From NCBI GenBank assembly GCA_921293015.1, contig OV121090.1, forward strand, positions 2,294,001 to 2,358,000: DNA of 64,000 nt, given 5' to 3'. Position numbers and translations under genes: made by a program. The notes beneath the pieces were generated by a model. The model saw nothing but the letters and a program-made list of their open reading frames with translations. It searched no databases and was not told the origin of the DNA. This document shows positions 1 through 64,000 of the stretch, in pieces. This DNA is from Phorcus lineatus. Lineage: Eukaryota > Mollusca > Gastropoda > Trochida > Trochidae. Position 1 is the stretch's first letter. Each line of letters starts with the position of its first letter.

Positions 1-70
1 TTACAAAGCCAATATAGATTTTAATTTGTAAGATTTAAGCAAAAATTTCACGATCAATTGACTATCTTAC

Positions 71-182
71 CTTGGCCAGCTGGTCAAATCTTCCGAACAA
101 TTCATTCAACATCTTCACGAGCTCGGCTGCTGTGCAGTCTGCAGCTAGAGGAGTGAAGTTGACGATGTCTGCATACAGGATG
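71..182 (-). CDS. ADCY: adenylyl cyclase exon: C1a catalytic core with metal-binding Asp
   Basis: This 112-nt exon completes the Ser of VSILYADIV and runs to [13 protein letters not shown] before a consensus donor GTAAGA, ending in phase 0. The Asp in ADIVNFT is the first of the two metal-ligand aspartates of class III cyclases. Vertebrate ADCY1-4 and ADCY7 generally have Gly where Asn stands here. The acceptor is TTGTTTATCTGCAG. The next exon, which would hold RIKILGDCYYC, lies beyond the left edge. Confidence 0.95.
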
Positions 183-3100
183 CTGCAGATAAACAACATA
201 CCATCATCAGCACCTCAAACTGATTACAGAAAAAGTGTTAGAAATAGATTTTCATACAAAGTATTGACTATTAACAAGTGGACTTGATGGGCGAAACCTT
301 TGATCTTTGGCTGTTTTTTGTCAATTATTCTATGCCTACTGAATTTATGTTTCAGAATATAGATTCAATCATTCACACATCTAAAGCAAATTTTACGTCT
401 TTTTCTGCAAAATGCCTATCAAAGAAGCTGCAACATTCTCAAATGTTTGTTGTGGTCAAGGCTGGTTATAATCGAGCGATAATAGGAGTGTTCAGATTTA
501 CTGATTATATAATGATAATATCATCTTGGGTAGGCTCTAAGTTCAATATCCTTGATGAATATAATCACTCTCCATCACTTCAAACTGAAAACTTAATCTT
601 TAACCTGGAAGGGCGAGGGTTTGGGAGGACACCTACCTGACATCTGTGTAGTGCTGGACATACAGATCCTGGAAGGGCGAGGGTTTGGGAGGACACCTAC
701 CTGACATCTGTGTAGTGCTGGACATACAGATCCTGGAAGGGCGAGGGTTTGGGAGGACACCTACCTGACATCTGTGTAGTGCTGGACATACAGATCCTGG
801 AAGGGCGAGGGTTTGGGAGGACACCTACCTGACATCTGTGTAGTGCTGGACATACAGATCCTGGAAGGGCGAGGGTTTGGGAGGACACCTACCTGACATC
901 TGTGTAGTGCTGGACATACAGATCCTGGAAGGGCGAGGGTTTGGGAGGACACCTACCTGACATCTGTGTAGTGCTGGACATACAGATCCTGGAAGGGCGA
1001 GGGTTTGGGAGGACACCTACCTGACATCTGTGTAGTGCTGGACATACAGATCCTGGAAGGGCAAGGGTTTGGGAGGACACCTACCTGACATCTGTGTAGT
1101 GCTGGACATACAGATCCTGGAAGGGCGAGAGGTTTGGGAGGACACCTACCTGACATCTGTGTAGTGCTGGACATACAGATCCTGGAAGGGCGAGGGTTTG
1201 GGAGGACACCTACCTGACATCTGTGTAGTGCTGGACATACAGATCCTGGAAGGGCGAGGGTTTGGGAGGACACCTACCTGACATCTGTGTAGTGCTGGAC
1301 ATACAGATCCTGGAAGGGCGAGGGTTTGGGAGGACACCTACCTGACATCTGTGTAGTGCTGGACATACAGATCCTGGAAGGGCGATGGTTTGGGAGCTTT
1401 ACTCATCATCTGCTGTTGTAGATCTTCCTTCATCTCCTCCACCAGGTTGCTCGGGATACAGCTGATCAGTAACTCCTCCTGAAAATGTTATTAATTATCA
1501 TAATAATAGAGAGACAAAACACTTTGTTGTTCTTTTAACAAAGTAAATTTGAAAAATCTTGTTTTGACCTTGGCACTAAACTGCCACTATGCGGTGGCAG
1601 GTTAAGCTTTTTCTATCCTTTTGATGTTTGGTGCCAAGCAAGGAAGATAAAAGTCCCATTTTTCATGTCTTTTGGTAGCGCGCAACCCGAGTGATACCCT
1701 GATCTTCAGATTGAATATTATAACTCCAAGTATTCCTGACCTTAAATTGATTTTACACATATCACTGAGAGAAGTTAATAATTGCATTAAAAACCTTTTC
1801 AAATTCATTGATTTAAATTTGCTATACATTTTTTTAAGGGGTATACCAGTTTTTTATGTCTTGCCTTGTTGAGAGAACCTATGTCAGGTCAGGATCAAAC
1901 CTACTTAGTGACATGAATTCTTACTCCTTAACTGAATATATCTTATCATGTAACATATCATGAGACATTAATATTGAATAGCAGTAATCCGTATCCCTTT
2001 ACTTGTTCAAACAAAACAGGGAAGGTTGCTAGACACTTTAGGGATAAAAAACTTCCATCTTCAAAATTATTTGAAGAATTTCAACTTGTGCTACATTGTA
2101 AAAAGTATTGCTCAAGGTTAAAGAGACACATCCAAGGACAGATTTGGAGTTCAGATTACAAAGCTAAGATAATGTTAGGACAATTCTAAGAGACTGATAA
2201 GAGAATTCTAGTATAATGCTAAGGCAATGCTAGGACAGTGTTAAGACCACACTAGTATAATGCTAAGATAATGCAAAGCCACTGCTAAGAAAAGGCTTAG
2301 ACAGTGCTAAGACAATTCTAAGGCAATTTTATAAGAATTTTATAACAATACTTAGACAATGCTAAGACAATACCAAATCAATGCTAAATCAATGCAAAGA
2401 CAATGCTAAAGCTATGCTAAAAGACTCCAACCGACCTGCTGCTTCTTCTCCCTCTCCAGCTTGATGCTGGCCTCGACAGAGTTGCGAGCGTCCAAGAAGG
2501 CCTTGCGGTGAGTGATGTCAGACAGAGACTTGTGGTACAGTCCAACCAGGTTAGCACAGAGCAACACCACTGCATTGGACACCAGCTGGAAGAGTCATCA
2601 AATAGACGTGACTTCATGGATGTATGTGAACAATTCCTATTTTCTTTCTGTTTCCAAAGTTGGTATGCACCAGCTGGAATGGTATCAAGATAAATGATTC
2701 ATGATTTTACTATTTATAATGAGATACTCATATGACTAACCTGTTGTGGCAGATTCTCAGTCAACTTGTTTGAGAGAAGGCCAGAGAGGAGCAGCTCCAA
2801 CACGAAGGAAACACCTCCCAGGAGGAGCGACCATCTTTTAGGTAGGGGGAGCATCATGTAGCCCACCAGGGTAACATAGAAAACAATGGGGACGTCATCA
2901 GCGGGAGTTCGTTGTGTGCTGAAGCTGAAGTAGAGTGAGGACAGGACAATGGACGTGAGCCAGATGGATGCGGACAGGGGCGTGGTGTGCTTCTGAAAGA
3001 TGCGGCGGAGGCTGGTGAACACCACGAGGAACACGATCAGGAGCACCCCGCACCCCAGGATCGACACCTGCGCCGTTCTCGTGAAGCTCTGTGGAAATGA

Positions 3101-6100
3101 AAGCATCATATGTTCTTCTCAAGTGTTACAAGTCAATTCATACAAAATTTCATCATGTAATTGATCATGATACAAGACGATGTTATGGATGACAACTTCT
3201 TTATTTATTTTTTCAAACGTTGTGAAAAAATAAATAAAGAAGTTGTCATCCATAACATTGTCTTGTATCACTACACCAACTTCTAAATGCCTTTGAAGAA
3301 GTTCGTAATTGATCATGTCAACAATCCAGAGGAAGTACCTCTTTGGTACAATATTCAAGGCAACAGATTAAGAAAAAACAAATGTCAAAATTTTCTTCTA
3401 TACACTCTATATATACTTCTCAACATTGGGCAGTTGGAAGTCCGCTGAAGAAATATTGAAGAAATTTTATGTATTAAAATGATCTAATGCTTAATGTCTT
3501 CAAAAAACCTTCATATCATTAGCACTTCGTAAAATTTATTGTAAAGCTTTGAAGTAATGAACATCTTTTTCAAACAAATGTTTCAAGTATATTTCTATCA
3601 TAGCCATCTTAAGCACATATCTGACCTCCAACTGACCTTATTGACCTCGCCCCGAGCAAGCTGAACGATGATCATGATGGCAGACACCAAGATGGCGACC
3701 CCGAGGTACATGAGAATGAGCGGCTGTTTGATCTGAATACTGTAGTGGTGGTACAAGTCCTCCAGGTCCATCTCCTTAAAGGACAGCTGTGGATACAAGA
3801 AACTAGGATCAACATTTCATAAAAAGGTCCATCTCCTTGAAGGACAGCTGTGGTTACAAGAAGCTGGGATCAACATTTCACAAAGAAGTCCATCTCCTTG
3901 AAGGACAGCTCTGAATACAAGAAACTGGGATCAACATTTCATACAGAAGTCCATCTCCTTGAAGGACAGCTGTGGATACAAGAAACTGGGATCAACATTT
4001 CATAAAGAGGTACATCTCCTTGAAGGACAGCTGTGGATAAAAGAAGCTGGGATCAACATTTCATAAAGAGGTACATCTCCTTGAAGGACAGCTGTGGATA
4101 CAAGAAGCTGGGATCAGCATTTCATAAAGAGGTACATCTCCTTGAAGGACAGCTGTGGATACAAGAAGCTGGGATCAACATTTCATAAAGTGGTACATCT
4201 CCTTGAAGGACAGCTGTGGTTAAGATAAGCTGGGATCATCATTTCATAGAGAAGTCCATCTCCTTGAAGGACATGTGCAGCTGTGGATACAAGAAGCTGG
4301 GATCAACATTTCATAAAGAAGTCCATCTCCTTGAAGGACAGCTGTGGATACAAGAAACTGGGATCAACATTTCATAAAGAGGTACATCTCCTTGAAGGAC
4401 AGCTGTGGATACAAGAAGCTGGGATCAACATTTCATAAAGAAGTCCATCTCCTTGAAGGACAGCTGTGGATACAAGAAGCTGGGATCAACATTTCATAAA
4501 GAGGTACATCTCCTTGAAGGACAGCTGTGGATACAAGAAGCTGGGATCAACATTTCATAAAGAGGTACATCTCCTTGAAGGACAGCTGTGGATACAAGAA
4601 GCTGGGATCAACATTTCATAAAGAGGTACATCTCCTTGAAGGACAGCTGTGGATACAAGAAGCTGGGATCAACATATCATAAAGTGGTCCATCTCCTTGA
4701 AGGACAGCTGTGGATACAAGAAACTAGGATCAACATTTCATACAGAAGTCCATCTCCTTGAAGGACAGCTGTGGATACAAAAAGCTGGGATCAACATCTC
4801 ATAAAGAGGTACATCTCCTTGAAGGACAGCTGTGGATACAAGAAGCTGGGATCAACATTTCATAAAGTGGTACATCTCCTTGAAGGACAGCTGTGGTTAC
4901 AAGAAGCTGGGATCAACATATCATAAAGTGGTCCATCTCCTTGAAGGACAGCTGTGGATACAAGAAACTAGGATCAACATTTCATACAGAAGTCCATCTC
5001 CTTGAAGGACAGCTGTGGATACAAGAAGCTGGGATCAACATTTCATACAGAAGTCCATCTCCTTGAAGGACAGCTGTTGATACAAGAAGCTAGGATCAAC
5101 ATTTCATAAAGAAGTCCATCTCCTTGAAGGACAGCTGTGGATACAAGAAACTAGGATCAACATTTCATACAGAAGTCCATCTCCTTGAAGGACAGCTGTG
5201 GATACAAGAAGCTGGGATCAACATTTCATACAGAAGTCCATCTCCTTGAAGGACAGCTGTGGATACAAGAAGCTGGGATCAACATTTCATAAAGTGGTAC
5301 ATCTCCTTGAAGGACAGCTGTGGTTAAGAGAAGCTGGGATCAACATATCATAAAGTGGTCCATCTCCTTGAATGACAGCTGTGGATACAAGAAACTAGGA
5401 TCAACATTTCATACAGAAGTCCATCTCCTTGAAGGACAGCTGTGGATACAAAAAGCTGGGATCAACATTTCATAAAGAGGTACATCTCCTTGAAGGACAG
5501 CTGTGGATACAAGAAGCTGGGATCAACATTTCATAAAGTGGTACATCTCCTTGAAGGACAGCTGTGGTTAAGAGAAGCTGGGATCAACATATCATAAAGT
5601 GGTCCATCTCCTTGAAGGACAGCTGTGGATACAAGAAACTAGGATCAACATTTCATACAGAAGTCCATCTCCTTGAAGGACAGCTGTGGATACAAGAAGC
5701 TGGGATCAACATTTCATACAGAAGTCCATCTCCTTGAAGGACAGCTGTGGATACAAGAAACTAGGATCAACATTTCATAAAGAAGTCCATCTCCTTGAAG
5801 GACAGCTGTGGATACAAGAAGCTGGGATCAACATTTCATACAGAAGTCCATCTCCTTGAAGGACAGCTATGGATACAAGAAACTAGGATCATCATTTCAT
5901 AAAGAAGTCCATCTCCTTGAAGGACAGCTGTGGATACAAGAAGCTGGGATCAACATTTCATAAAGAAGTCCATCTCCTTGAAGGACAGCTGTGGATACAA
6001 GAAACTGGGATCAACATTTCATAAAGAGGTACATCTCCTTGAAGGACAGCTGTGGATACAAGAAGCTGGGATCAACATTTCATAAAGAGGTACATCTCCT

Positions 6101-9100
6101 TGAAGGACAGCTGTGGATACAAGAAGCTGGGATCAACATTTCATAAAGTGGTACATCTCCTTGAAGGACAGCTGTGGTTAAGAGAAGCTGGGATCAACAT
6201 ATCATAAAGTGGTCCATCTCCTTGAATGACAGCTGTGGGTACAAGAAACTAGGATCAACATTTCATACAGAAGTCCATCTCCTTGAAGGACAGCTGTGGA
6301 TACAAGAAGCTGGGATCAACATTTCATAAAGAAGTCCATCTCCTTGAAGGACAGCTCTGAATACAAGAAACTGGGATCAACATTTCATACAGAAGTCCAT
6401 CTCCTTGAAGGACAGCTGTGGATACAAGAAACTGGGATCAACATTTCATAAAGAGGTACATCTCCTTGAAGGACAGCTGTGGATAAAAGAAGCTGGGATC
6501 AACATTTCATAAAGAGGTACATCTCCTTGAAGGACAGCTGTGGATACAAGAAGCTGGGATCAGCATTTCATAAAGAGGTACATCTCCTTGAAGGACAGCT
6601 GTGGATACAAGAAGCTGGGATCAACATTTCATAAAGTGGTACATCTCCTTGAAGGACAGCTGTGGTTAAGAGAAGCTGGGATCATCATTTCATAAAGAAG
6701 TCCATCTCCTTGAAGGACATGTGCAGCTGTGGATACAAGAAGCTGGGATCAACATTTCATAAAGAAGTCCATCTCCTTGAAGGACAGCTGTGGATACAAG
6801 AAACTGGGATCAACATTTCATAAAGAGGTACATCTCCTTGAAGGACAGCTGTGGATACAAGAAGCTGGGATCAACATTTCATAAAGAAGTCCATCTCCTT
6901 GAAGGACAGCTGTGGATACAAGAAGCTGGGATCAACATTTCATAAAGAGGTACATCTCCTTGAAGGACAGCTGTGGATACAAGAAGCTGGGATCAACATT
7001 TCATAAAGAGGTACATCTCCTTGAAGGACAGCTGTGGATACAAGAAGCTGGGATCAACATTTCATAAAGAGGTACATCTCCTTGAAGGACAGCTGTGGAT
7101 ACAAGAAGCTGGGATCAACATATCATAAAGTGGTCCATCTCCTTGAAGGACAGCCGTGGATACAAGAAACTAGGATCAACATTTCATACAGAAGTCCATC
7201 TCCTTGAAGGACAGCTGTGGATACAAAAAGCTGGGATCAACATCTCATAAAGAGGTACATCTCCTTGAAGGACAGCTGTGGATACAAGAAGCTGGGATCA
7301 ACATTTCATAAAGTGGTACATCTCCTTGAAGGACAGCTGTGGTTACAAGAAGCTGGGATCAACATATCATAAAGTGGTCCATCTCCTTGAAGGACAGCTG
7401 TGGATACAAGAAACTAGGATCAACATTTCATACAGAAGTCCATCTCCTTGAAGGACAGCTGTGGATACAAGAAGCTGGGATCAACATTTCATACAGAAGT
7501 CCATCTCCTTGAAGGACAGCTGTTGATACAAGAAGCTAGGATCAACATTTCATAAAGAAGTCCATCTCCTTGAAGGACAGCTGTGGATACAAGAAACTAG
7601 GATCAACATTTCATACAGAAGTCCATCTCCTTGAAGGACAGCTGTGGATACAAGAAGCTGGGATCAACATTTCATACAGAAGTCCATCTCCTTGAAGGAC
7701 AGCTGTGGATACAAGAAGCTGGGATCAACATTTCATAAAGTGGTACATCTCCTTGAAGGACAGCTGTGGTTAAGAGAAGCTGGGATCAACATATCATAAA
7801 GTGGTCCATCTCCTTGAATGACAGCTGTGGATACAAGAAACTAGGATCAACATTTCATACAGAAGTCCATCTCCTTGAAGGACAGCTGTGGATACAAAAA
7901 GCTGGGATCAACATTTCATAAAGAGGTACATCTCCTTGAAGGACAGCTGTGGATACAAGAAGCTGGGATCAACATTTCATAAAGTGGTACATCTCCTTGA
8001 AGGACAGCTGTGGTTAAGAGAAGCTGGGATCAACATATCATAAAGTGGTCCATCTCCTTGAAGGACAGCTGTGGATACAAGAAACTAGGATCAACATTTC
8101 ATACAGAAGTCCATCTCCTTGAAGGACAGCTGTGGATACAAGAAGCTGGGATCAACATTTCATACAGAAGTCCATCTCCTTGAAGGACAGCTGTGGATAC
8201 AAGAAACTAGGATCAACATTTCATAAAGAAGTCCATCTCCTTGAAGGACAGCTGTGGATACAAGAAGCTGGGATCAACATTTCATACAGAAGTCCATCTC
8301 CTTGAAGGACAGCTATGGATACAAGAAACTAGGATCATCATTTCATAAAGAAGTCCATCTCCTTGAAGGACAGCTGTGGATACAAGAAGCTGGGATCAAC
8401 ATTTCATAAAGAAGTCCATCTCCTTGAAGGACAGCTGTGGATACAAGAAACTGGGATCAACATTTCATAAAGAGGTACATCTCCTTGAAGGACAGCTGTG
8501 GATACAAGAAGCTGGGATCAACATTTCATAAAGAGGTACATCTCCTTGAAGGACAGCTGTGGATACAAGAAGCTGGGATCAACATTTCATAAAGTGGTAC
8601 ATCTCCTTGAAGGACAGCTGTGGTTAAGAGAAGCTGGGATCAACATATCATAAAGTGGTCCATCTCCTTGAATGACAGCTGTGGGTACAAGAAACTAGGA
8701 TCAACATTTCATACAGAAGTCCATCTCCTTGAAGGACAGCTGTGGATACAAGAAGCTGGGATCAACATTTCATAAAGAGGTACATCTCCTTGAAGGACAG
8801 CTGTGGATACAAGAAACTGGGATCAACGTCTTACCTCATATATGGCTCCAGAGAGTGCAAAATTACATGATGACACATTATGGATCAATTACTTAAGTTT
8901 TGAAATAATGTTTGTTGTTCTGCAATAGCATTGGTATAAGTGTCTTATGGTCCATAAATGCTTTAGTATTCTTAAAGGTCCCCTCATCTTACAGAGAGCT
9001 ATAGTTACAGTTAGGTCTCTACAAATCAACTTACTTCATGCTGAATCTTCATGTAACGTGAGGCCATTTTCTCTTCAAATAAAATCGGGCTATCAAATAT

Positions 9101-12100
9101 AGATGACCCTGTTCAGTGGTAGTTTCCTCACCTCCAGAACTCTACATGTGCACTGACCAGAATCTCGAGATTTGTGTCATGCCGTCCAGACAAGCCTTTT
9201 GCGGACACAATTTTCTGACATTGTGACATTAGGTAAGGTAGTAAGTATTGTGTACTAAATAATTAGTTTGCTTCTTGTCCAAGCCACCAAGCTGCAAATG
9301 GGTTTATACAACACAGCTAGGTCAAGTATTGACAGACCCTTCCCCTGGGTGTTGAGTTGGGTAATACACATATATACTATTGATATATAATTGTCAAGAG
9401 AAATCTGGTGTCTCTCTCAACATAGGACATGTTGGATATATCACACAAACACAATTTCATCATCGTATCTGAAGTTTTCCTAATTTTAGCATTCTAATTT
9501 TCTAATCAAGTATCAAACAGCATCTTATTAAATGCAATGAGTATAACATCTTTTGAATTTTTTTAACTGGTTTTAAATTTGTAGAACAGCTACTTTCTTT
9601 CCTTTGTGAAAACGTAATTTCTGTAAATTTGCAAGCCTCAAAAAATAAGCACTTAAATTCATCTGCTAAGATGAGTAAATGTCTAGTCCAGAAAATAAGG
9701 AATCTTTTAATCCTTTTACATCATAACAACATCACAGAGTATTAATGTTGATAATAATAGTAATGAAATGCACTTAACAATTAAACCAATCCACATAAAC
9801 AAAAAAAACATCAGTAATTTTTATGACCAAATTTTGTACTGCATTATATTGCAAAAATTAGCTTCTGTATTGCAATAATAATTCAATATATCAATATATC
9901 ACATTTAATCTATTTCAGTGTGTGTTTATGCTTTTTTTTTTTTTCTTTTCCCCCCATTTTTAAGTTACATTTCCATTTCTAGCAATAAACAATTCAGAGC
10001 ATGTATTCTAGGTACAGTTGAGCAAAAACATTCCAGATCAATTTCATCAAATACACAAGAAGAGCATAATATTATGAATTTTTCAAAAGTATATGGAGAG
10101 AACCCCAGAAGCATGGAACTTAAAATAGTTGCAATTAGAAAATGCAATACATTTTGTGGTTTGATAATATTTAAATAGTTTCTGCTGCAAAGAAATAAAA
10201 TTAGGTTTTATTTTTTTGGTATTGCAACTGTAAAGCAGTTGTTTAGTTATAAGAATGATAACATTGTTATTTACACCTTTGAAACCAAAATGTATATTTT
10301 CTTCATTTATTTATTATTTATTATTATTTGTTTATGCTTTCTGTTCAGTGCCATATAAACTATACTTAAAGACACTACAAAAGTATTTCTTAAACCATGA
10401 CAAGTTCTGTAAGGGTAATCAATTCAAATTTGCAAACAACTCTCTATCTTTTTCAATATTAAAAATCATAAATATCTTAATAAACAAGATATGCTACGAC
10501 ATAAGTTGAATGATCTGAGATGCCATGGTAGTTGGAAGTTGAAACATCAAAAGCTACATATAACAGAGCTTGCTCTACTACAAGTTGCATTCATGTAGCC
10601 CTAACTGATATCAAGTTCTGCTCTGGAAATGAAATTCAAAGCTGTGTTATTTTCATGGAAACCAGTAGAATAAAAACAACCCAATGAAAAACAAGAGAGG
10701 CAAAAGTTTCCATAAGCTGCCAAATCTCAAAATCATGAAAGTTGAAAACACCTATAAAGGCACAATAAGTTAAGATGATTATTCCAATGGCAAGTTTTGT
10801 TTATTTAGACTTTATGGTCCTTGCGTTTGCTCCAGAAATAAAAATTCTCTAAGATGATGAAAGGGTTAATGATTAGTCAACATACTAAGGTTTATAAAGC
10901 TATAGACCCAACAGTTTCTCATTCAGATATAATGTGATCTTGGACAGATGAACAGACAGACAGACAGAAGGGCGGACAGATAACAGAGCCATAGATTATA
11001 TCCCCTACATCATTTATCGGGGGATGAAAATTACCAATCAAAATGAGAAATTGAATAGTAATCCTTTTGCAAAAAATCAAACATAAACCAGAAAACAAGA
11101 CAGAGCTACAAGCATGCATACCTGCTGATATCGATATCGCATCATGACAGACATCTTGTTCTGACAAAATCCCAGAGTCAAATGACCATGTTTCTAAATC
11201 CACAAAGACAGCTCGGAACTCGGCTCTCAAAACTTATTGGATTGACGACAAGCTAAAAAACTTCTTTTTTTCTGGATTGGAAAGGTTTACACCAATTCAC
11301 AAATATAGAACATCTCCTTTGGTTTTTTGCACTCATCAAAACTCTAATACTTGACCAAGGACATAAAGATTATTGTTTTCCTTTTGTGGAGTTACATACA
11401 AATCTAGTTTTTCTTCCCAGTGACGTCACTAGCCTTTTTAAAATCTTCGGCAACTACTTCATCCTTGTAAGTTGGAAAGTTCTTGAAAGGAAGCGTTACC
11501 ATGACAACAAGAACAGCACTGACAATAAAAACTTCTGTTACCAATTATTTCTATATATATATGTATGTATGTATATATATATGTGTGTCTATGATTCATT
11601 ACTGTTGTGTTTCATAACTGTTAGATAAAACTTTGGAAATTCAAACTGTTAGATATACAGGTAAAACAGTTTATTGTGCTCAAAGAAATATTCTCTCTGG
11701 AAAATAAGAAAATAAAATTTTCAATAATTTTGATCTTATCAAAAAGGTTTTTATCAAATTCCTTTTTTTTTCAGAAAAAAAAGATCTATGTCTCGTTCAA
11801 AGTCCAACTTTGAAGTATATGATAGCAATATATGATTAACTTATTAACTTAAATTAACTAATTTACTTCTTGCTAAAATTTCATAATGCATTTACTCATA
11901 TCCCTTAGACTCTTAATGTTCAAGGATATAAAAGGCTTATCATCAATCTTTAAGATTGGGCAAGAAGAAACAAAGAAGAAACCAAGCTATCTTGTGTTTT
12001 CAAACAATCATGATATCGTCATGTATTAATATAACAACTTCTGTATGCTTTTGAAGAATTTCATAGATAATTTAGTCTATACAAAAACTTGGCCAGGAGG

Positions 12101-12674
12101 TTAGAAAAACTTGCCACAATTCTCAAATATTGGCAAGCCCCGCATTGCATAAGTATTAATCTATTAACTGATCCCAACTGATAGCCAGGCTTGCTGGCCA
12201 CAAATGGGCACCTCTGAAAAAATAGACAAACACTAACTGAAAGGCGGACAACTTCTCATTCATTGGCCATCTTTTCCTTGACCCCCTATAGGTGTACTTG
12301 AGAATTGCTTTGACAAATAACATGAAATTGCTTAGAATCAAACAAGATCATCAGTCCCCGGTTTAGGATATCTATGAGCACCTTCATGCAATAAAAAGTT
12401 ATGAATAACAAGCTGGTAGTGATGTGAGGCAATGCTGAGAAAACAATCAGGGAATTGAAAATCACAGAAAACAAATCCCTGAATGATCATATACAGTTTT
12501 GAGTAGAGCTGTTACCTTTATTTCCTTAAACGGCATATCATCTGAGGAAGATTTCCTGGCGCCACTATCATCCTCCCCGCCCTTCACCAGATGGGTGCGA
12601 CTCCCCGCCACCGATGTCAGGCTGAACACGCTCTCACACGCCTTCGGACTCGTCACCTCTAGCGTCACCGCCAT
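71..12674 (-). CDS. ADCY: membrane adenylyl cyclase, ADCY2/4/7-like, 5' part of gene (six coding exons, continues past base 1)
   Basis: This enzyme makes cyclic AMP from ATP at the plasma membrane downstream of G proteins. Exons 12516-12674, 3637-3786, 2741-3088, 2436-2585, 1342-1478 and 71-182 join with GT..AG borders and matching phases into 352 codons with no stop. In order the protein shows a hydrophilic N-terminus (about residues 1-75), six hydrophobic helices (about 78-240), a charged linker ending in EREKKQQ, the [17 protein letters not shown] segment typical of the C1 entry, and [18 protein letters not shown] with the metal-binding Asp of ADIVxFT, followed by [13 protein letters not shown]. 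Vertebrate ADCY2, as I recall it, reads [18 protein letters not shown] and LNELFGKFDQIAK, so group II (ADCY2/4/7, fly Ac76E) is the best fit; this rests on memory, not alignment. The Gly after IV in vertebrates is Asn here. The rest of C1, the second membrane bundle and C2 must lie left of the window. Two introns carry exon-derived minisatellites. Confidence 0.95.
183..603 (-). other. intron sequence, no gene seen
   Basis: This is the non-repetitive, AT-rich part of the intron between the 137-nt and 112-nt cyclase exons. Nothing beyond the splice acceptor next to 182 is recognisable. Confidence 0.7.
604..1341 (-). repeat. 64-bp minisatellite built from exon end plus splice donor (11 intronic copies)
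   Basis: Copies follow each other every 64 bp, with one 65-bp unit near 1128. On the gene strand each unit is the last 53 nt of the 137-nt cyclase exon followed by 11 nt of intron starting GTAGGTGTCCT. Each unit therefore repeats the code for [13 protein letters not shown] and a complete donor. The donor GT lies at 1340-1341 for the real exon and recurs down to 635-636, an offset of 11 x 64 + 1. Reading past any donor gives AGG TAG, a stop. Because 64 is not a multiple of 3, open frames on this strand span exactly three units and are artefacts. Copies are almost identical, so the expansion is recent or homogenised. Confidence 0.97.
1342..1478 (-). CDS. ADCY: adenylyl cyclase exon: entry to catalytic domain C1
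   Basis: This 137-nt exon (starts phase 0, ends after two bases of a codon) encodes [20 protein letters not shown], then [20 protein letters not shown] and HYTDV plus AG of the next Ser codon. The donor is GTAGGT. Its last 53 nt together with the donor were amplified into the 64-bp array immediately downstream. The real exon reads CCCAAACCATCG where the copies read CCCAAACCCTCG (one copy differs by a 1-nt insertion), so real and copied sequence can be separated. Confidence 0.93.
1479..2435 (-). other. intron with a degenerate 10-11-bp repeat near the upstream exon
   Basis: This intron of about 950 bp holds a short inverted repeat at 1581-1600 (CTGCCAC...GTGGCAG). From about 2155 to 2420 it holds a decayed tandem repeat on the theme AATGCTAAGAC. 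The rest is AT-rich with no recognised element. Confidence 0.6.
2436..2585 (-). CDS. ADCY: adenylyl cyclase exon: helix 6 and linker helix
   Basis: This 150-nt, phase 0/0 exon encodes helix 6 ([17 protein letters not shown]), then [13 protein letters not shown] and a charged helix ending [10 protein letters not shown] before the donor GTCGGT. The charged stretch corresponds to the signalling helix that couples the membrane bundle to C1. ADCY2 has a closely similar LVANAVLFLCGN and LEFEKRQQ at these points, as recalled. The acceptor is TGACTCTTCCAG. Confidence 0.93.
2741..3088 (-). CDS. ADCY: adenylyl cyclase exon: helices 2 to 5
   Basis: This 348-nt exon (116 codons, phase 0/0) encodes four hydrophobic segments: around [49 protein letters not shown] and [20 protein letters not shown]. 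It starts SFTRTAQV after the acceptor TTTCCACAG and ends ENLPQQ before the donor GTTAGT. The third codon position is G/C-biased compared with the flanking introns. The helix spacing fits the first six-helix bundle of membrane cyclases. Confidence 0.93.
3089..3636 (-). other. intron with a long hairpin
   Basis: This is the intron between the 150-nt (helix 1) and 348-nt cyclase exons. Apart from the inverted repeat annotated separately it is AT-rich and featureless. Confidence 0.6.
3168..3270. repeat. near-perfect 47-bp inverted repeat (hairpin) in cyclase intron
   Basis: Arms 3168-3214 and 3224-3270 are reverse complements with a single mismatch and a 9-nt loop. The arms include ATGTTATGGATGACAACTTC. 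In the pre-mRNA this would fold into a long stem. It is probably a fold-back MITE, but no flanking duplication was identified. Confidence 0.9.
3637..3786 (-). CDS. ADCY: adenylyl cyclase exon: end of N-terminus and helix 1
   Basis: This 150-nt, phase 0/0 exon encodes [20 protein letters not shown] and then helix 1 ([18 protein letters not shown]), ending LARGEVNK before the donor GTCAGT. Its acceptor (TTGTATCCACAG) and first 22 nt were amplified into the 61-bp array that begins at once upstream of it in transcription order. The genuine exon can be told from the copies because its Phe codon in LSFKE is TTT, whereas the copies read TTC. Confidence 0.93.
3787..8827 (-). repeat. 61-bp minisatellite built from splice acceptor plus exon start (82 copies)
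   Basis: On the gene strand each unit is about 39 nt of intron with a pyrimidine tract and CACAG acceptor, then 22 nt of exon (CTGTCCTTCAAGGAGATG and a few bases). The junction recurs from the real exon at 3781 to 8795, which equals 82 x 61 plus two 6-bp insertions (near 4272 and 6718). A 2446-bp block of 40 units is duplicated head to tail: the marker variants GCTCTGAATAC (3908, 6354) and GCTGTGGGTAC (6232, 8678) recur at exactly that offset. Splicing to a copy would give [12 protein letters not shown] and a stop. Minor variants (GGTTAAGAGAAGC, CATATCATAAAG) define sub-families. Confidence 0.97.
8828..12515 (-). other. remainder of the large first coding intron
   Basis: This is AT-rich sequence with poly-T tracts (9941-9954 and elsewhere) and a TA/GTAT microsatellite at about 11547-11590. 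A GACAGACAGA-type dispersed repeat is annotated separately. A donor-like AGGTAAG at 8831-8837 has no usable partner acceptor. No coding segment is supported. Confidence 0.6.
10925..11045. repeat. fragment of a molluscan-type dispersed repeat (GACAGACAGA tail)
   Basis: The run GAACAGACAGACAGACAGA, then GGCGGACAGATAACAGAG and a short C-rich/G-rich pair (ATCCCC...CGGGGGATGA) resembles an interspersed repeat I associate with bivalve genomes. The identification is from memory of that pattern, and no ends or target duplications were found. Confidence 0.4.
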
Positions 12675-12692
12675 CTTGGTCTCTTGTACTAT
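12516..12692 (-). CDS. ADCY: adenylyl cyclase start exon (ATG at 12674)
   Basis: The coding part is 159 nt, 53 codons, opening [16 protein letters not shown] and ending DDMPFKEIK, followed by a donor GTAACA in phase 0. An acceptor (CCTGTAG) lies about 20 nt upstream of the ATG, so a short 5'-UTR is included. The exon is clearly richer in G and C than its flanks. It encodes the soluble, poorly conserved N-terminal tail that precedes helix 1 in membrane cyclases. It joins in frame to the exon starting LSFKEMDL. This ATG is chosen because it is the only in-frame Met near the acceptor and sits in an AAGATGG context. Confidence 0.8.
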
Positions 12693-13643
12693 CTACAGGA
12701 ATACATTGCTTAGTTTCTATTGAAGAGTGGAATTTAACCACACATTTTGTCAAAGACATTCTTATGTTACTTTGGACTCTGGAGAAAGACTTTTGCAAAT
12801 TTTCATTTGATCTTTCTTACATTTCACTCTAAAAAGTTATCATTAAGAAAAGGAAAAAAATTTAGATTTGGGAACTATATTGACTGTTGATAATCAAATA
12901 TATACAACATCCTAATTTACATACCTGATATTAACAATCAGCTTCCTTTATCTTTATAAATATTCATTTCTGCTGAAATAAAGTAGGATTTTTATAGAAA
13001 ATGCTTTTAAACTCTCAGAAATAGGTTTTTAAATCATCGTTACAAAAGTAATTTGAATGAAAGGGTTATCATTATTTGATTACTTATAAAATAAAATAAT
13101 GTAAAATAATGGGAAATGTTCATTTATTGATAGCAATTTAATTATCTTTAATTCTGTTTGAGACATGGTTGAGATAAACACAGTTTTCAATTGACATGGC
13201 AAAATCTTATATATCAACTAATTAACAACTTGATACAGTACATTCCCTATAAACTGACAACTGACATCTCTCTTATCAAGACTCTCTATAAACCAACATA
13301 TTCACTTAGTCCTAAATGTTGTGAAGTAATTGGAGTCTTGCTCACGTATATGAAACATGGCACACAAAAACTTGACTGGTTTTTAGGGCTAACACTACAG
13401 TCATTGAAGTGACACACACTGCATGTGTACGATGCAGCCTAAAATATCGAAGTATTTCATATTTCAAAATGTTCATCATTAAGATGAATTTCAGAACAAA
13501 ATTTTTCAAATAGTTTTGGCTGAATTTCTGGCAAGTAAATGATGAAAAATTGAAAGAGTGAGAGGCAAATTTTAACTTTCAGTCTAAAACTTTAAACAAA
13601 ACCACCTCATGAAGTATGATGATGATCATCATAATAAACTCAC
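12693..13643 (-). other. 5' intron of the cyclase gene, nothing else seen
   Basis: This AT-rich stretch lies between the putative UTR exon and the start exon. Short open frames here look random in composition and are not supported. Confidence 0.5.
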
Positions 13644-13734
13644 CTGTTGACGAGATCACACCTGTGTGTGCCCCCCTGTGATGTAGATCCACCGTTTCAC
13701 CTGGCTAACACTTTTCTTTTCTTTCATCCTCTTC
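13644..13734 (-). other. ADCY: probable 5'-UTR exon of the adenylyl cyclase gene
   Basis: On the minus strand this 91-nt segment is bounded by a good acceptor (CTTTCTTGTAG at its upstream edge) and a consensus donor (CAACAG followed by GTGAGT). It is richer in G and C than its surroundings and lies about 1 kb upstream of the start exon. It contains a short upstream reading frame that begins MKEKKSVSQVKRW and stops after about 23 codons, which could dampen translation if the exon is used. No first exon or promoter could be recognised farther upstream. The call rests on splice signals and position only. Confidence 0.45.
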
Positions 13735-16700
13735 CTACAAGAAAGTAAAAACACATGAATATCTCGTGAATGAAATAGAGTCTCCCTCACTTTGGGTTGC
13801 TTTCATCAGTATCATAATTCATAACCATCATAAGTACCATTACCACAGCACCTGCAACTGTTGTTTTTGTTTTTATAATCATATTTATTATCAGATGAAG
13901 ACACGATGGGTGAGCAGGTAAGCTACTGGTGTGGTCAGTGCTAACAATGTACCTGACTCTGAAGGTGTGTGTTAAATGCCACAAGAATTTCTACTGTTTC
14001 ACATTATGCCTGATCCCAAATATAACAATACATAATCTTCACCATGAAGATTTTTTCATGCTCATAACTACAGCTTTTATAATGAAAACCATAGCCATTG
14101 TCATAAATATTATAATTATCATCTTCATCATTACATAAGTTATTTTCATTTGCAGGCGGAAAAGCATTAAAATATCTTTAAAACATTAATGTTATTTATA
14201 GGGCAACGTAGAGCCAGTTTTCTCTAGTTAGAATAGAATTCTTGAATCACTGTTTTGTTTTAGATTCCTGAAGTGATTTGGTTCCCTATAATTAAAAGTG
14301 ATTTTCAGCATGCCACATGTTATTTAATTGATCATATTACAACATAAGGTTCAGCATGCCTAAGGTTATAGAAAACAGAACAGTTTAAAATTATTTCACT
14401 CAAAGAAAGTTTTCCCGACCTCTTATTAAAATTGAACATTAAAGACTACAAAAAATTATCTCTAATGATATTCAAGATGCAAACTTAGGAGAAAAATTTA
14501 TTACTCACAACATCATTAGAGGCAAATATTAACAAGCGGTTACGATGTCACTTTCATTTCACAATGTAGACTTTACAAAAACTATTTACATCTCTATATT
14601 TGGTGCATGATTGTCAGTTCTGATAACGCATTTTAGAATTAAAGTTATTTCAACATGCAACCAATCATTATCACTGTATTACCTAAGGTAAATTAAAGAA
14701 GACAGAAGATTTTTTAAATCACATCAAACAGAGAAAATTTTCCTGACCTCTTATTAAAACTTGTGCATTAAAAGAATCAAAATTTTCTCCACTGATATTC
14801 AAGAAATGAATTTGTATTACAACTGGCTCAACAGAGGAATCATTTCATTGCGGACAACATCACTTTAGGAAAATATTTAATATTTTATTTTTCATTATGT
14901 CAATATCATTAAACAATTTCAGCATTTGCAAAATAAAAATTTGCATTTCGTATAATTGACGTATTGCTGGTCAGATTGTTAATGCACTTCCAGAAACTAG
15001 AGATTATCATGTAAATCCTTGTCAACTGAAAGTGAGTTATCTTCAAATATAAAAGAAAGTCACTCCTACAGACGAGTTTCATAATTGCAAAATATAAGTC
15101 ATAATAATTGTAGAACTATGTAACTGATAAACATAACTTATGATAGCCTCAGTGAAGAATAGGTCTCTTGTCATTCATCAGATATGGTATGATATATGAT
15201 ACAATGAAACTGAGTGATTAATCTCAAATAATCCCCTAAAACATACCTTGGTCAGTTTAAAATATATAAAGAGAAATATATACAGAAACTTAGCTGAATA
15301 GCTTCATCTAATTCATACATAAAGTTATCATCGTAACTTCGATGTTTCTTTAGGGTTCAGAAAAGTTTCAGAATTGCAAAAGAGAAGTTGTAATAACTGT
15401 AGAACAATGTCATTTATAAATACAACAAAGAAATAGCATAAACGTCAGCACCATATGTTTATGATATATCACTTACATAAACTCTTGACATTCATCATAT
15501 ACAATCCTCTCAAAGATACCTCAGCTCACATCAATAAAGAACCTTAGTAGTACATCCTCATCCAGTTATCACATAATATCAATCCTGCACCTAACGCACG
15601 TCCTGGTGTGATACAAGAGACATAGACGGTGGATTTTCTCTATCAAGCCTGTCATTGAACCAACCCATAAACCTTCTCACAAGCTGAAGAGAGAGTGTTG
15701 AGCCGGATTAGTGGCGGGATCAGTGGATTATCCCGGAGAATGAAAGGGATATTGGCGGTTCAGACGTGGTGGTAATCCTGGTATGACCAAATGATCAGTA
15801 TTGATGTAATTGGTGATAAAGCTGACATCCTCACTGATCTGAGTGATAAAATTACTCTACAAATTGAAGAAGTTCCTTGATCTCTGTGAGTCTGTAAAGG
15901 CGAGTTTTGCTGAAGTCACAAATTGTTGGTACAGTGAAAATATGCTTACTCATCATTAACATCCACCTGGTGGAAGATAAGTATTTACCTCAAATGTTGT
16001 ATGTCAACAGTTAATAAGGTGACGTCAAGATAATTGTTTTATAACTGATTCACTTCTAAAATCTCTTCAAAAACTTGTTCTTCACATATCTTATTTTCAC
16101 ATATTTAGGAATTGTTATATTTTTAATGATACATTTTTAATTACCTGAATGTCAATTGTTCAAAATGTTACTCATATTTTATCACAACGATAAATATTGC
16201 TTATTCACGAAGGATTTATCTTAAAGCAATTTGTGTCAATCTTGGCTTTACATTCCTAACCTTGGATACCATTTGCAGCTATAGCAATCTCGTTAATCCT
16301 TGACAACGATTTGGAGGAAAATGGAGACTGATCTCCTCATGATATCCAGACACATAACTGTCATTATAGAATCACACATTATAGCACATGCTGCTTCATA
16401 AAGCCTAGCTGACATCAATCTGTTATAGTTTGAACTTGTCTCTTGATTTATGATTACCGTATACATATGACCGGGTATAAGCCCCCCTCGCGTATAAGCC
16501 GACCCCCTTTCTCAACCCCCCAAATCCCAGTAAAAACCTGGTATTTCATGTATAAACCGACCCTGTTTTCTACACTTCCCGGCTGACTGGCAAGTTCAAT
16601 GGCAGGTTGATGTTACCATCGATACGTTGATACTTGATCTGGCTTTATCAAAACATTCTTTATTTTTCAGGCGTTTATCAAAAATAAAAGATTACTACAA

Positions 16701-16790
16701 AATAAAATATTGACTTACGGTGTCTGTTATTGTTTGTTTGAATAAAATCATGCTTCATTCCCATTACACGAACTTTTTAACAGTTTGTAT
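13735..16790. other. upstream non-coding region with diverged local duplications
   Basis: Two diverged copies of a segment of about 130-150 bp lie near 14400 and 14735 (shared core CGACCTCTTATTAAAA / TGACCTCTTATTAAAA). A second diverged pair lies near 15078 and 15368 (shared core AGAATTGCAAAA-like). A GC-richer island at 15590-15790 could hold a first exon or promoter of the cyclase gene but shows no decisive signal. At 16459-16560 is a stretch starting TACCGTATACATATGACC with GTATAAGCC motifs, probably an eroded transposon end. No gene is seen. Confidence 0.5.
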
Positions 16791-16825
16791 ACCTGCCAAA
16801 ACTGAACATAAAAACTTGAAAAATA

Positions 16826-17050
16826 CCAATATATTGCAATACATATTTGTATGCACTTTTCTGTATCCCAATATATTGCAATACATATTTGTATGCACTT
16901 TTCTGTATCCCAATATATTGCAATACATATTTGTATGCACTTTTCTGTATCCCAATATATTGCAATACATATTTGTATGCACTTTTCTGTATCCCAATAA
17001 ATTGCAATACATATTTGTATGCACTTTTCTGTATCCCAATATATTGCAAT
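16826..17050. repeat. 42-bp tandem array (five full copies and a partial)
   Basis: The unit runs from CAATATATTGCAATACATAT to TTTTCTGTATCC and recurs every 42 bp with hardly a change. Because 42 is a multiple of three, several frames stay open on both strands, giving repeats such as NILQYIFVCTFLYP; these are artefacts of the array. The unit contains the palindrome CAATATATTG. Confidence 0.95.
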
Positions 17051-17191
17051 TTGGTAATGAGTAGTGATGCTTGTCCTTATCTAAGACATTGTATCTTAAC
17101 ATTGTAAAATCAGATTAAATCAAAATCTAAGATATCACATTATAATTATGAAAAATAACTCATAGAGCTTCATGATAAACAAAACAATTGC

Positions 17192-17816
17192 TATCAATTG
17201 TACAGGTCATAAATAACTGTATGAAGTTATACAGGTCATGAATAAGTGTATGAAGTTATACAGGTCATAAATAACTGTATGAAGTTATACAGGTCATAAA
17301 TAACTGTATGAAGTTATACAGGTCATAAATAACTGTATGAAGTTGTACAGGTCATTAATAAGTGTATGAAGTTATACAGGTCATAAATAACTGTATGAAG
17401 TTATACAGGTCATAAATAACTGTATGAAGTTATACAGGTCATAAATAACTGTATGAAGTTATACAGGTCATAAATAATTGTATGAAGTTATACAGGTCAT
17501 GAATAACTGTATGAAGTTATACAGGTCATAAATAACTGTATGAAGTTATACAGGTCATAAATAACTGTATGAAGTTATACAGGTCATAAATAACTGTATG
17601 AAGTTATACAGGTCATAAATAACTGTATGAAGTTATACAGGTCATGGATAACTGTATGAAGTTATACAGGTCATAAATAACTGTATGAAGTTATACAGGT
17701 CATAAATAACTGTATGAAGTTATACAGGTCATAAATAACTGTATGAAGTTATACAGGTCATAAATAACTGTATGAAGTTATACAGGTCATAAATAACTGT
17801 ATGAAGTTATACAGGG
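17192..17816. repeat. 29-bp tandem array (22 copies)
   Basis: The unit is ACAGGTCATAAATAACTG followed by TATGAAGTTAT. ACAGG recurs from 17202 to 17811, exactly 21 x 29 bp apart. Rare variants (CATGAATAAG, CATGGATAAC, TTGTACAGG) are scattered. There is no coding capacity. Confidence 0.97.
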
Positions 17817-17957
17817 CAACAAAACAGGGCTAGTATAAAAGTGTATTCTTGTCAGGAACTACAAATAAATGCTCTGAAAAATTGTGACTATTCTATGGAC
17901 AGTCTTAAGGTGTTTGTTCTATACACTGCTGTAGGTGAAAAATATTCATCTTGGAGG

Positions 17958-18110
17958 CTATATAGAGAATGTCACCCAAGTGTCTTCTGATATCAAATAT
18001 ATCAACACGAGTAGATAAAATTTACAAATTACATATTTTTCCTTTTATCAACGAGTGTTGATATATTTGATATCAGAAGACACGAGGGTTAGATTCTATT
18101 TATCATCCAA
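17958..18110. mobile_element. fold-back element with perfect 29-bp arms
   Basis: Arms 17980-18008 (GTGTCTTCTGATATCAAATA...) and 18055-18083 are exact reverse complements around a 46-nt loop. Weaker complementarity extends outward on both sides (for example GAATGTCACCC against GGGTTAGATTC). It is non-coding and looks like a MITE. It is followed directly by a block with TGACGTCG and TGATGTCAT motifs. Confidence 0.75.
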
Positions 18111-18394
18111 AATCCTTTTTCATTTTGATTCCTTGAAAAATGTATATTTCTGAACACTGCACTACTCTAAGGCTCTCAGTGTGGTGATGTCATAGCATTG
18201 TGACGTCGTCATGTTTATGACATCATAGCATTGTGATGTCATTACTTGATGATGAAAAACAATTGTGATGTCATGAACTTGACTGTTATAGGGCATTGTT
18301 CAAAATCTACTGTCAAAAACAATATCTCCTAGGAGATATTGCTTGATCTTCCACAAGCAATATTTCCTGTGGAACACAGTTTTGGATGATAAAT
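18098..18394. repeat. 297-bp segment with 15-bp terminal inverted repeats and an internal 22-bp palindrome
   Basis: ATTTATCATCCAAAA at 18098-18112 is the exact reverse complement of TTTTGGATGATAAAT at 18380-18394. Inside are repeated CATTGTGATGTCAT/CATTGTGACGTC motifs (18190-18280) and the perfect palindrome CAATATCTCC/GGAGATATTG centred on CCTAGG at 18323-18344. It may be one part of a larger composite element with the neighbouring hairpin. Confidence 0.55.
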
Positions 18395-18399
18395 ATCCT

Positions 18400-19795
18400 T
18401 AATCCTGTAATTGAAATCATCAGAAAAGCATATCTTGCTCTCATCCAATTACATTAAACAAGTAAGCTTTGCCCGAAATTAACAAGAGGTCATGATTGCT
18501 CTACAAATGTGACATTAATGACCTTATAGAAACAGATTGCAGTGATAAAAAATGTCAAAAAATCTGCGTACCTACATCAATCAGAGCGATATAAGAATCT
18601 ATCTTACACCTATTTCCTTTGGTGCAAACAGCAATGAGAAAGTTGTTGAAGAACAACGCTTCTAACAGCAATACATGAAACAACCCAAGTAGCTCCGTCG
18701 TGTTAGGAGTTTAAACAAACATCTGGAACCTCCATAGTGCTCTAAAGAGGAGTGACTTTGTTCTTTCTTATAAGTACCTAGCTGACATCTTTAAGGAATG
18801 GTTTAATTTTTGTTGAACAGAATTTCCAGGAACATTTCTCTTTATACAGATATGTTATAAGCACATGGTGGTATCAAATTGAAGTCAAAACATGTTACTG
18901 GAGGTAGTAATTTTGTTGCTTTTGATTAGATTGATAAATGCTTTTTTTTATTATTCATGATAATGCAAATATATTCCCATTTCATTGTGTTAAGATTGGT
19001 TTTCATTCCTTCCTTAAAATATCAATTTTACATAATATAATATGAAATTTTTTCAACAAAATCCTCAATTCAAATAGATATTTTCCAGGAATTGAAAAAA
19101 AAAGCATTTTATATTGATGACGATTGTGATTTTCATAATTCTATGAGACCTTGAAAAGACCTTGGAAATTCTTTTATAATGACACAGTAAATTACCAGAC
19201 AACATGGAAGTTTTCACCATATAAAGAAAATTCAATAATTTTGAAAACAAGTCCTTTCAAATGTTTTGGTTACTTACTCCCCATAAAGATTATTTCATCC
19301 TTTTATCAAAACAACTTTATATTGTGTAGTTTAATGGGTGGCAATCACTCTAAATAAATGTTCAAAACTTATCTGAGAACATAAACTGAGCATAAAAAAC
19401 TTGTAGCAGATTGGCAGCCCTGAAAATAAAATCCCAGCCAACCTTGAGAGAGTTTAGATGAATATTTATAAAGGAGAGTTCTGTAGGTGGAAAGCTTGCA
19501 TTGATTAGAGATAAAACAGCATGCAATTGCTATTAGTCATTCAATCTGGCTGCTAAAATCAGGGTCACTTCAAGAATATGCTGAATATATGTTATCATTG
19601 AATAAATTGAAAAGATATTTAACAAAGGTATGACTATTGATAATTACTATAAAACATAAACAGTTCTTAAATCAGAGATCAAAATAATCCAACTTGGTCT
19701 TCTCTTTGTAGTAAAGAATTTACCAGGAAGTCTTTGATGAAATGGAGATACTAGCATCGCTTGGGTAATATTAAAGCATCAGTGATCCAAATATT
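18400..19795. other. non-coding, nothing recognised
   Basis: This AT-rich single-copy sequence has only short open frames of random-looking composition. Confidence 0.6.
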
Positions 19796-19800
19796 CTAAA

Positions 19801-20370
19801 GGGGAAGGGAGGCAGTCACCTAATAAAAAGGGGGAGGGAGGCAGTCACCTAATAAAAAGGGGGAGGGAGGCAGTCACCTAATAAAAAGGGGAGGGAGGCA
19901 GTCACCTAATAAAAAGGGGGAGGGAGGCAGTCACCTAATAAAAAGGGGGAGGGAGGCAGTCACCTAATAAAAAGGGGGAGGGAGCCAGTCACCTAATAAA
20001 AAGGGGAGGGAGGCAGTCATCTAATAAAAAGGGGGAGGGAGCCAGTCACCTGATAAAAAGGGGGAGGGAGGCAGTCACCTAATAAAAAGGGGGAGGGAGG
20101 CAGTCACCTAATAAAAAGGGGGAGGGAGGCAGTCACCTAATAAAAAGGGTGAGGGAGGCAGTCACCTAATAAAAAGGGGAGGGAGGCTGTCACCTAATAA
20201 AAAGGGGGAGGGAGGCAGTCACCTATTAAAAAAGGGGAGGGAGGCAGTCACCTAACAAAAAGGGGAGGGAGGCAGTCACCTAATAAAAAGGGGGAGGGAG
20301 GCAGTCACCTAATAAAAAGGGGAGGGAGGCAGTCACCTAATAAAAAGGGGGAGGGAGGCAGTCACCTCAG
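19801..20370. repeat. 29-bp G-rich tandem array (20 copies)
   Basis: The unit is TAATAAAAAGGGGGAGGGAG followed by GCAGTCACC, with some 28-bp units that lack one G. Each unit brings three close G-runs on the plus strand, so neighbouring units could form G-quadruplexes. The array is followed by GGTGGGGAGGAGGG and, about 60 bp on, a run of 15 G (20429-20443). Confidence 0.96.
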
Positions 20371-20673
20371 GTGGGGAGGAGGGATTCAGCTTAGGCATTC
20401 GCCCTTTTCACAGTGGGCTTTCCTTCACGGGGGGGGGGGGGGGCATATATCAATCACAAAGTGTAAAATTGTACAATGTATCTTTAAAATATATCTAAAT
20501 ATCTCAAATCAATGATTATTCTATCAAATTTTCTTTTTGTTCATATTGCTTATTTGTGGCATACCACCCATGGTATGCTGGTTCTAGCCGATGCTCGCAG
20601 GTTTCACTTCAAAGCATAGCCACAATGGTGTTGCAGGCTTTCTCCCTGCAATAATACCAGCAGCCGCGATATA

Positions 20674-20959
20674 CCGTATTTCCTCGAATAGACGCCGGGT
20701 CTCGAATAGAGGCCGGGGTTATGGCTGTTTTAAGTAAATACACGCCGGGTCTCGAATAGATGCCGGGTCTCGAATACACGCCGGGTGATAAGAGATTTGC
20801 CATAATTGCTCCTTCTTGAGGTTGTGACCTGGACGAAATTTCTTACTAAAAAAATGAATAGACGCCGGCCTCGAATAGACGCCGGGTCTCGAATATACGC
20901 CGGGGGTAAAGAGGGTCTGAAAAAATAGAGGCCGGGGGCGTCTATTCGAGGAAATACGG
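20674..20959. mobile_element. MITE with TA target duplication, copy 1 (286 bp)
   Basis: The element begins CCGTATTTCCTCGAATAGAC and ends in the exact reverse complement, flanked on each side by TA. The inside is made of variants of CGAATAGACGCCGGGTCT. It has no coding capacity, so it is a non-autonomous DNA transposon. The same end sequence is, as I recall, common in invertebrate genomes; the superfamily is not determined here. Confidence 0.85.
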
Positions 20960-21325
20960 TAAGTGAACTATTCTTGAAAGCGGTATTAAATCCCATATCA
21001 CCTCATCTCACCTCGCCTCTCTATTTGTGGCAGTGTCGGATTATTTTGGTCAGAATTAAAACAACTGTAAGTGATATCAGGGACGGATATCTACCTTGAT
21101 AGGTAGTTGTAGATTCATAACTCTTATTCTTCTTTCAAATTAGAATCCCAGCCGGAACTGTATTTAATTCATGCTCATGGGGACTGTTCCCTATAAAGTT
21201 GTGATATGACTAAACTGTGTAGTGGTATCAAAAGACTTCAAGTTGTTATAAGACCAATTCAGCTAAACACAGTTCAAAAGGTTTTGTATGATTGTTCCAG
21301 CATTTAAAAACTTAAGATCAACATA

Positions 21326-21528
21326 CCATATTTCATCGAATAGACGCCGGGTCTCGAATACAAGCCGGGTGATAAGTTGATTAATTAATGCTCCCCTAGT
21401 TGAATGCAAATATTGTATTCAGACCTGGACGAAATTTCCTACTAAAAAATGAATAGACGCCTGATCTCAAATACACGTCTAGGGTAAAGGGGGTTTGAAA
21501 AAATAGGCGTCTATTCTAGGAAATACGG
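21326..21528. mobile_element. MITE of the same family, copy 2 (203 bp)
   Basis: The element begins CCATATTTCATCGAATAGAC and ends CTATTCTAGGAAATACGG, again between TA dinucleotides. It shares the inner words GACCTGGACGAAATTTC and TTGAAAAAATAG with copy 1 but is more diverged and shorter, so it is an older or derivative copy. Confidence 0.8.
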
Positions 21529-21782
21529 TACTTAACAGTTGCTGTTCACCCTATAAAGCAAAACTTATCTCATAGACTTTGTGCTATCTTGTTATACTTA
21601 TGTTTTTAAAGCGCTTGATTTTTTAACATTTAATGGGCCATTTTCCAATTATCAGTGAAAACAAGAAAATATAAGAATTTTGGCATTTTAGAGACAAAGA
21701 TGCAAGTTTAGAGAAGTGATTTTAACTTTTGTAAGGTCATAAGTTACTTTGGCTCTCAATAAAGCTGCATTAAAAATCATAA

Positions 21783-22955
21783 AACATACTCTGTGTCACT
21801 TTCAGGTGCTATATACCCACCATACTCTGTGTCACTTTCAGGTGCTTCCCACCATACTCTGTGTCACTTTCAGGTGCTACCTAACATACTCTGTGTCACT
21901 TTCAGGTGCTTCCCAACATACTCTGTGTCACTTTCAGGTGCTATCCACCATACTCTGTGTCACTTTCAGGTGCTACCTAACATACTCTGTGTCACTTTCA
22001 GGTGCTACCCAACATACTCTATGTCACTTTCAGGTGCTATCCACCATACTCTGTGTCACTTTCAGGTGCTACCTAACATACTCTGTGTCACTTTCAGGTG
22101 CTTCCTAACATACTCTGTGTCACTTTCAGGTGCTATCCACCATACTCTGTGTCACTTTCAGGTGCTACCTAACATACTCTGTGTCACTTTCAGGTGCTTC
22201 CCAACATACTCTGTGTCACTTTCAGGTGCTATCCACCATACTCTGTGTCACTTTCAGGTGCTACCTAACATACTCTGTGTCACTTTCAGGTGCTACCTAA
22301 CATACTCTGTGTCACTTTCAGGTGCTACCTAACATACTCTGTGTCACTTTCAGACGCAACCCACCATACTCTGTGTCACTTTCAGGTGCTTCCCACCATA
22401 CTCTGTGTCACTTTCAGGTGCTACCTAACATACTCTGTGTCACTTTCAGACGCAACCCACCATACTCTGTGTCACTTTCAGGTGCTTCCCACCATACTCT
22501 GTGTCACTTTCAGGTGCTACCTAACATACTCTGTGTCACTTTCATGTGCTACCCACCATACTCTGTGTCACTTTCATGTGCTACCTACCATACTCTGTGT
22601 CACTTTCATGTGCTACCTAACATACTCTGTGTCAATTTCAGGTGCTACCTAACATACTCTGTGTCACTTTCAGGTGCTACCCACCATACTCTGTGTCACT
22701 TTCAGGTGCTACCCACCATACTCTGTGTCACTTTCAGGTGCTACCCACCATACTCTGTGTCACTTTCAGGTGCTACCCACCATACTCTGTGTCACTTTCA
22801 GGTGCTTCCCAACATACTCTGTGTCACTTTCAGGTGCTTCCCAACATACTCTGTGTCACTTTCAGGTGCTACCCAACATACTCTGTGTCACTTTCAGGTG
22901 CTACCCACCATACTCTGTGTCACTTTCAGGTGCTTCCCAACATACTCTGTGTCTC
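21783..22955. repeat. 32-bp tandem array (37 copies) with acceptor-like TTTCAG in each unit
   Basis: The unit is CATACTCTGTGTCACTTTCA followed by GGTGCTACCCAC. CATACTCTGTGT recurs from 21785 to 22941: one first interval of 36 bp, then 35 intervals of 32 bp. The last unit changes to CTCTGTGTCTCAGAC. All three plus-strand frames of a 96-bp triple unit lack stops, which explains open frames of up to 234 codons; no protein is inferred. Each unit has the form of a splice acceptor on the plus strand. Confidence 0.95.
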
Positions 22956-22959
22956 AGAC

Positions 22960-25900
22960 AAGAACTTTGGTAACGTGTATGTTCGTTATCTTGGGACCTT
23001 GCATACTGAACAAAGGATTTAACTGAAATTTGTTTTTTAAAACTTATCATACTTTCTTTATATCATCTCAGGTATGCCTGAGTTCCAAAGTGGGACATGT
23101 TTTGGCAAGGGAAGAACCATAATTCTTCTGTAAATGAAAACATACATTCTGACAGCATATCTATCCCTTACGCTCCCCCAGGGCACATGACATATTCATC
23201 CCATGACAAACATGTCACTTTGTATTCATCTCTCATACCCAACTCCCTGGGGAGTACATATGATACGATCAGCTCCCAGATCAACATCAATTTTACTGAC
23301 AGCTCTTGATGGAGACTGCCAAACATGCAAAGCTATGGGAATTCATCTTCTATATTCTTAAAAGGACAGTCCTATCGCTTTATTTTGTTTGGAAACAAAA
23401 CTCAGCAGGAAATTTACATTTCAAAAAGTATGTAATTAGTAAATGATCATTACAGTACCCACTTGACACATTTCACTGACGGTTAAATTTGGGTTGATTT
23501 AGATTTGACAACTACGAATAAATTGCCATTCATCAACACCTCAAGTGTGAAAAGCCTTGCTACCACATTCCAAGGCATTGTTGATTAGCGCTATCATAAA
23601 CCATTTGTAAATGTGTGGATATTATAGGTCAGGTTCTTTAAAGGGTATACTTTTTTCTCAATTTCTTTCACCATTAACCTGCAGGAACTGATTGCACCAT
23701 TATAATGCACTGTGTTCCTGTCAGGTTCTCTGCTTTACCAAATGGAGTGCACCTGAAGCGGAAATCCCCCACCCCTTCTTCATCTTCAGAGTACTATCTT
23801 GTTATTGAGCCCTATATCCACTATCATTAAACACTATCTTTCTGTAAGTAACTCTGTTGTTCCTAATGGAATACAACCTGAAGCAATTATGGCTGATAAT
23901 AAACTCTATTTCTCTATCAACTGATACCCAGAGGCCTTCCCCCGTCATCAAAGACCTCCAAACACCACAGAAAGATATGGGCAATGCACCAAAAGCATCT
24001 TTTATTATTAGAGTACTCTTAAATGTTTATAAACCATATCTCAAAGAGAATGAACCCTCAATTAAGATGCACCTACCGGTACCTTAATGATGCACAGTTC
24101 TTCCCATTAGGATAATGGTTTCCATATTTATTCTTAATTAAACATTTTCCTCTGGCAAAGTGCCATAATTAGCTTTTTTTACTGCAGCCCTATGACTGGA
24201 CCTGTATCTATGCACCAGAATACCTGTTTCTATATATGATATTTGAGTACACATTGCAGCCATATTGACTCAGTAATCCCCGGACATTCAGCTCTGGTTG
24301 CTTCTGGTTCTATTGTTCATAATGGTGGCATCATCGAAGACCAGCAAAAGTAAACAAATATCCAAATTCTCTATAAGTCTTTGAACGACATTTACAATTC
24401 TCAACAGCTTTTTATTGTGTTCTCTGAATGGATACAAATGAACTAAAAATGTACCTAATGACTGGGAACACATAGAGCAAGATTAGTGCAAATGCAATCA
24501 CTCTATCCATGCTTATGACGGAGTAATCTGAATCCAGTTTGTCCTATCTAATTACAGTACTACCTACCAAAACGTTCGTACAAACACATATCTTAATGAT
24601 TTGTAAGTTTTAATGAAAAGTTTATATGAAAGGTGAAATTGAAAGATGAAATATTAAATGATTTCTCACTTCAATCAACAGATGGCCATTACCTTTTGAA
24701 AAAGTTTTATAACACTTTTAAAAATTGTCATTTACTATTTCAAAAAGCAGAGAGACTTTTGATGAATTTGATAATAATATATGACAAAATAAAACTTACC
24801 AAAGGTATATGCACCACATCGAAAGCAATAAATAATGAAATTCCACATTGTTGACAACCGGATCTTTTAACAATTATCGGACCACAGTTCCACACATCCA
24901 ACCAACAGTCTGCACAGTTTGGTTACCACTGTAATCTGGTCGTCAAACCATGAATTATTACAGATGGGGGCTCCATTTAATTAAATTAATAATGCATAAC
25001 CCAATACTCCTATCTGCAAGGCCGATTGACTTGTGTATGGATGTGTAGCGAGAGGAGACGTGAAATTACCGAACATCTCGTGACAAGTATGCAGATGGAG
25101 AGCTCCTAACTCTCGAAGGTCAAGGGTCAAATATGGTGAACCATGTGGAATTGTCTGTGTGATCCTAGCTTAGCTGTGGTCTTTATGAAGGCAAATGTTT
25201 TCATCTTCAGATATTTGTTTTCTTAGTAGTTTTCTGTACCTTTAGTTTAGGAATTTTAGATGAAGAAATGTAAAGATTGAAGATATTTCTGGATTCTTTA
25301 GTGTTTTAGTAGATACTTTGTCATTTCAATGTAAGTTTATAAATTCAAATATGTATGTTGTATATTTATTTAATCATAAGTTAATTTTGTAAGCGGAGTG
25401 ACTAGAAATATAATTTGTATAACAATTTATGGATTACTTCTTTGTAGGGAAATATAAGTTCCATGTTTAAAAACAATTTCCTGATTGCTAGATTCAAGGT
25501 TTTGACATAAATGTAACACTGTTATAGTCGTCATGTTACAACACAGAAGTTGGATGCAAGGTTTGACCATGACTCTATACTCGTTTTCATGAGAATTACC
25601 ACATTGCCTCATAGAGAAATAATTGTTCTGCAGTTTTTTTTAGGTCTTCAACATATATCATTGCAAACAAATATGTTCAGTTCATTTTCTGTGATTTGAA
25701 AAGATAAATTTAAGCTGAAATCAACCAAAGGTCAATATGTACTTTATTTCACTAAAATATTTTCGGTATGCATGATTCATAATTCTTCCTGCATGATCAT
25801 TTATATATAGACAACAGAAGTATATCAAAATTTATTGCATGAAATCTTTGACAAAAGGGAATTTTTATAGATTAATAATAGAAATGAGGCGTATCTTAAC

Positions 25901-28900
25901 AATCTAACTATCTTTCAATCTTGAAGAAATGATGAAAGATGTTGAAGGCATAATTAAAAATGTTGTCCATTAGAAGTTTGGGTGCAATGCCCATCAAAGA
26001 TATGGAAGAAATGATATATGAATTCCAAATGTTTTCCTTGCCTTTTGAAATTGTAAAAGAAAAGGTAGAAATTCTGCATTCGGTTTCTGATTACTATGCA
26101 AAGAATTAAAGAATTTATCCACAAAAGAATGAGATGATTTTTAATCTTTTATATAATGGAATGTTTTATGGGTTGTACCAAACAGAGAGAATATCCTGTC
26201 CCTGCAAATGTTAAAAAAATCTGAGAATTATGCCATAAATAGAATCACAGATTTCCCAAATGATCTCAGTATTCAAATAAGTGCATAAAGTCACCATATA
26301 AAGCCCCATAAACAATAAAGAGTTCATGCACTGAATAAACTTATAAACTTATGCCTAGATCATATGCATCATAAACCCCTCCTTAATTAGCATATCGTGT
26401 CAAAGAAGTTTTCCTCTTTAAACTCTTTAATTGCACAAACCAGAAATGAGGATCGGAAGACGCAATGACAATCATTTTTTTGCTCTTCAGATGAATTAAG
26501 GTGTAATGTAACAATAGGCCACATAGTGGAGACTTGATTGTTGTTGACTGTCTCAAAATCTAATAAGTAAGGACATATTCTTATTTTTTAAATTTTGAGT
26601 TTGTTAGATTATATTTTTCATTTTAGAAATTAAAACATAATATTATGGCAACTAATTTTATTAAATTCTTAAAAATTAAATGTATAAAAGTTCTTTTTGA
26701 ATGAAGGTTATTTGAAATATGAACTGTTGATGATATCATAGCTCTGTGATGACAAAGGAGCATTTTTATAATCTTGTACAATGCAAATGTATGATGCCCT
26801 TTTTCATTGCCATTTTACCCAAAAAAAGATGCCTGGCCGAATGTTGATAGGCCAGACTCTTTAAAACAGCAGTATGAATTCCTGACACAATCCATGTCTC
26901 CCATTTGGCAGGATCATCAAATTTACATCCTCCACTAGAAATCACTAGTGGTAAATTAATAATTGATTAACTGCAAAATCATTGTTATCATCACACCTAT
27001 ATAACCAAGTCACTGGTAGCAACTCTAGCAAATGCTTTCTAATAACCTGAACAATAACCTTTTTATCTTTTAACCCTGACATAAAAAATTCCATTACTAT
27101 TATCAATGTATTAAATGCCTTGGACACTAAGTGAATTAAAGATCGTAATTAAGAACCATGTTTTTGATAACATATGCCAGGGGCACTAGTTGCTGTTCTT
27201 TACAGAATTAAAATTAAGATGTCAATATTTTCACATCGTCTCCCGGTTGTTCACAAAAAAGAAGCTGTTATCCACTTCGTACTGCCTTTCAAAACTTAGA
27301 AATTCAACAAACCTGGTCACCCATCTGATACTACAACAAGACAGATCTTGCTGAACCTCACCTGCAGTGATCTGTATATCATATTACCTTATTGAACGTA
27401 TTAAGTGCCCTTGGTTTTTTAGATACTTGAAAGGAGAGCACACTTATCAAAATTGATTTAAATTAAATATTAGATATTATCAAAAGAAAAAATTTGCCTC
27501 TTTGATATGTTGAAAAATTATTTAATGTTTTTAAAAGTTTGACTTGTCAACATATAGAATAAATAGAAAGTCACTTATGTGCATGATCAAATTGAAATGA
27601 AGCTCGCTGACTAATGGAATTACGAGCAATACTCATGTTTTCAATACAACTGTCTAGCTTTATAACATAGGCAACATTATTAGAAGGGGGCACTAACTAT
27701 TTTGTGCCTTACAAACATGGTTAGAAGTTTTATTATGTTATTAAGGCATATCTGTTTCACAACCATTGTTAGAAGGTTCAAGATAGAAGGCTCTGTCAAA
27801 TAAATGGTGTTCTTTGACCTTGAAGTAGCGGTCTTTTATGAAAATCAACATCTCAGTGCCTAGCAGTTCAGTATAGTGACAATAAACAGGTTACAGTCAA
27901 CCTTGTGATTGTAAAGTGGACAATGGCGTGCTTCAAAGCAGACCCAAGGATAAATATAGGTTGGCAGTGCTTAGTAAATTATTTAACAAATATGCTTATA
28001 AACAGGCCATAGAAGTTTAAATTCAAATGACCATTTTTCATTGACAACTGAAAATAAATATATCATAATTTTGGGATCTAAGAGATAAAGATGAAAAATT
28101 TGCACGGCGATTTTAACTTAACTCAAATCATATTGTATTTTGGATGTTAAATGGACCACATACAAAACTTGGTGAAAAATACTCTTTGTCACTTAAAGCA
28201 CTTCAAAGCATGAGCTTTCTCTATTACTACAGATCGATTCATCTTGTAATAAAGGCATGTGGAATCCTTTATCAACTTATCAACTTATTGGTTACTTCAT
28301 TCTTTCTTACTCTGTATTCATCTTTCATAAGGAGACCTTGAAACTGCTGCACAAAATGCTAAGGTGAACTTAATTTACTACATTTTTATGCCCGTTTTAC
28401 AGTTTTGGTTGAAGCAGCTTATTGGCGTATGCTGTTTCAGACCGATGAGGTACCGAATCAAGTGTAATCCCATCGCGAGTACGAAACACCGGAAATCTAG
28501 TCATCGCAGCGCCGATACTTATGACAGACGCATTCTTCACTGAGTTTACCACCTTTTTGTTATTTCTGTATTTGAAAAAGCGTAAGCTATTAGGTATTTT
28601 CATTGGATATTCAGCTGGGAAATTTTATGTGTTCTTCGTCAGGGCCTTAGCGAAATGACGTGGTAAGGACTAACGCTCGCAAAAAACATAATATTCGGGT
28701 AGGGTAGGGTAATTTGAACTTCATTATTGAGGGCTAGAATGCCTGCAGAGTTCTGAAAATTGTTGCAAACGTCAGGGGAAAGATTTCTGTGAGTGAACTA
28801 TTTGTCCGGTATTTATTACAATTTGCCTTGCAAAAATGAGATTATGATTTTAAGGTTGTTATAAGCAAAGAACACAAGATCATTAAGAAATTATTCATAA

Positions 28901-29490
28901 GATAGATGTACAAATAGAAATGAAGAAGAAACCACTCAATCTGACAGGATTTTGTAGTGAGTGAGTTGGGGTTTAACATGCAACAGGATTTTGTAAACAT
29001 TTCGTTCAAAGTATAGCGGTCTATGTAGACGAGGACATCACAGTGTTCTGGTATAAGATCCATGTTCAATGATCGTGGAGACGTAATAGTACTCAGAATT
29101 AAAGCTAGATATTGATCTATAGAATCATCATGACTTATGATAACATAATAACCAAGTTATCAAAGTAGAAATTGATTTACTAACCGTATTGACAATTGTA
29201 TATGGTCAAACAACTGCTGACAGATTTACTCTCCTAGCTATTTCTAATTGTTCTAATGAACAAGAATAACTAAATGATAAATATAAATTTAGAATAGTAA
29301 ACATACTTTGATAAGTAGCTTCAGACTGTACAATTTGAGACAAGCCATTAGTCATCTTGGATAAAATCTATGAATTTGGGTTGTTGAAAATTTATTTAAT
29401 AACTACTCTTATGGAGACAAACAGGTTCTTATGGATAGTGGACTTCTTTATTGCATCTTGATAATTATGTTTCAAAGAAGTTATTTCTAT
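22960..29490. other. non-coding region with possible conserved islands
   Basis: This is mostly AT-rich single-copy sequence. Segments near 24960-25160 and 26290-26480 have mixed composition and clustered homeobox-like motifs (TTAATTAAATTAATAATGCAT, CCTTAATTAGCATATC) and could be enhancers. A possible small coding segment at 28397-28603 is listed separately. No other gene is supported. Confidence 0.4.
28397..28603 (-). CDS. unrecognised small open frame, 68 codons
   Basis: The frame opens MKIPNSLRFFKYRNNKKVVN, is basic in its first third and ends NKLLQPKL with TAA. It includes the phrase GAAMTRFPVFRTRDGITLDS, whose codons are more G/C-rich and more even than those of the chance frames around it. 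An acceptor-like TTTCCCAG lies about 10 nt upstream of the ATG, so it could be a last exon rather than a single-exon gene; an in-frame stop precedes that site. The upstream sequence is GC-richer (CCACGTCATTTCGCTAAGGC), as in a small promoter or UTR. I do not recognise a family, and it may be chance. Confidence 0.3.
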   Translation of the reverse strand: MKIPNSLRFFKYRNNKKVVNSVKNASVISIGAAMTRFPVFRTRDGITLDSVPHRSETAYANKLLQPKL

Positions 29491-29493
29491 GGC

Positions 29494-29571
<78 letters not shown>
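29494..29571. repeat. AAT trinucleotide microsatellite
   Basis: This is an uninterrupted AAT/TAA run of about 78 bp. It creates an isoleucine-only stretch in one frame, which is an artefact. Confidence 0.98.
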
Positions 29572-29574
<3 letters not shown>

Positions 29575-29810
29575 TATTATTACCCTGAAAGGAATTCATT
29601 TTGTATCATCACAGAGCTGGTGAACATACAGGAAAGACAACACAGGTTACATGTGATACATAAACAAACACAAAGATCATTTAAAAGACGAACGCTGAAA
29701 GGAATGAATGTTATTTACCTCTATTGGTTTTATAACGGGGTAATAAATATCTTTTGCCTGAAGGCAGCTTTTAACAAACTCCAAGTACCATACATGATCT
29801 GGATCTCACA

Positions 29811-30315
29811 ATAGATAGAGGACGGTAATTAAATAGATAGATTATGGTAATAACAATAGAGGACGGTAATTACAATAGATAGAGGACGGTTATTACAATA
29901 GATAGAGGACGGTAATTACAATAGATAGAGGACGGTACTTACTATAGATAGAGGACGGTAATTACAATATAGATAGAGGACGGTAATTACAATAGATAGA
30001 GGACGGTACTTACAATAGATACAGGACGGTTATTAAATAGATAGAGGACGGTAATTACAATAGATAGAGGACAGTGATTACAATAGATAGAGGATGGTAA
30101 TTACAATAGATAGAGTACGGTACTTACTATAGATAGAGGACGGTAATTACAATAGATAGATGATGGTTATTAAATAGATAGAGGACGGTACTTACAATAG
30201 ATACAGGACGGTTATTAAATAGATAGAGGACAGTAATTACAATAGATAGAGGACAGTAATTACAACAGATAGAGGACGGTACTTACTATAGATAGAGGAC
30301 GGTAATTACAATAGC
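29811..30315. repeat. 23-bp tandem array (about 22 copies)
   Basis: The unit is ACAATAGATAGAGGACGGTA followed by ATT, with many small variants (TACTT, TTATTAAATAG, ACAGTAATT). It is more degenerate than the other arrays in the window, so it is older or less homogenised. Confidence 0.93.
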
Positions 30316-31490
30316 ACTTACACAGATCTCTTTGATGACTATGGTAATGGACGCTTCATGAAGACAAACAAAGTAACACCATGTATAATTGTTATCTCTC
30401 TAAGTGAAACGCTATACGACATGGATGAAGGGAATTTCACAATGGTGTTGCAAGTTTATACATACAAATGTATTTTGCTTGATTGGTTCGAATTAAACCA
30501 AATACGTGTAAAAACCTCATTACAACACTAACAGATTTCAGAACACGATCACATTGTGCAATGAAGATAATGGACATGTTTGTATAGTTTTCTATTTCAA
30601 CATGTGCAACAATTCTTGTGTTGAAATGTAGAATCATCATTTTGGTGGAAATGAAGAATGATTTTATCCAATGCAACATAGATAATTTTATTGTTTTCTA
30701 AAAAAGAAATGTTGAATGTTGGTTTGAAATGGTCGTTTCTCGCTAACAACCTTGACTTTTTGAATATTTTGTATTTATTTGTTTATTTATCTCAACATTG
30801 CACTTATTACAAATCTATACAAAGCAGAATAAATAATACTATTTTCTATATATCATTTGACATTTATTTAAAATATACAAAATCTGATATCAAAATGTAT
30901 TTGCTGCAAGTTTTATACTCTACAAGAAGATATACAATACATACATTTATTACTTTATTATTGTTAATTTACAAGAGCTAATATCTTACACACAGCTTTA
31001 TGATGTAAACTTCAGATAACTGTATAATTATAGTCATTGATATTTGATGTTCATGATGATTGGAAGGTTTTCTGTCAATATTTCCAAACATATGACACAT
31101 TTTTATCTCTATACAAAGTCGTAAATCTGGGGACAGTTAAAAAATATATTTTACCAGTCCACATGATAATTGAAAAATTTTATGAAACAAGAGAGTGATT
31201 TCGTATTTAAAGAACAGATTTAAAAAAATATATTTTTAAACAAGACTGAGTTAAGTATTGTATTCAATACTTTCTGAATTATATCATAGAATGTTGATAA
31301 AAAAAAAAAATCGCTAACATGACAAATTACCATTACGGCAGCATTTCTTACATGTTTTATTTGTTAAAATTTTCTTAATTATAACTTGTTCATGGAAATA
31401 ACTTTTCTTGAAGAAAATAGGAAATTTATGGATTAACAACTTCTTTATTGCAAAGAGATGTGACGTTTCGGTGTAGATACTAACACCGTT
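30316..31490. other. non-coding, nothing recognised
   Basis: This AT-rich sequence has only short frames of random composition. Confidence 0.6.
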
Positions 31491-31494
31491 ATCA

Positions 31495-31670
31495 AGCAAG
31501 TGATACATAGAGGATACTAAACGACCTTCCATTTAATACTATTTTTATTAACGAGTTAATGATTAAGTATAAAACGAGCGAAAGCGAGTTTGATACCAAA
31601 TCATGAACGAGTTTAATAAAAATAGTATAAAATAGAAGGAAGTTTAGTATTCTGTTTATTACTTGACCTC
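31495..31670. mobile_element. fold-back MITE of about 175 bp
   Basis: An imperfect palindrome covers the whole interval. CAAGTGATACATAGAGGATA near 31498 pairs with the tail ending ATTCTGTTTATTACTTG, and ATACTATTTTTATTAACGAG pairs with its inverted partner before TATAAAATAGAAGG. The centre holds AACGAGCGAAAGCGAG. It is non-coding. A CRE-rich block follows at once, the same order as in the element at 17.96-18.4 kb. Confidence 0.75.
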
Positions 31671-31734
31671 AGTTATCAAGCATTATTACCGAAAGTGTAC
31701 TGAACGAAGCATTTCCGCGACTAAGCCGCCATTG

Positions 31735-31865
31735 AGACGTCGGTGCCAAGATTGTGACGTCACAACCACACAATATTATGACGTCATACGGGGAGCGGTA
31801 TTACACTAGTTTAATATCGCCGTATAAATATTACACTGCGGTATCTTACACGGGCGAGTAATAAT
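31735..31865. promoter_or_regulatory. GC-richer block with two perfect CRE palindromes
   Basis: TGACGTCA occurs at 31755-31762 and 31779-31786, with a further GACGTC at 31735-31740. After it come repeated ATTACACT and GCGGTAT words (31800-31850). TGACGTCA is the binding site of CREB/ATF factors. Here it may simply be part of a transposable element next to the hairpin, so regulatory use is only possible. Confidence 0.35.
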
Positions 31866-34800
31866 GAAGGTTAATAGCAATAACTTTTCTTCATGGCCAG
31901 GTTAACTATCTGATAATGAGTAGTTGCATGAGTATGCGTCATGTTTCAAGCAATTATTTCATACAGCTGGCCATTTAATTGTGAACTCCACCTCTTATTC
32001 AATCGAAAAAGGAGAATAAATTCCTGTCTCTTAACAGCACTCTTTACATTTGTCAAAGAACTTTTCTGACCGTAAGTTAAAATATATTATCACATCACTA
32101 GAGACAAACCAGTCTTCTATTGTCCAATTTCAAATATAAAACTTCCAAGGAGATCATTTTCCATCAAAATTATGAACCATTAACACTGAACAGACACTAC
32201 AAAGTTTATTAAAATAAGGTCTCGGCTTTAATAAAAAATTATAGATTAAACTTTGCAGACTGTAATTGTATTAATGTTATGTAATAATTTTATATCAATT
32301 GATCAACATTCTGTAATGACTTCATTGATTTATTAATAACTTTTAGGATTCAACAAACAATCTTCACTTTTGAAGTGAAACACTGTGCAGACACTCGTTT
32401 CACTCATATTGTCAAATATGATCCATAATTAGAGATGAAAGGGGACGCTGTTTATCATGAAGCCAAAGTTAATGGGTGAAGTCCAAGGAGCGACAGCCGG
32501 GGGTAGGTCTCATTAGAAGAAGCCAAACTAGGGCTGTGAAGATTATTTGTGCTCATCAGTCCTTTACCAACTAGAGACAGGACAAGGGATGCAAGATTGG
32601 GGAAATAAGCCCCATTATGTATTCTGCTCCTTGTGGCAGCATGAGTTGTAGGGAGAGTGAAGAGACACCCAAACACCCAAATTTCAATAATAATGATAAC
32701 AATAATAATAATAAAAATAATGAAAATGACGACGACCATGATGATGATGATAGCGGTCAACTGAGCAGTACACAGGACAACGTGCCACTAATAATTATGA
32801 TGTTATCTTGTGGCATCAAAACTGCATCAAAATTCATGACGTTTTTTAAGTCTACAGTTTTCGCCTAAGAAAATGATAGACTCTACTTCAATGAAGCCAA
32901 AATCATCCCACATACTTTCAGGTTTGAAAAACTATGTTTGTGTTAAGTGTTAGTCACTTATTTCTCACAATAACATTGTCTTTCAGACCTTCAAATAAAT
33001 CTTGATTTGCTAAACAAATTATACTTTCAGTATCATCTGCTCTGTGTTGAGTCTTTATACAATTCATACAAGGGACAGCAGTTATAACTAAAACATTAAA
33101 ACCACCTAGCAACATAGGCTGATCCAGGGAGTTAGAAAGGCGGCTTTCATTTTTTGGGTTCAACATTTTAACAGTCAATGTTTGAACAACTTTGAACCCA
33201 CTTTGAATATTTGACTTTGTGTTATTAATGGACATAGGTAATAGATAAATCTTGTCTTTCTTACACATTTAGTCAACTATTTCATTTTCTTTAATTCTTT
33301 TGTTGTGCATTGCCCAATGGGTAAGGCTTCAGCACTCAGAGGGTTAACTAGCCACGTCAGTCATTTCTGTTGGAAAACAACTAGAATCAACAGTAGGAAT
33401 AGGAATTGGATGTTATCATCTCTCAGTTGGACACCAGACATGAGATTTATTTTCTTGTCACTAATTTTGAAGACAATGTGTGTTTTATACTAAAATTGCA
33501 CATCAATTCTAAAAATCAGTGACTTCCATCAGAGTTGCTAGTTTCCTGTAATGGATTATCAGAGAAGGGTCACATGGCTAGTTGCTATGTTGTAGACATC
33601 ACTCAGAACAATGACTGCAATTTTGGTCTTTTGAGAGTTTCGAATCGATGCTCCTCAACCTCACTCCCTCACACCTCACCCTCATTCCCTCACCCTCATT
33701 CCCTCACACCTCACCCTCATCCCCTCACACCTCACCCCACTTATCTTTTAGGGGTAGACAAAATGTTCAGGGTTCAAATGGGCAATCTCATCTTTAACAC
33801 CTAGAATTGAGTTTGGCAGCTGCTCAATATGAAATACCAGAATCTGTTTTGAGAAAATACTTCATAAGACCTAAAACAATAATTGAAAAAGCAGATAAAC
33901 CCCCAAGTTGTTGCATGGCAATGGCAGGTATTGAGTACATAGAGGTTTCATACAAACATGTCCTTGCATTCAATTATCTGTATCAGCAGTAACAGCAGTT
34001 CCAGAGCCTAGACAACAGAATCAAATTAAGAAGAACGATGCTCATCAGGAATAAGCTTAGATATAGGTTAACTATGCATAAATGGGTCACTGAATGCAGT
34101 GGAAACAGTAGTTCACTGATTTGAGGTTTGAGTAATCGTACAGCAAAACCAGTGTACAAACAGCCACAACGATTGTCACTGTATACAACCCCAAGTTAAT
34201 ACTGGCAATGGCCTCCTTACATATAATTTGAGAATGTTGATAATCATGGAAATATTCTTCAGTATTTCTACTTTGAATCAGCAGTTTGATCTGAGGGAAG
34301 GGTAATTATACCGCCAGCCTAGTATTCCAGTTGCAGAATTTGCAAAAAAGGTTCACATTTTCAATTTTGTTTAACATTCCAAAAAGTGGAGGAGGTGGAG
34401 GGGTGGGGGTCAAAACCCCAAAATCTGCCGCAGAAAGTCTACACACAGGAAATACTATGTACTGTTCAAAAACAAAAATGAAATACAGGCAATAACATCA
34501 GATAAAATAATAGACACATCATTGAATTGATACTGCAGGATTTCTGCAAGCAAACTTCAAGACATTAGAAGATCCGTGCAATTGTTTTTAATAGAAATAC
34601 AAACAGTGATTGTGTTTCTATTGACATTCAATAGTGGACAAACCTAGTCGTGAAATAGATTGATTAGAATATACATAAAACATTACATTTCATTAGCTTC
34701 AGTGAAAGTAGACATTATGGGTGTGTACTGTATGTAATAAATCAATAAGTATGGTTGAGTAACTAACAAACAATTCTACTTGGCTTGTCTAGATGTGGAG

Positions 34801-34869
34801 TTATGTTTCATATAAGTAGATGCCTTCTCAACCCTAGTTTAAACATTTTCAAAAAACTTAGTTCTTTTT
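31866..34869. other. non-coding with minor simple repeats
   Basis: A pyrimidine-rich repeat on the theme CCTCACCCTCATTCC runs from about 33658 to 33740. Short AAT/GAT-rich tracts occur at 32690-32755, and a G-rich stretch (GGAGGAGGTGGAGGGGTGGG) at 34389-34410. No gene or transposon was recognised. Confidence 0.5.
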
Positions 34870-35032
34870 TATGGAAGCGTATTGCTGCCAGCAGTGAGAA
34901 AAATTTACAAAAGTTCTAATTAGATGATACTTTCATCTAATTAGATGATAGTTTCATCTAATTAAATAAAAGTATCATCTAATTAGAACTTTAGTAAATT
35001 TTTCTCACTGCTGGCAGCAATGTGCTTCCATA
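34870..35032. mobile_element. fold-back MITE of 163 bp
   Basis: The left end TATGGAAGCGTATTGCTGCC and the right end GGCAGCAATGTGCTTCCATA are inverted. Complementarity continues through CAGCAGTGAGAAAAATTTAC and GTTCTAATTAGATGATAC almost to the centre. Inside, TCATCTAATTAGATGATA-like words repeat. It has no coding capacity. Confidence 0.88.
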
Positions 35033-36880
35033 CTTTTTGACATAAATTTTGTGTCTATTAAGAATCATCTTGTGTCATAATTTCGGGTATTATTATGTCA
35101 ATAATTTTTAAATGATACAAATTGCAAATTGTTATCTTTTACTACTAAATTCAACGTTAGCTAAAAATCATCATGTTTTCATTTTTGTTGATTAGATATT
35201 ATTTTCAAAATGTTTTTCTAAATACTCATACATTTTAAACACTTTCTTTATTCAGATTAGTTTCATTTCATTTTTCAAAAAGGTTTTGGCAAATAATCTC
35301 TTATATCTCAAAGCTCTATTCACATTTTTAACTAAAGCATATAAAACCTCATTTATTTATAAGTTAATGATATAATAATATAATATCTAGTACTTTGATA
35401 TTCGTTATTCAAACTTTTGATTAAAGGTGTAAACTAAAAAAATCCATTTTTATTTGATGAACAATATGGTGAGATGGAAAAAAGAAATAATGACGATAAA
35501 AGCAACTTCATTCTTTTTTAAACAAATAAAATAAAAGTTCTATAGACAGGAATAGAGCACTCACTATTTGCTGTTTCCGCTAACACTGATATCTCCAAAT
35601 AAAAGTATCCAATGTGAAAATATCCTGAAACAAATTGAAAATAGAATTTGCAATCATGACGGAAGAAAAAAGGAATTTGTCATCACGCAGAAAGACAAAT
35701 CAAAAAATGAAATTACGGAAATGAGATTCATCATAAGTACGAAGATAGAATTAAGACACAAACATCATTTACGTTCTTCTAAAAATAGTCTCTTGTTCAT
35801 CAGTAAGCGAAGTCTTTAATTTATCAAGCACACGCATCAAGCGTAAAATGTCCTAGTTGGGAACAGGTGCAAACGTCTACTTCATAAACGCTTGTCAGGA
35901 TAAATGATAACTCCATCAGATTAATGTCATGTATCTACATCTATATATGTATAACACAAACATTAGCTATGAAATGACTGACTTATATATATATATCTAT
36001 ATACTTGGTTACGATATAAGATTTGTGTGAGTTTTCTTTTATCAGTTCAGGTTGACTAACGGCTTGAATCACATTTGTCTACCATCTTTGATGTGACATT
36101 TTGACTAACCACTTACATGACATACTAGCATATCTACTTATATCTGTAAAGTATCTGTACTTTAATAGTATTTATCTACTAAGTGTATAAAAACAAAAGA
36201 TCAATCAAAAGTAGCAATATTTAGTTGACTTTATAAGCAAGTCTTTCTCTGTAATATAGAAGTAACTATCCCTGCTTTGAATAAATATTTCTTAGAAGAT
36301 ACATCTGAAACTTGAAATATATTTCACCTTAGAAAACAACATTGTATTGTTTCAAAATTCAGGAACCTAGGAAGATGTAAGCACTGTCAAACTGAAGAAA
36401 AGAATGATTGTCACATTCTCATAGGAGCGAGACTGTATCCTTTTTACCCTGAGACAGGATGGGCCATTCAATGAAGTACCGGTATATTTAAACATATTTC
36501 TGAGTTTGTTTTACCATTATTAGTCTTGTGCACCAATGGCTCAAAATTGACCATTATCAACAACGCTTAAATATTGAGTTTTGAAGGGTATTTTTGACTG
36601 TCATTCATACAAAACAAAGATGTCTGGAGAACAACTTCTTTTTTGTGATAATCATGATTTTTCGGCACGAGTTACTTTGTATATGCTCTCTCTTTGGTTC
36701 AAGTGTATAAGGAGGTAATAAATGCTCTGAAATGTTCTGAATTTCACAATAACGTAGTTGTCATCCAGATAATCTTCCTGGAAAAGAAAAATAATTTCTT
36801 ACCTCAAAAACATTAATTGGAGTAAATGTCTATATACACCAGAATCAACAACACTGATAACACCACTGACCAATGGTCAT
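35033..36880. other. non-coding, nothing recognised
   Basis: This AT-rich sequence has a short TA microsatellite near 35975-36000. No supported gene. Confidence 0.6.
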
Positions 36881-36886
36881 TAAATG

Positions 36887-37098
36887 GGTACCAAATCATC
36901 CAATCTCAAAGTAATCAAATAATCCAATCACAAGGTTGCCAATCATCAAATCACAAGGTTACCAAATGATCCAATCACAAGGTTTCCAAATCATCCAATC
37001 ACAAAGTAACCAAATCATCCAATCACAAGATTGCCAATCATCCAATCACAAGGTTACCATCATCCAAAAACAAAGTAACCAAATTATCCAATCGCAAC
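36887..37098. repeat. degenerate 22-24-bp tandem array (about 9 copies)
   Basis: The theme is ATCATCCAATCACAAGGTTA followed by CCAA, with variable spacing and many substitutions. The core CCAATCACA repeats regularly and contains a CCAAT word, though the array looks like an ordinary decayed minisatellite. Confidence 0.85.
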
Positions 37099-37099
37099 G

Positions 37100-40000
37100 T
37101 ATATATGCAGAAACGTAAAAGAATGATTGAATCCTGCACTGGCAGAGGGAAGTGGGATGTATGGTGAGACTGTGAAATGTACATGCACTAAACCCAGCTG
37201 ACAGAGCCTGATAGTGATGACCGGTCCCAGATGGACGCCCCGGGGGCAAGGATCAAACACTAAGAACTTAAGTCTGCTGTAGACTCAATTGAAACGGCTG
37301 CCAATCTTCACAAGATGGAGACTTATAGTTGAGGGTGGATTATATTTAGCCCAAAGTGAATATAAGAAATACAAAGTGTTTCTGATAACTTACATCTTAA
37401 TTAAAAGTTCTGAGTTTTAGATACATCTAATTCATATTGGAATTGGAATTTCTAAAACAATGAAGTACAGTGGAGTCAAATGGAATGAGCTTTTTAGACA
37501 ATTTGAGTTTTTCAAAAAAACTCTTTTTATGTCATTGTTGGTTTTTGCCTCCTTATAATTTTGAAGCAGAAGATTTCCAATTAAATAATTTTGATTTACC
37601 ATCAAGTTTTTCATTAATTACTTATAATTCTCACATAGGAAGTCTAATTATTACACTAAAATAGCTAAATACAGTATCTAAATATTTGAAAATTCAAAAT
37701 TATCTATTAAATGATAACATGATTTCAAACTTAATTAACAAACTTGACATTAATTAAGTTGCAAGCACACCTCCAAACTAGCCTGTGGTCATATATATAT
37801 ATGAATAATGATATGAAAGATATATAAATGATCATTCAGGTATGCATGGTGATTAGGGGATGATACAGGTGAGGGCTACAGGTGATACATACAGGTGTTA
37901 CTTCCTGATTCAGGTAACGAGCAGGATACAGGTATGATGATCAATGTATTATCTGAATTCTGTCATAATGTGATGGTTTTGTTAACATATATATATCAAT
38001 ATCATAAATTCTATATACTTGTATTCTGCACAGGCAAATATGTATTTCAATACTGTTGTACTATGTGCTATGCCTTATAACATCATAGCCAGCTAATTCT
38101 AAGTAGATTGGTATTACATAGTCATACAATTTAAGTGAGAAATTTTAACATCAATGGAATTCTAAACTTCATTCTTATCTCAATAAAATCAATTTAAAGC
38201 TATCACTCATATTCTCTGCTTTTCTAATCTGAGTACTAGCTGCCTAGGGAGGCTTGACCTGATTTAAATGAGATTGACTTTCAATTATGTCTTTCTGTTT
38301 TCATGTTTTATAATTATGTACCAAAAGTTCTATGTATCTCTTGCTTTATAACAGCATAAGTATCTCCAAGAAAACCATGTCTCTGTTCTTTTGTCTTTCT
38401 TTAATCTTGCACAGAGAGGATAGTACATTTGTTTAAACAATCATTCCAATCTTGTAGAGGTAGGTGATAAATCCCATAGCCCCCTATGCAGGGACACCAA
38501 AGCATATGATTTAATTGTAAAACATTGCATATATGTCAATAAAAAGATTGTGATGATAAAAATCATCTGAATATTCTAGCATCAGATTACAATCAGGGCA
38601 TATGAATGTTGAGGGGAATAGTTTCTAAGGATATTCATTCATAGGATTTTAAAGTAAATGTTTCATTTATAAAGGTGATTCCTTTGTGATGGGAAGTTCT
38701 CTTAGTGTCTTGAGACCAATCATTGAAGAACAAAACATCAAAATCTTCATAAACATAGTGAAAGGGAAACATCAAATTGTGCAAAGACATTTGTATTCCG
38801 TAATATTTCCAAGATATTGTCAAGTTATATGAATTCTTGTGCTATATTCATCATTTGATATATTGACCTTAAAACAATATGTTTTAATATCAATATCATC
38901 CATACTAATTAACACTGCCTTTGTTATACACTTCTTTAGTTTTAATTGGTGGATAGAGTCACATGACCTGTAGTTACTGTATCAGAATTTATTAGTCAAG
39001 AAATGTTGTAGATACTTCATCAGAAGTTACTGGTAAAGAAAAGACTACAATTTTATGATTGACCACCTTCTGTGTTCAAGACGTCATTTGGTATGATTAA
39101 ATGTGAATCACGTGTAGAAAATCTTACCTTTAGCATAAACAAGTAGAACCATATGCATGTACAATTCTACTGACTTATCAATTTTCATATTTGTCTTACT
39201 TTACAAAAAATCATTGGAGTCCATGACTTGCCTCCATATCTAAACTAACTAGGAAACTGGCATGGTGCTTTGACATAATGCAAAAATCTTTTAGTAGTCC
39301 ATGATTTATTGACTCTGTAAAGAATTCTAACCCCTCACAAATAATGTTATTTTTGATAAAAACAAAGGGTTATTATGTAAATGCTTTATAAAAAGATGCA
39401 CACATAGACTGAGATATAAGAGATAGTGACTGATCAATATCCTCATGTAGTCAATGATAGATACTACTTCATCAGTAACTAATTATCAGCTATAATCAGT
39501 TTCTTGCCTAAGGTGTGGATGAATGACACGGTAAGCTTACATACCAATCATCTCAATTAATTAAATGTCATTTAGGACATAATTGATATACTCCAAGACG
39601 CACATCGATCATAATTAATATCATACCATTTTCATTCATATTTTTGAGTATCAACTTGTGGATCCAGGAATTTTGAAAGAAGGGGTTCACTATTGAAAGG
39701 GGGGGGGGGGGGGGTTAAGGGGGAAAGAGTCCAAACCCATTTTTGAAAAAAATTCATAAGGGGAGGGGGCTCCAAACCCACTGAACCCCTCTTCCCCTCC
39801 ACTGAACTTTTTAAATGAAAATGAATCATTTTTTTCATCTGACAAATCCTTTTGATGAGTTTATGATATTTACAAGTGTTTAACTCTCTCAAAAAAATCA
39901 TTGTCCATGTGTTTTTCCTTCATTTCTTAAATCCCTTAAAAAGTCCTTGAGGGACATAGTTAATACTCAAGGCGATTTACAAATTCACAGTGATAAAATA

Positions 40001-43000
40001 TGAACACTTTGATAAACTCAAAAAATAAGTTAAGGACCACTCAACGGCATCCGCTGTCTTTAAACAAATTAACAATGCTTGTACTTCATTTTTAAATCGG
40101 TTAAGTTACAAGATTGCTTTAATAAACAATATTTCATCATTTATTCTTAGTTCAGAGTAGATTCAAAAGCTGCATACATTAGTAGTTCAGCCGTTTTCAA
40201 CTGTAAATAGTTTTTCCATTATGTGCACAGCAGACCATAGACATTTTAATATCTCTATATTTGACCCGTCTTAACTTTTTAATTGTTGATTATAGGCAAA
40301 TTGTAAAGAATAATAATTATTTCATTGCATTGATAGAAAGCTAAAGGGAGTGCATTCTCTTATGTCTTAAAATAGCCAAACCAAAAACCAAACAAAAAAA
40401 ATGCTATAATATCTTTAAAACAAGGATTGGTTTGAAACAAATATTTGATAGCTTTTTAGTCTCATTAATTGACCATGCGACCTAATAGGTTAGGAAACCT
40501 TGTATGAGGGCAGCTCCTTGCATAAAGAAACCTCAGTCTTAACCCTTTCTTTAATATTGCATTAAAGCTTCCCATGCGATGAAACTCTCACCACTTCTAG
40601 AGATGAATCTCTGAACTTTACATACCAACATTAGATTTTTTATGGCTTTAAAAAATGTTTTTTGAAATAAACCCTAGCTCAATTTTCTCAAAGTGTGTTT
40701 AGTGCTAAGGTACCCAAATTGTTAGATTGTGTTATGTCACTTTCGACTATGCAAATTTTTGCGAGTGCGTCCCTGTGTAGCATGCATTAAAAGGGCAGTA
40801 GTACACTTTTTAGATATTCAAAATGTCCCATATTAACATTAGTATGAATTTTAAATGTACTATCCTCAGTGGTCATTTTTGTATGAAAACAGATTCATAC
40901 AGCTTAACCGATCAAAGTACACTTATTTTAAAACTTCCTCTTTTGAGAAAAAAAAAACTGGTGCCCTTTCAAAAAGCAATTTTTTTAGCTATTTATCTGA
41001 TCTGACAAAGAATAAACATGCAGCCCTATTTCCACAAAGAGTGTTTAGTGCTAAGCCACCCTTAAAGTTAGGAGGAGGAGTTAGGAGTACCTGAAACAAA
41101 GGGATAAAGTAACTCATCCTACCTTACTGGACCGAATGCATCTAAAGCAATATTTTATGATCAGTAATAAAGTAAGGTTAATCCTCCGAGCATGCCCGAT
41201 GAAGTTGACGATAACAAAGTGTAAACAAACACTTGTGTATGTAAATCCCAAGCCTTGAGGGAGGACACACTTCCTTCCTGTCACTAACTGTATAGGTAAT
41301 TAACTCATCTGCCTCAGGCAACAGATCTGGCTACCAGGCTTGCATGCTTCGCCCTTCAGGAATAAGAAACAAGAACCTGATGCTATGTATCAACTTGTGA
41401 ACAATTAACACATCATTCTGTTGCATATGCAGGGATATGGAAAAATTTATTACTTTTTTCTTATTTAGATTAAGGAGCATCTCCTATCTATAAAATGCGT
41501 TACATAATGCCTCAGTTGACAATATTAAGGAAAAAGATTAGTGATCAAACGAACTCCACTTATCAACATTAGTTGCCAAAATGAGAAAAATTTAATCTGG
41601 TTACAACTGGTAAGGTTGCAAACTAAATAATTGTCTTAAAAATAGTTTAATCATTTTTTAGGATTGTAAAGAATTGTTTCATAACAACTCAGTTGAAGAA
41701 ATACTGGATATGTACTAAAAATTCAAAGCTAGGTAATAATGGTATGTGCACATGTGCATTTATGAAATGATTGTACTGCAGATATAGCCCCACATGAGTA
41801 TTAAATATGAAAATGATATTTCTTTTCTTCTTTTCATCTTGGTTTATTTTTTTGTGCTTCATTAAAAGATTATTTATGATATAAGGATGATATCCTTCTA
41901 GACAAAAATTTATCAAAATAAATTCATCATAATTTGAAATAATATATTAAATCAGAAATTTTGCAGTAATTTTTTGATAATGAAGAACTCTTGAAAGTTT
42001 TTTACAGACCCTGTGCACCGCATGAGCCTTCTAATTGTGATAATAGTTTCCATTCTACATAATCTTACCATAATAATGTTTATAGTTCCCCTCCCGAACA
42101 TAAACAATACAAAATATTTAAAGTGAAAAAGAAAAATCCTTTGAAATAAACATCGAATGTCATAAAAAAAGACCAAAAACTTGTTCACATATAAAATAAC
42201 ATGTCTTTACATCAAAGAAAATAAATCACCGAAAAAAATATTTTTCTGACTTGCAACCAAGTATTAAAACTTAAAAAGGTTCAACATGTAAACATACTAT
42301 TTTGTTGTGAAAGTTTCTCGAAAGTATCTTTAAAATCCATTTGGAGTTGTCCAAATAGTAGCAAGATACTTCCGCTGCTAAGTATCTAAGATTGTTCACT
42401 TCCATGAGGCCGCCCAAGTGAATTCTGGGAGGAAGTACTTTGAGAGAGATTCAAAGTCCATCAAAGTGTCCCGGTCTCTATCTTCATTATCTACTGCATG
42501 GGAAGGGCTAGTATGTAGACATGATATTTGTAGAATTTATCTTATGGGCATTCAAATACCTTTACAAAACAAGATTATATTTCTTGTAGACTTGATATGT
42601 GGGCGAGGTTTGGAATAAAAAGTAAAAAAATGAAAAATGATGTTTTATTGATAATTGTTAAAATAAGATATATATTTGAGAATATATGCCAAATAGATAG
42701 ACTTGAAATTAAAGTTCTTAATCATTTTTGTATAAAGTTCTGAATATGATCATAAAACCTTTATGCTATGATTTGTAGTTTTAATAAATTGGGGCATGTA
42801 CATAATTTTGAATGAAGGGGATCGTTAGATTATGTGTAATATTGCAATCATAAATATCTTAAGAAGAGCTGGAGGCAGTGATCTGAGGGAGATTGTAATT
42901 GCTATTAGATGGTGGGACTAGTCCATGTAATATCAGGTCTGCTAGCCCAATTCACAATATCTGCATAAATTGTGGGCATGAAATGAAAAAAGACAACTTG

Positions 43001-43790
43001 AGGTTCATAAAGGTAGATTTTGAAGAGGGTGGAGAAAGTATTATGCCACAAAATATGGTGGCACCTATTTGGAGGGTTGGTCAAATGAGTGAAGATATGA
43101 AGATCTTGGTTTGTGAAGAGATTGAACAATTGTGTCTTCAAGTTCAAAAGAAGATAGAACATTTTGATGGAACAGGAAGTTATTGGATTACAAGTTTTTT
43201 GAAAAACTTAACGAGTTGACTGGGTAGAAAGGAAATATAGACCAATTTTACACTCTTTGATCTCCTGAAGTAAAGTTCTTCCAAATTTATGTTGCAGCAG
43301 TTGTGGAGAAAAAATGGAAAATGTGAAAAGACTACGGACAGGAGACGGATGGAGGAAGGACAAACTCCTGACAACATTCCATGGTATAAACAGCCACATC
43401 TAAACTCCTGGCTAATGAATTAATATGATAAACTTTCTACAAAACACTTCCAGAAACTCATTTTAGTCTTTTATTCTTTAATCTTTAAAAGCATCAACCC
43501 ACAATAAAACCTTGTCCATGTACTATTGGGCAGAACAAAACCACATGATTGGAACGTAACTGAATATAGCGCATTTGCAAGAATTACCTAAGATAATAAA
43601 GGTATTCATTGATTGTAATGTCTCCGCTCCCGGTTATAGCATTCCCAAGCAACTGATGGATAAAATCAATCATAAGATGGGAGCAGAGCGGATTCAAGCG
43701 AAATACCGTTACAACTCTGATTGTCACGAGCCTTGCCAAGAACAGAGTTACCAAAAACTGAGTTACCAAGACAGGCATGAGTGCTGATAA
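37100..43790. other. non-coding region with one odd G-rich repeat fragment and one coding-like patch
   Basis: At 39655-39810 lies a low-complexity segment with a run of 16 G (39699-39714) and repeated CAAACCCA/GGGGAGGGGG words, perhaps a dispersed-repeat fragment. A unique island at 41120-41400 has mixed composition and motifs such as GTGTAAACAAACACTTGTG and GGTAATTAACTC. The open patch at 42899-43219 is listed separately. The rest is AT-rich and featureless. Confidence 0.45.
42899..43219 (+). other. possible coding remnant, unrecognised (about 106 codons)
   Basis: A plus-strand frame reads from TTG to TGA with protein-like composition. It includes NICINCGHEMKKDNLRFIKV with a CxxC pair, then PQNMVAPIWRVGQMSEDMK and EEIEQLCLQVQKKIEHFDG. 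It has no good Met near its start, and an adjacent frame upstream (AGGSDLREIVIAIRWWD) looks equally protein-like. That suggests a decayed copy of a longer gene or element rather than an intact one. I recognise no family. Confidence 0.25.
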
Positions 43791-43799
43791 GTCACTGTA

Positions 43800-43814
43800 C
43801 ACAGACAGACAGAC

Positions 43815-43902
<88 letters not shown>

Positions 43903-44384
43903 ACACACAGAGAGAGACAGAGACAGTGAGAGAGACAGAGACAGTGAGAGAAAGACAGAGAGAGACACAGAGAGAGACAGACAGTGAGAGAGAGACACAG
44001 AGAGAGACAGAGACAGTGAGACAGAGACAGTGAGACAGAGACAGTGAGAGAAAGAGAGAGACACAGAGAGAGAGAGACAGTGAGAGAAAGACAGAGAGAG
44101 ACACAGAGAGAGACAGAGACAGTGAGAGAGAGACAGAGAGAGACAGAGAGACACAGAGAGAGACACAGACACAGAGAGAGACACAGAGAGAGACACAGAG
44201 AGTCACAGAGAGATAGACAGAGACAGTGAGACACAGAGAAAGACAGAGACACAGAGAGAGACAGTGAGAGAGAGACACAGAGAGAGACAGAGAGAGACAC
44301 AGAGAGATAGACAGAGACAGTGAGACACAGAGAGAGAGACAGAGACAGAGATAGAGACAGAGACAGAGACAGAGACAGACAGAC

Positions 44385-44435
<51 letters not shown>

Positions 44436-44600
44436 TACACAGACAGACAGGAAATGAGAGAGACACAGAGACAGACAGAGACAGACAGAGACAGGGACCA
44501 GAGAGAGACAGGCAGACAGACAGAAAGAGAGACACATAGATAGACAGACAGAAATACAGACATACAGACAGCCAGATACAGACAGACAGAGGGACAGACA
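43800..44600. repeat. GA / CAGA purine tract of about 800 bp
   Basis: A pure GA run (43818-43899) gives way to mixed ACAGAGAGAGACAGAGACAG units with patches of higher-order repetition, then a second GA run (44388-44431) and CAGACAGA units. The plus strand is almost all purine plus C. Long open frames rich in Ser, Leu and Cys (minus) or Arg and Glu (plus) are by-products. Confidence 0.97.
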
Positions 44601-47600
44601 GAGTGAGGTATAGATGTCTTGTTCATTTAGGTGCTTATGAAATAAATGATGAAGGATATAAACAAGATAGCAAGACAAAACACAAAAATAGACCAAGATT
44701 AATTATTTTCACAAAATGTGTAGTACAAAAGTGCTTGAGATAGTTTATGTAAGAGACACATATGACTGAGACTTTCCAGGTTTATGAGAAAATACATCAG
44801 TATAAAGTCAGATTCAGACACTGTGAAGAAGAGTAACAATAAATATATAGACGACTGTGACAAGCTGAAGATTGCAGTCAAATAAAGCACTATATCATTA
44901 GTGAAACTAAATTAAACCAAAGATTGAAACCAATAATCAGGTAGAAAAAACAAGTGGAATCATTTGTAATTGTCTTTGCTGAAGATGTACATTTACTGGA
45001 CACTGTTTAAATAGATGTAAGAATCAGATGAGAAGGAATTATCAGAGGAACAGAAGCTGACACACTCAAGGGGGATAGAAACATTCTCCGAGGTAAGAAA
45101 TCAAAAATGAAATTATCAAGTGGACAGAATTAAATCTACAAGAATAAGAGAGAAAGAAATGGATTTACAAGTGGGGCCTTCCGCCAGGCAGAACCTGATT
45201 TTTTTTGGTAACTGGCACTCTTTTAGCGTTTTTTTTTCTTCAGTTTCACGATTTTTTCATAAAATTTCAATTTTGGGCTAGTTACCTTCAAAGTTATTTC
45301 AGCTCTACGGTGGTGAGACAATCAGTCTCCGAGGAAAGAAATCAAAGTGAAATGTGGAATAGCGGGAATGACAAGTATAAGAGAGAGGAGAGGGGGAGAT
45401 AATGTAACAGACCCTGATAAACCTATATATAAGGATATAAGCCGGAAGGATATAAGCCATATGGACGCTGCTGAGATTACACAATGATACAGAAACAGAT
45501 CACGGAATCAAATGAAAAAAACAATGACATCACAAGTAGATAGAAAAGTGAATGAAATTGACAAGATGAAATCAGCGAGTATTTGAGATTGATAAAGCAG
45601 GAAGACAGCATAAGAGACACTGACACCGCGGAGAGAATGACGTGGATGGAAGGGTCTCTCAACAATACGCTGATGCACTGGAATAGAAGTACTCAAGACC
45701 AGCGCACATGAAACAGAATCAAATTAGTTGAGTTACATCGAGAGTTTGTTCATGGAACAGAATCAAATTAGTTGAGTTGAGTTTGTAAAATGTATTTCTA
45801 AAGTTATGTACAGCTTCGCTAGTTTCCGTCGGTAATACTTTGGCGATTTCATTGGTGGATTACAACACTTTACATTTTACACCTTCATAAACAACATACA
45901 AACGTGCTCCCACAGTAGTGAGTACACCCCCAAAAGTTTCAGTACACCTCCACTTTAAATTCAAGGTGTATGTACACTCACACCTAAAAAGTTATCTGTA
46001 GCCCTGAGCAAATTCTGACAAAGTTTAACTTTGGATTGAATATTATTAACTTGAGAAAATTAAATGAAATAATGAAATCCATTATACTCATGTTATTGCA
46101 ACATTATGATGATTCCGCCTTGATATCGATATTAAATTTAGATATCTCAAGCGCTTGATTCTCGTCTGATATTCCAACTATTTATCCACACTTAACAAAA
46201 TGAAAACGATGTAACTCATGTTGTGGTGTTATATTCCATTATGATAATATGATACAACTTCCTTGATTTATAATACTTGAAAATATTTTCAGATTGTGTG
46301 ATCCAATATTTAATGTTACACTTTTACACTTCGAGCTGACTCACATAACGTGTTCACAGACTATCACATAACGTCTTTACAAACAATCACGGATTGTCAA
46401 ACAGATAAATAGTGTCTCCTGATCCTTTGTATTAATGAGGAAAACTATATCTCCCTACTTCCTCTTCCATTGTCAGAGAATTGATTAAAGTAAGGTAAAT
46501 GTTAGTTCCATGCAAATAGAGATTTCTCTTTACCGCTTTAAAGATTGATACTGTCATGTGTATGATATAAAATTTATTTTGTACCGCAGTCAGTGTATTT
46601 TATTATCATATATAAATATTCCAAATAGCACTTTAATAAATCAAGGATACGTACCCCTTTTCAAGAGAGGGGTTGTCCATGGAGTGCTCTGGGGGTGTGA
46701 ATTTGTCTGAAGGGATTAGGTTAATAGTAAAAAAAATTTGTTGCTATGGTGACAACTGTTTAATAAACTAAACGATGTTTTGTTTTAAATAGTGATAAGA
46801 ATAGATAGAGATAGAAAACCCAGATATTAACAATAAGAAATTATAATCAATTAGATAATCGATTATTTATTAAATAACATTTTAGACCTTGACCTCCTCA
46901 TTCAGTAAATTTAAAATCAAATCCATTTATCTAAGAAGTTTTTTTCTTAGCCACTTCATATCTGTATAGTAATGCAGTGTTTATTCAGGGTTTATCTCCT
47001 GCTTTGCATGTTCGATATGTAATATGTAAGCTACTTGTGCGATTGCCCCTCACAGATTGAAATAACTTATCAGTATACAAAGTGTTTTGAGTGCTTCCTG
47101 GTTCCACGGTAGGACCGTGCTTGAATAAATATACTCTTTGTAATCTGTACATGTCTTTTCTTAGAGTAAACATATGCTTTCAGCATATGATATTTTATTT
47201 GAAAAAATGCAAAAATTAAAAAAATATCTTGTGCATTAAATCATTGAAAAGAGTTTTTAAGATGTCAGCATCAAAGGTATTCAATAACTGATTGAATGCG
47301 TACTAGAGATATCAGTTGTTTGAGTGTATATCAACGTCAAATTGTTTGAATTCAAAATCATGGATACCAAATCAATCAGATCCATTTGCATTAAATCTTA
47401 CAAATAGAAACAAATCTGTCTTTACAATCAAGACAAATCTACAAAATTTCATGAAAAATATGTCAATTCAAATACTAACCAAAACACCCCCAAAATGCCA
47501 CAAATCTTTCAAAACAATCAAAAGAGTGATATCAAGTTTGAAATGGTAATTTAACAACCCATCCAGCAAAGGACAAAAAGGCCACACATAAAGTAAAAGA

Positions 47601-50600
47601 GATCTTGAATAGAATCTGTCTTCTACATTTTTTTCCATAAATCAACCCAATAATATCCATAACAATGATACAAAAAGATAAAATGATCTAGTGACAAATA
47701 TCCATATTCAAAATCAATTAAATATAAGGAGAACAGTCAAATGAAAACCATCTTTTGATGGTCCAATATCATAACAAGCATTTGTGTATAATTATGGATA
47801 TCCAAAACAAGTTGTATATTTGAAACAAACATGTCACAAACACTATTCGTCTGAAGTTAACACTTCCAGCTTGTTCGTAATCTTGTTAAACAGTATCAAG
47901 AACATTCGGCTCGCATCAAGCACTTTAAAACAATCCTATGACAAAAACATGTACGAATAAAAAAGGAAGAACTTCACAGACCTGATCGGACAAGTGAGCT
48001 GGGAAGCGAGTCGTTGATTGTGGCATTAACGTCTGACTGATAGACTCTGAGTACAATCGGCCACACGAGGCTATTGATCGGGTCCTCCCATATGCGTCTG
48101 ATAACAACTTCATCAAACAAAATATCCTAGGCCTTCTAAATTAAATCACCCATCATCATAACAAGGTTTGTTCCCATCCTGCAGTTTGGCTGTGAACATC
48201 ACCAATGAATGGTGATGATTGGAATGATGAAACAGTGATGACAGATTAAGGTGATTGTAATGCATGGTTGTGATTTTCTTAATCTTAGTGATTAACGTGA
48301 TGATAGTAATGTGTATTGGTTTTAACTTTGTGTTTACTATGATGATTGCAATGATTATAACGTATGTATTTCATGATAGAGGTGATATCCGAAAATGATG
48401 GTGACCAGTGTGATGATAATAGTGACGATGATTGTGAAGAGATATATGCTTTCAATATCATTTCCAAGAGGCTTGTTATACAGTTTGAAATGGCAGTGTG
48501 GATGAGTCTTGTATTGAGACCTGATAGCACTGGCTTGAGTAAGGAAGCAAAGGTCACCGCAACCTCACATGACAATTTCAGCTCACTAGATGTTTGACAT
48601 TGAAACATATGAAAATCCTGACACCATGATGAAGCTCATATGGTAGAGTGTCTGGGTTTGATTCCCAGCTAAGTCATACAAAGAGACGGATGATTTTGCT
48701 TCCTTGCTTCCACATGGACGTAACAAGATTGAATTGGTGCTGTACTGCCGGGTGCCTAGGGCACAAAACGAATTTCCGAAATTACATTGTAATTAGAACA
48801 ATTAAGAGCGTCACTATCTTTTCTCAAATTTTGAACGCAGAAAGGGGAAAAGACTTTTAGGATTAAATAAACTTTAAAAATCATAGTCATAGAATTTAAT
48901 TCATTGAAAAAGTCATTGCTGTCAGTTTTGTCAAAATGTTTTCAATTAAATGGACACTGTTTAGGACTATTTGTGTTTTTGCTGGAAAGAAATCCTTTTC
49001 TTCTACCTAAATTGTTCTTTGCACAGCCTTAAATTTTCAACAAAATAATATAATGTTATAATCAAAAACATTTTTAGATTTCACTTGTAAATTTGTCCAT
49101 TTTTTCTGTTTTATTCATAGAAAAGACAAGATGAATTTAAGTAGAATAATATGTAATAACGGGCAATAAAAAAAGTGTTGTTCAGAAATTTTTTTTATTT
49201 ATTTATAAAACATGCTGATTTAGTTCAGAGTAAAAAGATCTTAATATGGAAAGAGATTTAATTGTTATAATTGTTCAGTTTTTATGCTCTTGATAAAAAC
49301 ATCTGACAGCAATAAATCCAGAAAACTTGATGTTGAAGGATCAAGCACCTATGTTGTGTTGATAAGAATCTTGAACCAGACGCCTTCTATTGTTTTGGGA
49401 GTAGAGCAAGAAATTCACATACACGTCTGAATCACAATAAAAAAAAGATTATACTCTGACAGCATATTTGAGGAGTTTGAGATCACAAAATTCAATCTCT
49501 ATATCACATCATGATATTGAATATTCAAACTCCTAAAGCTTTTTAGTTTCTAAGAAGATGTTATACGTTGGGATACCCTCAACTCTGATTTTCTAGAGGA
49601 AATAGGACCAAAGGATTCACTTTGATCCGCTAGATGAAATGTATCTCCCACTAGATCTGAGCTTCTGGGTGCAGGGGTTGTTGTGGAGAATTACAAAAAC
49701 TTACAGACAAATGCTAGATAACAATGTCATAAGCTCATCTTGCCTTTAATGGCTGACAAAATGAACAAAATTATTGTGTTCAGGAAATGTCCAATGCATA
49801 TCCTCTATTTATGGCTATTAATGTGAATAACAGAAAATGAATAAATGTTCATCATCCCAAAAAACAACAGAAAAACGAGAATCCGAATGAAAAGACAAAT
49901 AAACCTATTTACCTTGAAGTGAAATATACATCCATCAACTATAGAGTGACATGGACAAGCAATGTACATACAGAGAGGAGAGGAGGTGTCACTCACACTG
50001 CAGACTGACGGCAATTGACGAGTAGGGAGGATGGACTCACTGTACCGTACGCTACATCACACATGTCCTCTGGAAGATTTTATAACACCCCAACTCAGTT
50101 AACAGTGACAGATCCAGATAGTCTGAGCAGGCTAAGAGATTTGACGATAAATAGTTCAGGGCAAAACTGGACATTTGCTGATATAGAGGCAACTCTTTTT
50201 CTTTTCTGGTTTGTCAGGTCTAACGCACTTTGGTTCTATTTTCTCCTAAATAAATATAAATTTAGTTAATCACATTTAGCCGACAATTGACAACTTGGAC
50301 AGTCAACTGCTAGAGACTTTATATCTCTATTCTTAATGACGTAATGGGTCATTGTTTAGCATCTCTCAAAAATCTGCATTTATTGTGGAACAAGGGCCAG
50401 TTTGACATTAGAACTTTGCCAAAGCAAAGCTAGAAAACAGTAAAATGATGTTTACACGCAGTCACTGATAATACCCCACTACAGCAGTTCCTTATTAAAT
50501 CTAGTCAGACTGTGCCGATTCATTAAGTCTTTTCAAAGATACCAATTGAATACGCAAATCTCACGTGTTAAACTATAACACTCATCCCAATTTGTTGCTG

Positions 50601-52275
50601 AGAATATGTAGAGGGTATTTGTCTTTTCTTCGAATCAGGTAGATAGTTTAATTTTTCTGCTTCACAAGATGAGATAAACTTGGTATTTGTAAAGAAAATA
50701 AAATAATTGTTTTATAATCTAATCCTTTTGTATTTGTATGAAAATCGAAACGCAATTACGTTTAGTCAGCCCCTGAATGATCCCATTGCATCATCATGAC
50801 GTCATGAGTGCATCATTACTTCAGCGCATTGTTTGATGACGCCAGGTCACGTGTTATTTTCACTAGTAATTTTATTTTTCACTGATAGATCCCAGTATTT
50901 CACTGGCAATCATATAATACAAAATTACATTACTTGAACGGATCAACGTAATACTCTAGTAATGGTATTTATAGAAATTACATACAGTTAAAAAGTATTA
51001 AATGAGTGAATGTTTTAAACTGAGATGACCATCAGCATGGTAGAGACAAATACCATTCATAAGTTTAATGAAAATTATGTTAAATGGTACAAAATATAAA
51101 TATTTGCCAAACTTTAAACATATCGCAAAAATAAAAATTGGTTTTCTCAAAATTAGTAAAAAGATTTTTAAAATTTTGAAGAATAGGTATTACTTTTTTT
51201 TTTCAAACTTCCCATTTTATAGGTTGGAAAAAAAACAAGTATATACCCTCTAGGAGGGGTAAGAAACATGTTTAAAGTCAGTGTTAACTGTCTTAATAAT
51301 TGGTTGAATTAATAAAAGTGAATATAAATTAAGATAATGATAATAACCAACAAACCAAGGAGATAACCATCATAATCCATAACGCAAAATTAAACAGGAT
51401 CAGTATACAATTTTAATAGAAATATTAATCATGTCATACAAATATGTGATAATAGACTACACTATAAATGAAAAGAGCATTTACAAGATTTAGTACAGTA
51501 AAGGTCAGTGTTTACCAGCTGACATATAAACATGTATACATTCAATAAGGTCTGTGGAAATGAATCATAATTGCAGTGGTGTCTCTCATGGAGAATGACA
51601 TTTTGATAGAGAGCTAATGCACTTGGCATTAGATACAAGCCTTCATTACCCCCACTTAAACAGCAATGAAAATATTTGGTTTATCATGAAAAACTACATT
51701 TTTTTTTACAACTGCGCGTCCAATTTTATAGAAAAACTTGTTTTGCAGCAATCATTGAATACTTAGCATCACATCATTTGATGAGATAAATATGTTTGTT
51801 CTGATAAAAATATGAAGTCATACCGAGCATGGATTTTGAATTTAGGGAAATTGTTGACATTTAAGATTTGTTAATCACTATAAAATCTTGAGATGAATTG
51901 TTGAATAATTGGTAGCATTTATAAGTGAACAACTATGATTGTTTATAACATGCAAAGAGAATTTTTCTGAACAATGTATTCAGTTATTTTACTGATTTTT
52001 GCCTTTTGGAATTTGGACATGTATTTATTCTCTTTTTATGAATTCATCATCTATAAAATTTACATTTTCAGTTGACAGACAACATTTCACTATTAAATTT
52101 GACATTTTACTAATCACTTTACTATTTGACTATATGAACCAACAATCAACATAAACAACGATCGTGAAATAATCTTATACAAGTGAAAGCAAGCAGCTCT
52201 CAAATATTCCTTGCCATAATCACAGAATGAATTGAATACTTCCCATGGAGTTGAGACTAAAGTTCAACTAATAAC
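44601..52275. other. non-coding region with local duplications
   Basis: Two diverged copies of a segment of about 80-120 bp around CTCCGAGGTAAGAAATC (45088) and CTCCGAGGAAAGAAATC (45330) are present; the first has a perfect plus-strand splice-donor form. A 30-bp direct repeat (GAACAGAATCAAATTAGTTG core) recurs at 45707 and 45751. At 50798-50853 are TGACGTCA, TGACGCCA and TCACGTG within 56 bp. A mixed-composition island lies at 47930-48120. No gene is supported. Confidence 0.45.
48625..48790 (+). repeat. tRNA-related SINE fragment
   Basis: GCTCATATGGTAGAGTGTCT resembles an A-box region. It is followed directly by GGGTTTGATTCCCAGC, close to the B-box GGTTCGANTCC, so the middle of the tRNA-like head appears deleted. 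Downstream AAGTCATACAAAGA and TTGCTTCC...CTTGCTTCC resemble the body of molluscan tRNA-SINEs as I remember them. No poly-A tail or target duplication was found. Confidence 0.4.
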
Positions 52276-52276
52276 A

Positions 52277-52331
52277 AGAATGAATGAATGAATGAATGAA
52301 TGAATGAATGAATGAATGAATGAATGAATGA
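52277..52331. repeat. GAAT tetranucleotide microsatellite
   Basis: About 13 perfect GAAT repeats run without interruption. Confidence 0.97.
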
Positions 52332-53660
52332 TGTTCAGGAATTTGATAAGGAAGGTCAGCATCATGAAACCAGATTAATTGAATGATAACTCCAGATTCC
52401 AGCGTATTATTTTGTTCTCATCACCTGTGAAGAGAGCCAGAAATCCTGACGAGTTATTCAAACAGGTGTGAAATTTTCTGATTGGATTGTGGAATTAATC
52501 ATTGCTTTGTTTGAGATGCTGACAGCTGAGTGATACACAATATGTATAGAGACCATCTTAGCAGCTGTAGGTCACGTGGAAGTGAGCGAGACGTCCATGG
52601 ATCCCGACAACAGCGTGGGTGCACAATTACAGCACAGAGGCGATGGAAAACTTCGACTCTGATTATAAGAGATTAGTTGACTGATGAAGACCGAGGTTAA
52701 TTCTTTATCCTTAAATACATGCATTGTTGATTGCTAATGGGTATATACAGCTCGACATCAAGAGTGAATCCTGTGCTCAAAATATCTTAACACTCTATAT
52801 GTTTTAATGTTTAATTTGTTAGTAGAACTTTTTGACTTGTTTTCAATTTTTTTGTGGTTAACTTAAACAACTATACAAGTTTTGTTCAATGCAACTCTAT
52901 ATTAATAGCATCATGCAAACCTTCGACACGACGAAAACTTATTGAGGTGAATATCTACTCAAATATTGGTTGTTATATTGACTCACACGCAAACAATGTT
53001 ACAACATAATTTTGTTATGTTTTATCCATGGCACTTTCCAAATTGGCATGACAGAATATTTCTGCATATTTTGGCTCTCCTTGTCCTTCAGCAGTTAAAG
53101 CAACATTAAGACATTCCTGTCACAAAAAGGTACGACATGGACACACCCTAAATATCCTTGTTAGACGCAAGATATTTCATGTGACAGACAGTGTTAAGAT
53201 GGCAGCTTCATATTTTTAATTTCAGAAGCATTTATGTTCATGAGAGATTATGAAAATGCCAAGAAGTGAATGATATCATTTTATTAACAAAGAAACAGAT
53301 TGACGCTTAATCTTAAACAATCTTACAAGATTCTGTAAATGATTTTCCAATGATATTAGGGTCAAGTATCAATTATTGATTATTTCTTCATCAAAACGAT
53401 CATGTAAAAATATAGGCAGTCATATTCTAATTTGTAAAAATATTTCATTCTAAGAGTATAATAATGTGTAACTATACTAAAATAGTCAAAGGAATGTGTC
53501 TTTATGCAGAGAATATAGGAGATATGAATTAATGTTTCATCAGTTAGCGAAGCAATTATCTCAACCAGTCATGGTGTCCATTATTTTCCTTCAAACAAGC
53601 AACTATTTTTTAACTTTTTTTAACACGAACATTACTTAAAACTAAAATTTTTCTGAATAT
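52332..53660. other. non-coding with a mixed-composition island at 52380-52720
   Basis: The island contains TCACCTGTGAAGAG, AACAGGTGTGAAATT, GGTCACGTGGAAGTGAG and AATTAATCATTG, words typical of E-box and homeobox sites. Its composition is unlike the AT-rich flanks. It could be an enhancer or an untranslated exon; no splice sites decide it. The rest is featureless. Confidence 0.4.
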
Positions 53661-53661
53661 G

Positions 53662-53908
53662 CAGTTTGTCCATGTTGTGAAGGAGATAACTCATAAACCT
53701 CCGAACTCAGTCAGTTTGTCCATGTTGTGAAGGAGATAACTCATAAACCTCCGAACTCAGTCAGTTTGTCCATGTTGTGAAGGAGATAACTCATAAACCT
53801 CCGAACTCAGTCAGTTTGTCCATGTTGTGAAGGAGATAACTCATAAACCTCCGAACTCAGTCAGTTTGTCCATTTTGTGAAGGAGATAACTCATAAACCT
53901 CTGAACTA
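53662..53908. repeat. 50-bp tandem array (five copies)
   Basis: The unit begins CAGTTTGTCCATGTTGTGAA and ends ACCTCCGAACTCAGT. The first four copies are identical, and the fifth has two changes and is cut short at its end. Such identity implies recent expansion. Confidence 0.97.
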
Positions 53909-54690
53909 TAAGAAACTAGTTTTCTTATGCCTTGAATTGACACTGAACCATTGATTATTTCATTGAAGCGCGGTATTCGACGCAAAAAGCAGCCTCTCCC
54001 TATAAGCAACGTCTAACCACACTTTTAACTTCCATAATTAACAATAATAATAATAATCTAAGTGCTAATCTATCTAAGTGCTAATACTTGGTATTTTCAT
54101 TTCATCGGAATCTTTCTCTTTCTTCCTGTAGTCATTTAGCTACACAACAAGTACACCTCATTCAGTCTTTTATTCAATGTGGTGGCAAGTCAAAACTGTA
54201 AACACTTAACAATTTTGAACATATTTTGGTGGTAGACCTTGTTCTTTTTTATGCAGAAGTTAAATGCTATGGTTAGCAATTTTTATAGCCCCCCGCCCCC
54301 CCCTAAACTTGTTGAATACCATCACTTATCTGATATGAACAGTTTCTCCATCAGAAATCAAAAGTTTTAAACTTTAAACGACGAAATATATTTTCATCAA
54401 TAAAGTTTTATATGCATTCTATAAATGATAATTCAGTTTTCTTTCTTAATTTTCATAGTATAAATGTTATGATCAACATGATTATACAACTGAAAAAGTT
54501 TTTATCAAAATATTACTTTTAAACTACTGTCACTTTAATTAGGAAAAATATGAAAACAGTCCGCAGAAAATATTTAGTCCAAATGAATATATCCTGTAAG
54601 TAATGGGTTAAAGAGAAGAGCAAATTTGGTGAATGTTTACGTAAGGAGGAACAACATTAAAACATTTAGATACACTGTAGTCCTTGGACA
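53909..54690. other. non-coding, nothing recognised
   Basis: This AT-rich sequence has a short C-rich run (54292-54303) and an AATAAT tract near 54041-54057. Confidence 0.6.
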
Positions 54691-54698
54691 CACCGCCC

Positions 54699-54970
54699 AT
54701 ACTGACCAGGACACACAGACAGTCCACACTGACCATGTTACACAGACTGTCCATACTGACCAGGACACACAGACAGTCCACACTGACCATGTTACACAGA
54801 CTGTCCATACTGACCAGGACACACAGACAGTCCACACTGACCATGTTACACAGACTGTCCATACTGACCAGGACACACAGACAGTCCACACTGACCATGT
54901 TACACAGACTGTCCACACTGACCAGGACACACAGACAGTCCACACTGACCATGTTACACAGACTGTCCAG
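54699..54970. repeat. 54-bp dimeric tandem array (five copies of 2 x 27 bp)
   Basis: Each 54-bp unit holds two related 27-bp halves: one with GACCAGGACACACAGACAGT, the other with GACCATGTTACACAGACTGT. All frames stay open because 54 is a multiple of three, giving repeats such as THRQSTLTMLHRLS; no protein is inferred. The halves diverged before the dimer was amplified. Confidence 0.96.
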
Positions 54971-57900
54971 CTATCATTACACAGCAAGATACCTGTACAC
55001 CTCCATTAGTTGTTGCTTCGTCGGTAAGGAAGCATTCCATCATTAATGGTATTTAACCCGCACCATGCTGTGACTAACTTAGTTGGTCAGCACTGAACAT
55101 TGTACATTTGAAGCTAATCTGAGATAATGAGGATGTACAATATATCATTGACTTCATTCATATGCAAGAGTCAGAACACCCAAAATAGAAATTATTAAGT
55201 ATGTTGATGAATGTTTCTATCTAGGTAACAATCATTTTTAATTAAAAGATATACCTTGTTTATCTGATCAATGTCAAATGAAATTGAACAAACATACAAT
55301 TAGACTTCTCTTTTATCTTTGGTTTTAAGTTAAAAAGTCATGAAATGATATTGTCTCTTGAAAGTTAATAACCTTTTAATGCTTGTTTATCAATCAAGTG
55401 AAACTTTATACAAGGTAATAAACACCCATCAGGAGAAATAAGTTAAAACCATCAGCTTTTCAATAGTATTCCAGAACATGTAACATCAACTGTCAAATCA
55501 AACATCTACCTGTAGAATACCTTCAGTGATGTGAAGTCTATGTCGCTTTTAGCAGGGCGAGAGTTAAACATTAAACAACTAAGCTGGATATTGGTAGTTG
55601 TGAAACATGTGCCATGCACTTAACCTCATGAACAATAATAGCAAATCTTTACTCAAATTACCAATTACCAAATGGTTTATTAATAAACAATAAGCATTGT
55701 GTGGAATGGACTCAAACACAAAGATTGTAGAGGAATCCTGCACTCTCACCCCCCCCCCCCCCCCCCCCCCCCCAGGTGAAAGAGTGACTATAAGACAATG
55801 TAACTATCTGGTGTGGTTAACTTGTAGTGAATACTGCTATATACAACAACATATAATCAATACATCTCTCTGTAAGCACTTAGCTCAACATGGTACAGTT
55901 TGTCATAGAAGGAATTACCTTGTAGGTACAGCACTGATAATGATAGCAAATTATTTCTGGCATTGTGTAATTATAACTGTTAACATGGAAGGTTCAGGTA
56001 TGTCTTTAACTGGGATTTATTTATCACCATGTATTGATATCTGCCTCAATGATTATGAAATATGAAAATGTAACAATGTTTTGATTTTTAATTCATCTTT
56101 TCCTGTGAATCTTTAAATATATTATTATCTATAAGGTGTGATGATGGTAATTTTATGAAATCTTAACAGCGTACTTACAAAAGATGACGAATCTATATAA
56201 TTATGATACTTATAGAGTCGTGCATTATATTTAATTGGTACCTGAACAGCTGTGCAACTCTTCAACATCAGTTTGTACTCTTTTTGATCTAAGTTATAAA
56301 TGCATCTCTTTAGGGATCAAACTAGGCTCTAAGCATGCTGCTAAAGTATGCAACAATGCTTTGGTATTTTAATTTTTTTGTTAAAATTTCAATTTTCTTT
56401 TTGAATTTTTTGCCCTAAAGTTTCTTATCCTGAATAGATATCCTGCAAAAGTGTCATTAGTCAATGATTTGGTTTATCGGTAGAAAAACCCCATCATTGT
56501 TAACAAAACCAGTGCTTGAAGCATCAATTAACCACCTGATTAAGCAGAATATAAAGTAATATTGAAGGTCCACGATTCTTTATCCTTGATTTGATATCCA
56601 CCGATTCCTTTCATTTATAAACATCATCCTATGATTCTGTATCTAAGTTGAGGAGAAAAGTATTTCTAGAAGGGACAATGATAATGTTTTATATTTTCAA
56701 AGTACAGTGTTACATTTGTTCAGTATTTTTTTAAAATGCCATGTCTTTCTAATTTAAAACCCAATTATAACACAACCATAATTCTTCTTAAGGGCTTCTG
56801 ATGGTGAGTTCCATATTTACTTCAGATAGAATTATAATATTTCATCATTTTCATGTTATTTTTATCTTTATATAGCATTAAAATAGCATAGTTTTGAAGC
56901 TAAAAAAAACGTCCATTTAATGATAGACCGGAAGCTTGGAACTGATGTATAAAGAACTATAAGAAAAGTAAACGATCTCATTGAAATACCCAAATTACTC
57001 AAATTAGTTTAAATAATTAATGTTAACTATGTATTCCAAAAACATTTAATGACTTTCGCTACGCATTTATACCCATATCACAAAGATGTTTTCACTAGTT
57101 TTATATTTCCCGATTTTGTTGTTATGTCTTGTGTCCAGCTTGTTTAATTTTCTATCAGAGCAGACATAAAATAAGCCAAATGACTTGTTAGCCAATCCAC
57201 GTTTCATCATGAAATATAAATATGTTGAAATGGACCATAACCTCTTCTCACTAGGTGGCGCTCATGATCATTTGTACACAATACAGATCAATCTGTAAAA
57301 TCTATATACCATAGTCAACATATTGAGTGCACTGAAGAGAGGGGTTCTTATAAACAAGGCTTACTGTTGAATGGTATGAGTAAATTGTCTATGTTTTTAG
57401 AAAAATAAATTTAGCCATCTACATTAATCAATCAAGAGAGGAGAACTGTTGATAGTTTTTGCCGGCCACAATTTGGAGTAAAAAGACACATACAGGAGAA
57501 AATTTTACAATGTAGCTTCCTTACTGGTGGGGGAAAGAGGGTTAAAAACAATATTATAAATTTTTTTTTTTTCAGAAAGGATAATTTATAGATAGGGGCA
57601 TAAATTTTTCATAGAATCAAAATCGTGTTTAGTTCATATCTGTATATACCGGTATACAGGTTATATTCCTATTAACCTATTGGATTCTGAACTTAATTGG
57701 TCAATAAAAATGCAAAGTGTCATTATTATAATAATTATTCCCCATAAATTGTTTCCTTCTGTGTGAGGCAATTATGTCGTTTTATGTGCGTCAAGTTTTG
57801 ATATCTTTTATTACAAATTGATAAACAGGGAATACAGACTATCATTATGACATTTGTATAATGTATGCATTATGCAGATTTATTCTGTTCAAATAGAAGC

Positions 57901-59170
57901 ACTACGTTGTGCATTCTGACAGATTTATCTTAACAGCATTCGGATGACGCAAACCAACGGTCACGTGGAACTTATTTCGGGCTAAGTCGGGGGAGGATGG
58001 TGAGGCCTTGTTTGAAGGTTATCAAAAATATCCATAAAAAAAGGTTAAATTGAAATTTTCATTTAAAAAAGAAACATAACATAATGGACCTTTTATCCCG
58101 TCTGTCCTTTGTTAGAAGAAGAAGATTCACCTTTTTTAAAAACACTGAATTGTTCTGATATCACACAATCCCTTTCAGGTTTGATGAACTTAAAATTAAT
58201 TATAAGAAATTTCATAAAATTATGAAAATTAATTTTCGAAAATCTTGGAATGAAAAAAGATGAAATACAACTCAGCATCTAAAGTATGATATGATAATTT
58301 GGAAAAATATAAGAATATGAAGGTGTTAAAGAATTTAGATAGATCTCACAAAATATGTTTATAAGTGATGTTCATAAAAGAGAAATAGGAAGGTCAATGA
58401 TTCATATATGAACTCATAGAATAGCAAACTTGGCAGTTCTGGTACGCATTGCAACAACAGGAAGAGAAACATATATGTGAAATTGATTCCACCCACGGCA
58501 GCTTCTCAATCTAGCTGGAGGCAAAGTACACGGTTCCATCTTTTAGACATGTTTTAAGTAATGCCATAACAATGTAACTTGATTATTTTATGTACAAATG
58601 TATCCCCTGGCTGCCCTTTACAAATATGTCATAAAATGAATTAAGGATCAAAATATATTCATATCCTTATAAAACAGATCATAAAAGAGTAAAACATAAC
58701 TCAACAGATACACTCCTCTCACAAGATGTATACAAATCCTACATACCATATAATTTATCTCAAAAACATGAAGATCACACCAGACAATTTCCTTAGAAGT
58801 TGTAGGTCAATGAAATATACTTTTCAATAAGGGGATATTTACAGAAATGCCAAATATAACCAATTCAAACTTAACTAGCTGAATGACTTAACTACTCACA
58901 ATGAGTATAACCATATCATAAAAAAACTTTATAAAAAGAATATCATTCAAATGATATTCTAAATGCATCTGATGAACAACATTATCGCATGATGACCCTT
59001 TACAAAACAACTTAAAACTAAAACTTATAGGTAATAATTTGATTGATTAAACAAGGAAAAAGACAATACATGAATTGAAACTAAAAACTTTAACCTTGTA
59101 GGAACATAAGATTATTAAAAATAATTTTAACAAGAGTTTTAAAATCCACTTTTGTCAGATAACAGTGGTC
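54971..59170. other. non-coding, with a long poly-C run
   Basis: A run of 25 C occupies 55749-55773. The rest is AT-rich single-copy DNA. TGATGACGCAAACC-like and GGTCACGTGGAAC words sit together near 57943-57970. No coding segment is supported. Confidence 0.5.
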
Positions 59171-59172
59171 CA

Positions 59173-59560
59173 TCATGATATAGAATATAACCTTGATATA
59201 GAATATAAACATGATATAGAATATAAAAATGTTATAGATTTTAAACATGAAATAGAATTGATAAACATGATATAGAATATAATAATGTTATAGAATAGAA
59301 ATATGAAATAGAATAGAAACATGATATAGAATAGAAACATGATATAGAACATAAACATGATATAGAATATAAACATGATATAGAATATAAACATGATATA
59401 GAATATATAAATGTTATAGATTTTAAACATGAAACAGAATTGATAAACATGATATAGAATATAATAGTGTTATAGAATAGAAATATGAAATAGAATAGAA
59501 ACATGATATAGAATAGAAACATGAAATAGAAAAGAAACATGAAATAGAATAGAAACACGT
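59173..59560. repeat. 18-bp AT-rich tandem array with a 183-bp higher-order copy
   Basis: The theme is AACATGATATAGAATATA with variants AACATGAAATAGAATAG. A block starting AATGTTATAGATTTTAAACA recurs at an offset of about 183 bp (near 59228 and 59411). Open frames rich in Phe, Tyr and Ile on the minus strand are artefacts. Confidence 0.93.
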
Positions 59561-61130
59561 CAAAAAGACTAAATATTAATTGAAAATAAAATTCCCCAAC
59601 CTGACAAATGGCTAAACCCTTACTTGTACAAACCACCAACCTGACAACGAGGGAACAGAAAGCTTAATCCAAACACCTAGCACTGCACAACCGAGTAGTG
59701 TCGAATACTACAGATCTTGTTTATTGGATCAGTTGATGAGCGAGAGTCCGAGGCAATGATTAATGGACGCGTGGTGATAGCGGTGAGTGACGGCTACTAA
59801 CATCAATCAGGTAGCGACTAGCAAGAGCTTTGATGATAAGTAACGTGCTATTGACGCCCTTTGATTGTTCTTGATTGACATGGATTTCTGGGCAGACCTG
59901 TTTGTCTATATTTGTTTTTACATTTATACTTTATCGTTGACGTAATGAGGCTTTTAATCGTGTTGGATGAATTGGATATTCAAATGCTGTGATCATGAAA
60001 CACCTGTTTAAAAAATAATGAACGAATAGATAAATAGTCCAAGATGGTATTCCTATTGGACTTCTTGTTGATTCCCATTTCAAGGCAATTGAAATTTTGT
60101 TTTTCTATCTTTTGTACTGAAATCTAATGTAAGGTCATTGAATTTTTGACGTTTTCATTACCAAATTTCTTTTTTAAGAACAATTTGTCAAGTTTTTTAC
60201 TTTGTGTGATGACCACATTTGGAATAGCAATAACTTGAGTTTTGACCTTTGGAATAATGCATTATTTGAACTTTGATATTTTCACAAGTTTGGGTCCAAT
60301 GAGCATTTTGCCATGACTACTAAGAAGAACATTAAGAAGTGGTATACAAGTGAAAGGCAAAATATTTTGGATAACAACTTTTTAAAACCTGATTGTGATC
60401 ATATATAATGTGTCTTTGTATACTTTCACCTTTCTTAAGTGATTTGACTCAAAATCTCTTATCTAAAAATATATAGCTTTTCATGTATCTTTAATTCTCA
60501 ATACTAAGCTAGTCTACATGAAACTTATGGTATGGGTGGTGTCTTTAGGTGATTTCAATAAAATGTATATATATTAATTCTGAATTATTAAAATTAGTAA
60601 TCCATAAGAAACTAATTAGATCATTGGTATCAGAAACATATATAAAAAATGTGTAGCTGAATTGGGAAGAATGTAGAATCAATAAAGCCACACTCTAAAA
60701 GACTTCCCTTCACATCTATGTCATACATGAATATATGAATAAAATGTTTTCTAAACTTTGAAAGTTCAATTAGCTTATTATATATATATACATAATTCTG
60801 ATTTCATATTAATTATCATATTACAAGAATAATTTGATATATATACAATGATAGATGTATAATTACAGATTAATTTTATTTTCAAATCAAAGATATATAT
60901 CAAAGTGTTGCACAGTGGCTAAGCTTAATACAATTTGTGAAAACAAACATAGTCATGTCATTTTGAACTATAAACCTATGTAAGGGGTAAGGCAACTAGA
61001 GTTAAAGAAAACAATATCTCTGCATATTCGAGAAATCTGAAGAAAATTAAGTCTTCAGATAAGTTGCAACTATCAGGAGAAATTACAATGATGATAAACA
61101 AGAATAAACAAGATTAAGATGATTATGATG
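59561..61130. other. non-coding with a mixed-composition island at 59640-59830
   Basis: The island has balanced base composition and words such as GGACGCGTGGTGATAGCGGT and GGCAATGATTAATGG. It might be an enhancer, promoter or untranslated exon, but no decisive signal is visible. The remainder is AT-rich with a TA microsatellite near 60778-60790. Confidence 0.35.
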
Positions 61131-61149
61131 ATGATAATTATATTGATAG

Positions 61150-62450
61150 TGATGTGATGGTGATGACGATTACAATTATGCTGATGACAATGACGATGAT
61201 AATGATGATAATGGTGATAATGATGATAATGATGATAATGGTGATGATGATGATGACAATGATGACGATGGTGATGACAATGATTACAATGATGATAATG
61301 ATTACAATGATGATGACAATGATTACAATGATGATGACAATGATTACAATGATGATAATGATTACAATGATGATGACAGTGATGACAATGATTACAATGA
61401 TGATGACAATGATTACGATGATGATGACAATGATTACAATGATGATGACGACAATGATGATGACAATGATTACAATGATGATGACAATGATTACAATGAT
61501 GATGACAATGATTACAATGATGATGACAATGATTACAATGATGATAATGATTACAATGATGATGACAATGATTACAATGATGATGACAATGATTACAATG
61601 ATGATAATGATTACAATGATGATGACAGTGATGACAATGATTACAATGATGATGACAATGATTACGATGATGATGACAATGATTACAATGATGATGACGA
61701 CAATGATGATGACAATGATTACAATGATGATGACAATGATTACAATGATGATGACAATGATTACAATGATGATGACAATGATTACAATGATGATGACAGT
61801 GATTACAATGATGATGACAATGATTACAATGATGATGACAATGATTACAATGATGATGACAATGATTACGATGATGATGACAGTGATGACAATGATTACA
61901 ATGATGATAATGATTACAATGATGATGACAGTGATGACAATGATTACAATGATGATGACAATGATTACGATGATGATGACAATGATTACAATGATGATGA
62001 CGACAATGATGATGACAATGATTACAATGATGATGACAATGATTACAATGATGATGACAATGATTACAATGATGATGACAATGATTACAATGATGATGAC
62101 AGTGATTACAATGATGATGACAATGATTACAATGATGATGACAATGATTACGATGATGATGACAATGATTACGATGATGATGACAGTGATGACAATGATT
62201 ACAATGATGATAATGATTACAATGATGATGACAGTGATGACAATGATTACAATGATGATGACAATGATTACAATGATGATGACAATGATTACAATGATGA
62301 TGACAATGATTACGATGATGATGACAATGATTACGATGATGATGACAATGATTACGATGATGATGACAATGATTACGATGATGATGACAGTGATGACAAT
62401 GATGATGAGGGTGATGAGGGTGATGATAGTGATGATTATGACGATGATAA
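61150..62450. repeat. GATGAT/GATTAC tandem array, about 1.3 kb (21-bp main unit)
   Basis: The main unit is AATGATGATGACAATGATTAC with 15- and 18-bp variants, all multiples of three. Blocks of about 250 and 300 bp recur, marked by GATGATGACGACAATGATG near 61441, 61690 and 61993. Two plus-strand frames stay open: one repeating Met-Met-Met-Thr-Met-Ile-Thr, the other Asp-Asp-Asp-Asn-Asp-Tyr-Asn. The acidic frame has no start codon and no flanking gene, so it is treated as non-coding. Confidence 0.95.
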
Positions 62451-64000
62451 CATCAACAATACATCCATCCTGAGAGTGTGATTGCTAATTTTTTACTTGA
62501 GTTTAAATCGAAGGAGATGAGCATAGCATTTTGCATAGCACTTCTGGTTGCTAAGAAGACTAGTCTGCCGTTGGTCTTTAGGGCTATTCTTGTAGAGGGG
62601 GGGATGTAATGAGAGGGGGGAGGAGGGATGTGATCCCTCTGAACTACATCCACTCCTCCCATCCCTCCCTTGATCTGCCAATTTGTACAACTCTCCGGGT
62701 CCATTACTGAATGCAGAAACAGTCATTAGCTCCAGGGTCTCTCAAGAGAAGCATCTGGATATCAACTCTTTATACATACATGTTAATGAGTCTATAAAAC
62801 AGTAACTAAACTCAACAATCATTATTTTCCCACCCGAACAAAAGATTTTTATCATCAATTTCCTCACCATATCTCGCAAAAGGATATTTTTCAGGAGTGT
62901 GAATATGTCAAAGGATTTCAATAATAAACATGTTCAGTTTTGTTTCTATAGACATGACCAGCAGGCCTTAATTTATCATTCAAACAGATATATACAAGTG
63001 TTATATATATGTCAAAGTAATGCACTTTGTTCCAATTATCTAATTATGCAAATAAACAAATTGAACAATTTTTAAAAACACATATGATCATAGATTTTTT
63101 TGCTGTAAAGTGTGTATTCCCCAAGAAATAGAAATGTTGAAATCATTCTGATTATCAATCAAATAAACATTTTTCTAGACATTAAATATTTTTTCCATTG
63201 AGATAGAAGTCTTGTTTGTCACAGGTAGTGTGTTACTAGGAGCAGACATGTAACAAGTTTGACCAGATAATTTCCACGTGGAATTCACGTGGCTGATACA
63301 GAAGTATAACAGAGAGACCAGAATCGATCCACTAGAACCACTAATTGGTTTATATCAATCATAACATTGCATACAAGGGGAATAATTTGACAATAAACAG
63401 ATGACTTTAATTAAATCAATAATTCTACTTTCATTGTTTTTTCTTGCTAGTTTAAAAATTATTAAATGTGTCAGAATTATTTTGTAATTTTACATGAAAG
63501 AGGTAGTTTTTGATAATTATTAATTATTTCAAATTCAGTTAAGAGTGTTTTTAATGACATTTTACTGTGAAGGTTCTTATTTCAGAAAAATTTACTAATA
63601 TTTCCACAATTCTCATAACATTAAATAAGAATCCGTAAGTCTCTGTAAGTTTCCCTTCTTACAATAATAAAGACTGCAGTTCCTTTGTAATGATATTGTA
63701 ATGAAAATGTATTGAAATAGCAGATTAATTTTTTCCTTCAAATATTCTATTGTTTTATGCACTGGCTATCCTAGCTAAAAAGGAAATTAATGTTTTGAAA
63801 AAATAGATTTACTATAAGTTTTTCTGTGAATACAATCCCTATCAGCAGATTAAGGAAAAGGTAAAGAAAGAAAACAGCATCAATATGTTGTACACATTAC
63901 TTAAGGAAATTGAACATCTGGGTGTATGTAAAAGGATTTGGTATATAGAGGAAACTCGTAATCATAACAACTGTTCTAAAGTTTTAGTGCCATTTCCTGA
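62451..64000. other. non-coding right flank
   Basis: A G-rich patch lies at 62596-62630 (GAGAGGGGGGAGGAGGG). Two CACGTG words lie within 19 bp at 63273-63291 (CCACGTGGAATTCACGTGG). No gene is seen; the last kilobase is AT-rich. Confidence 0.5.

Follow-up and report, generated by a model that had tools for sequence, protein, structure and literature searches.

Minisatellites spanning splice sites in an adenylyl cyclase gene of a mollusc

Analysis of a 64,000-nt stretch of a gastropod genome (the window) revealed two tandem arrays, A and B, in introns of a single adenylyl cyclase gene. The repeat unit of each array spans an exon-intron boundary of our homology-based exon model, and the copies carry splice signals, with GT kept in 12/12 donors of array A and AG in 82/83 acceptors of array B. 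These arrays are mirages, a name previously given in amphioxus to minisatellite-like tandem repeats across intron-exon boundaries, as described in the available excerpts of two reports (PMC3087553, PMC3902484). With a probability of roughly 85%, we consider both to have arisen when selectively neutral tandem duplications happened to cover a splice site, were tolerated, and were followed by unequal exchange.

Host gene and anatomy of the arrays

The exon model was built from homology, reading phase and splice sites. The joined exons matched AC_N (3.7e-26) and Guanylate_cyc (3.7e-10), and the best PDB matches of the gene were AC8 and AC5, in agreement with its preliminary description as an adenylyl cyclase, here of the transmembrane type and encoded on the minus strand. 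Exons 1 to 6 joined via their authentic sites form an open frame of 352 aa. Exon 1, which has no Pfam match on its own, is flanked by the acceptor CTGTAG and the donor AAG|GTAACA, and is probably the upstream partner of the intron holding array B. The GAG|GTAAGA next to array B was also considered as the end (8835) of a genuine exon and rejected, as every frame ahead of this site meets a stop within ~60 nt, whereas exon 1 joins in phase; a very short exon may still end there.

TRF detected 12.4 copies with 99% matches in array A and 82.8 copies with 92% matches in array B. Reading unit by unit, we counted 12 donors in array A, i.e., the authentic site at 1342 and 11 decoys downstream, and 83 acceptors in array B, i.e., the authentic site at 3786 and 82 decoys upstream in the intron. 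The exonic shares, unit lengths and site numbers previously proposed (53 nt, 64 bp and 12 donors; 22 nt, 61 bp and 83 acceptors) were thus reproduced, except that one decoy acceptor at 7153 has GG instead of AG.

The decoy donors of array A share the 9-mer of the authentic donor. Each unit also contains an acceptor-like CCCTTCCAG located 32 nt ahead of the donor; the score of this site is 3.1-3.8 in the 11 units lying downstream of the one at exon 5. This intronic pair of CCCTTCCAG and CAG|GTAGGT could define a pseudo-exon. Array B is more diverse: its 82 decoys comprise 26 distinct unit types, two units carry a 6-nt insertion, and 18 of the 61 columns are variable, one of the two AG columns among them. 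Variable columns are fewer in the exon-derived part (3/22) than in the intronic part (15/39), with a Fisher p of 0.047 for columns that are not independent. By a simple consensus score, 13 of the 81 decoy acceptors retaining AG equal or exceed the authentic one.

At one synonymous site in each array, the inner copies lack the base of the exon. The exon has CCA in array A, which is found in none of the 12 downstream copies, and TTT in array B, where 82/82 decoys have TTC. The boundary unit thus escapes homogenisation in both arrays.

Comparison of array B with itself at an offset revealed a 2446-bp tandem block whose two copies have 3 differences, and array B mainly consists of this one recent block duplication. 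The recent duplication also lends indirect support to a possible length instability of the array between alleles or cells. In a DNA search of the genome with array B, the only scored place was array B itself, and an introner-like mobile element was rejected as its source.

All 92 decoys keeping GT or AG lead to an in-frame stop. Splicing from any of the 11 decoy donors would create a TAG as the first full codon past the authentic junction, and splicing to any of the 81 AG-bearing decoy acceptors would reach a stop after 11-13 codons (77 at 12, 2 at 11 and 2 at 13). Hence the preliminary description was correct in that only the first donor and the last acceptor keep the frame. It had also noted that the two arrays flank their exons on opposite sides. 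This layout is forced geometry, because the protein survives only if an array at a donor edge extends downstream and one at an acceptor edge extends upstream.

Table 1. Exons and arrays of the cyclase gene, and mirages at other loci of the genome
Feature	Position	Strand	Description
Exon 1 (coding)	12516..12692	-	start codon ATG at 12674; open frame ending in phase 0
Exon 2	3637..3786	-	array B includes its first 22 nt
Exon 3	2741..3088	-	
Exon 4	2436..2585	-	
Exon 5	1342..1478	-	array A includes its last 53 nt; CAG|GTAGGT as authentic donor
Exon 6	71..182	-	downstream partner of the intron holding array A; Guanylate_cyc match
Array A	604..1396	-	12 serial 5' splice-site units; 64 bp (53 exon + 11 intron nt)
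Array B	3764..8827	-	83 serial 3' splice-site units; 61 bp (39 intron + 22 exon nt)
2446-bp block of array B	3882..6332; second copy 6328-8778	-	tandem; offset self-comparison; 3 differences
L011			donor-type mirage; 47 bp, 10 units
L006			donor-type mirage; 109-126 bp, 6 units
L009			donor-type mirage; 84 bp, 3 units, degenerate
L087			donor-type mirage; 97-124 bp, 3 units, degenerate
L081			acceptor-type mirage; 3 units of 90 bp with few exon nt

Tandem copies at other exon edges of the genome

We surveyed local duplication in part of two gene families, taking as exon edges the ends of protein matches, which are not confirmed exon ends. Local tandem copies were found at 7 of 198 such edges, and on reading, 5 of the 198 span a splice site and represent mirages (Table 1), so that several genes of this genome are affected together with the cyclase gene. 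The other edge positives, L004 and L081 at 3054, are repeats without a splice site and were rejected. At L035, an array sits 60 nt outside the exon match. In the four other donor mirages, GT has been lost in 5/18 decoys.

Local duplication was detected in 128/1963 blocks of introns and flanks and in 0/89 exon-interior blocks (28 cyclase loci). This gradient from interior through edge to intron would result if duplications arise in all places and are purged by selection within exons. Exon edges are not duplication hotspots in this sample, because copies occur at 5 or 7 of 198 edges compared with 128 of 1963 intron and flank blocks. Myosin loci, which were excluded from the 198 edges and from the controls, yielded 0/60 positive edges by a similar measure (30 of 128 matches, many of them in one tandem gene cluster).

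The remainder of the cyclase gene (L070 and L071) contains short arrays only, and no mirage was recognised among its modelled exon ends. The first units of 13 arrays in the window, A and B included, had no match beyond their own array, barring one 15-nt match for the array at 36890-37101. Rfam at gathering scores gave no match within the window, and Pfam gave nothing above cut-off for 10 ORFs of the window.

Origin of the arrays

From these observations, we infer the mutational mechanism, the choice of splice site and the neutrality of the arrays as follows. A short duplication would by chance have spanned an exon-intron boundary, and slippage or unequal exchange would then have enlarged and partly homogenised the array, up to the 2.45-kb block duplication in array B. 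A duplication at the boundary may be tolerated, in contrast to one in the exon interior, because a splice site is duplicated along with the piece of exon; the exon would still be correctly bounded by the outermost copy, with all inner copies left to the intron. The authentic site would most likely be chosen via exon definition, as it yields the shortest exon when paired with the compatible site across the exon. Functional neutrality is the likeliest state of the decoys. Neutral duplication is supported by the similar arrays at other exon edges of the genome, by the finding that surveyed edges are duplicated no more often than introns, and by the decoys without GT in other donor mirages. The variant in an AG column and the number of variable columns in array B are as expected without special protection. 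On the other hand, the simple consensus score gives the decoys roughly the strength of the authentic sites, which counts against this explanation, and the lower variability of the exon-derived columns in array B is not predicted by plain drift.

The preliminary description had offered a neutral accident and a splice-site buffer or brake as alternatives, of which the former is favored and the latter has gained no positive evidence. As a brake, the arrays would act as 'decoy exons' that recruit U1 and U2AF unproductively; their introns would be detained, or mis-splicing would yield RNA with stops, and cyclase output would depend on array length. The stop behind every site-keeping decoy and the complete micro-exons in array A (CCCTTCCAG, 32 nt, CAG|GTAGGT) would suit this role, and a decoy exon of OGT promotes intron detention according to an excerpt of PMC12017769. 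We nevertheless regard a brake as very improbable, given the GT loss in other donor mirages, the lack of duplication enrichment at the surveyed edges, and the amphioxus mirages, which apparently left splicing undisturbed in the part of PMC3087553 available; array A is moreover too uniform for its intact decoys to demonstrate maintenance. It is likewise hard to credit that the assembler inflated or doubled the arrays, chiefly the blocks of array B. The blocks differ at only 3 sites in about 2450 nt, and the draft assembly of the amphioxus BflGb6 mirage was apparently aberrant (PMC3087553, excerpt), but the blocks do carry differences, the number of unit types implies a large array B even with one block false, and contigs of 35-79 Mb suggest long-read data.

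Exon edges might also be mutational hotspots, for instance through the composition of exon versus intron, producing mirages beyond random seeding. For two arrays at the 12 exon edges of the window, the binomial P is 0.035 if the rate at surveyed edges (2.5%) applies, but 0.18 if that of introns (6.5%) does, and counting the cyclase exons beyond the window would weaken both values. As local copies are also fewer at edges than in introns and flanks, we give hotspots very little weight against neutral duplication.

There is only a slim chance that the arrays serve as a copy-number rheostat on cyclase expression and that mirages in general maintain a reservoir of variable splice sites and of material from which introns may be gained. 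If so, 11 decoy micro-exons in array A and 81 decoy acceptors in array B would feed stop-bearing or detained RNA, and rapid changes of array length between individuals or cells would set cyclase output; in the wider form, mirages would be common in this gastropod genome.

Comparison with known systems

The statement that no similar system had been described is contradicted by the amphioxus mirages. The excerpts of PMC3087553 and PMC3902484 report them in the globin genes BflGb6 and BflGb9, cite Adh3 and troponin C, and mention similar repeats in PGBD5. In amphioxus, mirages occur at 5' as well as 3' boundaries, and splicing looked regular by RT-PCR (PMC3087553, excerpt). As far as these excerpts describe them, they share with arrays A and B a unit made of an exon edge and its splice site, many repeats with AG or GT, both boundary types, and a boundary unit that escapes homogenisation. 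Arrays A and B differ in belonging to a mollusc rather than a cephalochordate, in lying within one gene, and in being known from one genome assembly, whereas RT-PCR accompanies the amphioxus mirages. An amphioxus source of the DNA, which the mirage reports would suggest, was rejected because the genome contains 16 PF14830 matches in two eight-domain clusters of molluscan haemocyanin; the unit examined had its best PDB match in 3j32 (Hemocyanin isoform 1), a Haliotis entry.

Other systems share single features, again judged from excerpts. Genes in human segmental duplications contain internal tandem repeats, with a mean of 4 repeats of 30 bp. These minisatellites may lie across exon-intron boundaries, differ in copy number, and yield alternative splicing or new introns (PMC2812944). 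Half of these lie within coding exons, whereas arrays A and B have 12 and 83 copies that are nearly all intronic. The decoy exons of detained introns in human OGT and other genes resemble the array A units in pairing an intronic acceptor and donor for unproductive use (PMC12017769); those of OGT are individual exons with tested function, whereas array A is an amplified edge of the gene's own exon, known from sequence. The abalone TSSK1-like gene has an intronic minisatellite with a 27-bp unit whose length varies between individuals, also in a gastropod; an exon edge in the unit is described for arrays A and B but not, in the excerpt of PMC6905558, for TSSK1-like.

Array B, with 83 copies in 5 kb, compares with 6 and 3 units in two amphioxus BflGb6 haplotypes (PMC3087553, excerpt). 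As mirages occur in a mollusc, with this copy number in one array and at 5 of the 198 exon-match edges sampled, they may be generated in minisatellite-rich genomes generally and not be peculiar to cephalochordates. Molluscan mirages would allow testing of the proposal that introns can be gained by way of mirages. They also represent natural experiments in splice-site choice, with 81 rival acceptors and 11 rival donors at which every miss results in a stop.

Splice-site arrays in a predicted adenylyl cyclase gene

The window lies at C16:2294001-2358000 (contig OV121090.1) of the 957.8-Mb assembly and holds exons 1-6 of a minus-strand gene that continues beyond the window edge; additional minus-strand cyclase matches are located outside it, at C16:2293684 to 2279145. 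The joined exons form an open frame of 352 aa, which matches AC_N (3.7e-26) and Guanylate_cyc (3.7e-10) in Pfam and AC8 (1.9e-37) and AC5 (1.4e-36) in PDB, and the predicted product belongs to the transmembrane adenylyl cyclases. Exon 1, which alone gave no Pfam family match, was putatively paired with exon 2 on phase and splice sites.

Coordinates of the gene, its two arrays and similar arrays at other loci (L) of the same genome
Feature	Location	Strand	Description
Coding exon 1	12692-12516	-	ATG at 12674
Exon 2	3786-3637	-	
Exon 3	3088-2741	-	
Exon 4	2585-2436	-	
Exon 5	1478-1342	-	
Exon 6	182-71	-	
Array A	604-1396	-	64-bp unit, 99% matches
Array B	3764-8827	-	61-bp unit, 92% matches
Mirage	L011:1632-2098		donor type, 47 bp, 10 units
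Mirage	L006:about 900-1540		donor type, 109-126 bp, 6 units
Mirage	L009:1732-1991		donor type, 84 bp, 3 units, degenerate
Mirage	L087:458-800		donor type, 97-124 bp, 3 units, degenerate
Mirage	L081:200-413		acceptor side, 90 bp, 3 units, few exon nt only

The array at the donor edge of exon 5 (array A) repeats the final 53 nt of the exon with 11 intron nt. The preliminary description had counted 12 serial donors here and 83 serial acceptors at exon 2, each decoy leading to a stop. The existence and anatomy of the arrays were confirmed by unit counts and a frame test, with the correction that these totals include the authentic sites and leave 11 and 82 decoys. All 12 donors, the authentic one at 1342 included, read CAG|GTAGGT, and with any decoy the first full codon past the authentic junction is a stop. 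Each unit also carries an acceptor-like site, CCCTTCCAG, 32 nt upstream of the donor, so that each decoy could by itself form a full micro-exon. Scored against a simple consensus with approximate vertebrate position frequencies, this site reaches 3.1-3.8 in the 11 copies downstream and 1.7 in the exon's own copy; the six acceptors of the gene within the window score -2.7 to 4.1.

The array at the acceptor edge of exon 2 (array B) repeats 39 intron nt with the initial 22 nt of the exon, and a DNA search of the genome scored only at its own place. The authentic acceptor is at 3786; the decoy at 7153 has GG in place of AG, and any of the other 81 leads to a stop after 11-13 codons. On the same approximate scale, 13 of these 81 score at least as high as the authentic site. 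Most of array B consists of a 2446-bp block and its tandem copy (3882-6332 vs 6328-8778, 3 differences). Of 41 pairs of units at a spacing of 40 units, 38 are identical once a 6-nt insertion is removed from two units.

Both exons are set apart from their arrays by a synonymous base. Exon 2 has TTT where all 82 decoys have TTC. The CCA of exon 5 occurs in no inner copy, the 12 downstream copies reading CCCTCG (10/12), CCCTTG (1/12) or carrying an extra T (1/12). As no inner copy shares the exon's base, the boundary unit escapes homogenisation in both arrays.

Relation to amphioxus mirages and occurrence at other exons

The preliminary description knew of no comparable system, but repeats spanning exon-intron boundaries have been published in amphioxus as 'mirages', and arrays A and B are of this kind. 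Reported carriers are Adh3, the globin genes BflGb6 and BflGb9 (PMC3087553) and TnC; PGBD5 holds comparable though imperfect repeats (PMC3902484). The globin account includes both boundary types, decoy AG/GT sites, haplotype length differences, apparently regular splicing by RT-PCR and a proposed route to intron gain; its boundary units are likewise kept out of homogenisation (PMC3087553). Boundary repeats are also known in human genes (PMC2812944). The present arrays are remarkable for their copy number, their occurrence twice in one gene, and their phylum; no mollusc mirage was found among the papers listed by full-text searches of open-licence literature, which is weak evidence of absence.

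We surveyed the edges of 47 of the 129 cyclase-family matches, leaving out the window's own gene, and of 52 of the 64 dynein AAA_8 matches, the latter picked where exons lie close together and thus biased to short introns. An edge was positive if a same-strand copy of 24 of 30 nt or better lay within 700 nt. Local copies were found at 7/198 match edges, and five of the seven spanned a splice site on reading; those of L004 and of L081 at 3054 spanned none. The five further mirages, in cyclase exons and one dynein exon, are at several stages of decay. By the same measure, 128/1963 intron or flank blocks (>100 nt from listed matches, possibly with some unlisted exons), 188/1223 blocks of the window from 8900 onward and 0/89 exon-interior blocks (28 cyclase loci) were positive. 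Edges had fewer copies than introns (Fisher, p 0.028 with 5/198, p 0.12 with 7/198), and exon edges in this sample are not hotspots of local duplication. Some match ends do not coincide with exon ends, so true exon ends may have a rate above 2.5%.

Probable origin of the arrays and possible selection for decoys

A short tandem duplication across a splice site would create a second copy of that site, and if the outermost copy were used, the exon would stay unchanged and additional copies would be intronic. A duplication within an exon would affect the protein, and arrays would thus survive in introns and at edges and not in exon interiors, the gradient seen in the survey. Growth may proceed by slippage or unequal exchange, as the block duplication of array B supports. 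Since each edge type can grow on one side only, the two arrays would end up on opposite sides of their exons. Choice of the authentic site would be explained most simply by exon definition favouring the authentic exons, which are short (137 and 150 nt).

The preliminary description offered either a neutral replication accident or a splice-site buffer or brake tuning cyclase expression, and was half right: a neutral duplication account is most likely, and a regulatory role, possible in principle, found no support. Intron detention caused by decoy exons has been described (PMC12017769). In the window, 11/11 donor and 81/82 acceptor decoys are intact, which says little on selection, given the near uniformity of array A and the recent block duplication of array B. 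GT was lost in 5/18 decoys of the other donor mirages (L011 1/9, L006 2/5, L009 1/2, L087 1/2), and AG was kept in both L081 decoys. Among the 81 decoys of array B, 18/61 columns vary, one of the two AG columns among them; the chance of at least one variable AG column is 0.51. Exon-derived columns vary less than intron-derived ones (3/22 vs 15/39, p 0.047, a weak test as columns share history), which counts weakly against plain neutrality.

Other repeats and gene clusters

An intronic 48-nt inverted repeat (3168-3270, 98% complementary, 7-nt loop), hairpin or MITE-like, lies between exons 2 and 3. A degenerate 11-bp unit, ACAATGCTAAG, in 24 copies (2158-2420) begins at most 20 nt from the exon 4 donor and leaves the exon untouched. 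A 32-bp unit repeated 36 times at 21783-22953 contains CACTTTCAG|GTGCTACC, splice-like on the plus strand; no exon was recognised there and no match was found elsewhere within the window. About 25 TAA units (29495-29571) and a 730-bp AG-rich stretch (43803-44532) were also present. Elsewhere in the genome, a tandem cluster (C2:56253553-57074307) comprises around twelve myosin-head genes whose reading frames are long. Haemocyanin genes point to a gastropod mollusc as the probable host: 16 matches to the molluscan domain PF14830 fall into two groups of eight (C12:7646582-7661095 and 16557773-16572398). The haemocyanin unit tested best matched PDB 3j32, 'Hemocyanin isoform 1', from Haliotis.
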